From Psychrobacter sp. 28M-43 (GTDB taxonomy: Bacteria; Pseudomonadota; Gammaproteobacteria; Pseudomonadales; Moraxellaceae), in contig NZ_CP061739.1 of NCBI RefSeq assembly GCF_014770435.1, positions 1,178,001-1,242,000 on the forward strand: DNA of 64,000 nt. Direction: 5' to 3'. Below are positions 1 to 64,000 of the stretch, piece after piece; positions within the stretch are counted from its first letter, which is position 1; each line of letters starts with the position of its first letter. Both the position numbers and the translations under genes were made by a program. The notes under the pieces were generated by a model. The model had not been told where the DNA came from and ran no database searches. It worked only from the letters and a program-made list of their open reading frames with translations.

Positions 1-37
1 TGCAGCCATGAACCAATAAGATAAGCGACATTGATTA

Positions 38-1168
38 ATGAGTATTGAGACGACAGTCACCCGCGCATGGCAACGTCAAGCTGTTTGGTTGTGGTTGTTG
101 TTGCCTATCAGTTGGTTATACGGCTTCATTACCTTATTGCGTCGTCAGGCTTATAAGGCTGGGCTATTATCAAGCTATCGAGCACCTATTCCCGTGATGG
201 TCATTGGTAATATTAGTGTGGGCGGTAGTGGTAAGACGCCGTTGATTATCGCTCTGGTCAACTACTTACAAAAAAAAGGCATAAAAGTAGGGGTAATCAG
301 TCGCGGATATGGCGGTGATACGAGTCAAATGCCTGCATTGGTTAGTGCTACCAGCTTACCTCATGTAGTAGGAGATGAGCCGTGTTTGATTGCTCATATG
401 ACAGGCGCTACTATGGCAGTGTGCCCCAATCGCCAACAAGCGATTGCTACTCTATTAAAGGCAGAGCCTGATTTGCAATTGATTATTGCAGATGATGGGT
501 TGCAGCATTATGCACTACAGCGTGATATTGAATGGATTGTGGTAGATGCCGCCCGTGGGTTTGGTAACAAGCAGCTATTACCAACAGGTTTTTTGCGTGA
601 GCCGATGTCACGATTAGAGGGTGCAAATGTTGTTTATCATGAAAAGCCAAGTACAGATTTAACTCGGACTTCTAGAAGTGGTAATAAGATACAGTCTACT
701 GATCGTTTGACCATGCATTTGCAAGCTGGTGAGTTACAGCGCCTATGGAATCATACATCGAGCGCAGCTCAACTTAATAGTGTTAAGCCTACTAATAACA
801 GCCGCGTCCATGCTGTCAGTGGTATCGGTTATCCACAGCGGTTTTTTGATACCTTAGAATCTATTGGCTTTGAGGTCATAGGGCATCCTTACCCTGATCA
901 CTATGATTTTAGTTTGGCTGAGCTTTTACAATATGGTGATTATCCTATCATCGTAACCAGTAAAGATGCGGTAAAAATCAACGCATTATTGGCAGACTAT
1001 ACAGCGACACAAGCACTCAATGATGAGTATGTAGAACTTGTCAGTAGACTATGGGTATTGCCAGTGACGGCTGTATTATCTGAGAATAGTTACCATAATC
1101 TAGATGCACAGCTAAAGGCGCTAGGGGTTCGCATCGACCATGATATAAATACGTCAGCCTCATTATAA
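38..1168 (+). CDS. lpxK: Tetraacyldisaccharide 4'-kinase LpxK
   Basis: This inner-membrane kinase adds the 4'-phosphate to the lipid A disaccharide precursor, late in the Raetz pathway. The 376-residue protein has a hydrophobic membrane-anchoring stretch at about residues 15-35. The P-loop GNISVGGSGKT follows at residues 57-67, and the LpxK signature ADDGLQH lies near residue 150. The length is slightly above the usual 320-350 because of a polar insertion around residues 205-235. It is followed 49 bp downstream by kdsB, the usual lpxK-kdsB pairing for LPS synthesis. No strong Shine-Dalgarno precedes the ATG. The 37 bases to the left are too short to identify the upstream gene, which in this order is often msbA (inference). 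Confidence 0.96.
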   Translation: MSIETTVTRAWQRQAVWLWLLLPISWLYGFITLLRRQAYKAGLLSSYRAPIPVMVIGNISVGGSGKTPLIIALVNYLQKKGIKVGVISRGYGGDTSQMPALVSATSLPHVVGDEPCLIAHMTGATMAVCPNRQQAIATLLKAEPDLQLIIADDGLQHYALQRDIEWIVVDAARGFGNKQLLPTGFLREPMSRLEGANVVYHEKPSTDLTRTSRSGNKIQSTDRLTMHLQAGELQRLWNHTSSAAQLNSVKPTNNSRVHAVSGIGYPQRFFDTLESIGFEVIGHPYPDHYDFSLAELLQYGDYPIIVTSKDAVKINALLADYTATQALNDEYVELVSRLWVLPVTAVLSENSYHNLDAQLKALGVRIDHDINTSASL

Positions 1169-1217
1169 ACATCAGCCAATATTTTAAATCTCCGTACCAC
1201 TTTTATAGGAATACGCC

Positions 1218-2030
1218 ATGTCGTTCGCCACCACACCTGCCAAAACCCATATCGTGATTCCTGCACGTTTTCAAAGTACGCGCTTACCTGGTAAGCCATT
1301 GCTAGCTATTCATGGTAAACCGATGATACTTTGGGTAGCAGAAAAAGCGCAGACAGCAAGTTTTGCTGATGACATGTGTATAGCAACTGATGATGAGCAA
1401 ATTGCAAAAGCTTGCACCGATGCAGGCTTTGATGTGGTTGTGACCAGTAGCGAGCATGCTTCAGGTACGGATCGTTTGGCAGAGGTAGCAGCTATCAAAG
1501 GTTGGGCTGACCACGATATTGTGGTGAATATGCAAGGCGATGAACCCCTTGTACCGCCATTGCTTTTGGAGCAAGTACAGGCGCTTTTGGTAGCGGATGA
1601 GGATAGCGTGATGGCCACACTTTGTGAGCCTATTGATGACTATGATACGTTCCAAAGACCATCGGTAGTAAAAGTAGTCAGCCAATTTGCTAATAACTTA
1701 CAGCGTGCGCTTTACTTTAGCCGCGCACCGATTCCTTGTGATCGTGATGTTGTATTGGCTGATAATAACCAGATGCAGCCACCAAAGAACGCCTATCGCC
1801 ATTTGGGTTTATACGCTTATCGTGTCAGTCTATTACAGCAGTTCGTAAACTGGCCACAAACGCCACTTGAGATACTCGAAAGCTTAGAGCAATTACGTGT
1901 TTTAGAAAACGGTCAGCATATCGCCATCGCAGAAGCTGCCTGTCAGCTACCAGCTGGCGTCGATACACAAGAAGATTTAGACCGTCTAAACGCGATGAGC
2001 TTAGATAACTTTCAAAACCCTACTAAGTAA
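1218..2030 (+). CDS. kdsB: CMP-KDO synthetase (3-deoxy-manno-octulosonate cytidylyltransferase)
   Basis: This cytosolic enzyme activates KDO with CTP to give CMP-KDO for attachment to lipid A. The 270-residue length is normal for KdsB. The N-terminus has the nucleotidyltransferase signature [15 protein letters not shown] (residues 15-29), and [10 protein letters not shown] lies near residue 104. A C-terminal [10 protein letters not shown] segment is also typical. The ATG follows an AGGA-containing stretch (taggaatacgcc). It sits directly after lpxK and is probably cotranscribed with it, placing both in outer-membrane biogenesis. Confidence 0.97.
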
Positions 2031-2134
2031 TAGTCTGAGCAAAGTTGCGTGTGATTCTAAGCTTCCTACGACGCTAAAGTATCGTTGTTGTGGCTATACC
2101 TGAAATACCTAATCAATGTGACAGAGCCATAACC

Positions 2135-3265
2135 ATGAATAATTTGACAGGAAATATGGACGCACTAGATAACACAGACCGTATATATTTTGCGCCACTA
2201 CTGCCATGGCAAAAAGTACTGTGGTTACAGTTGACCGAGCGCGTACTTAAGCAGCAGTCCTTGCCGCATGCATTGCTCGCTGCTGGTATGCAAGGTATGG
2301 GCAAACGCGCCTTTGTATGGCGATTGGTCGCTTGGCTATTATGCCGTGAGCGTGGTACACACCCACTAGGTGCTTGCGAAGTATGTGAGAGCTGTCAGTG
2401 GCTCAAGTCGGGAACTCATCCGAGCTTGCAAGTATTACCACTCGTTAGTATGCCTATCAGTGCCGAAAGCGATGCGCTTCAAGAAAAATCAAGCAGTACA
2501 AAAGATAAAAAAGGCGCTAAAGCTACTAGCAATAGCGCACTTAAGATCAAAGTAGATGATATTCGTGCTTTGCAGCCTTTTATTTATCAAGGCGGGCAAG
2601 GAATGCGCATCTGTGTATTAGATCACGCTGAAAAAATGACGGTGGCCGCTGCTAATGCGCTGCTTAAAACATTGGAAGAACCGCAAGCGCAGGTGCATCT
2701 GTTTTTGATTAGTGATACGCCTGCTCAGCTATTGCCAACGATTAAGAGTCGTGTTCAACAGTTAGCATTACAGACGATTGAGCCGACTGTTGCTGTCGAT
2801 TATGTGACGCAGGCGCTAGGTCACACGATTAACCGCGAAGCCGTCGGTACCGCTGCGATTGAACAGTTGATACAATTGGCCAATGGTGCGCCGTTAGCTG
2901 CTATAGCTTTGGCACAAGCACCATGGTATAGCAAGCGCAGCCTATGGCTGACCACGTGGCAGGCATTACGTAGTGGTAAACGTAGTGGTGTGGCGGCAAG
3001 TGATTATTGGCAAGGTCAGCTTAATATTAAAGAGTTTATACAGCTGTCTGAGCTGATGCTCCTTGAGATACGCCGTGTCTGTTTGGGCCTTGTTGAACTA
3101 CAAAAGGATGTCAATCTATCAACAGTATTGGCGACTTATCAGCCTACTGATAGCGGGTTAGAGGCATTTGCCAATAGCGTGCAGCAGACCAAAATCGCAC
3201 TACAACAAAATGTGCAAGAAAAATTTGCCTATGATAAGCTAATGCAAGAGTTAGCAAGCTTATAG
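2135..3265 (+). CDS. holB: DNA polymerase III subunit delta' (HolB)
   Basis: HolB is the clamp-loader subunit that, with delta and tau/gamma, loads the beta sliding clamp. The protein is 376 residues from this ATG. An in-frame GTG at 2090 would add 15 residues that lack any family similarity I recognise, so the ATG at 2135 is preferred. The AAA+ P-loop position is degenerate (GMQGMGKRAF), as is usual for delta'. A four-cysteine zinc module follows (CxxxxxxxxxxCxxCxxC, near residues 70-90). The sensor/SRC region is ANALLKTLEEP ... KSRVQQL. A Lys/Ser-rich insertion follows the zinc module. The pairing with pilZ immediately downstream is also seen in pseudomonads. Confidence 0.93.
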   Translation: MNNLTGNMDALDNTDRIYFAPLLPWQKVLWLQLTERVLKQQSLPHALLAAGMQGMGKRAFVWRLVAWLLCRERGTHPLGACEVCESCQWLKSGTHPSLQVLPLVSMPISAESDALQEKSSSTKDKKGAKATSNSALKIKVDDIRALQPFIYQGGQGMRICVLDHAEKMTVAAANALLKTLEEPQAQVHLFLISDTPAQLLPTIKSRVQQLALQTIEPTVAVDYVTQALGHTINREAVGTAAIEQLIQLANGAPLAAIALAQAPWYSKRSLWLTTWQALRSGKRSGVAASDYWQGQLNIKEFIQLSELMLLEIRRVCLGLVELQKDVNLSTVLATYQPTDSGLEAFANSVQQTKIALQQNVQEKFAYDKLMQELASL

Positions 3266-3376
3266 AGCCTTGCTTGAGCATTTAATTAGTGTTCGAAAAT
3301 TTGCAATTGTTTTTAACTATATACTATCAATTATTTATATAAACATACTAAACCCAGTTGATGAAGGAAGCTGACT

Positions 3377-3724
3377 ATGGCAATGCCAGGACGTGGCGGG
3401 ATTTTAACCTGTCATTACGAAAGTATCGAAATGTTATATGCCAGCTATTTATCTTTTGTCAGTAATGGCGCTTTGTTTGTACCATCTGATAAACCTCAGC
3501 AATTGGGTGATGAAGTGTTTATTGCTATCACCCTACCTAACTCTAGTGAACGCCTACCAATGAATGGTAAGGTGGTTTGGATTAACTCTAAGAGTCAAGG
3601 CAGTCGCCCAGCAGGGTTTGCTGTGCAAATTGGTAGTGACGTCTCTGGTCAAAGAATCAAGAATGAAGTTGAGCGTTTGCTAGCTGGAAAAATCGATAGC
3701 TTGCAATCGACTTATACTATGTAG
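3377..3724 (+). CDS. pilZ: Type IV pilus biogenesis protein PilZ
   Basis: This small cytosolic PilZ-domain protein is needed for type IV pilus assembly, where it works with PilB and FimX in relatives. It has 115 residues, the size of Pseudomonas PilZ. The aligned signature is GGILTCHYES, then LYASYLSF, GALFVPSDKP, LGDEVF and KVVWINSKSQGSRPAGFAVQIG-type segments. The RxxxR and DxSxxG motifs used for cyclic-di-GMP binding are absent, as in the founding PilZ. A good Shine-Dalgarno (gaagga) precedes the ATG. The 110 bp gap after holB is AT-rich. The stop codon lies inside a short repeat (see 3721-3762). Confidence 0.93.
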   Translation: MAMPGRGGILTCHYESIEMLYASYLSFVSNGALFVPSDKPQQLGDEVFIAITLPNSSERLPMNGKVVWINSKSQGSRPAGFAVQIGSDVSGQRIKNEVERLLAGKIDSLQSTYTM

Positions 3725-3762
3725 TATCTATTAATAACTAGGTAATAACTAAGTAGTATCTA
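3721..3762. repeat. Nested short direct repeats over the pilZ stop codon
   Basis: The 10-mer gtagtatcta occurs at 3721-3730 and again at 3753-3762. Between the copies, taataacta occurs at 3732-3740 and 3743-3751. The first copy contains the pilZ TAG stop (3722-3724). It looks like a local tandem duplication of 3'-end sequence. Confidence 0.75.
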
Positions 3763-3817
3763 GAAATCACACCTGTATCTTTAATAAGTTCGGCTGTGGT
3801 TTTTAACTTATAAATAT

Positions 3818-3856
3818 AAAAAAAGCAGCCTTATTATTTAGTAAGGCTGCTTTTTT
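3818..3856. terminator. Bidirectional rho-independent terminator
   Basis: A hairpin with arms aagcagcctta and taaggctgctt is flanked by A-runs on the left and T-runs on the right, so it can terminate in both directions. It sits between the convergent pilZ (+) and ppk2 (-). Confidence 0.9.
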
Positions 3857-3900
3857 AGATCAAGTTTCTTTAAATTTTTATAGTAGTAGGCGCTAGTCGC

Positions 3901-4980
3901 TTAATAACGAGGCGGCACATACATATCATCGGGAATAGGTTCGCGGTAGTACTCATCATCGCGTTTGCGATTGGGTAACTCAATTTCGTCACGAGGCACT
4001 TCTTTGTAAGGGATTTGGTCGAGCAAATGGGCAATACAGTTCAGCCTAGCACGTTTTTTATTATTGCCTTCGACGACCCACCAGGGTGCTTCAGGAATGT
4101 GAGTGCGCTCAAACATGGTTTCTTTTGCTTTGGTGTAATCTTCCCAGCGTCGGCGCGACTGTAGGTCCATTGGTGAGAGTTTCCACTGCTTGAGCGGATC
4201 ATATATTCGGCTCATAAATCGTGCATGTTGCTCATCATCAGTGATAGAAAACCAGTATTTTACTAAGCGAATGCCTGAGCGTACGAGCATACGCTCAAAC
4301 TCTGGTACTGATTGAAAAAACTCTTCATATTGCGCGTCAGTACAAAACCCCATGACACGCTCAACACCTCCGCGGTTGTACCAACTACGGTCAAACAATA
4401 CGATTTCGCCTGCTGCAGGCAAGTGGGCCACGTAACGTTGGAAGTACCACTGCGTTTGCTCGCGCTCAGTGGGAGCCGGCAGGGCAGCTACCCTGCACAC
4501 GCGTGGGTTTAATCGTTGGGTAATGCGTTTAATGGCGCCACCTTTACCAGCAGAATCCCGCCCTTCAAAAATAACGACGATACGCTCACCGCGATCAACT
4601 ACCCAATCTTGTAGTTTTATCAGTTCTCGCTGTAGTCGTACCAACTCTTGAAAGTAGGTGCGTCGATCCAGTTTTTCTTGCTCGCTCATCTCACGTCCGT
4701 TAAAACGAAAGTCACGTGCATAGTCATCTATTTCATTTTCTAGTTCTTCATCATATGTATCGATTAAGTCTTGGTGCATTTTTCGACGTAAATCATCATC
4801 AAGAATGTCTTTTTCGATGCGTTCAGTAAGAATGGCTTGTTCCTGATGGTACCGATCTAAATCCTCCTCAGTCGTTAGAGATTGAAAATCAGCGGTTGCA
4901 AGCGGTTCTGTCATCACCAGTTTTTCAGAGCCAAAAATGACTTGCCTCATTTTTCTTAATAAAATTTTTGTCTTACCCAT
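3901..4980 (-). CDS. ppk2: Polyphosphate kinase 2 (PPK2 family)
   Basis: The enzyme transfers phosphate between polyphosphate and nucleotides, mostly using polyP to phosphorylate GDP or ADP. The call rests on Walker A (GRDSAGKGG), the following RITQRLNPR, Walker B (FDRSWYNR) and the lid-region RRRWEDYTKAKETM. From the ATG at 4980 the protein has 359 residues, including an N-terminal region of about 60 residues before the core. The ATG at 4980 has a good Shine-Dalgarno (aaaggtaa). The open frame continues upstream to 5094 but would run through the hairpin terminator at 5063-5100, so the longer start is rejected. It is a one-domain PPK2. Nucleotide preference cannot be told from sequence alone. 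Confidence 0.93.
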   Translation of the reverse strand: MGKTKILLRKMRQVIFGSEKLVMTEPLATADFQSLTTEEDLDRYHQEQAILTERIEKDILDDDLRRKMHQDLIDTYDEELENEIDDYARDFRFNGREMSEQEKLDRRTYFQELVRLQRELIKLQDWVVDRGERIVVIFEGRDSAGKGGAIKRITQRLNPRVCRVAALPAPTEREQTQWYFQRYVAHLPAAGEIVLFDRSWYNRGGVERVMGFCTDAQYEEFFQSVPEFERMLVRSGIRLVKYWFSITDDEQHARFMSRIYDPLKQWKLSPMDLQSRRRWEDYTKAKETMFERTHIPEAPWWVVEGNNKKRARLNCIAHLLDQIPYKEVPRDEIELPNRKRDDEYYREPIPDDMYVPPRY

Positions 4981-5062
4981 AAATATTACCTTTGTTTTGC
5001 GTATCGGCTTTTTTAAGAGGCTACTATCTAGGTCGTTTCTATCATAGCAAAGTACAGACAAT

Positions 5063-5100
5063 AAAAAATGCCCTTTAAATAAATTAAAGGGCATTTTTTT
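5063..5100. terminator. Rho-independent terminator between thiolase and ppk2
   Basis: Near-perfect hairpin: arms aaaaaatgccctttaa and ttaaagggcatttttt, with a short AT loop. It lies just beyond the thiolase stop on the minus strand and upstream of the chosen ppk2 start, which separates the two transcripts. Confidence 0.9.
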
Positions 5101-5166
5101 ATTGATAGATATGTACTGATTAAAATAATAAGTCAGCGTATCTTTTTCACTTAAAAGTGACCAAGC

Positions 5167-6696
5167 TTATTTTTCTAGGATACAAGTCACGCCTTGACCA
5201 CCTGCTGCGCAAATAGAAATAAGTGCGCGGCCTGAACCTTTTTGATCCAATAATTTAGCAGCAGTAGCTAAAATACGGCCACCAGTTGCTGCAAATGGAT
5301 GACCTGCCGCTAGTGATGAACCGTTTACGTTTAATTTGCTACGATCGATAGAACCTAATGGTGCATCTAAGCCTAAGCGCTCTTCACAGAATTTCTCATC
5401 TTCCCAAGCAGCTAAGGTTGATAGTACTTGTGAAGCAAAGGCTTCATGAATCTCATAAAAGTCAAAGTCTTGTAGAGTCAGACCAGCGCGCTCAAGCATA
5501 CGTGGTACCGCATAAGCTGGTGCCATTAGTAAGCCTTCTGTGGTGCCCGATTTACCAATAAAGTCTACCGCTGCAGTTTCTTGATGGACGATATAAGCAA
5601 GTGGTTTTAGGCCGTGCTCTTTTGCCCACTCATCAGTACCTAGTAGTACACAAGAAGCACCGTCAGTAAGCGGCGTAGAGTTAGCAGCAGTCATCGTTGG
5701 ATTGGCGTTTTTTCTACCAAATACTGGCTTTAATTTACCCAGTTTTTCTAATGTAGTATCTGGACGCAAGTTGTTATCACGAGTCAGGCCTTTATATGGC
5801 GTGATCAAGTCGTCAAAGAAACCTTCGTCATAAGCGCGTGCTAGGTTTTGATGGCTGCTAAATGCAAGTTCATCCTGTGCTTCACGGCTGATATTCCATT
5901 CAAGCGTGGTAATCGCTTGATGATCGCCCATTGATAGGCCAGTACGTGGCTCACCATTTTGCGGTGAATCGATTAAGTCTTTTGGATTTAGACCCATTAG
6001 TGCTTTTAGACGTTGTTTGTTGTCTTTTGCTGCACCAAGTTTGATCAGTACTTTGCGCAAGCCATCGCCGACAGCGATAGGAGCGTCAGAAGTAGTATCT
6101 ACACCGCCAGTAATCGCCGAATCAATCAGACCAAGTGCAATCTTGTTAGCAGAAGCAAAGGTCGCTTGTAAGCCAGTACCGCAAGCTTGCGAGATATCAT
6201 AAGTTGGCGTATGTGGGTTTAGCGCGGTATTCAATGTGGCTTCACGAGTAAGGTTGATATCACGGCTAAGTTTCATGACTGCGCCAGATACCACTTCACC
6301 TACGGTTTCGCCTTGCAGGTTATAACGCTCAACCAAGCCGTCCAATGCAGCGGTTAACATGTCTGTGTTGCTAACATCAGCGTATGATCCATTTGAGCGC
6401 GCGAATGGAATACGGTTACCACCTAAAATAGCAACACGATTCAGATTCGAAGCTGGTTTGGTTTCGCTGGCTTTTTTAGCTGGAGCAGGTTTTTTAGCAG
6501 TAGTGGTTTCTACTTTTTCATCGACCGCTTTTTTGCTAGTAGTTTCTTTAGCACTAGTGTCTTTAGCGCTAGTGTCTTTAGTCAAGGCGTTTTCTGCAGC
6601 GTCTTCTTTTTTTGCTGTATCTGATTTTGTATCCGTTGCTTTAACAACTGTACTTTCAACAACAGGGCTATCTGGATGATTGTTTTTATTACTCAT
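5167..6696 (-). CDS. Thiolase (acetyl-CoA C-acyltransferase, FadI/FadA-like) with disordered N-terminal tail
   Basis: This is a thiolase-superfamily enzyme that cleaves or forms 3-ketoacyl-CoA. The nucleophile is Cys172 (SQACGTG). His417 lies in EIHEAFASQ, His466 in GHPFAATGG, and the second catalytic Cys496 in ICAAGGQG, so the active site is complete. The first 85 or so residues form an extra Lys/Ala/Thr/Glu/Asp-rich tail with a duplicated DTSAK and an AKKPAPAKKA segment. It has no predicted fold and is not part of usual thiolases (about 390-440 residues). A strong aaggata Shine-Dalgarno precedes the ATG, supporting the long form. The gene is divergent from a ketoreductase and MaoC hydratase, suggesting one acyl-CoA or acyl-ACP pathway (inference). 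Confidence 0.92.
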   Translation of the reverse strand: MSNKNNHPDSPVVESTVVKATDTKSDTAKKEDAAENALTKDTSAKDTSAKETTSKKAVDEKVETTTAKKPAPAKKASETKPASNLNRVAILGGNRIPFARSNGSYADVSNTDMLTAALDGLVERYNLQGETVGEVVSGAVMKLSRDINLTREATLNTALNPHTPTYDISQACGTGLQATFASANKIALGLIDSAITGGVDTTSDAPIAVGDGLRKVLIKLGAAKDNKQRLKALMGLNPKDLIDSPQNGEPRTGLSMGDHQAITTLEWNISREAQDELAFSSHQNLARAYDEGFFDDLITPYKGLTRDNNLRPDTTLEKLGKLKPVFGRKNANPTMTAANSTPLTDGASCVLLGTDEWAKEHGLKPLAYIVHQETAAVDFIGKSGTTEGLLMAPAYAVPRMLERAGLTLQDFDFYEIHEAFASQVLSTLAAWEDEKFCEERLGLDAPLGSIDRSKLNVNGSSLAAGHPFAATGGRILATAAKLLDQKGSGRALISICAAGGQGVTCILEK

Positions 6697-7245
6697 AATA
6701 TTATCCTTAAAAAGTATGGGTAGAAGTAAAAAGTGATAGGTAACAATAAAAAATAGTTAAGTTATTTTATACAAGCAAATATTATCATTTATTACGCAAT
6801 ACAGCTGTTTATCATAAGGCGTTTTTTATTCACTTAATGTATCTCTTTAGCAAACTATGTGACGCTTGTATGAGGTCGGTAGTAGATTCATGACCATGAC
6901 GCATCGCTCTAATAGACTGGCTAGTAGGAAATATTAGCATTGCATAACAGTACGTTTGATAATATATTGTTATCAATAATTAAGTATGCCATAACCTATA
7001 GGTCAGATTTTAACATGTTATAGTGGCGCTTAACGCTGCTAAAAACGACTGGCTTGTATACTGACTTGTTTACAGATTGTTGTAGACATTATCTGTTTTT
7101 GGACTTGTTTATAAGGGAAGTGTATAGTTAGGCTAGTTTTGAGGCGATTTACTAAATTTAAATAATTACGATGTCAATGTCTCTATATAATAGATTCATT
7201 GCATTTTTTATTATTATACGAATCATTAATTATAAGGATTATATT
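6697..7245. other. 549-bp divergent intergenic region (thiolase / FabG4-like)
   Basis: No coding sequence is seen. It must contain the promoters of both flanking genes. It is AT-rich, with a 7-bp inverted repeat at 6956-6976 (listed separately). An in-frame ATG at 7171 reaches the FabG-like gene, but the extra residues are hydrophobic and unlike the family, so this stretch is treated as non-coding. Confidence 0.6.
6956..6976. promoter_or_regulatory. Candidate operator: inverted repeat in divergent fatty-acid gene promoter
   Basis: The arms ttgataa and ttatcaa are perfect and separated by 7 bases. The position between the divergently transcribed thiolase and FabG4-like genes suits a shared repressor site, for example a TetR-type fatty-acid regulator. 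The regulator identity is inference only. Confidence 0.4.
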
Positions 7246-8646
7246 ATGTCAGACCGTTACGGTGATTTTGTTCAATCTTCTATTGGCAAAAAAGTAGCAA
7301 AAAATTTAGGTTTGCCGATGCCAACGACGCTTGATCGTTTCGAAAGTGGCGAGCGTTTGGTACGTGGTAGCGTATTGGTTGGCCGTGCTACTGGTGATGA
7401 CAAGAGTATCAGTGAGTCTGTTGCCCGTATCCTGTCAGACGTCCATGCCGAAGTATATGTAAACAGCAGTGATGACATCAAAGACGCACTTGCTGATGCA
7501 GGCGTAGAGGCAAAAGCCAACACGGGCGGCGATGATCAATTCAAAGTACTGCTTTTTGATGCCAGCAATATCAGCAATGCTGAACAGCTAAAAGAGCTTT
7601 ACGAGTTTTTCCATACAGTTGCACGCCGCGTAGAAAAATCAGGCCGTGTGGTTGTGGTTGGTCGTACGCCAGAGAACTTCACTGATATTGAATCTGCAAT
7701 GGCTCAACGCTCGCTTGAGGGTTTTGTGAAGTCAGTGGGTAAAGAGTTTAAGCGCGGTATCACAGCGCAGCTGATTTATGTTGAAGAAGGCGCAGAGCAA
7801 AACCTAGATTCAACCTTACGCTTTTTTACGTCAGCTCGTTCAGCTTATGTATCAGGACAAGTAGTACGTGTCAGCAAAGGCAGTTCAGTCGATGTTGACT
7901 GGAACCAGCCGTTGGGCGGCAAAACTATGCTAGTGACTGGCGCAAGTCGCGGTATTGGCGAAGCTATCGCTCGTGTATTGGCTCGTGAAGGGGCGCATGT
8001 TATCTGTCTAGATGTACCGCAGCAGCAAGCTGACTTACAAAAAGTTGCTAGCGAAATCAGCGGCTCTGCTTTGACGGTAGATATCACTAGTGAAGACGCT
8101 GGTGCAGAAATCGCTGACGCTGCCCAGAAACGTGGTGGCCTAGATTCAATCATCCATAATGCTGGCGTGACTCGTGATAAGACGTTGGCTAAGATGGATG
8201 AGAAAAAGTGGAACATGGTCATTGATATCAACTTAGGCAGTATCGCTAGATTGAATCGCTACTTGTTGGACAATGACGTACTGAAAGAAAACGCACGTAT
8301 TGTATGTGTGTCATCAATTTCAGGTATCGCTGGCAACATGGGTCAGACCAACTATGCTACTTCTAAAGCAGGTGTAATTGGTTTGGTTAACGCAACTGCC
8401 AAGCAATTAGAAGACAATGCTAAAGGCATGACGATCAATGCAGTCGCTCCTGGTTTCATCGAAACCCAAATGACAGAAGCCATTCCATTTGCTATTCGTG
8501 AAGCTGGTCGCCGCATGAACTCAATGAGCCAAGGCGGCCTGCCAGTAGATGTGGCTGAGACTATCGCATGGTTCGCGTCACCTGCGTCTGGCGGTCTAAA
8601 TGGCAACACGGTTCGCGTCTGTGGTCAAAGCTTACTTGGTGCATAA
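7246..8646 (+). CDS. 3-oxoacyl-[ACP] reductase, high-molecular-weight FabG4-type SDR
   Basis: This NAD(P)H-dependent ketoreductase acts on 3-oxoacyl-ACP or 3-oxoacyl-CoA. From the ATG at 7246 (Shine-Dalgarno aagga) it has 466 residues, about twice a normal FabG. The N-terminal 200 or so residues form a flavodoxin-like degenerate domain seen in FabG4 proteins. The C-terminal SDR domain has the cofactor motif TGASRGIGEA (near residue 232), HNAGVTRD, the catalytic Ser in SSISGIAGN, and YATSK as the Tyr/Lys pair. It lies upstream of a MaoC hydratase and is divergent from a thiolase. The three together cover thiolysis/condensation, ketoreduction and dehydration. Whether they run in degradation or synthesis is not decidable here. 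Confidence 0.9.
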   Translation: MSDRYGDFVQSSIGKKVAKNLGLPMPTTLDRFESGERLVRGSVLVGRATGDDKSISESVARILSDVHAEVYVNSSDDIKDALADAGVEAKANTGGDDQFKVLLFDASNISNAEQLKELYEFFHTVARRVEKSGRVVVVGRTPENFTDIESAMAQRSLEGFVKSVGKEFKRGITAQLIYVEEGAEQNLDSTLRFFTSARSAYVSGQVVRVSKGSSVDVDWNQPLGGKTMLVTGASRGIGEAIARVLAREGAHVICLDVPQQQADLQKVASEISGSALTVDITSEDAGAEIADAAQKRGGLDSIIHNAGVTRDKTLAKMDEKKWNMVIDINLGSIARLNRYLLDNDVLKENARIVCVSSISGIAGNMGQTNYATSKAGVIGLVNATAKQLEDNAKGMTINAVAPGFIETQMTEAIPFAIREAGRRMNSMSQGGLPVDVAETIAWFASPASGGLNGNTVRVCGQSLLGA

Positions 8647-8970
8647 TGTTGATTAATTGATAAGTATATGTGAGAAACAAGGTACAGATAGAGAAAGTAG
8701 TTGTATCATATGAGCTATTATTTCTCGTTTGTATCACATATGCTTACGAAATAATCTCTGATAAAGTGTAATAAAGCTGCCCAAGGGTGGCTTTTTTATG
8801 ATAAAAACACAAGAACCAATAGCCAAACTATTTTTTGCTGTTAAAGATACTCATGAGGTTGATTAAAGTTAATGCTTATTAGATGATTTAATAGTAGGCT
8901 TTAGTCAATGACTGCAGATTGTCTTTATATATGTTAAAGAACTTGTTCAAGCCACACTTAGGATGTACTT
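8647..8970. other. 324-bp intergenic region between FabG4-like gene and maoC
   Basis: No open frame of note. It contains the hairpin at 8778-8800, suggesting that the MaoC gene has its own promoter downstream of it. Nothing else was recognised. Confidence 0.5.
8778..8800 (+). terminator. Probable rho-independent terminator after FabG4-like gene
   Basis: Hairpin gctgccc-aa-gggtggc (two G-U pairs) followed by tttttta. It lies about 130 bp downstream of the ketoreductase stop. Confidence 0.65.
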
Positions 8971-9885
8971 ATGTCAGACAAACATTATGATGCGTTGCCA
9001 AAAGCGCACACCACTTACGCCAATATTGTCAAAAGCTTATTGCCTATCGGTAATGGTGGCAAGGTTAGTAGAGACCAGTTGCCACAATCTACTTACTTTG
9101 TAGATGACTTGCATATCGATCAAGAAAACCTAGATGACTATCGCAAAATTTGCGGTTTTGCTGATGATGGCAAAGTGCCAGCGACTTACTTCTCGGTATT
9201 GTCACAGACGCTACAAATGAACATGATGGTCAAAGAGCCATTCCCATTTGCCATGTTAGGTCTTGTTCACGTTGATAATAGCGTTACCCAGTATCGCCCG
9301 ATTGGAGAACGTGAAACGGTAGCAATGTCGGTCACTTTTGACAACCTGCGCGATCATGCCCAAGGTCAGCAGTTTGACTTCGTAACTATCGTAAAGTCAG
9401 AAGATGAAGTCATCTGGGAAGGTACGTCGACTTATTTATCACGTAGCAAAAAACCTAGCAGTAAAGATAAGAAGAGCGCGCCGCGTCCGGTAATGGTCAA
9501 GCCTGAAGTAAACGAAGCAGGTGTTCATAGCATTTTTGAAGTGCCAGAAGATATCGGTCGTCGTTATGCCTTTGTATCGGGCGACTTTAACTTGATTCAT
9601 TTGCATCCGCTATCAGCACGTGCGTTTGGTTTCCCTAAAGCGATTGCGCACGGTATGTGGTCAAAAGCTAAGTGCCTTGCTCTAATGGGTGACTTGCCTG
9701 ACGCTTATACGATTGACGTCTCATTTAAGCTGCCTATCTTTTTGCCAGCTGAAGTAGAGTTGATTGCTGAGCCAGTAGCCCAGCTCAAAAAAGTAGATGA
9801 TACTTGTGAGTTTGGATTATATAGCTCTAAAAACAATAAACCGCATTTGGCGGGTGTTGTAACCTTAAAGAGTGACAGCAAGTAG
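8971..9885 (+). CDS. MaoC-family acyl dehydratase/enoyl hydratase
   Basis: This hot-dog-fold hydratase acts on 3-hydroxyacyl or enoyl thioesters. The 304-residue length fits a double hot-dog MaoC protein. The C-terminal half carries the hydratase motif: YAFVSGDFNLIHLHPLSA with catalytic Asp and His near residues 205-215, then AIAHGMWSKA. The N-terminal half is a non-catalytic hot dog. A Shine-Dalgarno (aggatg) lies upstream. It follows the FabG4-like reductase in the same direction and probably acts on its product. Confidence 0.9.
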   Translation: MSDKHYDALPKAHTTYANIVKSLLPIGNGGKVSRDQLPQSTYFVDDLHIDQENLDDYRKICGFADDGKVPATYFSVLSQTLQMNMMVKEPFPFAMLGLVHVDNSVTQYRPIGERETVAMSVTFDNLRDHAQGQQFDFVTIVKSEDEVIWEGTSTYLSRSKKPSSKDKKSAPRPVMVKPEVNEAGVHSIFEVPEDIGRRYAFVSGDFNLIHLHPLSARAFGFPKAIAHGMWSKAKCLALMGDLPDAYTIDVSFKLPIFLPAEVELIAEPVAQLKKVDDTCEFGLYSSKNNKPHLAGVVTLKSDSK

Positions 9886-9943
9886 AATAAGCATCTTAAA
9901 GCTTCTATTTTAACAGCCATATTTAACGTACATATTTATTATT

Positions 9944-10516
9944 ATGACTTCACAAAACATGCCTTCAGAAGAAAACGCGATAGACGTAGATCAATCAAAT
10001 AGCTCGATAGCAACCGATACGGTCGCTGCTAACGATAGCGGCGCTAACATTCATATTAGTGCCGATAATGGCATTGATTTGACTGATATCTTTGAGCCTT
10101 ATTTTCGTCCAGATGCAAACACTATCGTGTGCGGTGCATTAGACGACGAAAAAGTTGCGGCTTTAGCGAAAGCAGGCGTCGAGCTGGTCATCAACTTGCA
10201 GCCTGATGGCGAGTTAAGCTTTGATGAGGCATCGGCGGTTGAGCAGGCAGGTATGTACTACGAACAGCTGCCTATCAGCGGTGCTAAAGAGCTAAAGCAG
10301 CTTAAAATATTGGCATTTGACAATGTGCTACGTCAACATCATGGCAAAAAAGTCGCTATGCATTGTGGGTCGGGCAATAGAGTAGGCGCTGCAATAGCGC
10401 TGCGGGCAGGATGGTTGCGTGGACGTAAGATGGATACGGCTATGGAACGTGGTCGCAGTCATGGTTTGACCAAGCTTGAACAAGAAGTTCATAATCGTTT
10501 GCTAGTACCGCGTTAA
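9944..10516 (+). CDS. DUF442/BLH-type protein tyrosine phosphatase-like protein
   Basis: The 190-residue protein has a disordered acidic N-terminus (about 45 residues) followed by a domain of the DUF442 (beta-lactamase-hydrolase-like phosphatase) family. The CX5R phosphatase loop is visible as HCGSGNRVGA near residue 140. VINLQPDGE and a downstream Arg/Gly-rich helix also match. Family members are dual-specificity-phosphatase-like, and some are fused to persulfide dioxygenases. No such fusion exists here and the substrate is unknown. It starts 58 bp after maoC and may share its transcript. No clear Shine-Dalgarno precedes the ATG. Confidence 0.8.
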   Translation: MTSQNMPSEENAIDVDQSNSSIATDTVAANDSGANIHISADNGIDLTDIFEPYFRPDANTIVCGALDDEKVAALAKAGVELVINLQPDGELSFDEASAVEQAGMYYEQLPISGAKELKQLKILAFDNVLRQHHGKKVAMHCGSGNRVGAAIALRAGWLRGRKMDTAMERGRSHGLTKLEQEVHNRLLVPR

Positions 10517-10591
10517 CTAGATTTGTGGCATTGAATATTATTGCTGTCTTAGACGTGATCAGACTCTAAAAATATCATCGAAATAAATAAT

Positions 10592-10622
10592 AAAAAAGGC
10601 GACCAATGGGTGGCCTTTTTTA
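10592..10622 (+). terminator. Rho-independent terminator after the DUF442 gene
   Basis: Hairpin aaaaaggcgacc-aat-gggtggccttttt (one mismatch), followed by a T-run. It closes the maoC-DUF442 unit. Confidence 0.8.
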
Positions 10623-10794
10623 TTGGCTCATAATTCATTTATACTGGTTCGAATATTTTATATAGTCAAAGAACTACTTGTGTAATCTGTAATCAGCTAG
10701 CTTGTATGCGTTTTAAACTTCTTTGACTATAGCTTACGTCTTACTATCATCTTAAAAACAGAATAATTCATATCACTGGAGCAAGGTAATAATA

Positions 10795-12231
10795 ATGGAT
10801 CATAATACAGAAAATTCTAATACATCTATAAACGCTGACTTTCAAAAAAAATTACGGCAATTATTGACAGATTTGCAGCTTGATGATGCACCTGCTGGCG
10901 GGGCTGTGGCCGTGTATCAAGCAGGTCAGTGCATTGCGCAAGCCAGTACAGGTATGGCGCGTCCTGATATGTCGTGGCAGCCCAATACGTTGGCGATTAA
11001 TTTTTCTACTGGTAAAGGGGTATTGGCAACATTGGTTCATGTGCTGGTTTCGCAGCAGCTGCTTGAATATGACAAACCTATTGCCCATTATTGGCCAGAA
11101 TTTGCTGCAAACGGCAAAGACCAAATTACGTTGCGACAAGTCATGTCACATCAGGCCGATTTGTTTTCGATTCAAAGTATCGATGTCGATAGTGAGACGG
11201 TACTCGATTGGAATACGATGCTGCGCCACATTGCAGCGATGCCCATTACTTCTCCCGAAAATGCTACTAAGTATGACAGCGCTTATAGTGCATTGATCTA
11301 TGGCTGGGTATTGGGCGGCGTAGTAGAGGTGGTTACTCATTTGTCGCTAGCCGAAGCACTGCGCCAGTATCTAACGGAGCCTCTGGGTATTGCCGACAGC
11401 TGCTATTTTGGTGTGCCAGATAGTAAAGTAGATCAGGTGGCAAAATTGGCCAAAGATTTTGAAGAAACAGAGGATACAAGCTCTCAATTAAAATCGAGAC
11501 GTCAAAAACCAACCTTAAAAGTAGACTCTCAAGAGACTTTACGTACTTATGCAAGCTTACCTAGTTATCACTGCTGGCAGCAGAAAATGATAAATGATAA
11601 GCGTGCAGCTGAGACGCAAAATAGCCTTGATGACAGCCTTGATGAAAATCTAGATAGCTCTGATATTGATAACGCACAGCCTGTATTAAATACTGCGCGT
11701 ATCAATAGCTTATATTTTAATACCAGTCAGCTCAATCTAAAAAACTATAAGGCGGCGCTGATACCTGCTGGCAAACATGTCCTTGATTATCATAAGCGCC
11801 AAACATTACAGGCGGTCATTCCAGCGGCAAATGGTGTCGCTTCCGCTAAAGCACTGGCAACGATCTATGCAATGCTCGCTAATGGCGGTATATGGCAAGG
11901 AAAGGCACTGATTGATAGTGCTACTTTTGAGCAGTTATCTACTCCGCAGGTTAAGGGTTTAGATGCGGTTATGCCAGCAGCTATGAAATGGCGATTGGGC
12001 TATCATAGATTATTTAACTTGTATGCTAACAACGATGATACGGATAAGAGAAAGAGTCCTGCTTTATCAGGATTTGGGCATATGGGATATAACGGATCGG
12101 TTGCTTGGTGCGACCCTGAGCGCCAATTGTCATTTGCTTTTATTCATAATTTTGATACCACCATGCTCAATGACGTTCGTCAGTTTGCGCTGACAGAAGC
12201 CGTCTTGAGCTGGGTAGAAGAGATACTTTAA
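10795..12231 (+). CDS. Beta-lactamase-fold serine hydrolase (class C/EstB-type)
   Basis: This penicillin-binding-protein-fold hydrolase is probably an esterase or peptidase rather than a beta-lactamase. The catalytic SxxK motif is STGK at residues 71-74. The YxN position reads YSA (near residues 164-166), as in EstB-like esterases. A third-box-like GHMGYNG lies near residue 430. No signal peptide is visible, so a cytosolic enzyme is likely. The length of 478 exceeds the usual 380-420 because of an acidic, Ser/Asp-rich insertion around residues 222-302. A Shine-Dalgarno (aaggtaa) precedes the ATG. Confidence 0.85.
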   Translation: MDHNTENSNTSINADFQKKLRQLLTDLQLDDAPAGGAVAVYQAGQCIAQASTGMARPDMSWQPNTLAINFSTGKGVLATLVHVLVSQQLLEYDKPIAHYWPEFAANGKDQITLRQVMSHQADLFSIQSIDVDSETVLDWNTMLRHIAAMPITSPENATKYDSAYSALIYGWVLGGVVEVVTHLSLAEALRQYLTEPLGIADSCYFGVPDSKVDQVAKLAKDFEETEDTSSQLKSRRQKPTLKVDSQETLRTYASLPSYHCWQQKMINDKRAAETQNSLDDSLDENLDSSDIDNAQPVLNTARINSLYFNTSQLNLKNYKAALIPAGKHVLDYHKRQTLQAVIPAANGVASAKALATIYAMLANGGIWQGKALIDSATFEQLSTPQVKGLDAVMPAAMKWRLGYHRLFNLYANNDDTDKRKSPALSGFGHMGYNGSVAWCDPERQLSFAFIHNFDTTMLNDVRQFALTEAVLSWVEEIL

Positions 12232-12270
12232 TAATGCCAACTTCAATCGCGAATTGATTCTGTTTCAAAT

Positions 12271-12300
12271 ATAAGCAGCATTAATTTTAATGCTGCTTAT
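12271..12300. terminator. Bidirectional hairpin between convergent genes
   Basis: Perfect 13-bp arms (ataagcagcatta / taatgctgcttat) with a short loop. It overlaps the last codons of the antiporter gene on the minus strand and follows the serine hydrolase on the plus strand. The T-runs are poor, so efficiency is uncertain. Confidence 0.6.
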
Positions 12301-13534
12301 TTGGTGTCATTTTAAGCAATCTTGATGCGCTGAGACCATGGATAAAGATAGAAGTCAAAATGACAATTGAACAGACAATCCACAATTTAAGCGCATCTTC
12401 ATCCGCGAAAAATCCTTGATTGAGCGCATAAGACAGATAATATAAAGTACCGATACCGCGAATACCCAAAGCCGATATCGCGTATTTCTCGGTATGAGGT
12501 AAGTTCAATCCTGATAAGGCAATAAATCCACCAATCGGTCGTATAAGTAGTAGGAAGGTAAAGCTGACGATATAGACACGCCATGTCAACTCGACACCTG
12601 CCTGCAACCCTTGACCAAGGAACATACCAAAGATAACCAGCACCAATGACATCAATAAGCCTTCTGATTGCTCAGCGAAATCATGCAGTTTTTGATGATA
12701 GGTATGCTCACACTCCGAGCGACGAAACGCAAATGCAGCCACAAATACAGCGATAAAGCCATAACTGTGTACATACTCTGCAAGTCCATAGGCTAGTAGC
12801 GTCAACGCAATAACCACATAGCCTTGCGAGATAGTAGTCTCACGGGTATGTTTAGAAAACACGACTTTGGCCAATATTTTACCAACCAATACACCTACTA
12901 CTACGCCTGCGCCAATCTTCCATAAGACATCATGAGTAAACCACGACCATAGCATCTCGTAAGTAAAGGCTTTGCCTTCACTGAACGCTTCTGCGATCTT
13001 AATCGCTAGATACACAAATGGAAAGGCCAGACCATCGTTTAATCCTGCCTCTGACGTTAAAGTAAAACGCGGAGTGTCTTCTCCTCCTGTATTGGGAGGT
13101 CCCACCTGAATGCTCGAAGCTAACACTGGATCAGTAGGCGCTAACACTGCACCTAACAAAATAGCTGCACCAAGGCTTAAACCAAACGCGTAATACCCCA
13201 AGACTGCCATCGCAAAAATACCAATAGGCATGGTAATAAGTAGCAGTCTTACAGTTGGTCGCCACAATCGCCAAGACAACTCTGTATCGATTTTAATGCC
13301 AGCACCAACCAATGAGACCAGTACAACAATCTCAGTCAGTTTTTCGATGAGTAAACCGTTATCAAGTGGGTCTAAAAAGGACAAAGACGTCCACCAGTAG
13401 CCCATCATCAGACCGAAGCTGACTTGGAGCATCGGTAAAGAGATAGAGGTGCGCTTAAAAATAACAGGAAACAAGGCCCCTAGTAAAAAGGCAATCCCGC
13501 AGATTAATAAGAATAAGTTATATTTTTCAATCAT
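12287..13534 (-). CDS. CPA1-family cation:proton antiporter
   Basis: This inner-membrane antiporter exchanges Na+ or K+ for protons. The 415-residue protein has about 12-13 hydrophobic segments. It has the core LGAVLAPTDPVLA motif near residue 130 and SEAGLNDGLAFPF near residue 161, where the conserved Asp sits, as in NhaP-like CPA1 proteins. There is no long cytosolic C-terminal domain. No good Shine-Dalgarno lies before the ATG. It is monocistronic by position. With the BCCT and ABC osmolyte importers nearby it fits ion and osmotic homeostasis. Confidence 0.88.
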   Translation of the reverse strand: MIEKYNLFLLICGIAFLLGALFPVIFKRTSISLPMLQVSFGLMMGYWWTSLSFLDPLDNGLLIEKLTEIVVLVSLVGAGIKIDTELSWRLWRPTVRLLLITMPIGIFAMAVLGYYAFGLSLGAAILLGAVLAPTDPVLASSIQVGPPNTGGEDTPRFTLTSEAGLNDGLAFPFVYLAIKIAEAFSEGKAFTYEMLWSWFTHDVLWKIGAGVVVGVLVGKILAKVVFSKHTRETTISQGYVVIALTLLAYGLAEYVHSYGFIAVFVAAFAFRRSECEHTYHQKLHDFAEQSEGLLMSLVLVIFGMFLGQGLQAGVELTWRVYIVSFTFLLLIRPIGGFIALSGLNLPHTEKYAISALGIRGIGTLYYLSYALNQGFFADEDALKLWIVCSIVILTSIFIHGLSASRLLKMTPNKQH

Positions 13535-13712
13535 AAGGTTTACGCACGTCGTTATGTTTTAAGGGTCAATTTTAAGAGAGTAATTTTAGAAATTGATGAT
13601 AATTCACAGCAATAGTTGATAGTCAGTCACTGATACCCTTTATCATGACGCCAAAATAAAATAATTACCGCAAAAAATAGTTATCAAAACGACAGCTACG
13701 TTGTTTTTTGGT

Positions 13713-13742
13713 GAAAAAAAAGCCTGCATTACGCAGGCTTAA
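13713..13742 (-). terminator. Rho-independent terminator of ilvD
   Basis: On the minus strand the arms aagcctgc and gcaggctt are followed by eight T. It lies 43 bp past the ilvD stop. Confidence 0.9.
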
Positions 13743-13784
13743 TATATTTTTATCAGTATGTTTGGAGCATTGATAGCTTACAGA

Positions 13785-15671
13785 CTAGCGCTCCACTTGG
13801 CTCACGTCACGTACGGCGCCAGTATCAGCACTAGTGGTCATAGCCGCATAAGCACGTAATGCTGGTGAGACATGACGATCACGGTCGACAGGCTTCCATG
13901 CATCACGTCCACGCGCTTCCATGGCTTCTCGGCGAGCGGCTAAGTCTGCATCGCTTACTTTCATGTTGATGGTACGATTTGGGATATCGATATGAATGCT
14001 ATCGCCTTCCTCAACCAAACCAATCGCCCCGCCTTCAGCAGCTTCTGGGCTAGCATGGCCAATTGATAGACCTGATGTACCACCAGAGAAGCGACCATCT
14101 GTCAGTAGGGCGCATTCTTTACCCAATCCTTTTGACTTCAGATAAGTCGTTGGGTACAGCATCTCTTGCATACCAGGGCCGCCTTTAGGGCCTTCGTAGC
14201 GAATGATGACGACATCGCCTGCAACGATTTGATCAGCCAATACCGCAGCAACCGCATCATCTTGTGATTCAAATAGACGTGCACGACCAGTAAAGGTCAA
14301 GATGCTTTCGTCGACGCCTGCGGTTTTGACCACGCAGCCACGCTCGGCGATATTGCCATATAGTACGGCTAAGCCGCCATCTGTAGAATAGGCGTGTTTG
14401 GCGCTACGGATACAACCTGACTCACGGTTGACGTCGAGGTTTGACCACTCTTTTGATTGTGAGAATGCTTCCGTGGTACGTACGCCACCAGGTGCTGCAA
14501 GGAAGCGTGCGCGAGCTTCATGATTGTCAGGGCTCATGATGTCCCATTTGTCGATGGCTTCTTTCATCGTTGCGCTATGGATAGTTGGCACGTCAGTCTT
14601 TAGTAACTCGGCGCGATCAAGTTCGGCCAATAATGCAAAGACACCGCCAGCACGATGCACGTCTTCCATATGGTATTTCTGTGAGGCAGGCGCTACTTTT
14701 GCAAGGCAAGGCACACCGCGACTCAAACGGTCAATATCAGCCATCTTAAAGTCGATCTCTGCTTCATTGGCTGCAGCAAGTAGATGCAAGATGGTATTGG
14801 TTGAGCCGCCCATAGCGATATCTAGACTCATGGCATTTTCAAAAGCAGCTTTGGTAGCGATAGAGCGTGGCAGCACAGAGTCATCATCTTGCTCATAACG
14901 ACGCTTGGCTAATGAGACGATCGTACGACCAGCTTCTAAAAATAGCTCGCGGCGCAATGAATGAGTAGCTAGCAGTGAGCCGTTACCTGGTAGTGCTAGG
15001 CCTAAAGCTTCGGTCAAGCAGTTCATCGAGTTAGCTGTGAACATACCAGAGCACGAACCACAAGTAGGGCAGGCTGAAGCTTCAATAGCAGCGACGTCTT
15101 CATCACTGATGCTATCATCAGCAGCGTCCATCATTGCATCGACTAGGTCAAGTTTGCGAACGGCACTGCTGTCACTACTATCCGTATTATGGCTCTTACC
15201 AACGGTACTGGCTAAGATTTTGCCTGCTTCCATTGGGCCACCTGAGATAAACACCACTGGAATGTTAAGGCGCATGGCGGCCATCAACATACCCGGAGTG
15301 ATTTTGTCACAGTTAGAAATACAAACTAGTGCATCTGCACAGTGAGCATTGACCATATACTCGACAGAGTCAGCGATCAAATCGCGGCTTGGTAGCGAGT
15401 ACAACATACCGCTATGGCCCATCGCAATACCATCATCGACCGCAATGGTATTGAACTCTTTTGCAACGCCGCCTGCTTGCTCAATCTCACGGGCGACCAG
15501 TTGTCCAAGGTCTTTTAGATGCACATGGCCGGGTACAAACTGGGTAAAAGAGTTAGCAATCGCAATGATTGGCTTGCCAAAGTCGCCGTCAGTCATGCCG
15601 GTTGCACGCCATAATGCGCGCGCGCCTGCCATATTACGACCGCCGGTAGAGGTTTTTGAGCGATAATCCAT
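13785..15671 (-). CDS. ilvD: Dihydroxy-acid dehydratase IlvD
   Basis: IlvD converts 2,3-dihydroxy-isovalerate and its isoleucine-pathway analogue to the 2-oxoacids in branched-chain amino-acid synthesis. The protein is 628 residues from the ATG at 15671, which has an aagga Shine-Dalgarno. The frame extends 14 codons further upstream without family similarity. Iron-sulfur ligands are visible in [10 protein letters not shown] and [21 protein letters not shown] and the C-terminal [12 protein letters not shown] are diagnostic. It is a long-form IlvD. It is downstream of the orphan gene at 15892 but separated by 220 bp with its own candidate control repeats. Confidence 0.97.
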
Positions 15672-15772
15672 GTGATATTCCTTACAAATAGGCGGGGTTG
15701 TTAAAATGTGCACCCTCAGTTTTAATAGGGATAGTGTGCTTTTTATAGAGAGTGAGTACTAGTGAATAATAC

Positions 15773-15854
15773 TAATTCGTTACCATACCATTAGATATGA
15801 ATAACTAAAAACAATATGCTAATAACAGTGAATTAATAATAACGAATTAATAAT
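15773..15854. repeat. Inverted and direct repeats upstream of ilvD
   Basis: taattcgtta (15773-15782) is matched by its perfect reverse complement taacgaatta (15840-15849). The second arm lies within a direct repeat, gaattaataat at 15830-15840 and 15844-15854. The block sits 100-180 bp upstream of the ilvD start. A regulatory role is possible but unproven. Confidence 0.45.
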
Positions 15855-15891
15855 CACAAGCGATGAGCAAAAAAACAGTTATTCAAAATAG

Positions 15892-16710
15892 CTATTCAAT
15901 ACGTTCTAATATGGCTTTGTCAAACCAAGGAAGATCAGCTTTGTCTGCTTCTAATTTCACAATAGCTGCAAGCGCATGAGTAGCCAGTAGCTGTTGGTAA
16001 TCACTACTAGCTTCAATCGTCAACAGTGACTCGGCAGGTAGTGCTTGCGTATTAGGGTTTAACTCGTCAACGCTAATTAATGTCTGATTATTATTCTTAT
16101 AAAGGACGTCTACACGACCAAAAAACTGCCAGTTTTTGAACGCTGCCGTAATTGCATCTGGTGCATCTTTGGTATATACCTGCTGCGTCTCTTTACCCGT
16201 ATTGGTCCAATGTAGCCTTACGGCCAATTGCAATGCCTCACTAAATACGACCAACGAGCCGATAATTTTTACATGCCAAGGACTGGTCAGCAGCTCCTCG
16301 TCAATGCCAATTAATTTGGCAGCCTCATGAGCCGACATGGGTGTATTGAATTGAAGCAGTAACTCAGGAGTGAGCGGGTGCGTTTGTTTGATCGCATCAT
16401 CTAAACTGTCATAGTGATACAAAAAAGGCAATGGCAAATCTTGCGTGACAGTCTTCTTTATAATTTTACAATTGTGTATCTGCCAGCTGATGACTTTATC
16501 AGTCAATGCTTCTGCTAATATGATAGCGCTTGGATCGATGGTTTGAGTAGTATTGACAGGCTCAGTACTAAGTTGCTCTAAACCAGTACTATCAGGCACA
16601 GAGACATTTGATCCAGACGTTTGGGCATTGTCATTGAGTGTTGAAGACGGGTCGCCATTATCTAGGCTATCTAATCTATTGGTCGGCAAAGTAGGCAAAT
16701 CCATAAACAT
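15892..16710 (-). CDS. Unknown protein, 272 residues
   Basis: I do not recognise a family. The first 65 or so residues are polar and Ser/Thr/Asn/Asp-rich, with no signal peptide. From about residue 70 a mixed alpha/beta domain follows, with segments such as SWQIHNCKII, LPFLYHYDSLDDAI and a C-terminal LPWFDKAILERI. It has no transmembrane segment and no obvious catalytic motif. A second in-frame ATG at 16704 is an alternative start. It is upstream of ilvD in the same direction and faces away from the HIT-protein gene. It is probably cytosolic and lineage-restricted (inference). Confidence 0.7.
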   Translation of the reverse strand: MFMDLPTLPTNRLDSLDNGDPSSTLNDNAQTSGSNVSVPDSTGLEQLSTEPVNTTQTIDPSAIILAEALTDKVISWQIHNCKIIKKTVTQDLPLPFLYHYDSLDDAIKQTHPLTPELLLQFNTPMSAHEAAKLIGIDEELLTSPWHVKIIGSLVVFSEALQLAVRLHWTNTGKETQQVYTKDAPDAITAAFKNWQFFGRVDVLYKNNNQTLISVDELNPNTQALPAESLLTIEASSDYQQLLATHALAAIVKLEADKADLPWFDKAILERIE

Positions 16711-16937
16711 AGCGTTGTTAAAATAGAGGGTTAATATAACATTTTAAGGGCATGACTCGCCAATAAATTAGTGAGCTAGCATGGTTGGAATATGGCTTGA
16801 TATTTTTCAAATTCGATTGTCATACTGACTTGTACTAAAGTCATATTTCGTCCACTATATGACAGATGCTTTTATCTATTTTGGATAGCTATTAAGCTAT
16901 TCAATAACTAATAATAAAACTCTTAAAGGAAAAAATA

Positions 16938-17378
16938 ATGACTGAATTGAATCAACAGACTGCTTATGACGACAATAATATTTTTGCCAAAATGTTAGAT
17001 GGTGATATTCCGTATCACAAAGTATATGAAGATGATAAAACGCTCGCCTTTATGGATATCATGCCGCAAGCAGAAGGTCATGTATTAGTAATACCGAAGC
17101 AAAAAGCGGTAGATTTGGCAGATCTTGAGCCAGAGTATGCTGCTGCGGTATTAATGACCTCTAAAAAAGTTATGCAAGCCCAGCGTCAAGTGTTTGAGCG
17201 TGAAGGCGTTATCCAAATGCAGTTGAATGGTTCACAAGCAGGTCAAACAGTCTTTCATTATCATGTGCACCTCATTCCATCAAGTATCCATGAATTGGGT
17301 CGTCATGCAGTGACCCAAGCCGATAATAGTGATTTGGCAGATATTGCGCAGAAGTTGGCGGCAGTGATTGATGCCTAA
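16938..17378 (+). CDS. HIT-family protein (HinT-like nucleotide hydrolase)
   Basis: This histidine-triad purine nucleoside phosphoramidase or hydrolase has 146 residues. The N-terminal FAKMLDGDIPYHKVYEDD and the catalytic triad motif HYHVHLIPS near residue 113 are diagnostic. A strong Shine-Dalgarno (aaagga) precedes the ATG. It is monocistronic, with a terminator just downstream. It probably acts on adenosine 5'-phosphoramidates, as for other bacterial HinT proteins (family knowledge). Confidence 0.94.
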   Translation: MTELNQQTAYDDNNIFAKMLDGDIPYHKVYEDDKTLAFMDIMPQAEGHVLVIPKQKAVDLADLEPEYAAAVLMTSKKVMQAQRQVFEREGVIQMQLNGSQAGQTVFHYHVHLIPSSIHELGRHAVTQADNSDLADIAQKLAAVIDA

Positions 17379-17480
17379 TTAGGAAACAGAGTGGTTCTGT
17401 TTAGGTACAAAAAATATTGGTATTTACGAATTAGCGAGCATTTATAGGTTATAAACTACTAAAAAAATATATATACAATC

Positions 17481-17508
17481 AAAAGGCAGCTAGCAAGCTG
17501 CCTTTTTT
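17481..17508 (+). terminator. Rho-independent terminator after the HIT gene
   Basis: Perfect arms aaggcagct and agctgcctt, loop agca, then a T-run. Confidence 0.92.
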
Positions 17509-17688
17509 ATTTTCTTGGTAATAGTCATGTAACATTCGTTAAAGTCATGTTACGAGTTGAACGCTTGTCTAGGGTTTTGGAAAAGAGTGTGATAATTATT
17601 ATAACCATTCACACACATTTTCTAATCTTTGCCTTAATTAAAATTTTTTATAAAAAGGCATCGTCAACTTTTGAGGATATTATCTTTC

Positions 17689-19734
17689 ATGAGTAAATTA
17701 CCTCGTTCGACCATTTTATTACCAGTCTTTGTACCTGCAGCCATTATTATGCTGCTATTGGTCATTGGTACGGCGATTAATCCTGAAGCAGCGGGTGCTC
17801 TGTTTAGTGATGTGCTTAGTTTTACGACTGAGACATTCGGTTGGTTTTATATGCTGGCAGTGGCACTGTTTTTGATGTTCATTATTGTACTGGCGTTTTC
17901 GTCTTATGGCAGTATCAAACTAGGCCCTGATCATGCTGAGGCGGAGTACGGATTTCTTGAATGGTTTGCCATGCTGTTTTCGGCAGGTTACGGGATTGCG
18001 CTACTGTTTTATGGGGTAGCGGAACCAGTGATGCACTTTTCCAGTCCGCCAATGTCAGATCCGCAGACTATCGCCGCGGCAAAAGAAGCGATGCAAATTG
18101 CGTATTTTCATTGGGGTTTTCATATTTGGGCGATTTATGGTGTCGTTGGTTTATCACTAGCTTATTTTGCGTTTCGTCATGGTCTACCACTATCAATACG
18201 CTCGACGCTGTACCCGATCATCGGTGACAGGATTCATGGCCCTATCGGTCATACGGTTGATGTGTTTGCGATATTGGGTACGATGTTCGGTATTGCTACC
18301 AGTCTTGGCTTGTCGGTGTCGCAAATTAATGCAGGACTCAATTATCTATTGCCAGATATCATTCCAGTGAATACGACCGTACAGGTGATTGCCATTGCCT
18401 TGGTGACAGCCGCGGCACTAGTATCGGTATTGGCAGGTATGGATAAGGGCGTAAAACGCTTATCTATTTTAAATATGCTATTGGCAACTGCGCTGATGCT
18501 GTTCGTATTTGTTGTCGGCCCGACCATTTTTATCTTGAATGCCTTTATGGAAAATACGGGTAGCTATTTGGGTAATATTGTCGAGCGTACCTTTAGCTTG
18601 CAGGCATACGAGAATAGCAATTGGATCGGCAGCTGGACTTTATTTATTTTTGCATGGACGATTGCATGGGCGCCATTTGTGGGTCTGTTTATCGCCAAGA
18701 TTAGCCGTGGTCGTACTATTCGTGAGTTCGTGTTGGGTGTGATGTTGGTACCGACCTTCTTTACATTCTTTTGGTTTTCGGTGTTTGGCGATACCGCACT
18801 ACACATGATCATGGTCGATGGTTATACCTCATTAATCAGTGAAGTACAAAACAACCAAGCGATTGCTTTGTTTAAACTGTTAGAGAATCTACCGTTTACT
18901 GAATTTGTGTCGTCATTGACCATTTTATTGATTATTACCTTTTTTGTGACGTCATCGGATTCTGGCTCATTGGTAATCGACTCGCTAGCGGCAGGTGGTC
19001 GCAGTGATACACCATGGTGGCAGCGTAGCTTTTGGGTAGTGACTGAAGGTGCTGTCGCAGCAGTATTGCTACTTGCAGGTGGTTTAGAAGCCCTACAAAC
19101 AGCGGCTATCGTTAGTGCGTTACCATTTGCGATTATTATTCTTATTTCAATGTTTGGTATGTGGCGTGCGCTGCGTATTGAAGGACATCGTAATCAAAGC
19201 CTTGGTAATGATAACAGACTGCCACCGCATCTACTCAAACCGTCTGCATGGCGCGAGCGTATTGATTATATGACCGATAAGCCAACGCGTGAAAAGGTTC
19301 TTAGCTATATTAAAGAAGTAGTTATGCCTTCGATGATGGAGGTGTCGTCCAAATTTGCAGAAACTGGCTGGACGACTGAGGTCAACTATGACGCGGTCAA
19401 TAACCGTGCGGTGCTTGAGTTACAACGTGGTGACGATGTCGAGTTTTGGTATGAAGTTCGCTTATCTGAGCATGATGCGCCTGATTATTATACTGAAGAC
19501 AGCGCAGATACCTTGCCACAAGAGCACCATCATCGCGCTGAGGTGTATCTACGCCGTGGTGGTCAGACCTATGATTTATACGGCTACAAATCTGAATCAG
19601 TGATTAATGACATCATTGATCAGTTTGAGAAGTATTTACATTTCCTCAATGTATCGCCTGATAGTCTACCGTGGCGCATGCAAGAGCATGATGATGACAT
19701 CACGCTAGAGCAGGGCAGTGTGCTTGATAAATAA
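17689..19734 (+). CDS. BCCT-family betaine/choline/carnitine transporter
   Basis: This secondary importer takes up quaternary-amine osmolytes such as glycine betaine or choline. The ATG at 17689 is preferred over an in-frame TTG at 17671, giving 681 residues. There are 12 membrane segments. The TM3 motif reads FSAGYGIALLFYGVAEP (residues 97-113), and the TM8 aromatic box reads AWTIAWAPFVG (near residue 325), followed by AKISRGRTIREF. A C-terminal cytosolic domain of about 180 residues is BetT-like and may sense osmolality. From memory, the fourth glycine/aspartate position of the TM3 motif (Ala here) differs from both BetP and E. coli BetT, so substrate and ion coupling are unclear. Confidence 0.92.
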   Translation: MSKLPRSTILLPVFVPAAIIMLLLVIGTAINPEAAGALFSDVLSFTTETFGWFYMLAVALFLMFIIVLAFSSYGSIKLGPDHAEAEYGFLEWFAMLFSAGYGIALLFYGVAEPVMHFSSPPMSDPQTIAAAKEAMQIAYFHWGFHIWAIYGVVGLSLAYFAFRHGLPLSIRSTLYPIIGDRIHGPIGHTVDVFAILGTMFGIATSLGLSVSQINAGLNYLLPDIIPVNTTVQVIAIALVTAAALVSVLAGMDKGVKRLSILNMLLATALMLFVFVVGPTIFILNAFMENTGSYLGNIVERTFSLQAYENSNWIGSWTLFIFAWTIAWAPFVGLFIAKISRGRTIREFVLGVMLVPTFFTFFWFSVFGDTALHMIMVDGYTSLISEVQNNQAIALFKLLENLPFTEFVSSLTILLIITFFVTSSDSGSLVIDSLAAGGRSDTPWWQRSFWVVTEGAVAAVLLLAGGLEALQTAAIVSALPFAIIILISMFGMWRALRIEGHRNQSLGNDNRLPPHLLKPSAWRERIDYMTDKPTREKVLSYIKEVVMPSMMEVSSKFAETGWTTEVNYDAVNNRAVLELQRGDDVEFWYEVRLSEHDAPDYYTEDSADTLPQEHHHRAEVYLRRGGQTYDLYGYKSESVINDIIDQFEKYLHFLNVSPDSLPWRMQEHDDDITLEQGSVLDK

Positions 19735-19767
19735 TGCATGGGATGTATTAAAAACGAGTAATGCTTA

Positions 19768-19795
19768 TGCAAGTTATTCACGTGAATAGCTTGCA
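19768..19795. repeat. 28-bp near-palindrome after the BCCT gene
   Basis: The sequence tgcaagttattcac is followed by its near reverse complement gtgaatagcttgca, with two G-T mismatches. It is centred on cacgtg. There is no T-run after it, so it is not a classic terminator. It may be a 3'-end mRNA structure or a protein site. Confidence 0.5.
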
Positions 19796-19818
19796 TTATG
19801 TGCACGAATCCTTAGAAT

Positions 19819-19855
19819 AACGGCTTGTTTTCTTTACAAATCAAGCCGTTTTCTT
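19819..19855 (+). terminator. Hairpin ending 5 bases before the dusB start codon
   Basis: The arms aacggcttg (19819-19827) and caagccgtt (19842-19850) are perfect, with a 14-base loop. They are followed by ttctt and then the dusB ATG. It may terminate the BCCT transcript, or act as a leader structure controlling dusB translation. Confidence 0.55.
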
Positions 19856-20887
19856 ATGTCTATTGATTCTCCCATTTCACCTTCGTCCTCGACTTTGTCT
19901 GATCATCCATTGTTGCAGCCATTGAACATAGGTGGCCTGACGATTGAAAATCGTTTGATGGTCGCACCGATGGCAGGCGTGACAGACAATCCCTTTCGCC
20001 GATTGTGCAAGTCATTTGGTGCAGGTCATGCGGTCAGTGAAATGATCATCGCTGATACGGCCCTTTATGCGCGCAAAAAATCCTTATACCGTGCCAATTT
20101 TGACAATGAGATTGCGCCTATTTCGGCACAGATAGCAGGTGCTGAACCGGACAAATTAGCTGAAGCGGCCCGTTATCAAATTGATAATGGTGCACAGATT
20201 ATCGATATCAATATGGGCTGTCCGGCCAAAAAGGTCTGTCGTAAGCTGGCAGGCTCTGCATTGTTGCAAGATGAAGATTTGGTCGCGCGATTACTAGATG
20301 CAACGGTCAATGCCGTTGATGCGCCTGTCACGCTAAAAACACGTCTAGGCTTTGAAAACGGTCGTGAAAACATCTTACGAGTCGCCAAGCGTGCTGAGCA
20401 GGCCGGCATTGCAGCGATTGCTATTCATGGACGTACGCGTGAAGACATGTATACAGGCAATGCACGCTATGAGCTAATACGCGAAGTCAAAGAAAGCATC
20501 AGTATTCCTGTCATTGCCAATGGCGATATCGACAGCGCACAAAAAGCCCAACACGTCTATGAGATGACAGGCTGTGATGCAGTGATGATTGGGCGTGCTG
20601 CACAAGGGCAACCATGGATATTTCGCGATATTGAGCACTTTTTGCGTACAGGCGAGCGTCTAGAGGCACCGAGCGTTAGTGAGATAAAAGAGATCGTACT
20701 GGCCCATTTGCAAGAGCTTTATGATTTCTATGGAGAGTACTCAGGCTGCCGTATCGCTCGCAAACATATTGCATGGTATACGACAGGTATTCCAAACTCT
20801 AACGCCTTTAGACAGGCGATGTATGGTGAAGAAAGCACGGTTGGGCAATTCAAAGTGGTCGAAACTTTTTTGCAGGCGCATGAGTAG
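19856..20887 (+). CDS. dusB: tRNA-dihydrouridine synthase DusB
   Basis: This FMN enzyme reduces specific uridines in the tRNA D-loop to dihydrouridine. It has 343 residues. The FMN-site start MVAPMAGVTDNPFRRL lies near residue 35. INMGCPAKKVCRKLAGSALL carries the catalytic Cys. AIHGRTRE and VIANGDI ... MIGRAAQGQPWIF complete the DusB pattern. The first 25 or so residues are a Ser/Pro-rich extension compared with E. coli DusB. No Shine-Dalgarno is visible because a hairpin abuts the ATG. No fis gene follows, unlike the enterobacterial dusB-fis operon. Confidence 0.95.
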   Translation: MSIDSPISPSSSTLSDHPLLQPLNIGGLTIENRLMVAPMAGVTDNPFRRLCKSFGAGHAVSEMIIADTALYARKKSLYRANFDNEIAPISAQIAGAEPDKLAEAARYQIDNGAQIIDINMGCPAKKVCRKLAGSALLQDEDLVARLLDATVNAVDAPVTLKTRLGFENGRENILRVAKRAEQAGIAAIAIHGRTREDMYTGNARYELIREVKESISIPVIANGDIDSAQKAQHVYEMTGCDAVMIGRAAQGQPWIFRDIEHFLRTGERLEAPSVSEIKEIVLAHLQELYDFYGEYSGCRIARKHIAWYTTGIPNSNAFRQAMYGEESTVGQFKVVETFLQAHE

Positions 20888-20966
20888 CAATTGCTTAAAT
20901 CTTGTTTTATAAACCGGTGCTAATCATGTCTATGCATCGCTTTTTGATGGCATTTTTGTCCAACAG

Positions 20967-21368
20967 CTATGCTTTGTCAATTGGCACAGTATGATTGTCC
21001 GTATCAGACTGTTTGTCAGGCGCGGATTTCTTGCTCTGCCAAGGGAATCGACCTTCTAATTCAACCTGTAATGATAAGCTTAAAAAGGTTCGAATCAGTA
21101 CGATAAAACCTAGCACTAGTACGCTGCGTAGCGACGGATCGGTGACGACAGTAGCCACGATATCAGCGGCAATCAGTACTTCTAACCCCAACAATATAGA
21201 CTTGCCTACGGTCTGTCTGATCTCGATGTAAGTATCATTATTGAAATGACCAGACGCTCGAAAAGCTCTATATAAAGCAAGAAATAGCCCAAAAAACATA
21301 ATGAGGACGCCAATGACTTCGATCATTTTGGCAATTAAGTCGATATAGTGAGTTAGTGTGTCTATCAA
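20967..21368 (-). CDS. DUF1622 family membrane protein
   Basis: The 133-residue protein has three hydrophobic segments (near residues 15-35, 55-80 and 83-100) and a polar C-terminus. The pattern FNNDTYIEIRQTVGKSILLG and LEVLIAADIVATV is typical of DUF1622, whose function is unknown. The start codon is TTG, preceded by a good AGGAG Shine-Dalgarno at 8-base spacing. No other start fits as well. It is convergent with dusB and divergent from the SDR gene. Confidence 0.85.
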   Translation of the reverse strand: MIDTLTHYIDLIAKMIEVIGVLIMFFGLFLALYRAFRASGHFNNDTYIEIRQTVGKSILLGLEVLIAADIVATVVTDPSLRSVLVLGFIVLIRTFLSLSLQVELEGRFPWQSKKSAPDKQSDTDNHTVPIDKA

Positions 21369-21400
21369 AGCAGGTACTCCTCATAATTAATCAAAAAAAG

Positions 21401-21428
21401 CTTAACACTTAGTACTTAGCACTTAACA
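21401..21428. repeat. 7-bp tandem repeat, four copies
   Basis: Units cttaaca, cttagta, cttagca, cttaaca run head to tail. They lie in the divergent gap between the DUF1622 gene and the SDR gene. Probably a slippage-type microsatellite. Confidence 0.75.
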
Positions 21429-21588
21429 ATAAGCTAAAAATGTATTTATAAATATTTATGTTGACGACAAAATTTGTAAAGATCCCGTCAGCTAACGCCC
21501 ACTATGGTTTTGTTCACTCCATACGACATTTTTTTGCTATGCTATAACCGAATACCAATAACTATAGAATAAACGAAAAGGACTTTTT

Positions 21589-22476
21589 ATGGCCAATCTC
21601 TCGAAAAAAGCAATTACCAAAGCTGTCAAAGGTAAGAATATTATCATCACAGGTGCTTCAAGTGGTATCGGTGAGCGTACGGCTTTTTTGCTCAGTGAAT
21701 GTGGCGCGCATGTTATTTTACTGGCTCGTACTGAAGATAAGCTAAAAATGGTCAAAGAAAATATTGAAACACTTGGCGGCGCGGCTAGCTACTATCCATG
21801 CGACCTTACCAATATGGATGAGATTGAAAAAACCAGTGAAAAGATTTTGGCTGACTTTAAGCATGTCGATGTACTAATCAACAATGCAGGGCGTTCGATT
21901 CGCCGTTCAGTGCATGAATCGGTCAACCGTTTTCATGATTTTGAACGTACCATGGAGATTAATTATTTTGGCGCCGTCAAAATCATTCTTGGTTTCTTGC
22001 CAACGATGATTGGTCGCCAGACCGGTCAAATCGTGAATATCTCCTCAATTGGAGTATTGGCAAACAGCCCTCGTTTTTCAGCGTATGTCGCGTCAAAGGC
22101 TGCCTTAGATGCATTTAGTCGCTGTTTGGCTGCTGAAGTCAAAGGCGATAACATCAAAGTAACCAATATCTTTATGCCACTTGTACGTACCCCGATGATT
22201 GCGCCAACCAAGCTATATCGCTACATGCCAGCACTGATGCCTGATGAAGCAGCGATGATGGTCGCAAAAGCTATCGTTCATAAGCCAAATAGCATTGCGA
22301 GTAATATGGGTAAATTTGCATCGGCGACTTATTCACTGGTACCAGCCTTTAACGTTGGCGTTCAGTCCATTGGTTATCGTATTTTCCCAAGTTCGACCGC
22401 CGCACAAACGACTGATAGCAAGCCTAACCTTGCTCAGCGCGCCTTTGCCAAAATTCTTCCTGGTGAGCATCACTAG
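21589..22476 (+). CDS. SDR-family NAD(P)-dependent oxidoreductase
   Basis: This classical short-chain dehydrogenase has 295 residues. The cofactor motif TGASSGIGE lies near residue 21. NNAG (near residue 100), the catalytic Ser in NISSIGV, and YVASK as Tyr/Lys are all present. The C-terminal 50 residues are hydrophobic and basic, possibly membrane-associated. The substrate is not identifiable. Shine-Dalgarno aaagga precedes the ATG. It is followed by a terminator, so it is monocistronic. Confidence 0.9.
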   Translation: MANLSKKAITKAVKGKNIIITGASSGIGERTAFLLSECGAHVILLARTEDKLKMVKENIETLGGAASYYPCDLTNMDEIEKTSEKILADFKHVDVLINNAGRSIRRSVHESVNRFHDFERTMEINYFGAVKIILGFLPTMIGRQTGQIVNISSIGVLANSPRFSAYVASKAALDAFSRCLAAEVKGDNIKVTNIFMPLVRTPMIAPTKLYRYMPALMPDEAAMMVAKAIVHKPNSIASNMGKFASATYSLVPAFNVGVQSIGYRIFPSSTAAQTTDSKPNLAQRAFAKILPGEHH

Positions 22477-22510
22477 AGTCGGTTTGTTATCAGGCTCAAA
22501 TTTGAATAAG

Positions 22511-22537
22511 AAGGATACTACGGTATCCTTTTTTTAT
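22511..22537 (+). terminator. Rho-independent terminator after the SDR gene
   Basis: Hairpin aaggatac-tacg-gtatcctt followed by a T-run, about 35 bp after the stop codon. Confidence 0.88.
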
Positions 22538-22665
22538 GCCTCAAAAATATGCTTAAGCAGTATAAGAATCTTCTTCGCCACCAGTATGTGAAAGGCTTAA
22601 TTATGCGATGAATAAATACTCAAAACTTCCTCTATTAAGTTTCCTTTATATATCTAATTTTTAGG

Positions 22666-22686
22666 AAGATGAATAAAATTCATCTT
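22666..22686. promoter_or_regulatory. Candidate MetR operator upstream of mesX-mesD
   Basis: A perfect 9-bp inverted repeat (aagatgaat / attcatctt, 3-base spacer) contains the published MetR consensus TGAA-N5-TTCA at 22670-22682. It lies about 100 bp upstream of the mesX ATG, the usual position for a LysR-type activator. A possible -10 (tatgat) is at 22728-22733. MetR is not encoded in this window, so the regulator is inferred. Confidence 0.65.
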
Positions 22687-22787
22687 ATGTTTAAATTGTA
22701 TCGTTTTTATTCATGTTTAGATTTCGGTATGATTCACCTCATACACAGATTTGGTTTTATCTCAGATAAATAAGGTAGCGGATCACC

Positions 22788-23825
22788 ATGAGTAAAGAAT
22801 TCAATTGTTCAATTAAGCACATTCGTTTTGACGAAAACTATCAGCCTGCAGATAGTACGCGTTTGACGACTAACTTTGCAAATTTGGCACGCGGCGAGCA
22901 CCGCCAAGAGAACTTACGCAAAACGTTAACCATGATTAATAACCGCTTCAATGCATTGGCGTATTGGGATAATCTGACAGCAGATCGTTATTCTGTTGAA
23001 GTTGATATCATTTCTGTCGATCTGGATGTTAAAGGCAATGGTCAGACCTTTCCTATTATCGAAACGCTAAAAACAACGATTGTGGATCACAAAGAAAACA
23101 AGCGTATCGACGGCATGGTTGGCAACAGTTTCTCATCTTACGTGCGTGATTATGACTTTAGTATTGTGTTACCAGAGCATCGCGACAAAAACCTAGCATC
23201 CATAACGCCAGATAATTTTGGTGAGTTGCACGGCAAGCTGTTTCAATATTTATTGAATTCAGAGGCTTACAACGCTCATTTTCACAAAAAACCTGTGATT
23301 TGCCTGAGCGTGTCAACCAGCAAGACTTACTACCGTACTGTCAATCAGCATCCTGTATTGGGCATTGAATACAAGCAAGATGAATACTCGTTGACCGACG
23401 ACTACTTTCATAAAATGGGCTTAACGGTACGTTATTTTAAGCCTGAAGGTAGCGCCGCGCCATTAGCATTTTATTTTGCAGGGGACTTGCTCAGTGATTA
23501 CACCGATCTTGAGCTGATTAGTGCAATCAGTACTATGGAGACCTTTCAGAAGATTTACCGTCCTGAGATTTACAATGCCAACTCAAGCGCTGGTCAAGTG
23601 TATCAACCTAGCCTGAATTACCAAGACTATTCATTGACGCAAGTAGTTTATGACCGCGCTGAACGTAGTCAAATGGCAGTAACCCAAGGTAGGTTTACCG
23701 AGACGCATTTTATTAAGCCGTATCAAACAATCCTTGAGAAATGGGCTGCAAGCTATGATGTAACAGGCGATACTGCTGAAAAAGAAGCTGCTGATAAAGA
23801 AACGGCTAGGAAGCAAGCCGCTTAA
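22788..23825 (+). CDS. mesX: MesX, DUF1852 putative oxygenase for folate-independent methionine synthase
   Basis: The 345-residue cytosolic protein belongs to DUF1852. In Acinetobacter baylyi the DUF1852 protein MesX is required for MesD-dependent methionine synthesis and is proposed to be an oxygenase (published work on four folate-independent methionine synthase families). Visible family segments include RFDENYQPADSTRLTTNFAN, LTMINNRFNALAYWDN and VGNSFSSYVRDYDFSIVLPE. No cofactor motif is obvious. It is 54 bp upstream of mesD, and a MetR-type palindrome lies in the promoter. A Shine-Dalgarno (aaggtagc) is at long spacing. The assignment relies on family recognition plus neighbourhood. Confidence 0.88.
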   Translation: MSKEFNCSIKHIRFDENYQPADSTRLTTNFANLARGEHRQENLRKTLTMINNRFNALAYWDNLTADRYSVEVDIISVDLDVKGNGQTFPIIETLKTTIVDHKENKRIDGMVGNSFSSYVRDYDFSIVLPEHRDKNLASITPDNFGELHGKLFQYLLNSEAYNAHFHKKPVICLSVSTSKTYYRTVNQHPVLGIEYKQDEYSLTDDYFHKMGLTVRYFKPEGSAAPLAFYFAGDLLSDYTDLELISAISTMETFQKIYRPEIYNANSSAGQVYQPSLNYQDYSLTQVVYDRAERSQMAVTQGRFTETHFIKPYQTILEKWAASYDVTGDTAEKEAADKETARKQAA

Positions 23826-23879
23826 CTGAGCATCACTCATCAACATAATAAAAAATAAATTAATTAGAAGATAAATTGT

Positions 23880-24908
23880 ATGAAACTACTATTACCGACG
23901 TCTACCGCTGGCAGCTTACCAAAACCTTCTTGGCTAGCAGAACCCGAGAAAATTTGGTCACCTTGGGCGTTAGAGGGCGAGCAGTTGCTTGAAGCCAAGC
24001 AAGATGCGCTACGCGTATCATTGCAAGAACAACAGCATGCAGGGATTGATATTGTCAGTGATGGCGAGCAGACCCGTCAGCATTTTGTGACTACATTCAT
24101 CGAACACCTTGATGGTGTCGACTTTGAGAAGCGTGAGACGGTCAAAATCCGTAATCGCTACGATGCGAGCGTGCCATCAGTCGTTGGTGCGGTGAGCCGT
24201 CCAAAGTCAGTGTTCGTTGATGATGCCAAATTTTTACGTCAACAAACCGATCAGCCAATCAAATGGGCGTTGCCAGGGCCGATGACGATGATTGATACGT
24301 TATATGACGGTCATTATAAAAGCCGTGAAAAATTGGCTTGGGAATTTGCTAAAATCCTGAATCAAGAAGCAAAAGAATTAGAAGCGGCTGGCGTCGATAT
24401 TATCCAGTTTGATGAGCCTGCATTTAACGTGTTCTTTGATGATGTGAACGACTGGGGTATTGCAACTTTAGAGCGTGCCATTGAAGGCCTAAAATGTGAG
24501 ACAGCTGTCCATATTTGCTACGGCTATGGCATCAAAGCCAATACCGATTGGAAAAAGACACTGGGCTCAGAGTGGCGCGAATACGAAAAAGCATTTCCTA
24601 AACTGCAACAGTCGAAAATCGATATTATCTCACTGGAGTGTCAAAACTCACGTGTACCCATGGATCTGATTGAGTTGATTCGTGGTAAAAAAGTGATGGT
24701 CGGTGCCATTGATGTGGCAACCAACACTATCGAGACACCAGAAGAAGTGGCAGATACGCTACGCAAAGCGCTACAATTTGTCGATGCTGATAAGCTATAT
24801 CCTGCGACCAACTGCGGTATGGCACCTTTGTCTCGCCAAGTCGCACGTGGTAAGCTCGCGGCATTAAGCGCTGGTGCTCAAATCGTTCGTCAAGAACTGA
24901 CTGCTTAG
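23880..24908 (+). CDS. mesD: MesD, folate-independent methionine synthase (MetE C-terminal domain only)
   Basis: The enzyme transfers a methyl group to homocysteine. At 342 residues it corresponds only to the catalytic C-terminal barrel of MetE. It lacks the N-terminal folate-binding half of the usual 750-residue enzyme. All zinc ligands are visible: His211 and Cys213 (AVHICYGYG), Glu253 (ISLECQNS) and Cys312 (TNCGMAPLS). The substrate loop is IIQFDEPAF near residue 175. It sits in tandem with the DUF1852 gene, which matches the MesD group and its need for MesX. The methyl donor of MesD is not established. An upstream MetR-type site implies methionine control. Confidence 0.9.
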   Translation: MKLLLPTSTAGSLPKPSWLAEPEKIWSPWALEGEQLLEAKQDALRVSLQEQQHAGIDIVSDGEQTRQHFVTTFIEHLDGVDFEKRETVKIRNRYDASVPSVVGAVSRPKSVFVDDAKFLRQQTDQPIKWALPGPMTMIDTLYDGHYKSREKLAWEFAKILNQEAKELEAAGVDIIQFDEPAFNVFFDDVNDWGIATLERAIEGLKCETAVHICYGYGIKANTDWKKTLGSEWREYEKAFPKLQQSKIDIISLECQNSRVPMDLIELIRGKKVMVGAIDVATNTIETPEEVADTLRKALQFVDADKLYPATNCGMAPLSRQVARGKLAALSAGAQIVRQELTA

Positions 24909-24921
24909 AGTTTAGCCGTTT

Positions 24922-24947
24922 AGGAAATTCTATTTAAAGAATTTCCT
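24922..24947 (+). terminator. Hairpin between mesD and flavin reductase
   Basis: Perfect 10-bp arms aggaaattct and agaatttcct with loop atttaa. It is followed by only ttg, so it is either a weak terminator or an mRNA processing/stability element that separates mesD from the next gene. Confidence 0.5.
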
Positions 24948-24972
24948 TTGCAAAACTAAAATTGAAGCACAA

Positions 24973-24997
24973 TTTTTTAACGTTATTTTTTAACGTT
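24973..24997. repeat. 13-bp direct repeat upstream of the flavin reductase
   Basis: ttttttaacgtt occurs at 24973-24984 and 24986-24997, separated by one A. It lies just upstream of the flavin reductase start. Confidence 0.6.
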
Positions 24998-25013
24998 TCT
25001 CGGGATTGAAGCA

Positions 25014-25529
25014 ATGATTAAAGATAGGATTGACGCGACCGACTTTAGAGATGCCATGTCTTTGCTAACGACTGCGGTCAATGTGGTGACCACAGCAGGT
25101 GCAACGGGCGTACATGGGTTTACAGCATCGGCAGTATGTAGCGTCACAGACACACCGCCGACATTACTTGTCTGTATGAATCAAACGTCTCGGTCACATA
25201 GCTACTTTCTGGAAAATAAGATTTTAAGTGTCAATGTGTTAGGCGCGCAACATGAGCAGCTGTCCAATGCTTTTGCATCTAAACTGTGTTCAGAAGAACG
25301 GTTCGAATATGGTTCTTGGACACAATTACAAACAGGCGCTCCTGTGTTAGAAGATGCCTTGGTCAGCTTTGATTGCGAGATTGAACAAATTCAAGAAGTC
25401 GGCACGCATAGCGTCTTTATGTGCCGCGTTGTCGCCATCAATCAGGCTGAGCCACAAGGCGGCACTGATGAAGGGTTGGTTTACTTTAACCGTGCCTATT
25501 CTAGAGTTGGGCAAGTAGAGCTTATTTAA
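25014..25529 (+). CDS. Flavin reductase family protein (FMN-binding split barrel)
   Basis: This NAD(P)H:flavin oxidoreductase type protein has 171 residues. The family pattern is visible: AVNVVTTAGATGVHGFTASAVCSVT (read residues 18-42), TLLVCMNQTSRSH, LSVNVLGAQHEQLSNAFA and the C-terminal GLVYFNRAYSRVG. Such proteins supply reduced FMN to two-component oxygenases. It is directly downstream of mesX-mesD in the same direction, so it may feed reduced flavin to MesX. That link is inference. The stop codon starts a 14-bp tandem duplication. Confidence 0.88.
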   Translation: MIKDRIDATDFRDAMSLLTTAVNVVTTAGATGVHGFTASAVCSVTDTPPTLLVCMNQTSRSHSYFLENKILSVNVLGAQHEQLSNAFASKLCSEERFEYGSWTQLQTGAPVLEDALVSFDCEIEQIQEVGTHSVFMCRVVAINQAEPQGGTDEGLVYFNRAYSRVGQVELI

Positions 25530-25554
25530 TCCAACATCTATAATCCAACACCTA
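25527..25554. repeat. 14-bp tandem duplication starting at the flavin reductase stop codon
   Basis: taatccaacatcta (25527-25540) is followed directly by taatccaacaccta (25541-25554), one mismatch. The first base is the first base of the TAA stop. Confidence 0.8.
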
Positions 25555-25642
25555 AGCATATGGACTATTGCTCGTTCAACATTAAGCAGTCATTTAACTA
25601 TAATAATCATCTCATTAAATCTAAATAAGAAGTAACTATTCT

Positions 25643-26458
25643 GTGGAATTAATAACTTTTTTAATAATAGGGGCGCTAGCAGGATTTGCTGCAGGGCTAT
25701 TTGGAGTGGGCGGTGGCACTATTATCGTACCACTGCTATTTATTGTCTTTACGCAAATGGGTTACAGTCCTGACACTATTATGCATTTGGCCTTGGGTAC
25801 TTCACTGGCAACCATTATTGTCACATCCATAAGCTCGCTCATGGCGCATAACAAAAAGGGCGCAGTCATGTGGCCTGTCTTTAAAAATCTGACGCCAGGC
25901 TTAGCAATAGGCTGTTTTTTAGGAGCAGGGATCGCAGGTCAGATATCTGGGTTGTATCTGCAGCTGATTGTTGGTGTGTTTTTGCTTTGGGTCGCTTATA
26001 AAATGTTTATGGGTGGTAAAAAGAAAGCGAATAGCGAAGCTGGCAATGTCCATATAGCTTTACCTTCGAAGCCTAAGCAGCTAGCAGCAGGGGCGGGTAT
26101 CGGTATCGCTTCTGCTATTTTTGGCATTGGCGGTGGTAGCTTAACCGTACCTTATCTCACGCGTTACGGTGTGGTTATGCAAAAAGCCGTTGGAACCTCA
26201 GCCGCTTGTGGCTTACCTATCGCCATTGCAGGTGCGCTAGGATTTATGTTCTTTGGCATGCAAGCTCAAGTCGACGTGCCCAATACGATTGGCTTTGTTC
26301 ACATCTATGCTTTTTTAGGCATTAGCATTATGAGCTTCTTTACCGCCAAGCTAGGCGCAAAAGTCGCTCACGCATTATCGCCGCAGTTGCTGAAAAAATG
26401 CTTTGCAGTACTGTTGACCGTCGTAGGCTGTTACTTCTTATATAAAGGATTGCTCTAA
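25643..26458 (+). CDS. TSUP-family (TauE/SafE) membrane transporter
   Basis: This is an inner-membrane anion exporter/importer family, often handling sulfite, sulfoacetate or other sulfur compounds. It has 271 residues with eight or so membrane helices and the duplicated motif GFAAGLFGVGGGTIIVP near residue 12 and IASAIFGIGGGSLTVPY near residue 152. The start is GTG. It follows the mesX-mesD-flavin reductase genes by 113 bp in the same direction. A role in sulfur metabolism would suit the neighbourhood but is not shown by sequence. Confidence 0.88.
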   Translation: MELITFLIIGALAGFAAGLFGVGGGTIIVPLLFIVFTQMGYSPDTIMHLALGTSLATIIVTSISSLMAHNKKGAVMWPVFKNLTPGLAIGCFLGAGIAGQISGLYLQLIVGVFLLWVAYKMFMGGKKKANSEAGNVHIALPSKPKQLAAGAGIGIASAIFGIGGGSLTVPYLTRYGVVMQKAVGTSAACGLPIAIAGALGFMFFGMQAQVDVPNTIGFVHIYAFLGISIMSFFTAKLGAKVAHALSPQLLKKCFAVLLTVVGCYFLYKGLL

Positions 26459-26517
26459 GTAATTTGAGATTAATTGACACTTGAAAGGATTCAAAGGCAG
26501 GTTTTCAATGAACTATT

Positions 26518-26550
26518 CGACTAGCTACATTCTTAAATTATAGCTAGTCG
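26518..26550. repeat. Perfect 10-bp inverted repeat between convergent genes
   Basis: Arms cgactagcta and tagctagtcg with a 13-base AT-rich loop. There is no T-run on either side, so it is an unusual terminator at best. It lies between the TSUP gene and the minus-strand gene at 26605. Confidence 0.55.
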
Positions 26551-26604
26551 GTATGCAGTTTTATAGAAGGTATGTTGATTCAGTCCTTTATTTAGCTAAA
26601 TCAC

Positions 26605-27069
26605 TTAACCAAATACTCGCCATAATATCCAAAATATTCCTATCATCAAGACAGCAATCACAAGCAGTCGTTTTAGCCAATAAGGCAGTAGGGGTTTCTT
26701 GTAGCCTAAGTCATTCAACTGACTATCGACACCATCTTGCAGCCCCTTAAACCCTTGACTCTGTTTGGTGGTTTTAACACGGTTTTTTACCAATGGTCCA
26801 GGCTCGTCTTCCTCTTGCTCTCTATCAAAGCTGATGGCCTGATTTGGAATGCCTTGTTTGCTAGCGATGGTATTGAGCTTCTGTTGTTGCTTTACTTTCA
26901 GCTGGGTCTCATAAGCATCAATTCTACTTTTGGCTTCATCCATACTGATGTTTTCGTCTGCCGCCAAAGTTTTAATGGCCATTACTAGGTTGTTTTTTTC
27001 GACCATCATAATGACGTCTCTTGGCAACTTGGTATTGACCGGTTTTGCGCTAGGGTCGGGGTTAAACAT
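26605..27069 (-). CDS. Small protein with L7/L12-like helical motif and C-terminal membrane anchor
   Basis: The 154-residue protein is not firmly identified. Residues 15-53 (LPRDVIMMVEKNNLVMAIKT ... MDEAKSRIDAY) resemble the C-terminal domain motif of ribosomal protein bL12, as found in some non-ribosomal proteins. A charged, likely coiled-coil middle follows. One hydrophobic helix at residues 133-152 ends the protein, so it is probably tail-anchored with a cytosolic N-terminus. A good Shine-Dalgarno (aaggac) precedes the ATG. The gene is downstream of ppa but separated from it by a terminator. Confidence 0.75.
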   Translation of the reverse strand: MFNPDPSAKPVNTKLPRDVIMMVEKNNLVMAIKTLAADENISMDEAKSRIDAYETQLKVKQQQKLNTIASKQGIPNQAISFDREQEEDEPGPLVKNRVKTTKQSQGFKGLQDGVDSQLNDLGYKKPLLPYWLKRLLVIAVLMIGIFWILWRVFG

Positions 27070-27150
27070 GACTGTCCTTATTACGGCGTATAAGTGTGAA
27101 TGAGTTATATGCTCATTATAACCATGTTAGATAATCAATGTTCAAGCAAA

Positions 27151-27190
27151 AAAATACCGCGGCCACTATGGTGACTGCGGTATTTTATGA
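27151..27190 (-). terminator. Rho-independent terminator of ppa
   Basis: Arms aaaataccgc and gcggtatttt with a 16-base inner loop. On the minus strand it is followed by seven T. It lies 37 bp past the ppa stop. Confidence 0.88.
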
Positions 27191-27226
27191 TTTATCGTTA
27201 TTGGCATTTTTGCCAATATTTGATAA

Positions 27227-27757
27227 TTATAGATCTTTCCAGCGTTGGATAGACTCTTTGATAACTTCTTTCGCTTCTGCGACATCGCCCCAAGATTCAA
27301 CAACCGTCGTACCAGATTTTTTCAGGTCTTTGTAATGGCTGAAATGGAACTCTAACTGGTTGATCAACTGCTTTGGTAGGTCTTCTAAGCTGTTGTAAGC
27401 ATTACCTGTGTCACGATCATCAGCAGGGACAACAACGATTTTGTCATCTACTTCGCCATCATCAACAAACTTCATCACGCCGATAACTTTTGCTTTTAAG
27501 AAAATACCAGTCGGTAGTGGCTGCTCAGTCAATAGCAATACGTCAAGCTCATCGCCGTCTTCGTCAAGTGTTTGTGGGATGAAACCATAGTTGCAAGGTT
27601 TGGCAAAAATCTGTGGGTCAATACGGTCAAGCTCAAATACTGCTAATTCGCGATTCCACTCAATTTTATGGCTGCTACCAGCTGGGATCTCTACTACTAC
27701 GTTGATGATGCCGCCGTCTACGTCGCCTGCGTCCAAAATTTTGTTAAAATCTGCCAT
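27227..27757 (-). CDS. ppa: Inorganic pyrophosphatase (family I)
   Basis: This cytosolic Mg-dependent enzyme hydrolyses pyrophosphate to drive biosynthesis. It has 176 residues from the ATG at 27757. That start has a GGAG Shine-Dalgarno 6 bases upstream, and an in-frame TTG upstream overlaps that Shine-Dalgarno and is rejected. Family motifs are present: VVEIPAGSSHKIEWN, YGFIPQTLDEDGDELDVLLL with the metal-binding aspartates, and FVDDGEVDDKIVVVPADD. A candidate extended -10 promoter lies about 100 bp upstream. Confidence 0.97.
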   Translation of the reverse strand: MADFNKILDAGDVDGGIINVVVEIPAGSSHKIEWNRELAVFELDRIDPQIFAKPCNYGFIPQTLDEDGDELDVLLLTEQPLPTGIFLKAKVIGVMKFVDDGEVDDKIVVVPADDRDTGNAYNSLEDLPKQLINQLEFHFSHYKDLKKSGTTVVESWGDVAEAKEVIKESIQRWKDL

Positions 27758-27855
27758 AAAATGCTCCAATTTGCTTTTGTTTTAAATGTTTGAATAAGGG
27801 GTTGAGCTAGGGATACAGCAAGGATAGTTGCTGCGTCCGATTTGTACTGCATGCG

Positions 27856-27864
27856 ATTATAGCA
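27856..27864 (-). promoter_or_regulatory. Candidate extended -10 promoter of ppa
   Basis: On the minus strand the sequence tgctataat matches an extended -10 (TGnTATAAT) exactly. No good -35 is present, which extended -10 promoters do not need. Confidence 0.5.
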
Positions 27865-27912
27865 AGTTTGTACTGAATTTTCTCTTAATGCTTAAGTCTA
27901 AGCGTGCAAGAT

Positions 27913-27987
27913 ATTATGCAAAAAAAGATTATGCAAAAAAAGATTATGCAAAAAAAGATTATGCAAAAAAAGATTATGCAAAAATAG
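27913..27987. repeat. 15-bp tandem repeat, five copies, after lipB
   Basis: Unit attatgcaaaaaaag is present in four identical copies from 27913 to 27972. A fifth copy (27973-27987) has one change. The array ends 9 bases before the lipB stop on the minus strand. Read in the lipB direction it provides five T-runs in a row. Confidence 0.95.
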
Positions 27988-27996
27988 GCTCAAAAT

Positions 27997-28836
27997 TTAC
28001 TTAGGCGCGATAGCTCGCAACTCAATCAGCCCAGCATGACGCTTGGCGATGTTATCAATAAGTTTTTGAGTGACTGTCTCATAGCTGAATGAATCGCTCA
28101 TTTGCTGCTCGGTCTGCGTCTCTGGCTCTGTTTGCTCTGAATCTGTCTGCATGGCTACAAAGTCAGACAGTCGCAACATTTGCATGCCGGCATAGCCACA
28201 AGGGTTGATGGCGTTAAATGAAGATAGGTCACAATTTAAATTAATCGCAATACCATGGTAGCTAAAGCCATGTTTAATCTTAAAGCCTAGCGAGGCCATC
28301 TTGCCAAGCATAATCTTATTATCAAGAGAGTTATCATCTGTAGAGGTGCGGTCATCTGCAACGGCAGTATCTGCATATAAGTAGACACCAGGAGCATCGC
28401 GGCGCGCATGAGCACTGATATTGTCACTATTAGACGGTGAGCTACGCAAACAGTCATTGATGACGTCTTCTATCGCTTGCTCAGCATGGGAGACAAGATT
28501 GCGCACACTCCATTTGAGGCTGTCCAAGTCAAACAACCAATAGATAACCAACTGCCCATGACCATGCCATGTCACCTGACCACCGCGATCGGTCTTGATG
28601 ATAGGCGTGTCAGTGCGCTGTAATATGTGCTCTTCTTTACCTGCCTGTCCAAGCGTGTAGACATCGTTATGATCGACAATCCACAATTCATCAGGCGTAC
28701 GCAGCCCTTGTTGTTTTTTTAGATCAATACGTTCAAGGGTGCGTGCCAGCATCGCATCGAGAGTAGGGACATAATCGGCCGCGGATAGAGATTTTCTGAC
28801 AAGCGTATCATTAAGGGGTTGTGTGTCATTTTGCAT
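27997..28836 (-). CDS. lipB: Octanoyl-[ACP]:protein octanoyltransferase LipB
   Basis: LipB moves octanoate from ACP to lipoyl domains, the first step of protein lipoylation. The ATG at 28836 gives 279 residues. The frame continues to 28968 without family similarity, and ATGs at 28884 and 28968 are alternatives. Family motifs are DRGGQVTWHGHGQLVIYW, LGKMASLGFKI with the catalytic Lys, HGIAINLNCDL, and catalytic Cys in INPCGYAGM. It is longer than usual LipB (about 210-240) because of a Ser/Asp-rich insertion before the Lys motif and a Glu/Thr/Gln-rich insertion near the C-terminus. No clear Shine-Dalgarno is visible. The gene is followed by a 15-bp tandem repeat. Confidence 0.93.
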   Translation of the reverse strand: MQNDTQPLNDTLVRKSLSAADYVPTLDAMLARTLERIDLKKQQGLRTPDELWIVDHNDVYTLGQAGKEEHILQRTDTPIIKTDRGGQVTWHGHGQLVIYWLFDLDSLKWSVRNLVSHAEQAIEDVINDCLRSSPSNSDNISAHARRDAPGVYLYADTAVADDRTSTDDNSLDNKIMLGKMASLGFKIKHGFSYHGIAINLNCDLSSFNAINPCGYAGMQMLRLSDFVAMQTDSEQTEPETQTEQQMSDSFSYETVTQKLIDNIAKRHAGLIELRAIAPK

Positions 28837-29242
28837 GAGAGTATCTGTCTTATTATTATCAAGTTTAAAATAAATAATGCTCATCGGTAGTGTAGCAGTT
28901 TTGGTGACTATCGCCCAAAGATATATATTGTCGTAATGTCTGCAAGTGGTGTAAATGTTAATGGTCAACAGCTAACAATGGACGACGAAATAATAAGTAT
29001 AGAACAGTGGTAGGTCGCTTATAAAGGTACTGCTAGTACAGACGCAGTAGTTAACCAAAGGTGCTGTTCATTGCTCAGCCGATGCGCTACATTAAAGTGT
29101 GATGAATGGAATCTGATGAAATTTATAGTCAGAGTAGGTTATCAAAGAGTGCACCTGACTAGAAAGATAGAGCCTCTAACCCAATATAGTATAGTGACTA
29201 CAAACCTTATGACTATTACTATGATTATGACAAGGAAGACAA

Positions 29243-30727
29243 ATGACAGATAGCAACCAAAGCGTCCATGAGCAGGCAGTGACCGAAACAGGTTTTGCGC
29301 TGCAGCGTGCGCCTGAAGCCCTAAGTACGGCGACGACTATCGATGAGATGAAAGCGCAATTCTCACGCTTGCAAATGTTAAGTCGCACCCAGCCAATCAA
29401 TGATTGGGGCACTCGTACGACGCAGCTAGACAATCTAGAAGTGATGCTTAGTGACAACCAAGAGAGTTTTGCAAAGGCGATTAGTGCAGACTTTGGCTAT
29501 CGTAGCCAGTCAGAGACGCAGTTCGCTGAGTTGTTTCCTAGCTTTACTGGTATCAGCCATGCCAAAAAACACGGTAAAAAATGGATGAAGGCACATCGTG
29601 CGCCTATCTCAGCGCTATATATGCCAGCCCATAATGAAATCCAGCCTCAGCCATTGGGTGTGGTCGGTATTATGGTGCCTTGGAACTATCCGTTATTTTT
29701 AGCAATTGGCCCGATGATAGATGCAATCACCGCAGGCAACCGCATTATGGTCAAAATGAGTGAGGCTGCGCCGCAATTTGCTCAAACGTTTGCTGATGCC
29801 ATTGCTCGTTATTTTTCGCCAGATATGATTTGTGTGGTACTCGGTGAAGTTGAGATTGCCGCCGCCTTTAGTGAGCTACCATTTGACCATCTGCTATATA
29901 CCGGATCGACTGCGGTGGGCAAAAAGGTCATGGCAGCCGCTGCGCCTAATTTAACGCCAGTGACGCTTGAGCTTGGTGGTAAATCACCAGTGATTGTACT
30001 GGATGATGCCAATCTAGAGTCTGTCGTCAATCGAGTGATGATGGGTAAGACACTAAATGCGGGACAGACGTGTATTGCGCCAGACTATGTCTTGATTCAG
30101 CGTCAATATCATGACCAGTTTATCCAACTCGCAAAAGAGTGGATGACCAAGCATTATCCTGATATCAAAGAAAACCCAGACTATTCTCGCATTATCAACG
30201 GTGAGCAGTTCAAACGGGTAAAAGGCTATCTAGATGCGCTAACAGGCGGCGAGGTACATGCGTTAACTGCCGTTGAATCTAATATAGAGACCCGTTTAAT
30301 GCCGCCAGTCATCGTCAGCGAGCCTGCACCTGACAGCGACCTCATGCAAAATGAGATTTTTGCCCCGATTTTGCCGCTGATGCATTATGAGACGCTTGAT
30401 GATGCCATTTACTTTGTAAACTCGCGTCCACGCCCATTGGCGCTATATGTGTTTAGTGACAACTACAGCAGTATCGAAAACGTGCGTAACAATACGGTCT
30501 CGGGTGGCTTATGTATCAACGAAGTTTTGATACATGTGGCTCAGCACGACTTGCCGTTTGGTGGCGTGGGTGACTCTGGTACTGGTGCGTACCATGGTAA
30601 GGCTGGCTTTGAACGTCTCAGCCATATGAAGCCGATTTTTGTCCAAACTAAGCTCAATGGCTTGAATTTATTATTGCCGCCTTACGGTGGACTGTTTAAA
30701 AAGGCGATGGCGCTGTTTTTGAAATAA
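29243..30727 (+). CDS. Aldehyde dehydrogenase, coniferyl-aldehyde dehydrogenase type
   Basis: This NAD(P)-dependent enzyme oxidises aldehydes to acids. It has 494 residues. The cofactor and substrate motifs are VPWNYPLFLAIGP, TGSTAVGKKVM, ELGGKSP with Glu243, and catalytic Cys277 in GQTCIAPDY, the sequence typical of the coniferyl-aldehyde dehydrogenase subfamily. The hydrophobic C-terminus (LNLLLPPYGGLFKKAMALFLK, read in two parts) suggests membrane association. Shine-Dalgarno aagga precedes the ATG. The real substrate is unknown; long-chain aldehydes are as likely as aromatic ones. The last 15 coding bases resemble the tandem repeat that follows. Confidence 0.92.
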   Translation: MTDSNQSVHEQAVTETGFALQRAPEALSTATTIDEMKAQFSRLQMLSRTQPINDWGTRTTQLDNLEVMLSDNQESFAKAISADFGYRSQSETQFAELFPSFTGISHAKKHGKKWMKAHRAPISALYMPAHNEIQPQPLGVVGIMVPWNYPLFLAIGPMIDAITAGNRIMVKMSEAAPQFAQTFADAIARYFSPDMICVVLGEVEIAAAFSELPFDHLLYTGSTAVGKKVMAAAAPNLTPVTLELGGKSPVIVLDDANLESVVNRVMMGKTLNAGQTCIAPDYVLIQRQYHDQFIQLAKEWMTKHYPDIKENPDYSRIINGEQFKRVKGYLDALTGGEVHALTAVESNIETRLMPPVIVSEPAPDSDLMQNEIFAPILPLMHYETLDDAIYFVNSRPRPLALYVFSDNYSSIENVRNNTVSGGLCINEVLIHVAQHDLPFGGVGDSGTGAYHGKAGFERLSHMKPIFVQTKLNGLNLLLPPYGGLFKKAMALFLK

Positions 30728-30814
30728 CTGTTCTTGAAAGAAAGGTCTTTAAGATAACAGCTCTTAAAATAATTGTCTTTAAAGTAACTATTTTCGAAGT
30801 AAACGTTTTCTAAT
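30710..30814. repeat. Degenerate 15-bp tandem array crossing the aldehyde dehydrogenase stop
   Basis: Seven 15-base units start at 30710, 30725, 30740, 30755, 30770, 30785 and 30800. The first is the final coding segment (gcgctgtttttgaaa). The next begins at the TAA stop (taactgttcttgaaa). Later ones are diverged, for example taacagctcttaaaa, taattgtctttaaag and taactattttcgaag. It looks like an old, decaying expansion of the gene's 3' end. Confidence 0.75.
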
Positions 30815-31180
30815 AGCTATAGAAAGTAATAGTGACCTTTTTAATCGATATCATAACCAATAGCACCTATCCAGATAGGTGCTATTTTTTTGTCTAAAAT
30901 ATGACTTCTCAAATATAAATTTCTAAAATTAAGAGCGACTTGTCATAAGAGCTTTATCAAAATTATCGTAAATTTATCTAATGCGTTAATCGACAAATAA
31001 GCGTTTGTCATCACTTCTATAAATCGCTACACTTTGTAGTAAGTCTAAACAACAGTAGATAGTAGCTGAATGGTCTAGAGCCAGTATTGGTAAACTTGAT
31101 ATAGCGACGTTCAGCTATTTTTTAGTTCTATTGTTTTGATAGTGATTTCATGCCGATACAACATAATAATAGGAAAGAGT
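30728..31180. other. 453-bp intergenic region between aldehyde dehydrogenase and osmolyte ABC genes
   Basis: It holds the degenerate 15-bp array, then the terminator at 30859-30893. After that comes AT-rich sequence that must contain the promoter of the ABC operon. A GTG-initiated in-frame extension from 31136 is not used because the ATG at 31181 has a strong Shine-Dalgarno and opens a signal peptide. Confidence 0.6.
30859..30893 (+). terminator. Rho-independent terminator after the aldehyde dehydrogenase
   Basis: Arms aatagcacctat and ataggtgctatt with a four-base loop, followed by a T-run. Confidence 0.93.
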
Positions 31181-33109
31181 ATGCGCCAATGGATTGCATT
31201 AAGCTTGCTGTGGATGAGCGTGATACTACTGCCTGTATCGGCGTCTGCAGCCTGCAACTCGCCGATTAAATTTGGAGCGCTAACCTGGGAGAGTGGGCAG
31301 TTTACCTCCGGCGTACTCAGACATATCTTAGAAGATGGATACGGTTGTACGGTAGAGGAAGTACCAGGAGCAGGGCCTGCACTTGATACAGCGCTATCAC
31401 AGAACGATATTCAGGTCATCGGGGAGCAGTGGGTTGGTCGCTCGCCAATCATGGAAAAAGCCATTGAACAAAATAAAGTAGCCATCATCGGCGATACGCT
31501 AAAAGGTGGTGCAACTCAAGGCTGGTATGTCCCGCGATACGTCTTGGAAGAAAACCCAGGACTTCGCAGCTATCAAGATTTGCCTAAATATACTGAGCTA
31601 TTTAAAGACCCTGAAGATCCTGGTAGATCACGCTTTATGAACTGTCCCTCTGGTTGGACGTGTGAGATTTTTAACACACGTTTGCTAAAAACCACCGGTC
31701 TAGACAGCCTTTTTAACAACGCACACCCTGGTACGGGTGCTGCTCTCGATGCCGAAATTGCCTCCGCTTTCGAGCAGCATAAGCCACTGTTGTTTTACTA
31801 CTGGCAACCCACTGGGCTAATGGCAAAATATGACCTTGCGCCGTTAGAGTTCCCAGCTTATGAGGATGCTTGCTGGCAAAATCTGCTGCTCGCTGATGGT
31901 AAGATGGATTGCGTTTCAGGATTCCCAGTGTCACCGTTAGGTATTGCTGTTTCTACCCCGTTTGTCGAATCTAATCCTGAACTAGCAGCTGTCTTTAAAA
32001 AGGTGCAATTTACCTCTGATGAGCTCAACGCTGCTATCTTGGAGATGAGCGAAAGTAAACGCACTGGCGATGAGCAAGCCATGGTTTTTTTGCGTGACAA
32101 CCCAGAGGTTTGGCAAGCATGGTTATCCGATGAGGCCGCTACCAATCTCGCTAATAAGTTAGGCCTTAACTCAACGGGTGCTATCTCTACTGGTACAACT
32201 GCATCTAGTATGAATGCGTCAGCGCTCGCTTCAAGCTTTCCTTCATGGTCGCTTGAGACCCCGCTTAATAACGCCTTAGCAAATCTTGTCCAAAACTATG
32301 GTGACGTATTTCGTACTATTAGCACGATGGCGCTTACTTATCTGCTATTACCTATTGAACGATTATTAACGGTTATCCCGCCTTGGCTGATTATTGCATT
32401 TGTGACTGTGCTTGGCTGGCTTGGTGTCCGCAAGATTTGGTTCGCGCTGGCATGTGGTGCAGGGCTATTTTTGATAGGTGCTTTTGGCTTATGGGGCGCA
32501 CTGATCGATACTTTAGCGCTGCTTATCGTATCGGTACTGGTCACGGTCGTGATTGGTATTCCTATTGGTATTGCCATGTCAGGCAGCAAACTGCTACGCA
32601 AGATTGTGACGCCAGTGCTAGATATCATGCAGACCATGCCAAGTTTTGTATATCTCATACCAGTGCTAATGCTGTTTGGTATTGGTAAAGTGCCTGCGTT
32701 ATTCGCAACCGTGATTTATGCGTTGCCGCCCTTGATTCGTCTGACGACATTAGGGATTACACAAGTCAATCATGAAATGGTCGAGGCAGGACGCTCTTTT
32801 GGTAGTACGCATTTACAGCTACTTCTCTGGATTAAATTGCCACAAGCGTTGCCCAGTATTATGGCAGGTATCAATCAGGCTGTGATGATGTCGCTTGCCA
32901 TGGTGGTATTGGCCTCAATGATTGGTGCTCCTGGGCTTGGTGAAGATGTATTGCAGTCTATCCAAACGCTCAATATCGGTCAGGGTCTACAAGCAGGTAC
33001 GGCCATCGTTATCGTTGCCATTATCATTGACCGTATCACGCAAGCATTCGGTCAAGGTAAGCGTACCCGTCAAAAAACTATAGAAGCTGGCAGACGTCCG
33101 ATTGGGTAG
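31181..33109 (+). CDS. Osmoprotectant ABC transporter: substrate-binding protein fused to permease (ProX-ProW type)
   Basis: This is one subunit of a glycine betaine/proline-type importer. From the ATG at 31181 (Shine-Dalgarno aggaaagag) it has 642 residues. Residues 1-24 form a signal peptide or anchor (ending ASAACN). About residues 25-320 are an OpuAC/ProX-type binding domain (KFGALTWESGQF, GEQWVGRSP, YYWQPTGLMAKY). A Ser/Thr-rich linker leads to the permease from about residue 370, with the coupling-helix segment VEAGRSFGSTHLQLLLWIKLP and AMVVLASMIGAPGLGED. In OpuA-type fusions the binding domain is C-terminal, so the order here is reversed. The ATPase gene follows. Confidence 0.9.
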   Translation: MRQWIALSLLWMSVILLPVSASAACNSPIKFGALTWESGQFTSGVLRHILEDGYGCTVEEVPGAGPALDTALSQNDIQVIGEQWVGRSPIMEKAIEQNKVAIIGDTLKGGATQGWYVPRYVLEENPGLRSYQDLPKYTELFKDPEDPGRSRFMNCPSGWTCEIFNTRLLKTTGLDSLFNNAHPGTGAALDAEIASAFEQHKPLLFYYWQPTGLMAKYDLAPLEFPAYEDACWQNLLLADGKMDCVSGFPVSPLGIAVSTPFVESNPELAAVFKKVQFTSDELNAAILEMSESKRTGDEQAMVFLRDNPEVWQAWLSDEAATNLANKLGLNSTGAISTGTTASSMNASALASSFPSWSLETPLNNALANLVQNYGDVFRTISTMALTYLLLPIERLLTVIPPWLIIAFVTVLGWLGVRKIWFALACGAGLFLIGAFGLWGALIDTLALLIVSVLVTVVIGIPIGIAMSGSKLLRKIVTPVLDIMQTMPSFVYLIPVLMLFGIGKVPALFATVIYALPPLIRLTTLGITQVNHEMVEAGRSFGSTHLQLLLWIKLPQALPSIMAGINQAVMMSLAMVVLASMIGAPGLGEDVLQSIQTLNIGQGLQAGTAIVIVAIIIDRITQAFGQGKRTRQKTIEAGRRPIG

Positions 33110-33194
33110 AAGGTTATCTGGTGGTATACAACCGACCCCATGGTAATCGACCGAAGCCCTGATAATAAAAACCACGTGAATAGTGAGAGCACCG

Positions 33195-34106
33195 ATGAAT
33201 CATATTCAACTAAAAAATATCAGTAAGATTTATAATGCCAGTAGTACGCAAGCACAGTCTGCATTGGCATTGCTGGCTGAGGGTATGGATAGCATCAAAG
33301 TAAAAGAGCAAACGGGCTATTCAGTGGGTCTGTATGATATCAATCTAGATATCAAGGCAGGCGAGTTGCATTGCATCATGGGTCTGTCAGGCTCTGGCAA
33401 GTCAACGCTGATACGCCATATTAATCGTTTGATAGATCCAACCAGTGGCGAGATATGGGTAGATACTGCTCTGAATAGAGAACATGCGACTCACACAACA
33501 GCTGATAGGCAATCAGCGACAGCTAATATGAGTACGGTAGTAGAAGAAAGCTCTGCTACGGCTATTAATATTTTAGCGCTCAACGATAAGCAGTTGCAGC
33601 ATTATCGTCAGCAGACCGTCAGTATGGTTTTTCAGCATTTCGGCTTAGTGCCGCACATGACGGTCATACAAAACGTCGCTTATGGGCTGCGTGTTCGAAA
33701 AATGAGCGCAAACGAGCGACATGAAACGGCACGACATTGGCTCAATGAAGTCGGTCTATCGAATTTGGAAAACAGCTACCCTGATGAGTTGTCAGGGGGT
33801 ATGCAGCAGCGTGTTGGTCTGGCTCGTGCCTTAGCGACGGACAATCCAATTCTACTAATGGATGAAGCATTCTCTGCGCTTGATCCGCTTATTCGCGCTC
33901 AACTGCAAGACCAATTACTCGAATTGCAAGAGCGATTGAACAAGACCATCGTATTTATTACCCATGATATCGATGAAGCTGTCAAAGTAGGTCAGCGTAT
34001 CAGTATGCTAAATGGCGGTCGTCTTATACAAACGGGGACGCCAAACGAGTTACGGCATAATCCTGCTGATGATTATGTGGAGCAGTTTATGAGTGCAAAA
34101 GCGTAA
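33195..34106 (+). CDS. Osmoprotectant ABC transporter ATP-binding protein (ProV/OpuAA-like)
   Basis: This ATPase powers the upstream fused permease. The ATG at 33195 gives 303 residues; a GTG at 33183 is an alternative. Walker A is GLSGSGKST (residues 63-71), the Q-loop is MVFQHFG, the signature is LSGGMQQR, and Walker B is ILLMDEAFSAL, followed by the H-loop THD. The ProV-specific N-terminus with ALLAEGMDSIKVKEQTGYSV is present. Two departures stand out. The C-terminal CBS pair of ProV/OpuAA is missing. A Thr/Ser/Ala-rich insertion of about 35 residues (91-124) lies between Walker A and the Q-loop. It is 85 bp after the permease and probably cotranscribed. Confidence 0.9.
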   Translation: MNHIQLKNISKIYNASSTQAQSALALLAEGMDSIKVKEQTGYSVGLYDINLDIKAGELHCIMGLSGSGKSTLIRHINRLIDPTSGEIWVDTALNREHATHTTADRQSATANMSTVVEESSATAINILALNDKQLQHYRQQTVSMVFQHFGLVPHMTVIQNVAYGLRVRKMSANERHETARHWLNEVGLSNLENSYPDELSGGMQQRVGLARALATDNPILLMDEAFSALDPLIRAQLQDQLLELQERLNKTIVFITHDIDEAVKVGQRISMLNGGRLIQTGTPNELRHNPADDYVEQFMSAKA

Positions 34107-34378
34107 GCCGTGTTAACCATCCATGAATAGGTTGTCTGGATAGACTTATACGATGTTTTTATGAATGGTTTAAATAATCGCAATCGTTTTACTGGCTTTT
34201 CACTGTCATTTTACGGTAATCAAAAGTGAACTCTGAAATAAATACCAAACTTCGTTATACTGAACGGTTTATCGATGGCTCATAATGAATGAGCGTGTAT
34301 TGTTTATCGTCCACATATGATGTCGCTTTGTCTATCAAATGACGTTTGTTTCTTATTTTGCACTTTTAAGGCCATAGC

Positions 34379-35605
34379 ATGACCGTTTCTTATGCACCTA
34401 TTATTACTTCATTGCTTGATAATGATTTGTACAAATTTACGATGTTACAAGCCATGCTGCATCAGTTCCCGCAAACCCATGGTGTTTATCGCTTTCGCTG
34501 CCGTAATAACAAAGATGCCGCCTATCCATTGGCTGATATCCAAAAAGATCTAGAGCAGCAACTAGACAGCTTATGTGAATTGCGCTTTTTGCCAGATGAG
34601 CTCGAGTACTTGCGTAGCTTACGCTTTATTCGCTCAGATTTCGTTGACTATCTAGAATTGTTTAAGCTAAAGCGTCGTTTTATTACGGTAAGTACAGACG
34701 ATAAAGGTCGCCTGTTTATCGATATCGAAGGGCCGATGATTCAAGCGATGTTTTTCGAAGTATTTGTACTGGCTATTGTTAATGAGCTGTATTTTAATGC
34801 GCTATCTAATGACAGCGTGATTGAAGAAGGACAACGTCGCCTCGATGCAAAAGTAGCGCTATTACATCAGTACGCCGAAGAGCAAACCCAATACGGTCAG
34901 GATATGCCGCCATTTATAGTTGCTGATTTTGGCACGCGTAGACGTTTTAGTCGACGCTGGCAAGCACATGTTGTAGAGACGCTACATAAAGCTGAGCCAA
35001 AGATAGTCGGTGGTACATCTAACGTGTATTTGGCCAAGCAATTAGGGATGACACCAATAGGCACCATGGCGCATGAGTTTATGCAGGCGTTTCAGGCATT
35101 AGATGTGCGTCTGCGTGACTCACAAAAGGCCGCGCTTGAAGCGTGGGTGCATGAGTACCGTGGCGACTTGGGTATTGCATTGACAGATGTGGTTGGAATG
35201 GATGCGTTCTTACGTGATTTTGATTTATATTTTGCCAAGTTATTCGACGGTCTGCGTCATGATAGCGGTGACCCTTACATCTGGGGCGATAAGGCGATTG
35301 CTCATTACGAAAAGTTAAAAATAGACCCAAAAACCAAGATTTTGACCTTTAGCGATGGGTTAAATTTAGAGAAGGCGTGGGAGTTGCATCAATATTTTAA
35401 AGGTCGCATTAGAACCAGTTTCGGCATCGGCACCAATCTAACCAATGATATGGGCATTACACCGATTAATATCGTGCTCAAGTTGGTAGAGTGCAATGGT
35501 CAGCCAGTCGCCAAGCTGTCTGACAGCCCAGGCAAGACCATGATCAATAACGACACGTATCTTGCCTATCTGCGCCAAGTGTTTGAGGTTGATGAGCCTG
35601 AATAA
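34379..35605 (+). CDS. pncB: Nicotinate phosphoribosyltransferase PncB
   Basis: PncB makes nicotinate mononucleotide from nicotinate and PRPP in the NAD salvage pathway. It has 408 residues, the normal size. Motifs are [20 protein letters not shown] (N-terminal), [14 protein letters not shown] with the catalytic His region just after, [11 protein letters not shown], and [16 protein letters not shown]. It is preceded by 272 bp of AT-rich intergenic sequence with no recognised operator. It is convergent with xseB, with a shared terminator between them. Confidence 0.97.
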
Positions 35606-35659
35606 GCTAAATATAAGGCTGTGACAGTGTCAAATGAGCTTGATGTAACTAATTTAACT

Positions 35660-35690
35660 AATCAGCTGCTATCTAGCGGCTGATTTTTAT
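35660..35690. terminator. Bidirectional terminator between pncB and xseB
   Basis: 11-bp arms aatcagctgct and agcggctgatt (one G-T pair) with loop atct, followed by ttttat on the plus strand. It serves pncB (+) and possibly xseB (-). Confidence 0.85.
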
Positions 35691-35936
35691 TTAACTATCA
35701 ACACTGCTGGTAGATTTTTCTTCGGCAAAGGCGGCATCCAATGCTTGCTGTACAGCATTGATACGAGTCTCGCAAACACGATAAGCGGCAATAGATTCTT
35801 CGACCGTTGTCATTAGATTATCAATATCAGGCTCATCCTGTTGCTGTAGTTCCGCCGCATTGGTTTTTAAAATATCGTAAGCCGCTTTAAAGGTTTTTGG
35901 GGCGGCTTTTTTGCGTCGGCGAGTAGGGGTTGTCAT
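35691..35936 (-). CDS. xseB: Exodeoxyribonuclease VII small subunit
   Basis: This is the small helical subunit of exonuclease VII, which degrades single-stranded DNA to oligonucleotides. It has 81 residues with a basic N-terminus (TRRRKKAAPK), then TFKAAYDILKTNAAEL and EESIAAYRVCETRINAVQQAL, matching the XseB helices. It lies 58 bp after xseA on the same strand, so they form a natural operon. Confidence 0.9.
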   Translation of the reverse strand: MTTPTRRRKKAAPKTFKAAYDILKTNAAELQQQDEPDIDNLMTTVEESIAAYRVCETRINAVQQALDAAFAEEKSTSSVDS

Positions 35937-35994
35937 AAAATTTCCTAATTGTTAAAGGTAAGTCGGTGAGTAATCTGTAGATATTATTATGTGG

Positions 35995-37527
35995 TTAAGT
36001 TAGAGCGCCTGAGGTTTCCGTCGCTTCTTTATCCATAGTGACATCGATAATCTGCGCTTTTGCGTTGCCATCTTTTAAAATGATATTAACGGTTTGCTCA
36101 GGATACAGTTGGGTACTATTAGTGAGTATTTGCTTGTTTTTAGCATCCGTGAGCATGGTGTAGCCTTGCTTGAGCACGCGAGAGGGGCGATGTAATAGCA
36201 CGATGTCACGTAAATGTTCGCTATCGCGCTGTGCTTGCACAATTTGCTGCTGCGCGTTCTGCATGATTGATTTTTGATAACTTTTGCTATTGGTAGCGAC
36301 TTTTGCGAGCTGTTGATGTGCCAAGGTTTGCGTTTGTGTGTATCGCTCAGCCGTCAGTCTGACGGCTTGCTTTACTTGACGCTGGGCACTTTGCTGAATA
36401 CTGCGCCATGCATAGTCACTGTCTTTTCGTAGAGCGGTGAGCTGCCCAATCGTTTGTGACTGCATTTGGCTTAACTGGCGTGCGGTTTGTTGCTCAGCAG
36501 TATTCAATTGACGCTGAGCCGCTTGCTTGATTTGCGCTTGATATTGTAGCGTTTGAGTGACGAGCTGGGCTAAATGGCTATGGATAGCAGCGATTACCTT
36601 CGAGGGCGTATCAAAACTGGTATGTGCCACTTCATCTAAGATGACTTTGTCACGTTCATGACCGATACCTACCCAGACAGGGACAGGCTGCTCGGCAACC
36701 AAAGCTGCCAGCTCATAATCATTGAGATAAGCCAAATCACCAACCGCACCGCCGCCGCGAATAATAACCAACAAGTCTGGTAGACGCTGATAAGTATAGT
36801 AAAACTGCTGCTGGGCGCTAACGATGGTTTGACGGATTTCAGCGGGTGCATGATTGCCTTGAAAAGTCGCATTATGGTAGTGGAAATGACAAGCACCTGT
36901 ACTGGCTAAGCGATCCGCATCTGCTTGAAAATCGCCCAATCCAGCGGCCTTTTCAGGGGCGATGACCAGCACATGCTCGATATCAAAAGGAGCAGGTAGC
37001 TGTTGATTAAGATGTAATAGCCCTTCACCTGTTAGGCGGTCAACCATTTCTGCATATTGCCGTGCCAAGTCGCCTAGCGTATAACTGGGATCGATATCTT
37101 CAATGGTGATTGAAAAGCCGTACTGGGCATGGAAGCCTGCCGATACTTTAAGAAGTACGGTCAAATCACGCTCAAGCGGCATACCAGTTGCACGTTCAAA
37201 CTTAGCTAATACACGAGCAGCTTTGAAACGCCAGAGATTGCCACGGCAGCTGGCGACCACTTTGCCATCGTCATCTTTTTCTGCCAGTTCAAAGTAGTAA
37301 TGACCACCTTTACTCGATAGATTGCGGATTTCAGCCTTTACCCAGACACGGTGGTCAAAAGTTTGTTTGATGACCATTTCAACCGCTGATAAATAATCAC
37401 TTAGGCGTAGGACCGTATCCTCTAAATGGTCTTCCTGCTCAGCGAGTTCTGCCTCTAGAGTGGCCAAATCTTTGGCAGGTGCTAATACTTTGGCCTGTTT
37501 AATATTTGAAAGATTGGGTTTGCGCAT
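35995..37527 (-). CDS. xseA: Exodeoxyribonuclease VII large subunit
   Basis: This is the catalytic subunit of exonuclease VII. The ATG at 37527 gives 510 residues. The frame is open a further 58 codons upstream, but that stretch has no XseA features. Order: OB-fold domain near residues 40-140 (VWVKAEIRNLSSKGGHYYFEL), catalytic domain (ITIEDIDPSYTLGDLARQ, LLVIIRGGGAVGDLAYLND), then a long Gln-rich coiled coil and a C-terminal LKQGYTML segment. xseB follows. Confidence 0.96.
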   Translation of the reverse strand: MRKPNLSNIKQAKVLAPAKDLATLEAELAEQEDHLEDTVLRLSDYLSAVEMVIKQTFDHRVWVKAEIRNLSSKGGHYYFELAEKDDDGKVVASCRGNLWRFKAARVLAKFERATGMPLERDLTVLLKVSAGFHAQYGFSITIEDIDPSYTLGDLARQYAEMVDRLTGEGLLHLNQQLPAPFDIEHVLVIAPEKAAGLGDFQADADRLASTGACHFHYHNATFQGNHAPAEIRQTIVSAQQQFYYTYQRLPDLLVIIRGGGAVGDLAYLNDYELAALVAEQPVPVWVGIGHERDKVILDEVAHTSFDTPSKVIAAIHSHLAQLVTQTLQYQAQIKQAAQRQLNTAEQQTARQLSQMQSQTIGQLTALRKDSDYAWRSIQQSAQRQVKQAVRLTAERYTQTQTLAHQQLAKVATNSKSYQKSIMQNAQQQIVQAQRDSEHLRDIVLLHRPSRVLKQGYTMLTDAKNKQILTNSTQLYPEQTVNIILKDGNAKAQIIDVTMDKEATETSGALT

Positions 37528-37896
37528 AATATTAGACCAAAGATAATGAAAATATAAAGACTGACGAGGATGTGCTGAATACGTAGCGGATAGTTTAACG
37601 TAAAAGCGCGCACACAAAAAGCGAAGCCAACAAGCTTTGATTGATATATTATCTATATCGCAGTTTGTTGGCTGTTTAATCAGAGAAGGATTGTATGTCA
37701 CTTAATGTTAGCGATTAGATCGTAAACCTGTTTGCGTCTAAAAGAAGTTGTCGTGTAGAGAAAAGTAGATAGATATTTTTAGCTAGATATAGTCGGTTCA
37801 AGATAATATAGATACAAGGAAGGCAAGCGAAAGTGATACAAATAGTAGGCTGAGTGAGCCTGACACTGTATCTGATTTATATGGTATTGACGATAT
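37528..37896. other. 369-bp intergenic region between a lipoprotein gene and xseA
   Basis: It holds an inverted repeat at 37625-37673 that probably ends the lipoprotein transcript, and the xseA promoter. No gene is supported; the open frame into xseA is discussed there. Confidence 0.55.
37625..37673 (-). terminator. Hairpin after the small lipoprotein gene
   Basis: Perfect 9-bp arms agccaacaa and ttgttggct. A nested gatata/tatatc pair sits inside the loop. On the minus strand it is followed by cgcttttt, consistent with a terminator. Confidence 0.55.
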
Positions 37897-38265
37897 TTAT
37901 TGGCAACGGAAGTTAATGGTGTATTCATAATCATCGCTACGTGACAAATCTGGTGTGCCCGTGCCAAATATCGAGCCAACGACAGCACCTACTTGACCAA
38001 CCATACGACCAGTACGTTCGTTTAAAATACCATTATATTTTACATTATCATCCACGATAATCACTTTCTTGCTTCGACAAGTTTTTTGAGCACTATCGAT
38101 CGCATTTTGTTGTGCTTTGACCTTGGTATCAGCGATACCTGTTGTCTCATAGATAGAGTTGGCACGCTGAATCACGGGTGAAGAAGGCGTACTCTGACAG
38201 GCGCTCAAAGCAAGTGCAGCCACTAACGTAGCCGTCAAACTGGCAGTTTTATTAAAAGTATTCAT
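37897..38265 (-). CDS. Putative small lipoprotein, 122 residues
   Basis: No family is recognised. The N-terminus is a lipoprotein signal peptide with lipobox LSAC, giving a mature N-terminus at Cys23. The mature part has a Cys-containing segment (QKTCRSKKVIIVDDNVKY) and a glycine-rich GRMVGQVGAVVGSIFGTGTP. It ends in FRCQ, so an intramolecular disulfide is possible. Shine-Dalgarno agga is present. It is divergent from the alpha/beta hydrolase gene. Probably envelope-located. Confidence 0.75.
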   Translation of the reverse strand: MNTFNKTASLTATLVAALALSACQSTPSSPVIQRANSIYETTGIADTKVKAQQNAIDSAQKTCRSKKVIIVDDNVKYNGILNERTGRMVGQVGAVVGSIFGTGTPDLSRSDDYEYTINFRCQ

Positions 38266-38567
38266 AAATAATTCCTGATTTATATAAGCAGAACGTCTTA
38301 GCTATAGGCAAAGCTTTATGAATGTAGCTTATCTAGATATTACCTGTCTAGACAGTTATTGTGTGCTGTATTACCGGTATATTGCCGATGAACCATGCCC
38401 TAGATATAAATCAATTTAAAACTTCAAGAGCAGCAATATTCCAAAACGGCAGACAACCGTTATTGACCAAAAATAAAACAAGTCGCATCCGTACACAGCA
38501 AATCACTTGAAATATAAATTGTATCTAGGATAATTGAGCCATTCATTTTTTATTAATAAGTAATACT
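38266..38567. other. 302-bp divergent promoter region (lipoprotein / alpha-beta hydrolase)
   Basis: No gene is seen. It contains a reasonable sigma-70 candidate for the plus-strand gene (listed separately). Nothing else was recognised. Confidence 0.5.
38507..38534 (+). promoter_or_regulatory. Candidate sigma-70 promoter of the alpha/beta hydrolase gene
   Basis: -35 ttgaaa (38507-38512), 16-base spacer, -10 gataat (38529-38534). The start codon is 33 bases downstream. Confidence 0.5.
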
Positions 38568-39227
38568 ATGCAATTAATTCCTGCTCCTGCTGGTGTGCTC
38601 GAGGTTGACGCACTGTGGCAAAATGACAATCCTAATGACCCAAATACAGACACGGTGGCGCTGCTGTGCCATCCTAATCCGTTGTTTGATGGTACGATGA
38701 ATAACAAAGTGGTCACCACTATGTATCGCTTTGCTCGCGACAATGGTATGCATGTGGTGCGCTTTAACTTTCGCGGTGTTGGTCAATCGACAGGCGAGCA
38801 TGATTATGCGGAAGGTGAAGTGGTCGATGCAATGACCGTGCTACAATGGATTGCTGAACAAACCAATGCTCGAAAGCTATGGCTGGGTGGTTTTTCTTTT
38901 GGTGGCTATGTCACGGCACGCGTGGCTGAGCAAGTGCTTGAAGCCGCACATATATGGGGATTGGGTGACTTTGAGGTAACGAAAATCGCCCTTATCGCAC
39001 CATCAGTCGAAAAAAATGACAGTACTGATATTAGTCTGCCTGCGGATAGAACTTTTGAGATTTATGGTAATGCGGATGAGGTGATTGAACCTGACAATAT
39101 GCAGGCATTTGCAGACCGATTAGGTATTGAAGTCAGCGTGGTCGATGGCGCGGGTCATTTCTTCCATGGGCGCTTATCAGAGCTCAAAGGTTTATTAGAC
39201 AAGTATAGCTTTGGGCAGGACAGCTAA
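38568..39227 (+). CDS. Alpha/beta hydrolase
   Basis: This small cytosolic alpha/beta hydrolase has 219 residues. The oxyanion segment LLCHPNPLFDGTMNNKV and VRFNFRGVGQSTG precede the nucleophile elbow GGFSFGGY (Ser110). The C-terminal His is in DGAGHFFHG. This matches a family of short hydrolases without a lid whose substrates are unknown. It has its own candidate promoter. It is 121 bp upstream of zapE. Confidence 0.9.
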   Translation: MQLIPAPAGVLEVDALWQNDNPNDPNTDTVALLCHPNPLFDGTMNNKVVTTMYRFARDNGMHVVRFNFRGVGQSTGEHDYAEGEVVDAMTVLQWIAEQTNARKLWLGGFSFGGYVTARVAEQVLEAAHIWGLGDFEVTKIALIAPSVEKNDSTDISLPADRTFEIYGNADEVIEPDNMQAFADRLGIEVSVVDGAGHFFHGRLSELKGLLDKYSFGQDS

Positions 39228-39348
39228 TTTATTTGTGACCTAGCTTAGCTTCATAGTTTTCGTTTTGATATGGTTTAGCATGGCTTGCTGGGTAGCACCA
39301 GCCTTATGCTAAATTATCCTACTATTTTGATATTTATTTAATTCAACG

Positions 39349-40461
39349 ATGAGTCGTATTATGAGTTTATCTCCATTGCAACGTTACGAGAAAGCCGTCA
39401 GTACAGATGAGTTTACTCGGGATGAGCAGCAATTTCAGGCCATGAGCTATCTTGATGAGATATACCATCAGCTCATCAATAGCGCACCGCAAAAGAAAGG
39501 TTTTTTTGGCTTTTTAAAATCTAAGCCAGTCGCGCCAACGGGCCTTTATATGTGGGGCGGTGTTGGCCGCGGTAAAACGTGGATGATGGACATGTTTTAT
39601 GACTCGTTGACCATCGAGCGCAAGATGCGTCTGCATTTCCATCATTTTATGCAGCGTGTCCATAGAGAGCTTAACAAACTACAAGGTGAGAGCGATCCAC
39701 TCGAAAAAGTCGCTGATATTATTTATAAAGAAGCGGTTATCATCTGTTTTGATGAGTTTTTTGTGTCTAATGTCTCTGATGCCATGATACTAGGCGATTT
39801 GTTCACTATGCTTTTCAATCGCGGTATTACTTTGGTTGCTACTTCAAACATTGAGCCAGCTGGACTGTATAAAGATGGCTTACATCGTGACCGTTTTATG
39901 CCTGCCATTGCGGAAGTTGAGCGTCATACCACGGTAATGAATATCGACTCGGGAATTGATTATCGTCTGCGCGTATTGCAGCAAGCTGAGCTATACGAAG
40001 CGCCACTTACTAAGGCGAACTACCATTGGCTAGCCAACCGTTTTGCGAGCTTGTCGAATAATCAGAAAATCAGTAAAGAGCCTATTACTATTAATGGACG
40101 GGAAGTAAAAATCAACGCTTGTACCGAAGATATCTTATTCTGTGACTTCCGTCATCTCTGTATGGCGCCGCGTTCAGCCGCTGATTTTATTGAGCTTGCC
40201 AAACGCTTTAGCACCGTTTTAGTTGACTCCGTGCCAGCACTAGATGATGACTTGCGTGATCCAACGCGACGTTTTATTTATCTCGTCGATGAATTTTATG
40301 ATCGCCGTGTAAAACTATTGGTACGGGCAGAGCAGCCGATTCTAGACCTGTATCAAGGAGAAAAGCTGGCGTTTGAGATTGAGCGTACTCGCTCACGTCT
40401 GCTTGAGATGCAGTCAGAAGACTATCTGCGCATGGACCACCGAGTCGAAGATGTTGCGTAG
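39349..40461 (+). CDS. zapE: Cell division protein ZapE (AFG1-like ATPase)
   Basis: This P-loop ATPase associates with the Z-ring in enterobacteria. It has 370 residues. Walker A is GGVGRGKTWMMD, Walker B is IICFDEFFVSN, and the family segments LHFHHFM, TSNIEPAGLYKDGLHRDRFM and IYLVDEFYDRRVKLL are all present. A second ATG at 39361 is an alternative start. The P-loop is preceded by a KKGFFGFLKSKP basic stretch. No strong Shine-Dalgarno is seen. Confidence 0.94.
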   Translation: MSRIMSLSPLQRYEKAVSTDEFTRDEQQFQAMSYLDEIYHQLINSAPQKKGFFGFLKSKPVAPTGLYMWGGVGRGKTWMMDMFYDSLTIERKMRLHFHHFMQRVHRELNKLQGESDPLEKVADIIYKEAVIICFDEFFVSNVSDAMILGDLFTMLFNRGITLVATSNIEPAGLYKDGLHRDRFMPAIAEVERHTTVMNIDSGIDYRLRVLQQAELYEAPLTKANYHWLANRFASLSNNQKISKEPITINGREVKINACTEDILFCDFRHLCMAPRSAADFIELAKRFSTVLVDSVPALDDDLRDPTRRFIYLVDEFYDRRVKLLVRAEQPILDLYQGEKLAFEIERTRSRLLEMQSEDYLRMDHRVEDVA

Positions 40462-40582
40462 TTTATTGCTGAGTTGAGACTGCCTATGTGTAGCTCTCAA
40501 CTGCTTTATAATTGTTAGAAAATAAGAGAAAGATATTATAAATGACAAGTAGTGATAGATAATAATAAATAAGGATAAAACA

Positions 40583-41251
40583 ATGACTACAACTGACAAT
40601 GCTGATAATGAAAGCCAAGAAATAGAAGGCAAAAAACTGTCTGTTAAGAACGTAGCAGCGAATGATATCTCATCTACCAGTGATGAGCTGATAGGTTGGA
40701 TCAACTCAAGACGCAGCATGGGCAATCTAGATGAGCCAGCACCGACGCGTGCGCAGATTGAATCTGCCATTGAATGCGCGGCGACTGCGCCAGATCATAA
40801 AAAATTGCGTCCTTGGCGCTTCATCGTGACGCAAGGTGAGGCACGCCATGAGTTAGGCCGTGCCTTGCTCGAAGCAGCCCAAGCAAAAGCGCTACAAGAT
40901 GGCGAAGAGTTGTCTGAGAAGACCATCATTAAAACTCAAAATATGCCGCTGCGAGCGCCGCTAATCATAACGGCTGTGACTCAAATGCAAGAGCACAAAA
41001 AAGTGCCACCTTTTGAGCAGATGCTCAGTGCGGGTGCTGCTGTACAAAACCTAATCTTAGCATTAAAAGCTCAAGGGTTTAGTACCGTTTGGCGCACTGG
41101 GCTGCTGTGTAATGAGCCTGCAGTAAAAGCATATTTCGGTGTAGGCGAAGATGATTATGTGACCGCTTTTGTTTATACTGGAACAAGTCCCAAGGATGAG
41201 TCCAAACGCAAACCTATTGATATCGAACTGCTAGTTCGCTTCGAGTCGTAA
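40583..41251 (+). CDS. Nitroreductase-family protein (YdjA-like)
   Basis: This FMN-dependent NAD(P)H oxidoreductase has 222 residues. The first 35 or so residues are a polar, acidic tail. The nitroreductase fold follows: INSRRSMGNLDEPAPTR, ATAPDHKKLRPWRFIVT, and NLILALKAQGFSTVWRTG with a GVGEDDYVTAFVYTG end. The closest known type is E. coli YdjA. The substrate is unknown. Shine-Dalgarno aagga precedes the ATG. Confidence 0.9.
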   Translation: MTTTDNADNESQEIEGKKLSVKNVAANDISSTSDELIGWINSRRSMGNLDEPAPTRAQIESAIECAATAPDHKKLRPWRFIVTQGEARHELGRALLEAAQAKALQDGEELSEKTIIKTQNMPLRAPLIITAVTQMQEHKKVPPFEQMLSAGAAVQNLILALKAQGFSTVWRTGLLCNEPAVKAYFGVGEDDYVTAFVYTGTSPKDESKRKPIDIELLVRFES

Positions 41252-41377
41252 TGTAGCTCAGTACTGTCTATTAATAAGATTATAATTTCATAAAGTTATA
41301 ATTCAAAGATAATAAGGCCAGTAGCTGAGCTCGATAGATTCTATTGATAATACGTCAGTCAACACGGATAAAAGAAC

Positions 41378-42670
41378 ATGACAAGCCCTAACAATAGTAA
41401 TAAAAACAACACCAGTGCTAAGAATGAGACGGACAAAGAGTCGTCTGAAAAACAGAACGGTATGCTTGCAGGTATTCTTGAGCGAGCAACCAAGTCAGGT
41501 CTCGGCCGAAAAAAGTCAAATCCTAGCCCTGTTGAATCAGCTGTGGCAAAGGATATGGCCGACATTCATAGCAATCCAACCAAGCTGCGTTTGGCGTTTT
41601 TAGGGGGTGGTAGCTTTGGTACGGCAATGGCAAATTTAGCCGCACGTAATGGCTGTGATACTACGCTGTGGGTACGTAATAAGCGTACCGTAAAAGCGAT
41701 GGCCAAAACACAGACCAATAAAAAGTATCTACCAGGCTATAAGCTTGATGATCGATTGAAGTACAGCCATGATTTGGCGGCAAGCGTCAAAGACAAAGAC
41801 ATTATTTTTATCGCTGTGCCAGGTTTAGCCTTTCGTGAAACGCTAAAGAATATTGCGCCTTTTATTAGTGGTCAGTCTATTGTGTCGTTGACTAAAGGCA
41901 TGGAAAAAGACACCTTTGCGATGATGAGCGATATCATCAAAGAAGTGCTGCCAGAAGTGAACTTTGGCGTCATGTCAGGACCGAACCTCGCTATCGAAAT
42001 CATGAAAAATATGCCGTCTGCTACGGTTATCGCAAGTGAATCGGAACCATTACGTCATGCCGTACAAGCAGCACTACACAGTGCCTTCTTTAGGGTATTT
42101 GCTAGTGATGATATACGCGGCGTCGAGCTTGGCGGCGCGCTCAAAAATATCTACGCAATTGCCATGGGTATGGCAGCCGCTTATGAAGTAGGTGAGAATA
42201 CTAAAGCGATGATTCTTACTCGTGCTTTGGCAGAAATGAGTCGTTTTGGTGTTGAAGAAGGCGCCAATCCGCTCACTTTCTTGGGCTTATCAGGGGTAGG
42301 CGACTTATACGCTACCTGTAGCTCAGAGCTAAGTCGTAACTATCGTATCGGTAATATGCTCGGTCGCGGTATGAGTATTGATGCCGCGGTCAAAAAGCTT
42401 GGACAGACCGCTGAAGGGGTAAATACCATTCAGCAAGTACATGAAAAGGCGACCAAGGCGGGTATCTATATGCCAATTACCCATGCGCTCTATGCAGTCA
42501 TTTATGAAGACAAAGCCGCTCTAGGCGTTGCATTGCATCTAATGGAAGCAGGATTCCGTAGCGATGTTGAGTTTGTCATGGCGCATGATCATAGCAATGC
42601 TGCACTTACCGCTCATATGAAAACCTCTGGCAGTCATACCAAAAGCAAAGACAGCGATGCTGATAAGTAA
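41378..42670 (+). CDS. gpsA: Glycerol-3-phosphate dehydrogenase [NAD(P)+] GpsA with N-terminal extension
   Basis: GpsA makes sn-glycerol 3-phosphate for phospholipid synthesis. The core begins with the Rossmann motif FLGGGSFGTAMANLAARNG at about residue 74. SLTKGMEKD, VMSGPNLAIEI, the catalytic-Lys region GALKNIYAIAMG, and SGVGDLYATCSSELSRN follow. The protein has 430 residues against the usual 330-340. The extra sequence is a Ser/Asn/Lys/Glu-rich tail of about 70 residues at the N-terminus and about 20 polar residues at the C-terminus. It is followed 57 bp downstream by sixA. Confidence 0.95.
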   Translation: MTSPNNSNKNNTSAKNETDKESSEKQNGMLAGILERATKSGLGRKKSNPSPVESAVAKDMADIHSNPTKLRLAFLGGGSFGTAMANLAARNGCDTTLWVRNKRTVKAMAKTQTNKKYLPGYKLDDRLKYSHDLAASVKDKDIIFIAVPGLAFRETLKNIAPFISGQSIVSLTKGMEKDTFAMMSDIIKEVLPEVNFGVMSGPNLAIEIMKNMPSATVIASESEPLRHAVQAALHSAFFRVFASDDIRGVELGGALKNIYAIAMGMAAAYEVGENTKAMILTRALAEMSRFGVEEGANPLTFLGLSGVGDLYATCSSELSRNYRIGNMLGRGMSIDAAVKKLGQTAEGVNTIQQVHEKATKAGIYMPITHALYAVIYEDKAALGVALHLMEAGFRSDVEFVMAHDHSNAALTAHMKTSGSHTKSKDSDADK

Positions 42671-42727
42671 GACACACCGTTAAAAATCAGTATTAAGAAA
42701 GTCGAACTTAGCGCTCCAAGGAAGGTT

Positions 42728-43186
42728 ATGAAAATTATATTAGTACGTCATGGTCAAGCAGAAGACGAAACACGTCCAGATAGCGCGCGTCAGCTGACGG
42801 ACTTTGGTCAGCAGCAGGCAGCACAAACGGCAGAGTATGTGACTACTCACTATAGCCCAGATCGTTTTGTGGTTAGCCCTTATATTAGAGCGCAGCAAAC
42901 TTTATCTGCGCTCCGGTCGCGAGCGCCGCAAGTCGCCTCATCTGTGCAGGACAATATCACGCCCTCTGATAATGCTCGCCAAGCTCTGATAGATATTGCC
43001 AATATTGAAGCTGAGTGTTTGGTCGTTGTTTGTCATATGTCTATCGTCGCATATATCGCGGGATTGCTGACAGGCGATTATCCAGAGTCGTTCTCTTTAG
43101 CGGAAGCCAGAGTGTTTGACATGGAGTTTGTGATGACTGGCATGGCAACGGAAGTTGATCGTTTTGTTCCTGACCAGCCGTACTAG
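42728..43186 (+). CDS. sixA: Phosphohistidine phosphatase SixA
   Basis: This histidine phosphatase has 152 residues and removes phosphate from phosphohistidine proteins; in E. coli it acts on the PTS-Ntr/ArcB relay. The RHG motif is VRHGQAEDETRPDSARQLTD at residues 6-25 (catalytic His8), with ARQLTDFGQQQA and VVCHMS (second His) following. Strong Shine-Dalgarno aagga. It lies between gpsA and the gspL-gspM pair. Confidence 0.93.
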   Translation: MKIILVRHGQAEDETRPDSARQLTDFGQQQAAQTAEYVTTHYSPDRFVVSPYIRAQQTLSALRSRAPQVASSVQDNITPSDNARQALIDIANIEAECLVVVCHMSIVAYIAGLLTGDYPESFSLAEARVFDMEFVMTGMATEVDRFVPDQPY

Positions 43187-43377
43187 ACTAGATATTCTAA
43201 TATTTTGTTTATATGTAACTTGCTAGAACAGAATTGATTAGATATGACGGATTTAAAATGGTATTGGTACAAAGTTCAGCCTTTTATCAATCATATGAAA
43301 TCGTCCAGCTCTTTCAAAAACCCCATCAATCATTAACAATATTTTGATAACCGCAGCAATAATTGAGGACACGTTTA

Positions 43378-44649
43378 GTGTTACATGTTTGGTTACGAGC
43401 GCAGCATAGCCCGCTAGCTGTCTGGCACAAAGATGTACAGCAATGGCAAATGGTTGATGGTTGGCAACAGCTGCAAACAATCTATGGTAACTATAAGTCC
43501 AATAGCCAAAAGACGCTTTGTCTATACTTTCCCTCAAGTCACGCATTGCAAGTAGACACGGTGCTCAATGCTGCTCAGCTTAAACAGCTTGGTAATGGCG
43601 GCAAGCAATACTTATTTGAAGAAACCTCATTAACGCCTATTGAGCAATTGAACATCCGTCAATTGAGCCATGCTGATACGACGCAACTATACGCACTGGC
43701 ACAAAACGATATTGAATCATGGCAACAAAGCGCGCAGCTAGCCGGTATGAATATAGTGGCGTTACTACCAGATTTTTTATTGTTGCCACCGCCAGAAGAG
43801 GGCGCAGGTCAACAAGTAATCCTTTATCAAGATTCGCAGACTATGCTGCTGCGCCAATCATTTGGTCAGGGTATGGCCGTTAGCTATTTACCGTTAATGT
43901 TTGAGCGTTTCCCGCATTTAAGTGAGGTAATGGTACAGCCGTCTATTGAGGCAGCTATTGACGCATCGGTCGACTCACTAGATTCATCATCGTCCATGGA
44001 TTTAGTAGCGCAAACTAAAGCGCTGATCGCTGATCATCAGCTGCTACTGACGATCCTACCTACAGTACCTAAGCCAATTGACAGTCCCGAACGTCACGCG
44101 CTTAATTTCTTTATGAAATCTACTGACTCACAATTATCACCATACCTACGGGTGGCGATGATGGTTGCGCTATCAGCGTTAGTACTGCAAATGGCAACCG
44201 ATGGTGTGCAGTGGTACAAGTATAATGAAGCGACCGCAGCAACCAAGACTGCAATTGCAGCACAGTATCAATCTTGGTTCGCCGATGAGCCACTGAGTAC
44301 GCGCACCAAACTGCAAGTACAGCTGCAACCAAAACTACGTAGCGATAGCCAAGCGCCTGCATCACATATGGCCGCACTGTCACGCATATCACCATTAATC
44401 AAGCAGTCTTCATTGCATGCACAGTCACTGGTAATGCAGCCATCAGCGCTCAGCTTTACCTTGATTGCTCCAGATCGCGGTAGTCTTGATAAATTCACAA
44501 GCACACTGGTAGCACAAGGCTTAAATGCCAAACTTGCGCAAGTGAATAGTAATGAGCAAGGTCAGTTTAGTGGTCAAGTCACTGTCAACGTAGTAGAAAA
44601 CAATATTGCAGAAAACAGCGACATGGCAAACAATGCGGCAGCGTCGTAA
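43378..44649 (+). CDS. gspL: Type II secretion system protein GspL
   Basis: GspL is the inner-membrane platform component linking the GspE ATPase to GspM. The GTG at 43378 with a gagga Shine-Dalgarno 8 bases upstream is preferred, giving 423 residues; an in-frame TTG at 43363 overlaps that Shine-Dalgarno. A cytoplasmic actin-like domain runs to about residue 255 (TSLTPIEQLNIRQL, then a LLPDFLLLPPPEEG segment). One membrane helix at about residues 258-277 leads to a periplasmic ferredoxin-like domain. gspM follows after 32 bp. No other gsp genes are in the window. Confidence 0.9.
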   Translation: MLHVWLRAQHSPLAVWHKDVQQWQMVDGWQQLQTIYGNYKSNSQKTLCLYFPSSHALQVDTVLNAAQLKQLGNGGKQYLFEETSLTPIEQLNIRQLSHADTTQLYALAQNDIESWQQSAQLAGMNIVALLPDFLLLPPPEEGAGQQVILYQDSQTMLLRQSFGQGMAVSYLPLMFERFPHLSEVMVQPSIEAAIDASVDSLDSSSSMDLVAQTKALIADHQLLLTILPTVPKPIDSPERHALNFFMKSTDSQLSPYLRVAMMVALSALVLQMATDGVQWYKYNEATAATKTAIAAQYQSWFADEPLSTRTKLQVQLQPKLRSDSQAPASHMAALSRISPLIKQSSLHAQSLVMQPSALSFTLIAPDRGSLDKFTSTLVAQGLNAKLAQVNSNEQGQFSGQVTVNVVENNIAENSDMANNAAAS

Positions 44650-44681
44650 CTCATCAAGGTATTGGTAATAAAGGTCAAAAC

Positions 44682-45251
44682 ATGAAACGATTACAACGCC
44701 GTACCAAACGTAATGCAGCGGTCTCTGCAACCAGTACTAAGGCTCATGTATTGTCAGAGCGTATGAATAATTATCAAAATGTACTAACGACGCGCTGGCA
44801 AGCATTACCTCCCCGTGATCAACTAGCGCTAGCTATATTGTCTATATTTTTACTGTTATTTATTGGCGGCTATGGTGGCTATAGCGTTCATCAAGCAGCA
44901 AGCGATAGTAAAAACGACTATCAGGAGCAAGTGGCAGATTATTTTTGGTTGCGTGCTCAAGCAGGTAATATTGATAGTAATGCATTGAATACTAGGAATA
45001 ACGCTACTGGAGAGGCTGATATGCCATCCACTAGTCGTATCAATGCGCTGCTCAATAACTCAGGTATAGCAGGTGCTCAGGTGGTTGCGACTGGCGATGC
45101 AGTGCAATTGAGCTTTACGCATCCTAGTCAAGCGGTCGTCAGCACTGCACTGGGTAAGCTTGAACAGCAAGGCTGGCAATTTACACAGTTATCTATGCAG
45201 CAAGATCTGACCAATAAAGCTATTCAGGTACAAGCAACGGTCACTTCATAA
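44682..45251 (+). CDS. gspM: Type II secretion system protein GspM
   Basis: GspM partners GspL in the T2SS inner-membrane platform. It has 189 residues. It has a short basic cytosolic N-terminus, the conserved WQALPPRDQLALAIL segment, one membrane helix at about residues 53-70, and a periplasmic ferredoxin-like domain with the GVxxxxL-type repeats at the C-terminus. Placement directly after gspL confirms the call. Confidence 0.9.
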   Translation: MKRLQRRTKRNAAVSATSTKAHVLSERMNNYQNVLTTRWQALPPRDQLALAILSIFLLLFIGGYGGYSVHQAASDSKNDYQEQVADYFWLRAQAGNIDSNALNTRNNATGEADMPSTSRINALLNNSGIAGAQVVATGDAVQLSFTHPSQAVVSTALGKLEQQGWQFTQLSMQQDLTNKAIQVQATVTS

Positions 45252-45441
45252 AACGCGTCAGACTGTGATAGAAATTTTAGATACTTATAACACTGTGTGT
45301 CTAGTACTCGACACTCAATCCTCGACAGCAAAATAATGCTTTATCGTTGGTATCATTGAAAAGCCATTTATCTGGCTCCATTAAATAGTTAATCATATGA
45401 CTATTGAACAAAAATATTACCAGTAAGGAAAACCTCACATA

Positions 45442-45855
45442 ATGCGGGACAGTATGAGCAACGATAAGCGCCGTTCGTTAATTACTTATAACCATATCAC
45501 TTATTTCTTATATGTGATCAGCTACTTTACTGCGGGTCTGTTGTGGATTGTGCCGATTGTCATGAACTATGCTAAGCGCCATGATGCTAGTGGGTCATGG
45601 TTGGCCACGCATTTTGACTGGCAAATCAAGACCTTTTGGTACAGTATCGTTTGGTTCGTCATGGGCATTATTTTGATTACCTTTGCATTAGGCGGCTTTG
45701 GCGTTAGCGTATTGGCGGATAGTGGTAATATCGCTATCGGATCAATATTATTGGCTGGTCTTGGTTTACTAATTATGACCTTCACCTTTATCTGGCATTT
45801 ATATCGCATTATACGTGGTTGGATTGCGTTAACTGATGGACGTCCAGTACCGTAG
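45442..45855 (+). CDS. Small membrane protein (DUF4870-like)
   Basis: The 137-residue protein has three or four hydrophobic segments (near residues 22-42, 66-90, 95-125). Its layout resembles DUF4870-like proteins: an N-terminal YNHITYFLYVISYFTAGLLW, a GSWLATHFDWQIKTFWYS loop, and a C-terminal WHLYRIIRGWIALTDGRPVP. Function unknown. Start choice: ATG at 45442 or 45454, with Shine-Dalgarno aagga closer to the first. It is preceded by 190 bp of intergenic sequence, so it is probably not part of the T2SS unit. Confidence 0.8.
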   Translation: MRDSMSNDKRRSLITYNHITYFLYVISYFTAGLLWIVPIVMNYAKRHDASGSWLATHFDWQIKTFWYSIVWFVMGIILITFALGGFGVSVLADSGNIAIGSILLAGLGLLIMTFTFIWHLYRIIRGWIALTDGRPVP

Positions 45856-45974
45856 ACGTTTAAGAGTACCTTTGTGCTATGTTTTTAGCTTAGAAAGCGG
45901 CAGCTTATCGTTATTTAGTAGAGACTCATCAGCATTGGTTACTGCTTAAATGTAGAAATTTAGCGACTGAAACT

Positions 45975-46004
45975 TTGCTCTTATTTCTGTTAAGCTGATA
46001 TAAT
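45975..46004 (+). promoter_or_regulatory. Candidate sigma-70 promoter of pyrD
   Basis: -35 ttgctc (45975-45980), 18-base spacer, perfect -10 tataat (45999-46004). The pyrD ATG is 66 bases downstream. Confidence 0.55.
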
Positions 46005-46069
46005 CGCTGCGCCCGATTTCATTCGCATTTTTTATTCACTATTTCTTCCAAGCAGGGTCTGCCATCACT

Positions 46070-47104
46070 ATGTCTTATGCCTTACTTCGTCCTTTTTTGT
46101 TTAATATGGATCCTGAACACGCCCATGAGATGACACTATCTTTATTGGATAAAGCGCATAAAGCGCGTGTTTTAGGCTTGGCGTATGGTCAGTCAATGCA
46201 ACCAACAGATTGTATGGGTTTGCAGTTCTCTAACCCAGTTGGTCTGGCAGCAGGCTTGGATAAAAACGGCGATTATATTGACGCGCTGGCTGAGCTAGGA
46301 TTTGGTTTTATAGAAGTAGGAACCGTCACGCCAAGACCGCAAGTAGGCAACGACAAGCCAAGACTGTTTAGAATCAAGCAAGCAGACGCGATTATCAATC
46401 GTATGGGCTTTAACAATGAAGGCGTTGATTATCTGATCGACAATGTCAAACGCTGTAAATACAGAGGCAATATCGGTATCAATATTGGTAAAAATGCCGA
46501 TACGCCGGTAGAGCAAGCCGCCGATGATTATGTGTATTGCTTAGAGCGTGTGTATCCGCATGCCTCATATATCACGGTCAACATCTCATCGCCAAACACC
46601 AAAAACCTACGTGATTTGCAAAGTGGTGAAGCGCTGACTCAGTTAATGGATACGATTAAAAACCGTCACAGTCAGTTGGCTACTGAATATGGTTTCTATG
46701 TCCCATTAGTGCTTAAAGTTGCTCCAGATTTAGAGCCATTGCAAGTTGATTATATCTCGCAGCAATTAATAGACTTTGAAATTGATGGTTTGATTGCTAC
46801 TAATACGACATTGAGCCGCGTCGGTGTCGAAGACTTGCGTGATGGTGACCAAATGGGTGGCCTATCTGGTCGTCCTGTGAGTCATATTAGTACCCAGATT
46901 TTGCAACAATTCTCTGATCAGTTAGATGGTAAAGTCGCTTTGATAGGTGTAGGCGGTATCGATAGTGGTGCCAAAGCCGTCAAAAAAATCGAAGCAGGCG
47001 CAGACATGGTACAGCTCTATACGGGGCTTATCTATCGTGGTCCTGGGCTGGTGCAGTCTTGCATTCAGGCAATCGGTGGCTATTACGATGCCATGGAAAG
47101 CTAA
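46070..47104 (+). CDS. pyrD: Dihydroorotate dehydrogenase (quinone), class 2
   Basis: This membrane-associated FMN enzyme oxidises dihydroorotate to orotate with quinone. It has 344 residues, the length of class 2 PyrD. It has an N-terminal amphipathic helix region ([13 protein letters not shown]), then [16 protein letters not shown], the catalytic-Ser region [15 protein letters not shown] and [11 protein letters not shown] with [10 protein letters not shown]. cvpA follows after 30 bp and is likely cotranscribed. Confidence 0.97.
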
Positions 47105-47134
47105 TCCAATAAATAAGGTAATAAGGCGTAAAGC

Positions 47135-47632
47135 ATGAGTGGTTTAGATATTGTGATTGCTATCGTTGTCTTGATTGGCTTATGGCGCGGCTTTCAAGTA
47201 GGACTGATTAAAACAGCAATAGGCTTGGTAGGTTGGTTTATCGCCCTTATCGCTGCTACTAGGCTAGCAGGAGTAGTGTCGCCCCAATTGACGGGTATCG
47301 TACAAAATCCTGTACTACAGATGGCTATGGCTTTTTTATTGGTAGTGATTGCGATATTAGCAGTCATGCATCTGATGGCTTTCGTATTCTCAGGCGTGCT
47401 CAAAACCTTACGTTTGGGCGTCTTGGATAAAATGGCGGGCGGCGTACTAGGTGCTGCCAAAAACATATTGATGGTCTTGGTTGTACTGAGCGTCAGTGCG
47501 CCATTGCTAGTACAGATGCCGCAGTGGCAAACCTCAGTACTAGCGCCTGAGCTAATGCCATACGCACCGATGGGCAAGGCGTTGGTATCAGACGTATTAG
47601 GCATGGCTTGGGATCAGGTCAATCAGTCGTGA
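47135..47632 (+). CDS. cvpA: CvpA family inner-membrane protein
   Basis: The 165-residue protein has four membrane helices. The typical N-terminus GLDIVIAIVVLIGLWRGFQVG is read across residues 3-23, followed by GWFIALIAA and a glycine-rich GGVLGAAKNILMVL. CvpA proteins are linked to purine metabolism and colicin V production. It stands immediately before purF, as in many proteobacteria, though here a 236-bp gap separates the two. Confidence 0.9.
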   Translation: MSGLDIVIAIVVLIGLWRGFQVGLIKTAIGLVGWFIALIAATRLAGVVSPQLTGIVQNPVLQMAMAFLLVVIAILAVMHLMAFVFSGVLKTLRLGVLDKMAGGVLGAAKNILMVLVVLSVSAPLLVQMPQWQTSVLAPELMPYAPMGKALVSDVLGMAWDQVNQS

Positions 47633-47637
47633 TTGTT

Positions 47638-47677
47638 TAATTGCCTATTATTTTATCTAACTGTCTATTATTTTACT
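47638..47677. repeat. 20-bp tandem duplication after the cvpA stop
   Basis: taattgcctattattttatc is followed directly by taactgtctattattttact, three or four mismatches. It begins 6 bases after the cvpA stop codon. Confidence 0.65.
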
Positions 47678-47868
47678 TCTTTTTATACTTCTAAATGTTT
47701 GCACGTGTCACTGATAATCAAATATAGATTATCGAAAAATCTCGTTAAGTTTCTTACAATATCATCAGGTTAGCGGCGTGCGACAGTGAATGATTTTAGC
47801 AATATACTGTCGTTAAGTTTGCCGTTATTGTCGTACTAATGTATGAGTCAAAATAGGATATAGCTATT

Positions 47869-49404
47869 ATGTGTGGAGTCATTGGAGTTGCAGCTCACGA
47901 ACCAGTCAATCAGATTCTTTATGACGGTTTGACGATGCTACAGCATCGCGGGCAAGATGCAGCAGGTATTGTCACTTTGCAAGATGGGCGACTCTATCTA
48001 CGTAAAGAAAATGGCATGGTACGTGACGTATTTATGAATCGTCATATGATGAAACTGGTTGGTAAGTTCGGTATCGGTCACGTTCGTTACCCGACAGCTG
48101 GTACTTCTAGCAGCGCTGAAGCGCAGCCATTTTATGTTAACTCACCATATGGTATTACCCTTGCGCACAATGGTAACTTGACCAATGCTGAGAGTTTGGC
48201 CAAATCTTTGTATATCGAAGATCGCCGCCACCTTAATACTGACTCAGATTCTGAAGTACTGTTAAACGTACTGGCACATGAGATGCAGAATTTAGGCAAA
48301 ACACACCCAACTGCTGATGATATCTTTGAAGCAGTAAAAGCCGTCTATAAACGCTGTGAAGGCGCTTACGGCGTTGTCGCTCTGATCACTGGTCATGGCT
48401 TACTGGCATTCCGCGATCCAAACGGTATCCGTCCACTTATCTTTGGTAAGCGTATGGCACCGAATGGCGGCACTGAGTATATGGTTGCCTCTGAATCAGT
48501 TGCATTGACAGGTTCTGGTTTTACTATCGTTCGTGATGTAAAACCAGGCGAAGCGATTTTTATCGATTTGAACCATAAGCTGCATACGCATCAGTGCGTC
48601 GAGCAAAAAGAATACACGCCTTGTATCTTTGAATATGTTTACTTTGCTCGTCCAGATTCGATTATGGACAATATCTCAGTTTATAAATCACGCCTACGCA
48701 TGGGTGAAAAACTGGCAGATAAAATCCTTTCTGAATGGGGTGAGGATCATGATATCGATGTGGTCATTCCAATTCCAGATACATCGCGTACTTCAGCGAT
48801 GGAGCTGGCGCTAAAAATGAACGTCAAGTACCGTGAAGGGTTTATGAAAAACCGCTACATCGGTCGTACGTTTATTATGCCAGGTCAGCAGCAGCGCAAA
48901 AAATCAGTTCGCCAAAAGCTGAGCGCTGTGCCGCTAGAGTTCAAAGGCAAAAACGTACTGTTGGTTGATGATTCTATCGTTCGTGGTACGACTTGTCATG
49001 AAATCATTCAAATGGCACGAGATGCTGGTGCTAACAAGGTGTTTTTTGCCAGTGCTGCGCCACCAGTGAAATTTCCAAACGTATATGGCATTGATATGCC
49101 CGTACGTAGCGAGCTTATTGCCTCAGGTAATAGTGTTGAAGAAGTACGTGATATCATCGGTGCAGATCGTTTGATCTTCCAAGATTTGGATGATTTGATC
49201 GACGCAGTAAAAGATACCAAGCATAGCCGAGTGGAAGGTTTTGATTGTGCGGTATTTAACGGCTGCTATATCACTGGTCAGATCAATGAAGCGTATCTTG
49301 ATCACTTGCAAGAGCAGCGCAATGATACTGCCAAAACTGGTAAAAAAGGTGTACAAATAGTGGCTGATACCCCAGTTGATATGATGGGTGTAGAAGAGCT
49401 TTAA
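47869..49404 (+). CDS. purF: Amidophosphoribosyltransferase PurF
   Basis: PurF makes 5-phosphoribosylamine from PRPP and glutamine, the first committed purine step. It has 511 residues. The mature Cys nucleophile is Cys2 (MCGVIG). The N-terminal Ntn glutaminase domain has [16 protein letters not shown] and LAHNGNL. The C-terminal PRTase domain has the PRPP loop [13 protein letters not shown] and RYIGRTFI. It is a classic E. coli-like PurF without an iron-sulfur propeptide. A terminator follows. Confidence 0.97.
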
Positions 49405-49432
49405 GCTAAACTAAAGCCATTGTTTTTAGCTA

Positions 49433-49468
49433 AAAAAAGCTAGATTCTAAATAGAATCTAGCTTTTTT
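49433..49468. terminator. Bidirectional terminator after purF
   Basis: Arms aaaaaagctagattct and agaatctagctttttt with loop aaat. A-run and T-run flank both sides. It lies between purF (+) and azlD (-). Confidence 0.93.
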
Positions 49469-49522
49469 ATGTTTAAAATACAGCTAAGGGTACTGACATT
49501 TATATAATTAGGCGAAACAGTT

Positions 49523-49882
49523 TTAGCCTAGAAAGCTGCTAAATAACCAAAACAGACCATTGATTGCCGCAATACCAACAACCATACTGACCAAAAGCTG
49601 ACGGCTGATATGATAGATAAACAATACCAAAATAAGTGCACCGACTTGTGCCATTAATAGATGTAATTCGGTATCGTTTAAAGCAACAGTCGTCGATAGG
49701 TCTTGATAGGACAGGCTAGTCAAAATAAGCAGCACCATCACCGACAACGGTAGGCTCTCATTTAAACGATGTAGCCAAGGTGTATCTAGCAGCTTTCTAG
49801 GTATCAATGCTGGCAATGCACGAGTGATAAAGGTCACTGCTGCCATAGCAAGCGTAGCAAAAATAAGATAACTACTGGTCAT
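49523..49882 (-). CDS. azlD: AzlD-family branched-chain amino-acid exporter subunit
   Basis: This is the small membrane partner of AzlC. It has 119 residues with four hydrophobic helices, and ATLAMAAVTFITRALPALIP with PWLHRLNESLPLSVMVLLIL is typical. The gene overlaps the 3' end of azlC by 11 bases, so the two are translationally coupled. The pair forms a LIV-E-type exporter. Confidence 0.9.
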   Translation of the reverse strand: MTSSYLIFATLAMAAVTFITRALPALIPRKLLDTPWLHRLNESLPLSVMVLLILTSLSYQDLSTTVALNDTELHLLMAQVGALILVLFIYHISRQLLVSMVVGIAAINGLFWLFSSFLG

Positions 49883-50603
49883 GAGAGTCTCCCGTCTTTT
49901 GACGCTCTATCCAAAACCCACGTACCAAGATCATAAACATACAGATAGTAATGGCTACTAGTAGCAACCAGTCGCTGGTAAACAGCGAAGCAATGATTAA
50001 GCCAAGCACGGCAATACCAATCGGGAAGTAGCGTTTGATACTTTGAAATTGCTCATAAGCAAGAATTGCAAACAGACAAACCAACGCAAAGTCTAAATTT
50101 GGCACCAAATCACTGAGCGTACTACCAATCATTACGCCAACCGTACTCGCGAGTACCCACCAGCTTTGGTTAAAGAGGCTGATAGGAAGTATCAGCGCTC
50201 GTCGCGACTCATTTGGCAAGCTGGTCATGATCGAAAAAGTTTCGTCAGTCAACGCAAACAGACAGTACGTCTTTGCCAGCTTATTTTTCGGTAAATACTG
50301 TAATAACGGCATACCATAGAATACATGACGTAGATTAATCGCAGCAATATTGGTGGCGATATTACCAATCGGCAGGCCTGTGCTCAGCATTGGCAAACAA
50401 GCATACTGAGCTGCACCAGCATAGAGAATGATACTGAGCATAATCGTTGCCCATATGGGGATACCAGCTACCTGTGCGAGTACACCAAAGGCAATACCGG
50501 CAGGCAGATATCCCATAGCAACTGGCAAGCTTTTCTTAAAGCCCTCAGCCCAGTGGTAGCGGTTTTCATGTTGATGGCTTAATTCATTTGAATGAGTATT
50601 CAC
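49872..50603 (-). CDS. azlC: AzlC-family branched-chain amino-acid permease
   Basis: This large subunit of the AzlCD exporter has 243 residues and about 7 hydrophobic segments. The segment PVAMGYLPAGIAFGVLAQ is near residue 31, GAAQYACLPML and NLRHVFYGMPLLQYL follow, and FALTDETFSIM near residue 116 is the family mark. Exports branched-chain amino acids or analogues such as azaleucine (family knowledge). It overlaps azlD. Confidence 0.92.
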   Translation of the reverse strand: MNTHSNELSHQHENRYHWAEGFKKSLPVAMGYLPAGIAFGVLAQVAGIPIWATIMLSIILYAGAAQYACLPMLSTGLPIGNIATNIAAINLRHVFYGMPLLQYLPKNKLAKTYCLFALTDETFSIMTSLPNESRRALILPISLFNQSWWVLASTVGVMIGSTLSDLVPNLDFALVCLFAILAYEQFQSIKRYFPIGIAVLGLIIASLFTSDWLLLVAITICMFMILVRGFWIERQKTGDSHDQ

Positions 50604-50750
50604 ATGACATCCTAAATTTTTCTTATGATATTTTTATAAATCTATCGATATAAAAATTATTAATTCAAACGGTATTGCTGCAAAATGAAAAACGAGCTTA
50701 ATAAAAATGATTTATCGAAAATTGATAGAGCAAACATAGTATAAAATTAA

Positions 50751-52154
50751 CTAAGCTTCAGGTTGTAGTTTTTCATAGCTGCCAGTCTGATTGGCACGGT
50801 ACAAAAACCCACCTAGAATGACTAGTCTTAATAATAATAGACACCACACGCTAAGCCAAATACCTGTCATATCCCATTGCTGATAGAGCAACCAGCTCAA
50901 AGGGAAGAAAATAGCAGCCAGTATCAGCGCCGCATTACGAATCACGCTACCAGCCGTCAAACCGAAAAATATCCCATCTAGCCAATAGGCACCAACACCG
51001 ACAAGAGGCAATAATACGGCATATAAATGGTAGTCATAGGCGAGGGTAAACACCGACTCAATATTGGTCATAAATCCCAAATACGTAGGCATTGCAAGCC
51101 ACCAAATGGCGCTCAACATGATAGCAAGACCATAACTAACCACGCCTGTACGATTCACAATAATACGAAAACGTGGCCAGTCACGTCGTCCTGCAGCTTG
51201 TCCACTTAACGTTTCAGCAGAGACAGCGACGCCATCAAGAGCGAAAGCAGATATGCTTAATACTTGCAATAAAATAGCATTGGCAGCCAGTATGACATCA
51301 CCGCTTTGGGCAGACAGTCGAGTAATCCAAGCAAAGCTTAGCGTTAAAATAAGAGTACGTACAAAGATATCTTTGTTTAAAGAAAATAGCCTAAGCATTT
51401 TTTCTTTCGTAAAATACTGACGATCCGCTTTGAATAACACAGACCACGATATTTTTAAATGTTGGCGGCTCAACCACAGTGCCATCAGTATTCCAAACCA
51501 AAATGCAATAGTGGTTCCTAGTGCGACACCAGTTAATCCCATCTGCATTGCAAATACAAAAAACAGAGTCAGTACGATATTAAGTACGGCAATAAAGCCC
51601 TGTTGATACAGCATATAACGGGTCTTACCTTGTCCTGCAAACCAACCAATAAATGCAAAGTTCATCAGCTCCGCGATCACGCCCCAAAAGCGTACGTCTA
51701 AGTAGGTCTTCGCCGCGCGTCCACTTTCAGGATTGGCTGATAGTGCTTGTAAGCCAAAATCAATCAGCCATGGCTTTGCGAGTAGTAATATTGCTCCAAT
51801 AGCAAACGCCAATAGTAACGCGCGTTGCAAGATAGACAGCAAAGGCGTGGGCGCTGATACGGCTGATGTATTGCTATTATTAGCTAATTGTCCCAATGCC
51901 TGCGCAGCAAGCCCAGATGATGCATACTGCAAAAAGTTAAAACTAACAAGCAATAGCGACAGCAGTTGTATGGCCAAACCCATGCCAGCAAGTTTCGCCG
52001 TGTCATTCATATTGCCTACAATGGCCGTATCAATCACGCTTTGTAATGGCATGGCCAAATTCGCCAATAGCACAGGCAATGCAATCGTGATAATACGCTT
52101 GTAGCTTGTGTCAATAGGTGGCATCGCGTGAGAAGTTGCTGAATTAGCTGACAT
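50751..52154 (-). CDS. MATE-family efflux transporter (DinF-like)
   Basis: This Na+ or H+ coupled multidrug or metabolite exporter has 467 residues and 12 membrane helices. Repeated MATE segments are LPVLLANLAMPLQSVIDTAI near residue 29, NFAFIGWFAGQGKTRYML, and GVAVSAETLSGQAAGRRDW near residue 300. The last motif resembles the DinF branch. It is downstream of secF but separated by a terminator, so probably has its own promoter. Substrate unknown. Confidence 0.92.
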   Translation of the reverse strand: MSANSATSHAMPPIDTSYKRIITIALPVLLANLAMPLQSVIDTAIVGNMNDTAKLAGMGLAIQLLSLLLVSFNFLQYASSGLAAQALGQLANNSNTSAVSAPTPLLSILQRALLLAFAIGAILLLAKPWLIDFGLQALSANPESGRAAKTYLDVRFWGVIAELMNFAFIGWFAGQGKTRYMLYQQGFIAVLNIVLTLFFVFAMQMGLTGVALGTTIAFWFGILMALWLSRQHLKISWSVLFKADRQYFTKEKMLRLFSLNKDIFVRTLILTLSFAWITRLSAQSGDVILAANAILLQVLSISAFALDGVAVSAETLSGQAAGRRDWPRFRIIVNRTGVVSYGLAIMLSAIWWLAMPTYLGFMTNIESVFTLAYDYHLYAVLLPLVGVGAYWLDGIFFGLTAGSVIRNAALILAAIFFPLSWLLYQQWDMTGIWLSVWCLLLLRLVILGGFLYRANQTGSYEKLQPEA

Positions 52155-52257
52155 GGGTGACTCGTTTATACGTGAACGCTAAAGAGGTGTGTTCGTTAAA
52201 TGATAATAAAATTGTAAGGCAGTACATTTAATATAAGAGACAAAATAGCTATAAAGA

Positions 52258-52300
52258 CAAAAGCACCTAGACTCATTATTCATGAGTCAGGTGCTCTTAT
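52258..52300 (-). terminator. Terminator after secF
   Basis: Arms agcacctagactcat and atgagtcaggtgct form a stem with a single-base bulge. On the minus strand a tttt-rich tail follows. It separates secD-secF from the MATE gene. Confidence 0.75.
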
Positions 52301-52384
52301 TTAAACGTTGTAGCTGTGCACTCAGTAGGTATATTGGATTGATGACACGCTATTTCAGCTTATTAATCCATCTAATATACCTTA

Positions 52385-53647
52385 CTAAACGTTGTCTTGC
52401 TCAAACATTTTTGGATCGTTGAAAGTAACGATTTCTTCTTCAAACTCTGGTTTTACTTTTACGATAAAGTCATCACGCGACAGGCCCATGCGCAGCGGAA
52501 TCGAGCTGGCGATATAAGTCGATGAGTAAGTACCCGCAAGCAAACCAATAAACAGAGCTACTGAGAACCAGTATAATCCATCACCGCCCAAGAAGAGCAT
52601 GGCTAGTACGACCAATAGAACAGTTGAAATGGTCATAATCGTACGGCGTAGCGTTTCGGTCAATGACAAATCAATCGTCTGTTCTGGCGTAATTCCGCGA
52701 ACACGGCGGAAGTTTTCACGAATACGGTCATAGACAACGATAGTATCGTTCAATGAATAACCAATCAATGCCAATACCGCAGCCAATACCGTCAGATCAA
52801 ACGGGAAACCGAATAGTGCAAATACACCGATGGTTACGACGGCATCATGGAACAGTGACAGTACAGCACCTAGAGACAATTTGAACTGGAAGCGTAGGGC
52901 AACATAGCCAAGCATACATACCAGTGCCAATACCAATGCCATGACGGAGTTTAGATAAACTTCATTACCAACTTGGCTACCGATGATATTTACGTTGCTA
53001 ATTGTAGCGGTGTTGCTAGGTAATGCCAATGCTTGCGTCAGATTTGCGCTTAGCCCATCGACGTTATCAGATTGAGGAGGCAAACGTACTAATAGCTCTT
53101 CACGCGTACCTAGATACTGTACAACCGCGTCATCGAAGCCATTGTCTGCTAGTGCTTGTACCACAGCAACTTGCTCAACAGGCTGCTCATAACGCACATC
53201 AGCAGATACACCACCAGTGAAATCGAGGCCTAAATTCAGACCGTTTACCGCGATAGCAATGATACTACCGATCACCATAAATAAAGATAATAGCGCCATC
53301 GGCTTTTCTATCTTCATAAATGGAATGATACGTTGGTTGCCAACCGCTTTGATGCCACCTTCAGCGACAGCTGCGGCATCATCAGCGGCGTCACCTGATA
53401 TTACGTCAGAAACAATAGCGGTAGACAGCGCTTGACTGTCTTTGGCATTTTGACCTTTACCACCGCGACGACTAGGGCTTTTGCCTGACTTTGCGGTAGT
53501 AGGGTTATTGGTTTTAGTATTGCTACCTTTACCATCACGACGCGGTTTGTTACGGCGACGCGTACTTGCATTGGTCGTGTCACCGTTTGAGCCATTTCGA
53601 TCAGGATTATTCTGCTGTTCTAAAGGGTTGTTATTATCGATCGCCAT
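52385..53647 (-). CDS. secF: Protein translocase subunit SecF with long N-terminal extension
   Basis: SecF works with SecD to drive the late stages of Sec export using the proton-motive force. It has 420 residues against the usual 305-325. The extra 105 residues or so at the N-terminus are Asn/Gly/Arg/Lys-rich with no fold. The first helix starts near residue 115, followed by GLNLGLDFTGGVSADVRYEQ. The RND-like core has LALIGYSLNDTIVVYDRIREN and FIGLLAGTYSSTYIASSI. It is 9 bp after secD, so the genes are coupled. Confidence 0.95.
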   Translation of the reverse strand: MAIDNNNPLEQQNNPDRNGSNGDTTNASTRRRNKPRRDGKGSNTKTNNPTTAKSGKSPSRRGGKGQNAKDSQALSTAIVSDVISGDAADDAAAVAEGGIKAVGNQRIIPFMKIEKPMALLSLFMVIGSIIAIAVNGLNLGLDFTGGVSADVRYEQPVEQVAVVQALADNGFDDAVVQYLGTREELLVRLPPQSDNVDGLSANLTQALALPSNTATISNVNIIGSQVGNEVYLNSVMALVLALVCMLGYVALRFQFKLSLGAVLSLFHDAVVTIGVFALFGFPFDLTVLAAVLALIGYSLNDTIVVYDRIRENFRRVRGITPEQTIDLSLTETLRRTIMTISTVLLVVLAMLFLGGDGLYWFSVALFIGLLAGTYSSTYIASSIPLRMGLSRDDFIVKVKPEFEEEIVTFNDPKMFEQDNV

Positions 53648-53656
53648 AATATTCTC

Positions 53657-55534
53657 CTAACCGATGCTCAGACTTTTGATGGATTTACGCTTACCATAAG
53701 CAATTTGTACCAGTGCACGTGTCACCAAAATTGCAGTGAATAGCGAGCTGACAATACCAATAGCTAGCGTAATCGCAAAGCCTTTAATCGGACCAGTACC
53801 AATCGCAAATAGGATAAACGCGACCAATAAGGTTGTAATGTTGGCATCAAAAATACTGCTAAATGCGCGGTCAAAACCTGCCACAATGGCTGATTTTGGC
53901 CGTACACCATTGGCAATCTCTTCTCGTATTCGCTCAAAAATCAGCACGTTGGCATCAACTGCCATACCGATGGTCAAAACGATACCTGCGATACCAGGTA
54001 GGGTAAGTGATGAACCCAAAATTGACATAATCGCAATGATAATAATAACGTTAACGGCTAGCGCAACGTTGGCAATCACACCGAACAGACGATAGAAGAT
54101 AATCATAAACGCGAAGACTAGTAGATAGCCGACCTGCGTAGAGAACAACCCTTTATCAATGTTTTCTTGACCAAGTGATGGACCAATAGTGCGCTCTTCT
54201 ACGAAGTACATCGGTGCAGCAAGTGCGCCTGAACGTAGCAATAGCGCAAGCTCAGCTGCTTCAGCACTACTGTCTAGACCAGTAATACGGAATGATGAAC
54301 CCAGTACCGCTTGAATGTTGGCACGGTTGATGACTTTGGTTTCAGCGTAAGGTGTGCGTACTTCAGTCGTCTCACCAGTCGCTGGATCTTCTTCGTAAGT
54401 GATTCTTTGTTTGTTTTCAATAAACAATACAGCCATCTGTTGACCAACAGCTGTACGAGTGGCGTTCTGCATGAGCTTGCCGCCAGCACTGTCCAAGGTA
54501 ATACTTACTTCAGGTAAACCACTTTCATCCAAGCCAGTTTGCGCATTGGTTACTTTGTCCCCGGTGACGATCGCTTGACGATCTAACAATACAGGAGGAC
54601 CATCCAGTGTCTCAAATGGGAATGCCTCTGTACCCGCTGGAGGTATGCCGCCTGTATAGGTATCAGCATCTTCTGCCACCATACGGAACTCAAGGTTTGC
54701 AGTACGACCAAGTACACGTTTTGCTTCAGCAGTATCTTGTACACCAGGTAGTTCAACGACGATACGGCTAGCGCCTTGCGACTGTACCAAAGCTTCGGTA
54801 ACACCCAGCTCAGCAATACGGTTACGTAGAGTCGTCAAGTTCTGGTTGACCGCGTAGCTATTGATTTCGTCAAGTGTCGCATCGTTATACGATAAGACCA
54901 ATGCAGGACCTTGATCATCAATAGAAGACTGCAAGTTGAACGTATTACTCATTGAGCCTTGTAATACGTTTTGGGCACGGTTACGAGTATCAGTATCAGC
55001 AAAATGCAATACCACGCCGCGATCTTCGGTTTTGATACCTTTGATTGCTACTCGCTCAGCACGTAACTCACGTCGCATATCACGACTGGCACTGGTCAAA
55101 CGCTGTTCAAGCGCCTTGTCCATATCGACTTCGAGTACAAAGCGTACACCACCACGCAAATCGAGACCAAGCTTCATCGGTCTTGCACCGATATCGCGTA
55201 GCCACTGCGGGGTAGTCTGTGCTAGGTTAAGGGCAACGACATAGTCTTCGCCCAAGTTTTGACGTAGCACTTCTTGTGCTTTTAGCTGATCGACTGGGTT
55301 GTTGAGGCGTACCAGCGCGCTGTTGCCCTCAAACGTACCATCGTGGTTATCTAGACCTGCCTCTTCGAGTAAGCTTTGAGACTCAGTCAAGATGCCTTCA
55401 GATAGCTGAGTTCCTGCGGCTGCGCTCGTAATCTGCACAGCAGGTTCGTCAGGATAAAGGTTGGGGGCAGCATATAGACCGGCAACGAGTAGCACGACGG
55501 CAATTAGTAAGTATTTCCAAGCGGGATATTGCAT
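53657..55534 (-). CDS. secD: Protein translocase subunit SecD
   Basis: SecD is the partner of SecF in the accessory Sec complex. The ATG at 55534 (Shine-Dalgarno aaagaag) gives 625 residues; a longer frame to 55579 is not needed. It has an N-terminal helix, then a periplasmic P1 domain with GLDLRGGVRFVLEVDMDKAL near residue 120. The C-terminal membrane domain has GIAGIVLTIGMAVDANVLIF and ERIREEIANG. secF follows. The yajC gene lies upstream but separated by 392 bp and a terminator. Confidence 0.96.
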   Translation of the reverse strand: MQYPAWKYLLIAVVLLVAGLYAAPNLYPDEPAVQITSAAAGTQLSEGILTESQSLLEEAGLDNHDGTFEGNSALVRLNNPVDQLKAQEVLRQNLGEDYVVALNLAQTTPQWLRDIGARPMKLGLDLRGGVRFVLEVDMDKALEQRLTSASRDMRRELRAERVAIKGIKTEDRGVVLHFADTDTRNRAQNVLQGSMSNTFNLQSSIDDQGPALVLSYNDATLDEINSYAVNQNLTTLRNRIAELGVTEALVQSQGASRIVVELPGVQDTAEAKRVLGRTANLEFRMVAEDADTYTGGIPPAGTEAFPFETLDGPPVLLDRQAIVTGDKVTNAQTGLDESGLPEVSITLDSAGGKLMQNATRTAVGQQMAVLFIENKQRITYEEDPATGETTEVRTPYAETKVINRANIQAVLGSSFRITGLDSSAEAAELALLLRSGALAAPMYFVEERTIGPSLGQENIDKGLFSTQVGYLLVFAFMIIFYRLFGVIANVALAVNVIIIIAIMSILGSSLTLPGIAGIVLTIGMAVDANVLIFERIREEIANGVRPKSAIVAGFDRAFSSIFDANITTLLVAFILFAIGTGPIKGFAITLAIGIVSSLFTAILVTRALVQIAYGKRKSIKSLSIG

Positions 55535-55812
55535 AATCACTTCTTTAAGTTGATAAACGACTGGCGACGTAGGCCACAAGTTAGCAGATGGGAAGTTAGC
55601 GATAGCAACGGTCGAGTGCTATGTTCAGCAGCCGTCATCATGCACCATTGCGATCATCCGCGATGATAGTAACGCATAAAACAGTAAAGCAAATAATACA
55701 GATGTCTGTTTATCTGGTCACCAAAAATCATATGGCTGACTTGGATAAAAATAGGACATCTGAACAGTAAGCCTAATTTATATAGCAATTTTACCTTACT
55801 GTGTTAATAGCG

Positions 55813-55846
55813 AAAAATGACCGTAAATCATATACGGTCATTTTTT
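55813..55846. terminator. Rho-independent terminator after yajC
   Basis: Arms aaaaatgaccgta and tacggtcattttt with a short loop and A/T-runs on both sides. On the minus strand it lies about 80 bp past the yajC stop. Confidence 0.9.
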
Positions 55847-55882
55847 AGTCATTACATTCATTAATGTGACGACTATCGAATG

Positions 55883-55910
55883 TTCACTAATAAATTTTCA
55901 CTAATAAAAA
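55883..55910. repeat. 14-bp tandem duplication near the yajC stop
   Basis: ttcactaataaatt (55883-55896) followed directly by ttcactaataaaaa (55897-55910). It ends 16 bases from the yajC stop codon on the minus strand. Confidence 0.75.
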
Positions 55911-55926
55911 CTAGTGAGCATTCTAA

Positions 55927-56256
55927 TTAGACGCTTTCGATCGTGCCAGCAGGCAATACTGAAATAACAGAAGCACGTTGTACTTTCACGTCAGTATTGT
56001 TGTTTAGGCTCACAACGGCATAATCGCCTTCGATTGCTTTGATACGACCCATTAAACCACCAGCAAAAATGATTTCACTACCAACGGTTAATGCGTTAAC
56101 CATGGCACGGTGTTCTTTGGTACGCTTAGACTGCGGGCGAATGACCAAGAAGTAAAAAATCGCAAAAAACGCAACAGGCAGTAAAATCTGACCGAATAGA
56201 CCTGCAGCACCTGCAGTCTCTGGTGCAGCATGGGCAGCTTGAATAAATAAGCTCAT
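55927..56256 (-). CDS. yajC: Preprotein translocase accessory subunit YajC
   Basis: YajC is the small membrane subunit of the SecDF-YajC complex. It has 109 residues: one membrane helix at residues 20-40 ending in FLVIRPQSKRTKEHRAMVN, then a cytosolic domain with GSEIIFAGGLMGRIKAIEGDY-type segments. The tgt gene is not in the 0.5 kb upstream. A terminator separates it from secD, so it may be an independent transcript here. Confidence 0.94.
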   Translation of the reverse strand: MSLFIQAAHAAPETAGAAGLFGQILLPVAFFAIFYFLVIRPQSKRTKEHRAMVNALTVGSEIIFAGGLMGRIKAIEGDYAVVSLNNNTDVKVQRASVISVLPAGTIESV

Positions 56257-56803
56257 AATATCTCTCAGTAAGTCATAGACAATAATAAAATTAGACGCAT
56301 AGTAACAAAAAATCCCAGACTTGGTAACTGTTAATCATAGGCTGAGCGTGTTTTTCTTAGCGTAAGGCATACTATCAGCCAACGGATAGGACAACAATGT
56401 TTTTACTACATTCAGATAACCTATATAAAGCCTCAGCCTAAATAGCTGTCATGAACTGGCTAGTAAAAATGTTGTCATACAACCGTTAATAGTAGGGCAA
56501 TAAAAGTCATCAAAAAACAAAAACTTAAAAATGGCGACTTATTGTGAAATGGTATCATCAATGCTACTATCAAATGGCAATGATTGCCTGCATTTAGTAT
56601 GCTACATATTGAACCATATTACGGCTTTTTAAGGCATAGTATGACTTTGAAATAGCGATTAAATCAGCTTTGAGTAACTATTTATACGATAGACAGAAGT
56701 CTTTTATTACTTTGTTAATGATAATCTGAAAATCAATATAAATTGCTCATGACATTATCTTCCTTTTACTCTTTTTAGGTTACCTAACTTGTTCACCACT
56801 TTT
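56257..56803. other. About 550-bp divergent intergenic region (yajC / DUF21-CBS gene)
   Basis: AT-rich, no open frame with coding character seen. It should contain promoters for both directions. The start of the plus-strand gene is uncertain (see that entry), so part of the right edge could be coding. Confidence 0.5.
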
Positions 56804-58102
56804 ATGTTTGTACCTCGTTTATGTCGTCCGCGCGCTCATCGTAAAGACGCATCTGCAGAACCTCCCCCGAGAATGACTACTAGTTCTCGATTTGGTTATA
56901 CTTCTTTTTCCGTACTATCTGCATTAGCAATTCTTATGCTACCGCAGGCAGTGTGGGCAGCTGGTGCTGTATCAACATCCAGCGAGGCGGCAGCACCAAC
57001 CGCGCTTAGCGTTTCTTTATTGATATTTTTTGTCTTACTCGCTATTGGTGTCTCCTTTGTCTGTTCATTAGCAGAGTCTGTTTTGCTGAGCATGACGCCA
57101 TCGTTTATTGCGGATGTACAAGAGACCAGTCCAAAAAAAGCAGAAATGCTTAAAAGTCTCAAAGTAGACAATATTGACCAGTCGCTAGCTGCTATTTTAA
57201 CGTTAAATACGGTTGCCCATACACTTGGCTCTATCGGTGCGGGTGCACAGGCTACGATTGTCTTTGGTAGCGCGTGGTTTGGTCTGTTTTCGGCCCTCAT
57301 GACGCTTGCTATCTTATTCTTGTCTGAGATTATCCCAAAAACATTAGGTACAGTTTACTGGCGTCAACTAAGCGGTCTGGTTGCTTATTTCGTTCGTGGC
57401 ATCATCATGCTCTTGTATCCATTAATCTGGTTCTCAGAGCGTCTGACAAAACTATTGGTACGTGGTAAAGAGCCGCAAACGTTTAGCCGCCGTGAGTTTG
57501 CTGCTCTTGCTAGTATCGGTGAAGAGTCAGGACAAATTGACCCACTAGAGTCGCGTATCATTCGTAACTTGCTCGCGTTTGGCGCGATTAAAGTCGAAGA
57601 TATCATGACACCGCGCTCGGTGATGCTTGCATTCGAAGAGAATAAAACCGTCGCTGAGCTATTGGTTGATCGTCCAAAGCTGACGTTTTCTCGCTTGCCA
57701 ATCTATGATGGTGATTTGGATAACATTACAGGTTTTGTCCTAAAAACCGATATGCTACTGGCTAAAGTTAACCATGCTATGCACAAGCCGTTGACACAAT
57801 TTCAGCGCGACATCACTTTTGTCTTCTCTAAGATGAAGCTGTTTGACTTGTTAGAGTTGATGCTAAAAAACCGTATTCATATTGCGATTACAGTCGGTGA
57901 ATATGGTGAAGTTAAAGGCTTGGTCACGTTAGAAGATGTGTTTGAGACATTGCTAGGTCTTGAAATTGTTGATGAGATAGACCGCGTCGAAGACATGCAA
58001 GCGTTAGCTCGCCAGATGATGGATAGACGGGTAGAGCGTTTGGGTATGAAGCTCAGCGATGATGAGCAGTATGAAGACAGTAACAGCGAACCTAAGTCCT
58101 AG
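56804..58102 (+). CDS. DUF21/CBS-domain membrane protein (CNNM/hemolysin-like family)
   Basis: This is a probable divalent-cation transport or resistance protein. It has a DUF21 membrane domain (about four helices, with SLAESVLLSMTPSFI and LFLSEIIPKTLGTVYW) and then a CBS pair (VEDIMTPRSVML, FSRLPIYDGDLDNITGFVL, ITVGEYGEVKGLVTLEDVFE). There is no C-terminal CorC_HlyC domain; the protein ends soon after the second CBS. Three starts are possible: TTG 56789, ATG 56804 and ATG 56873, none with a clear Shine-Dalgarno. The last begins just before a hydrophobic helix. Confidence 0.88.
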   Translation: MFVPRLCRPRAHRKDASAEPPPRMTTSSRFGYTSFSVLSALAILMLPQAVWAAGAVSTSSEAAAPTALSVSLLIFFVLLAIGVSFVCSLAESVLLSMTPSFIADVQETSPKKAEMLKSLKVDNIDQSLAAILTLNTVAHTLGSIGAGAQATIVFGSAWFGLFSALMTLAILFLSEIIPKTLGTVYWRQLSGLVAYFVRGIIMLLYPLIWFSERLTKLLVRGKEPQTFSRREFAALASIGEESGQIDPLESRIIRNLLAFGAIKVEDIMTPRSVMLAFEENKTVAELLVDRPKLTFSRLPIYDGDLDNITGFVLKTDMLLAKVNHAMHKPLTQFQRDITFVFSKMKLFDLLELMLKNRIHIAITVGEYGEVKGLVTLEDVFETLLGLEIVDEIDRVEDMQALARQMMDRRVERLGMKLSDDEQYEDSNSEPKS

Positions 58103-58476
58103 CGAAACCTTAATGAAGCCAAACTCTAACGTTGATAGCTTAGCCATAAATATTGACGGTTCTAAAGATTAATGATTTAAAAATGGTCAGCTCATTATGG
58201 GCTGACTATCAAACTAGACCTACAAAGCATCTAACCGTTTGAGCTAGGATTTACAGCATAAAATGTTAAGAACATTTGATTTAATAGCTTGGATTTTTAT
58301 TCGCAATAATTACACAGGGTGTCACATGGCTGTGAGAATTCGATGATAGGCTCGGCATATGATATGAGTATACTTATATAGATATATCTATACAGATACA
58401 CTGCCAAAATAAATGATAGAAAAGCGTTAAACGTCCCTATATGACACTAACGAAAAAAATATCGCTAAGGATTATC
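58103..58476. other. 374-bp intergenic region after the DUF21/CBS gene
   Basis: It contains a weak hairpin at 58185-58207 (ggtcagctc / gggctgact, two G-T pairs, no T-run). There is also a perfect 16-bp palindrome at 58377-58392. No gene is supported. Confidence 0.55.
58377..58392. promoter_or_regulatory. 16-bp perfect AT-rich palindrome upstream of the NTF2-like gene
   Basis: tatagatatatctata reads the same on both strands. It is about 85 bp upstream of the start at 58477. A protein-binding site is possible, but AT-rich palindromes also occur by chance. Confidence 0.3.
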
Positions 58477-58971
58477 ATGAAAAAATTATTGGGAAATAGG
58501 CTATTAGCTCTATTGGTGAAAAGCGCCAGCATCACTGCAATCGTAGCAGTAGCTAGCACCATCAGTATCAATGCACAAGCGGCTACTATGACCGAAGATT
58601 TGGTACAAAACTATGCCGCCGCAATGAAAGCATCAGCGAATGGCCAGAGCATCAATCAGGTATCGCGCCTTGTGTCAGATGACGCGCTTATTTCTTTATC
58701 TAGAAGAGGTAAATCTACTAGTCTAGACAAAGACGCCTATTTAAAGCTGCTTCAAAACAGCTGGAATGATACGTCTAATTATCGCTATGATATTTCGGTA
58801 GATAATGTGGTGATTACTGGTTCACAAGCCAAAGCCAATGTGACGACCAATGAGAGCTGGGTAAAAAACGGTCAGCAAGTATCATTTGTCACCACATCTC
58901 GTGTGACCTTGACCTTGTCTACTGGTAATGCAGTGCTCTTGCGCGCAGTATCACAGGTAGCTATTAATTAA
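58477..58971 (+). CDS. Secreted NTF2-like protein, 164 residues
   Basis: The ATG at 58477 has a strong Shine-Dalgarno (aagga). An N-terminal signal peptide (about 35 residues, ending INAQAA) precedes a compact alpha+beta domain. It has LVQNYAAAMKASANGQSINQ (helix), VSRLVSDDALISLSRRGKST, then several beta strands ending LLRAVSQVAIN. The layout resembles NTF2-like/SnoaL folds used for small-molecule binding. No catalytic residues are identified. The location is probably periplasmic. Function unknown. Confidence 0.75.
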   Translation: MKKLLGNRLLALLVKSASITAIVAVASTISINAQAATMTEDLVQNYAAAMKASANGQSINQVSRLVSDDALISLSRRGKSTSLDKDAYLKLLQNSWNDTSNYRYDISVDNVVITGSQAKANVTTNESWVKNGQQVSFVTTSRVTLTLSTGNAVLLRAVSQVAIN

Positions 58972-59216
58972 GTCGCTATTGACCTAGCAAGACTCAAAAT
59001 ACAATAGGTAACATAAACAATAGCTGATTGAGCTAGCTGCAATTTCAACCTATAAAAAGTCTTAGCTGGCTAACAATAGTCATTACTTAGTTTTATAGGC
59101 TACTTGAGCGTCTATTATTATCTTTTATATTAGGCTAGTCTTTGCTTTACATTGCATACTATACTATCCATCAACTTTATCTTATTAATTTCTGTCGTTA
59201 GGAAACCTCCAATATC

Positions 59217-62207
59217 ATGTCTACTGTGCTATCACACTCTCGCTCATTTATTGCGTTGCCATTGACGCTTGCGGTATCCACTTTACTGATTAGTGCGTGT
59301 AGCAATACATCAGCGGTAAAAAACAAAGGTGCGACCAATAGCTCATCTGTCATCACCAAAAGTCCTGCCAATCAAGGGACTAATACAGGTAGTGCAGACT
59401 ACTCAACTGCGTTTTTAGATGCAGAGAGTTTGGATGAGTTGGCTGACTTGTTAGAAGCCACTGACATGACCATGGTAGAAGGTAACCAGCTTGCTATTCA
59501 GCAATATGGTGATTTGTGGAATCGTCTACGCGCAGGCTACCGCATGAATGGTGGTAAGCCAATCTATAATCAGCGCATTGAAGGTCAAAAAAGCTGGTTT
59601 ACCAGTAGACAGGATTATCTCAATCGCCTAACTGCACGTGCCAGTCGTTATATCTATCATACGGTACGAGAGGCAGAGCGTCGCAATATCCCAACAGAAC
59701 TTGCCTTGTTACCAGTTATCGAAAGCTCTTACGATCCAAGTGGTACGAGTAGTGCAGCAGCTGCGGGCTTATGGCAGTTTATCCCAAGTACGGGCCGTAT
59801 CTATGGCTTGAATCAAAGCAGCACTTATGATGGTCGCCGTGATGTTATTGAGTCGACACGTGCTGCCTATGACTTCTTAACAGCATTGCACAACCAGTTC
59901 GGTAGTTGGGAGCTAGCATTGGCTGCTTACAACGCGGGCCCTGGCCGTGTACAAAAAGCAATCGATGCCAACGCAGCGCGCGGACTACCAACAGACTATT
60001 GGTCACTTCAGCTGCCGACTGAAACGATGAACTATGTGCCGCGTTTCTTAGCTGTAGCCGAAATCGTTGCCAAGCCTGAGCAGTATGGTGTGTATCTACC
60101 AGCTATTGCTAACCGTCAGCATTTTCGTAGTGTACCAGTTAATTATGGTGTGAGCTTGGCAGAAGTATCGCAGTTGACTGGCGTTAGCTACGATGAGCTA
60201 GAGCGTCTAAATACTGCACTAACATCAGGCCGCGTTGATTCTTCAGGTCCACAGCGTGTCATCATTCCTAACGACGTCAGTCTCAATGCCGATGCCAAAT
60301 TAAGTGGGCTCAGAGGTAATGGTACAGGCAATGTGCTTGCCTCAAATAACGCAGGTAGCTCAAGCACGACAGCGACTACGCCAAGCTATAATAACAAACC
60401 ATATACTGCCTCATCTCTGCCATCGACTGGTAGCGCATTGGCTGATTATGCGGCTAGTGCAAGTGTACCTCAGCAGACCACAAGCTATATTTCACCATCT
60501 GCGACACCGACTAGCAGCTCGGTATACAGTGGCAATTCTTCAGCTCGTACTGAGCCACCACTGACCACTGCAGAGACTAACAAGATTAATGCTGAGCTTA
60601 AGAGCAGTAACAGTCTACCGACTACCTCAGCTCAAATTACTCAAAATAATACAATTGTCCAAGAGCCACCGCTTAGCAAAGAAGAGCGTGATTTCATCGC
60701 CAATCAAATCCGTAGAAATACTTCTGAGACCAATGTTATCAATGCTGATGGCAACATTAACCTATCAGCCGTACAAACACAGCAGTCTATCTTAGAAGCG
60801 AGTGGCGCAGAGAAAAAACTTAGCTTTGCTAAAACCTCGGTCAGTAAACCAAAACCACAAGGCGCACGTACCACTTATACGGTAAAACGTGGCGATACGC
60901 TCTCGAACATTGCGAGTCGAGCAGGGGTCAGCTGGCGTGATATCGCAGAATGGAACCAGATAGATGCCAGTGCCAATCTGCTCTCTGGCAGCACGTTATA
61001 TCTATATGATGCCAAGACTATCGAGCCATTGAGTACTGCTAATAACGCCGCCGCTAGTCAGCCTGACAGTTATGTTGTACAAGGTGGTGATACGCTTATC
61101 GGTACGGCCAATCGTTTTGGATTATCGGTTACCCAGCTAGCTAGCTACAATAATCTGAGCAGCCGTGCTGATCTGCTCAGAGGTCAAAAACTATGGCTCA
61201 TACCGGGTAAAGTGACTGCCCCTGCAACGACGCCTGCAGCGCCTTCTACTAAGCCGAGTAAATCAAGTACTGCGACCAAGAATTATAAAGTAAAAGCAGG
61301 GGACGGCTTAATTGCATTGGCACGTCAATTCAACGTGTCGACAGATACTTTAGCCAGCCTCAACGGCATCAACAGCACAAGCTCGCTATATGTTGGTCAG
61401 ACACTTAAAGTGCCAGCCAGTGTTGATTTCGATGCTGCAAGCACGACAAGTGCTAGCAGTAGTAACAGCTCAAGCTCGGTCGCGACCACCAATTACAAAG
61501 TAAAATCAGGTGATACGCTGATTGGCATTGCGAACAGCATCGGAGTGAGTGCAACGGAACTGGCTGCGGTAAACAGCAACTTTGATGCAAAGGCTCGCTT
61601 GCAACGTGGTCAAACGATTAAAGTTCCTGCTACTAAAGAGTTGGTCGATCGTCAGTTGAATGACAAAGCGGTCAGCTACAAAGTAAAATCAGGTGATACC
61701 TTAACGGGTGTCGCCAAACGTTACAATATTGGCTTAAGTGATTTGGCATCAGCGAATAACTTGAATACCAACTCGAATCTGATACTGGGTCGTACTATCA
61801 CTATCCCTGCTGGCGGCAGTGTGGCAAGTGCATCTAGTAGTAGCCAAAGCAGCAGCTCTGCTAGTAGTAACAGTAGTAGCTCAGCAAGCAGTGGAACAAA
61901 ACTGAGCAACACTGAAAGCTACAAAGTTAAATCTGGCGATGGTCTGATTGCTTTGGCACGTCAGTTTGGCATATCGGTAGAGGACTTGGCAGCGACCAAT
62001 GATCTAGCGACCAATGCTCAGCTACAGCGCGGCCAAACGCTTAAAGTACCAAAAGCGACAGTAAGCTATACGGTTGGCTCGGGTGATAGCTTGATTGGTC
62101 TAGCACGTAAATATGGTGTCTCAACACAAGAGCTGGCCGATATGAATAATATTGCCGCTGATACGATGTTGCAACGTGGTCAGCGTCTGACTGTACCTAA
62201 TCGCTAA
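59217..62207 (+). CDS. mltD: LysM-repeat lytic transglycosylase lipoprotein (MltD-like)
   Basis: This outer-membrane murein hydrolase has 996 residues, twice E. coli MltD. Lipobox LISAC gives a lipidated Cys28. The GH23 transglycosylase domain spans residues 120-290; catalytic Glu169 lies in PVIESSYDPSGTSS, with GLWQFIPSTGRIYG and ALAAYNAGPGRVQ following. A degenerate LysM near residue 308 comes next, then a Ser/Thr-rich linker. Seven clear LysM modules run from about residue 552 to the end, each with a GDTL/GDGL-type start and a GQTLKVP-type end. Shine-Dalgarno aggaaacc. It cleaves and binds peptidoglycan. Confidence 0.93.
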   Translation: MSTVLSHSRSFIALPLTLAVSTLLISACSNTSAVKNKGATNSSSVITKSPANQGTNTGSADYSTAFLDAESLDELADLLEATDMTMVEGNQLAIQQYGDLWNRLRAGYRMNGGKPIYNQRIEGQKSWFTSRQDYLNRLTARASRYIYHTVREAERRNIPTELALLPVIESSYDPSGTSSAAAAGLWQFIPSTGRIYGLNQSSTYDGRRDVIESTRAAYDFLTALHNQFGSWELALAAYNAGPGRVQKAIDANAARGLPTDYWSLQLPTETMNYVPRFLAVAEIVAKPEQYGVYLPAIANRQHFRSVPVNYGVSLAEVSQLTGVSYDELERLNTALTSGRVDSSGPQRVIIPNDVSLNADAKLSGLRGNGTGNVLASNNAGSSSTTATTPSYNNKPYTASSLPSTGSALADYAASASVPQQTTSYISPSATPTSSSVYSGNSSARTEPPLTTAETNKINAELKSSNSLPTTSAQITQNNTIVQEPPLSKEERDFIANQIRRNTSETNVINADGNINLSAVQTQQSILEASGAEKKLSFAKTSVSKPKPQGARTTYTVKRGDTLSNIASRAGVSWRDIAEWNQIDASANLLSGSTLYLYDAKTIEPLSTANNAAASQPDSYVVQGGDTLIGTANRFGLSVTQLASYNNLSSRADLLRGQKLWLIPGKVTAPATTPAAPSTKPSKSSTATKNYKVKAGDGLIALARQFNVSTDTLASLNGINSTSSLYVGQTLKVPASVDFDAASTTSASSSNSSSSVATTNYKVKSGDTLIGIANSIGVSATELAAVNSNFDAKARLQRGQTIKVPATKELVDRQLNDKAVSYKVKSGDTLTGVAKRYNIGLSDLASANNLNTNSNLILGRTITIPAGGSVASASSSSQSSSSASSNSSSSASSGTKLSNTESYKVKSGDGLIALARQFGISVEDLAATNDLATNAQLQRGQTLKVPKATVSYTVGSGDSLIGLARKYGVSTQELADMNNIAADTMLQRGQRLTVPNR

Positions 62208-62274
62208 TGAATAAGATATTAATGAATGCCTTTTACATAAGGCGTCATTAATATTAATTATGAATCGTATCGCA

Positions 62275-62312
62275 CAAAAAAAGCTGCTCTTTATAAGAGC
62301 AGCTTTTTTATT
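62275..62312. terminator. Bidirectional terminator between mltD-like and mltF-like genes
   Basis: Arms aaaaaagctgctctt and aagagcagctttttt with a short loop, A-run on the left and T-run on the right. Convergent genes on both sides. Confidence 0.93.
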
Positions 62313-62371
62313 TAATAAGAATAAATTACTGTGAAAAGTTAGCTTGCGAACCGTCTAGTAATAGTTACAAA

Positions 62372-63580
62372 CTAGACCGTCTGAGTTTTAATAGTCTCAA
62401 GATAGCTTCTGATATTACTGACATAATGCATGGCTTGACCATAACGGCTATTCGAGGCTCTATTATCTGCTAAATAAGCATAGACGTTCGCCCAACTTTT
62501 ATCATCGATACCTTGAGCTCGTAGTTCGCGCTGGATTCTTTTTACCGCATTGGGACCCATGTTGTAACCTGCAAGGGCAAACCAGATACGGTCAGTTTTT
62601 GGCACATCAGAGAAGTCTGCTTTTACTTGCTCTAGATAGCGTGCACCGCCACCAATGCTTTGGTAAGGATCAACACGGTCTGAGACGCCCATCGCTTTTG
62701 CAGTGTTGTTGGTCAGCATCATTAACCCGCGTACGCCAGTCGGCGAGACAGCGTTGGCATCAAGGTGTGACTCTTGATAACCCATCGCGACCAGTAGTTC
62801 CCAGTCGTGATTATAATTGCGTGCTTGCTCTTCAAACGAAGACTGATAGTCCGGTAATTTTTCCGTCAACGTTCTCTGGAAATGATCCTGACTATAGGCA
62901 TCTTTAAGCAAGTTTTGATTGTAGAACGCGGCAAGTTTTTGTGTGTTTTTTAGCTTGATGCTATCGCACAAAAAGTAACTGGCCTTTCTTGATAGTGGAT
63001 CATTGGATGAGCTAAACGTCCAACTTACCTTAGGATGTAGACCATTCTTAGTCAGACTAGAATCGTAACCACAGCTGACATTAATAGACGATAGGTTCAG
63101 CTGGCTTTTTAGCTTGGTGCTAGCCGTAGTCAACGCCATGTCAGCGTTGCCGGTTCTTAGTGCTTTTAGCGCCGCTTCTTCATTGGCATAGGCTTTTAGA
63201 TTGATATCGACACCGAGCTCGTCGGCGTAAGTGCGCACCAGATCAAACCCAAAACCATGTTGGAAGCCATCGGTAGCAAAGTAAGTGCTATCGCCTGGTA
63301 CCGCAGCAATGGTCAAGGTGTTTTCCAGCATGACATTGTCATAGGCTGGTACCGATGTGTTCATGGTCGTCAAACTCTCAGCGGGCAACGAGAGTAGAGC
63401 GATGCTAGAGATTTGTGCCAGCTTCTTGGTTCTGGCAAAACGATTAGACGCAATAGGGGTAACGGATGAAACGATGTTACTTTTGGTGTTTAGTAGGCGT
63501 TTAGATGGACGCAGTAAATAAGAAATACGGCGTTTGGCCCCTTGCGCAGATACTTTTACACGATAAGTAATACGCTGCAT
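62372..63580 (-). CDS. Compact MltF-like lytic transglycosylase with partial solute-binding domain
   Basis: This GH23 murein hydrolase is preceded by an SBP_bac_3-like region. It has 402 residues against about 500 for E. coli MltF. Strong Shine-Dalgarno (caggaga). The N-terminus is basic, with a short hydrophobic stretch near residues 55-66 that may be a poor anchor. Residues 88-160 match the first lobe of an SBP domain (LTIAAVPGDST, GFGFDLVRTYADELGVD, ALKALRTGNADMAL). The second lobe is short. The GH23 domain starts at about 255, with catalytic Glu270 in GYQESHLDANAVSPTGVRG, ALAGYNMGPNAV and RYGQAMHYV. Active site intact. Confidence 0.88.
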   Translation of the reverse strand: MQRITYRVKVSAQGAKRRISYLLRPSKRLLNTKSNIVSSVTPIASNRFARTKKLAQISSIALLSLPAESLTTMNTSVPAYDNVMLENTLTIAAVPGDSTYFATDGFQHGFGFDLVRTYADELGVDINLKAYANEEAALKALRTGNADMALTTASTKLKSQLNLSSINVSCGYDSSLTKNGLHPKVSWTFSSSNDPLSRKASYFLCDSIKLKNTQKLAAFYNQNLLKDAYSQDHFQRTLTEKLPDYQSSFEEQARNYNHDWELLVAMGYQESHLDANAVSPTGVRGLMMLTNNTAKAMGVSDRVDPYQSIGGGARYLEQVKADFSDVPKTDRIWFALAGYNMGPNAVKRIQRELRAQGIDDKSWANVYAYLADNRASNSRYGQAMHYVSNIRSYLETIKTQTV

Positions 63581-64000
63581 GGATGTCTCCTGATTTTAGC
63601 CATCCTTCTTACCGCAAAAACACGTATAAATATATGTGCATAATATTGACATATATCGATATCGTGTCTTAAATAGAGTGGCATTTTTAATAGGATAAAT
63701 GCCGCTCTATCTTGTTTGACTATAGCGCCACTAGCGTACTCTCTCTAAGAGTTAGTGGGATAGTTTGTCGTCAGCCAGCTATCGATATATCATAAAAGCG
63801 TTCTAAACCGTATTTATAAGTACTGGTTTAAAATACTGAACGCACAACAACGCGAAGGATATAAATCAGATGATTCCTTCATCGATAACTAAATATGGCT
63901 AGTGGCCAAACAACTATATATCAAACATAGGTAAGGTCATGATTAAGTTATTGAGACAAAGACATAGCTTGAAACATTGAGGTAAGGTTTTGCCAATGAG
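63581..64000. other. 420-bp non-coding right edge
   Basis: No open frame with coding character is seen. It includes the mltF-like gene's promoter and the hairpin at 63673-63710. The next gene lies beyond the window. Confidence 0.5.
63673..63710. terminator. Hairpin at the right edge, possible terminator
   Basis: 14-bp arms atagagtggcattt and aaatgccgctctat (one G-T pair), loop 10 bases. A T-rich tail (cttgttt) follows on the plus strand. Whether it ends a transcript is unclear. Confidence 0.4.

Follow-up and report, generated by a model that had tools for sequence, protein, structure and literature searches.

The window, a 64,000-nucleotide stretch of DNA on a 3.1 Mb contig of a Psychrobacter-like genome, carries four intact open reading frames in a row on the plus strand: mesX, mesD, a PF01613 flavin reductase and a permease of the TSUP/TauE family. 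The locus belongs to the known MesX-MesD system and includes the reductase already known as its partner, to which is added an association with TSUP that we did not find described in the open-access literature searched. The observation is real, and chance is ruled out as its source. Methionine is an essential metabolite. Where MesX-MesD take their methyl group from has been an open question since 2021, as the initial annotation also stated; involvement of the reductase and TSUP in the pathway, as suggested by comparison across bacteria, narrows the search for this source. We consider it probable that the locus encodes an aerobic methionine synthase unit that responds to homocysteine and needs neither B12 nor folate, comprising MesD, MesX working with O2 and reduced flavin, the reductase and TSUP under MetR-like control. 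The features discussed are the following.

22666..22686, no strand: 21 bp perfect inverted repeat with MetR-type box (22670-22682), 118 bp 5′ of the mesX start
22788..23825, plus strand: mesX (DUF1852), putative oxygenase, 345 aa; PF08908 575.7 bits, cut-off 25
23827..23839, no strand: TGAGCATCACTCA, a second and weaker box-like site between mesX and mesD, which may be due to chance
23880..24908, plus strand: mesD, core methionine synthase without the folate half, 342 aa; NF006589 702.7 bits, cut-off 392; 3rpd E 3e-199
24922..24947, plus strand: 10-pair hairpin in the mesD-reductase gap; MFE -20.4 kcal/mol for 24900-24990, z -3.44
25014..25529, plus strand: flavin reductase PF01613, RutF-like, 171 aa; 132.2 bits, cut-off 27
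25643..26458, plus strand: TSUP/TauE-SafE family permease, GTG start, 271 aa; PF01925 178.1 bits, cut-off 32.6

The mesX-mesD locus and its relatives

Each of the four ORFs scores above its own Pfam cut-off, which confirms the gene identities given in the initial annotation. The closest named matches among those listed are the Psychrobacter loci L069-L073, with MesX identities of 87-99%. ORFs and starts were called mechanically, and distances to starts are approximate. The genome harbours a single mesX, separated from mesD by 54 bp. Elsewhere in the genome we find one match each for the MetH and MetF domains; MesD is the only PF01717 protein, and thus no MetE is seen.

MesD corresponds to the catalytic half of MetE. 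It aligns to positions 425-753 of the 754 positions of the MetE model, with the folate-binding N-terminal half absent: Meth_synt_2 is matched with 132 bits (Pfam cut-off 21), and the N-terminal folate-half model Meth_synt_1 stays under its cut-off (21.3 against 27). This is further supported by the family model NF006589/PRK09121, by the solved structure 3rpd, which MesD matches over 340 residues, and by a phmmer score of 700 bits against MesD of Acinetobacter baylyi (locus L104), above the 560-bit threshold given in PMC7857596. The zinc ligands His211, Cys213, Glu253 and Cys312, whose numbering in the initial annotation proves correct when counted on the 3rpd alignment, are all present in the window and kept in 147 of the 147 MesD compared (146 loci and the window). 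Ser12, Glu63 and Asp178 are missed at most once each in the same alignment. By an offset of +10 these three residues would be the homocysteine ligands Ser22, Glu73 and Asp188 of PDB 3RPD, which are named in PMC7857596.

MesX matches PF08908 over its full length (positions 1-323 of 323) and shares 61-74% identity with the 16 relatives compared. In an alignment of 149 sequences, which includes all 148 loci analysed below and is made up of 146 distinct rows over the compared columns (three pairs of loci, all Moraxellaceae, have the same MesX there), His148, His188 and Cys172 are the only His and Cys residues with at most one miss; six Asp and six Glu are equally conserved. To call MesX a "putative oxygenase" is in itself to make a prediction. 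Predicted-fold searches gave weak rows only, with no match at E <= 0.001 and no resemblance to a known oxygenase, flavin oxygenases included; the nearest fold look-alikes, themselves weak, are acyl-CoA-binding GNAT enzymes.

The core of this system is not new, since a 2021 paper (PMC7857596) already described MesX and MesD with their O2 need, placed a flavin reductase near them and predicted a flavin cofactor. According to that paper, relatives of MesD need MesX and O2, and neither methyl-THF nor cobalamin nor MetF. The initial annotation had placed the oxygen need in Acinetobacter; the need for mesX and mesD was indeed shown in A. baylyi, but the O2 need was demonstrated for genes of Sphingomonas koreensis placed in E. 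coli (PMC7857596). The A. baylyi locus (ACIAD3524-ACIAD3523, reductase ACIAD3522) has the order mesX-mesD-reductase of the window and no TSUP within the distance counted; a linked TSUP and a palindromic MetR box are what the window has in addition. The S. koreensis pair (Ga0059261_2928-2929), experimentally O2-dependent, has its reductase (2931) encoded nearby and, unlike the window, is alphaproteobacterial. The tandem of PF08908 and MetE1 had been noted in 2011 (PMC3228920), and two strains appear to escape N2O via MesD homologs (PMC13059711). MesX is not named in the portions available of PMC12366255, PMC11003636 and PMC11378808, and the titles and abstracts listed for the open-access literature contain no MesX mechanism. 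The words TauE, transporter and riboswitch do not occur in the main text of PMC7857596, nor COG0730, sulfite and FMN in that of PMC4239095. We found no paper joining TSUP with methionine synthase in the open-access literature.

Linkage of reductases and TSUP permeases to mesXD

To the extent that the initial annotation could be tested by gene neighbourhood, it holds: linkage in relatives was one half of the test it had proposed, and a neighbourhood comparison finds the reductase and TSUP linked to mesXD in 67 and 42, respectively, of 69 Moraxellaceae loci. The comparison covers 148 loci, namely the best 80 of at least 580 confirmed matches, 42 genomes of a phylum sample, and 18 Moraxellaceae loci and 8 plasmid regions picked by hand. 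The 42 were taken from 44 sample genomes with a match, leaving out the window's own genome and one of the same genus. Counts over the 148 loci are not population frequencies, and related genomes are counted separately. MesD adjoins MesX in 146 of them; of the two others, L079 is cut by a contig end and L116 is a second, lone MesX copy.

Reductases were sought as relatives of PF01613 and PF03358 members. L079 and L116 are also the two Moraxellaceae exceptions to a PF01613-type reductase 3′ of mesD on the same strand. Among the 79 units outside this family, a PF01613 protein is adjacent in 12 and an unrelated PF03358 FMN reductase in 7, with relatives of neither adjacent in 60. In total 86 of the 148 loci have an adjacent reductase (67+12+7), and in 62 none of the two families is seen. 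Outside Moraxellaceae, Pfam confirms all seven PF03358 proteins (3 + 4) and 9 of the 12 PF01613 proteins, the remaining three being identified by phmmer. Six units have the PF03358 gene 5′ of mesX, while in L164 it separates mesX from mesD, and the protein of L130 passes the MsuE model (TIGR03566). As a control, one of 1228 other genes in the mesX loci is such a reductase, and this is the L210 unit's own, located farther off.

The window reductase does not reach the cut-off of the RutF equivalog TIGR03615 (202.2 bits compared to 254.75). The genome encodes one further PF01613 protein, within genes that, by their sequences, we take to be a rut (pyrimidine use) cluster. As the two proteins share 55% identity, the window reductase appears to be a paralogue of RutF that is associated with mesXD. 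In the PF01613 tree, in which 15 of 31 inner branches are open, an HsaB-like group unites proteins of several Betaproteobacteria with those of a Pseudomonas and of a single Moraxellaceae locus (L206). The RutF-like groups are Moraxellaceae with Wohlfahrtiimonas, and Rhizobiales with the genome's own RutF-like protein. We infer from these sequence relationships that the reductases were probably recruited to mesXD separately.

In the 42 Moraxellaceae loci TSUP is adjacent to the reductase, 3′ of it and on the same strand; of the 24 named Acinetobacter loci, 13 show no TSUP. A TSUP gene is adjacent in 11 of the 79 other units, seven times divergent upstream and four times convergent downstream, and no adjacent TSUP is found in the other 68. 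Pfam confirms the family in all seven scanned of these 11 and in L124. The three arrangements form three clades in the TSUP tree, joined by long branches, with their mutual order unsure. The window genome encodes five TSUPs in all. Among the 1228 control genes five are TSUP: those of L074 and L091 are the units' own, slightly farther away, those of L124 and L187 lie near units, and that of L159 is a weak match. The window protein is a TauE/SafE permease by its PF01925 score and differs from known ones by its link to methionine synthesis.

MetR boxes, a MetR-like regulator and possible co-expression

The palindrome 5′ of window mesX holds TGAATAAAATTCA (22670-22682), ATGAATAAAATTCAT, and fits ATGAA-N5-TTCAT at 22669-22683. 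This is the MetR consensus of PMC4239095 (2014), where PF08908-metE2 was placed in the MetR regulon; the gene pair and the box described there are both as in the window. A strict box within 400 bp 5′ of mesX is present in 63 of 149 loci, compared to about 3% of other genes, and a relaxed box in 126 of 149, compared to 92 of 1313 control genes. Six of the seven PF03358 units carry the box 5′ of the FMN reductase instead, beside a divergent LysR gene, and the seventh (L164) has no MetR box. The best model for the LysR query (L117) is MetR, with 222.3 bits under a cut-off of 382.

Boxes also precede some TSUP genes, against a control rate of 26 of 1259 within 200 bp. For all seven divergent TSUPs a box lies about 68-118 bp from the TSUP start, in a gap common to TSUP and mesX, and therefore cannot be assigned to one of the two genes. 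Among the convergent or more distant TSUPs, that of L188 is preceded by its own box, that of L161 by one in common with a divergent LysR gene and that of L124 by one at about 101 bp; no box is found upstream of the L187 TSUP, and L141 and L192 run into contig ends. None of the 79 PF01613 reductases has a box of its own.

The window genome encodes a MetR-like protein with MetR as its best model (281.7 bits, under the equivalog cut-off of 382), which scores 213 bits to the L117 query, compared to 48 for the next LysR protein, and has a box just 5′ of its gene start. Relatives (E <= 1e-40) are found in 32 of 41 Moraxellaceae genomes, comprising 17 of the 17 with MesX and 15 of the 24 without. These numbers, together with the boxes 5′ of many mesX, differ from PMC4239095, which reports no MetR in Moraxellaceae on the basis of four genomes. 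A MetR-like activator at the palindrome would turn on the unit in response to a build-up of homocysteine, as happens if MetH is short of B12. PMC12892962 reports for A. baumannii that expression with B12 drops by log2 -8.33 for the DUF1852 gene and by -2.52 for the flavin reductase, and the MetR boxes may explain, through homocysteine, why B12 represses so strongly in Acinetobacter. A cobalamin riboswitch aimed at mesX is seen in L150, L193 and L198, among 26 loci scanned that were mostly chosen as box-less.

The intergenic gaps in Moraxellaceae are short, with medians of 46, 80 and 59 bp. We find no consensus terminator in the mesD-reductase gap of the window; its hairpin at 24922..24947 is possibly a partial terminator or a processing site. 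A promoter-like site is present 5′ of the window TSUP, and such sites are no commoner there than in shuffled sequences. Based on the hairpin, this site and the weaker B12 response of the A. baumannii reductase (PMC12892962), the data suggest partial rather than full co-expression.

Possible roles of reduced flavin and a small anion, and the origin of the methyl group

In the mechanism that we propose, MesD would bind homocysteine on its zinc and accept the methyl group. MesX, with its unrecognised fold, would release this methyl group from a common metabolite, or present it, with the help of O2 and, most likely, of free reduced flavin. The reductase would supply reduced flavin at the expense of NAD(P)H, a task in which host reductases could substitute; E. 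coli has flavin reductases of its own. The TSUP permease may transport a small anion that the pathway consumes or gives off. A bolder version, which we put forward tentatively and hold to be somewhat unlikely as a whole, joins all parts in one MetR-controlled methyl-generating pathway: MesX would be an oxygenase with a fold new in this role, cutting the methyl group from a central metabolite with free reduced flavin and O2, and TSUP would carry the small anion that is left over or taken up. If it is true, the repeated recruitment of unrelated reductases and permeases is a fingerprint of the MesX reaction. Two reductase families and three TSUP lineages recruited to one gene pair would, if confirmed, make reduced flavin and a small anion likely reaction participants, and would turn the open search for the methyl source into a short list of assays.

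The proposal of the initial annotation that the reductase supplies FMNH2 to MesX is plausible and had already been published (PMC7857596). It is strengthened here, not proved, by two unrelated FMN reductase families adjoining mesXD and by the MetR boxes 5′ of the FMN reductase. A strict requirement for three proteins, as its wording implies, is not supported: in E. coli, MesX plus MesD gave rescue with no reductase dedicated to them (PMC7857596), and most non-Moraxellaceae units have no adjacent one of the two families sought. Of the sulfur-compound exporter that it also considered, the association of a TSUP gene with mesXD is the part that the data support.

Two-component FMNH2-dependent oxygenases such as RutA/RutF and MsuD/MsuE resemble the unit in that a separate reductase, of RutF/HpaC or MsuE type, adjoins a putative oxygenase, and differ in that our searches matched MesX to none of these oxygenases, by sequence or by fold. 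This difference would also fit a MesX that is a non-heme iron oxygenase with two His and a carboxylate, in which the reductase keeps the iron or a partner reduced or feeds electrons and flavin does not activate O2. His148 and His188, which with Cys172 are the sole invariant His and Cys residues, together with the invariant Asp and Glu residues would be suited to such a site, and the rarity of adjacent reductases outside Moraxellaceae agrees with it. However, two unrelated FMN reductase families adjoin mesXD, one of MsuE type, and the known partners of MsuE-type reductases use free FMNH2. We judge an iron enzyme unlikely, if still a serious contender.

Alternatively, the unit may be mesX-mesD alone, with the reductase and TSUP as mere neighbours engaged in unrelated sulfur or flavin metabolism. 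The sufficiency of mesX and mesD in E. coli (PMC7857596), the many non-Moraxellaceae units without adjacent reductase or TSUP and the Acinetobacter loci in which TSUP is not seen are consistent with this. Yet the link is found repeatedly, with reductases that are not homologous and with three TSUP clades, and the other genes of the loci hardly ever include a reductase or TSUP; MetR boxes precede the FMN reductase and some TSUP genes; and B12 also lowers the reductase in A. baumannii (PMC12892962). Taken together these data make mere neighbourhood rather improbable.

Both MsuE-type reductases and TauE-type permeases are known from sulfonate metabolism. M9 glucose medium contains no organosulfur compound. 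That the methyl group comes from an organosulfur compound, e.g. methylsulfonate, with TSUP exporting the leftover sulfite, is suggested by the TIGR03566 (MsuE) and PF01925 (TauE) matches at mesXD loci but is very improbable, since MesX-MesD are functional in E. coli grown on this M9 medium (PMC7857596), B12 raises sfnG and msuE and lowers the DUF1852 gene in A. baumannii (PMC12892962), and a sulfonate oxygenase is named in none of the 8 annotated plasmid regions, although L154 carries a gene with an alkyl sulfatase domain at a distance of some 4 kb.

mesX on plasmids and in phage records

A search of 72,556 plasmid records identified 209 that encode MesX, a few of them of chromosome size, and the mesX-mesD pair may therefore travel on plasmids. 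The hosts include Pantoea, Acinetobacter, Agrobacterium, Acetobacter, Rahnella and Rhodococcus, among others, and the eight plasmid regions L149-L156 derive from these records. One of them, from an Acetobacter plasmid (L151), also carries a riboswitch:

4532-4763, minus strand, cobalamin riboswitch

This element is directed away from mesX and toward a gene annotated as Rieske 2Fe-2S, an orientation that suggests B12 control of this neighbour.

Among 50,697 phage records two, both of Acinetobacter phage MD-2021a, contain MesX. MesX and MesD both matched PHROGs families (phrog_30831, phrog_25791). In two IMG/VR loci (L062 and L063) phage-type genes adjoin mesX-mesD close to the contig ends. The phage-associated pair may represent either a prophage edge or phage cargo.

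Additional and apparently decayed mesX copies

Acinetobacter sp. S54 has a second MesX copy in locus L116, with neither MesD nor a reductase adjoining, and the full unit is found in L111 under the same strain name:

9995-10972, second mesX copy of L116
118 bp upstream of this mesX, box-like site TGAATTTCACTCA (compare the MetR-type consensus ATGAA-N5-TTCAT)

Genome G277 has, in addition to its mesX-FMN reductase-mesD unit (L164), two partial mesX matches (C1:2175963-2176446). One of the two has an internal stop, and they look like a decayed second copy.

Unusual neighbours and a doubtful label

In two Alcaligenes loci (L113 and L120) a full-length MetE-like gene of about 764 aa, accompanied by a gene of the LysR cluster, is located directly before mesX-mesD; here two B12-independent synthases adjoin each other.

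A contig labelled Bacillus subtilis SK6B4 (L123) carries the unit with a reductase, which in the reductase tree is nearly identical to that of Pseudochrobactrum (L131). The Bacillus label probably reflects contamination or mislabelling.
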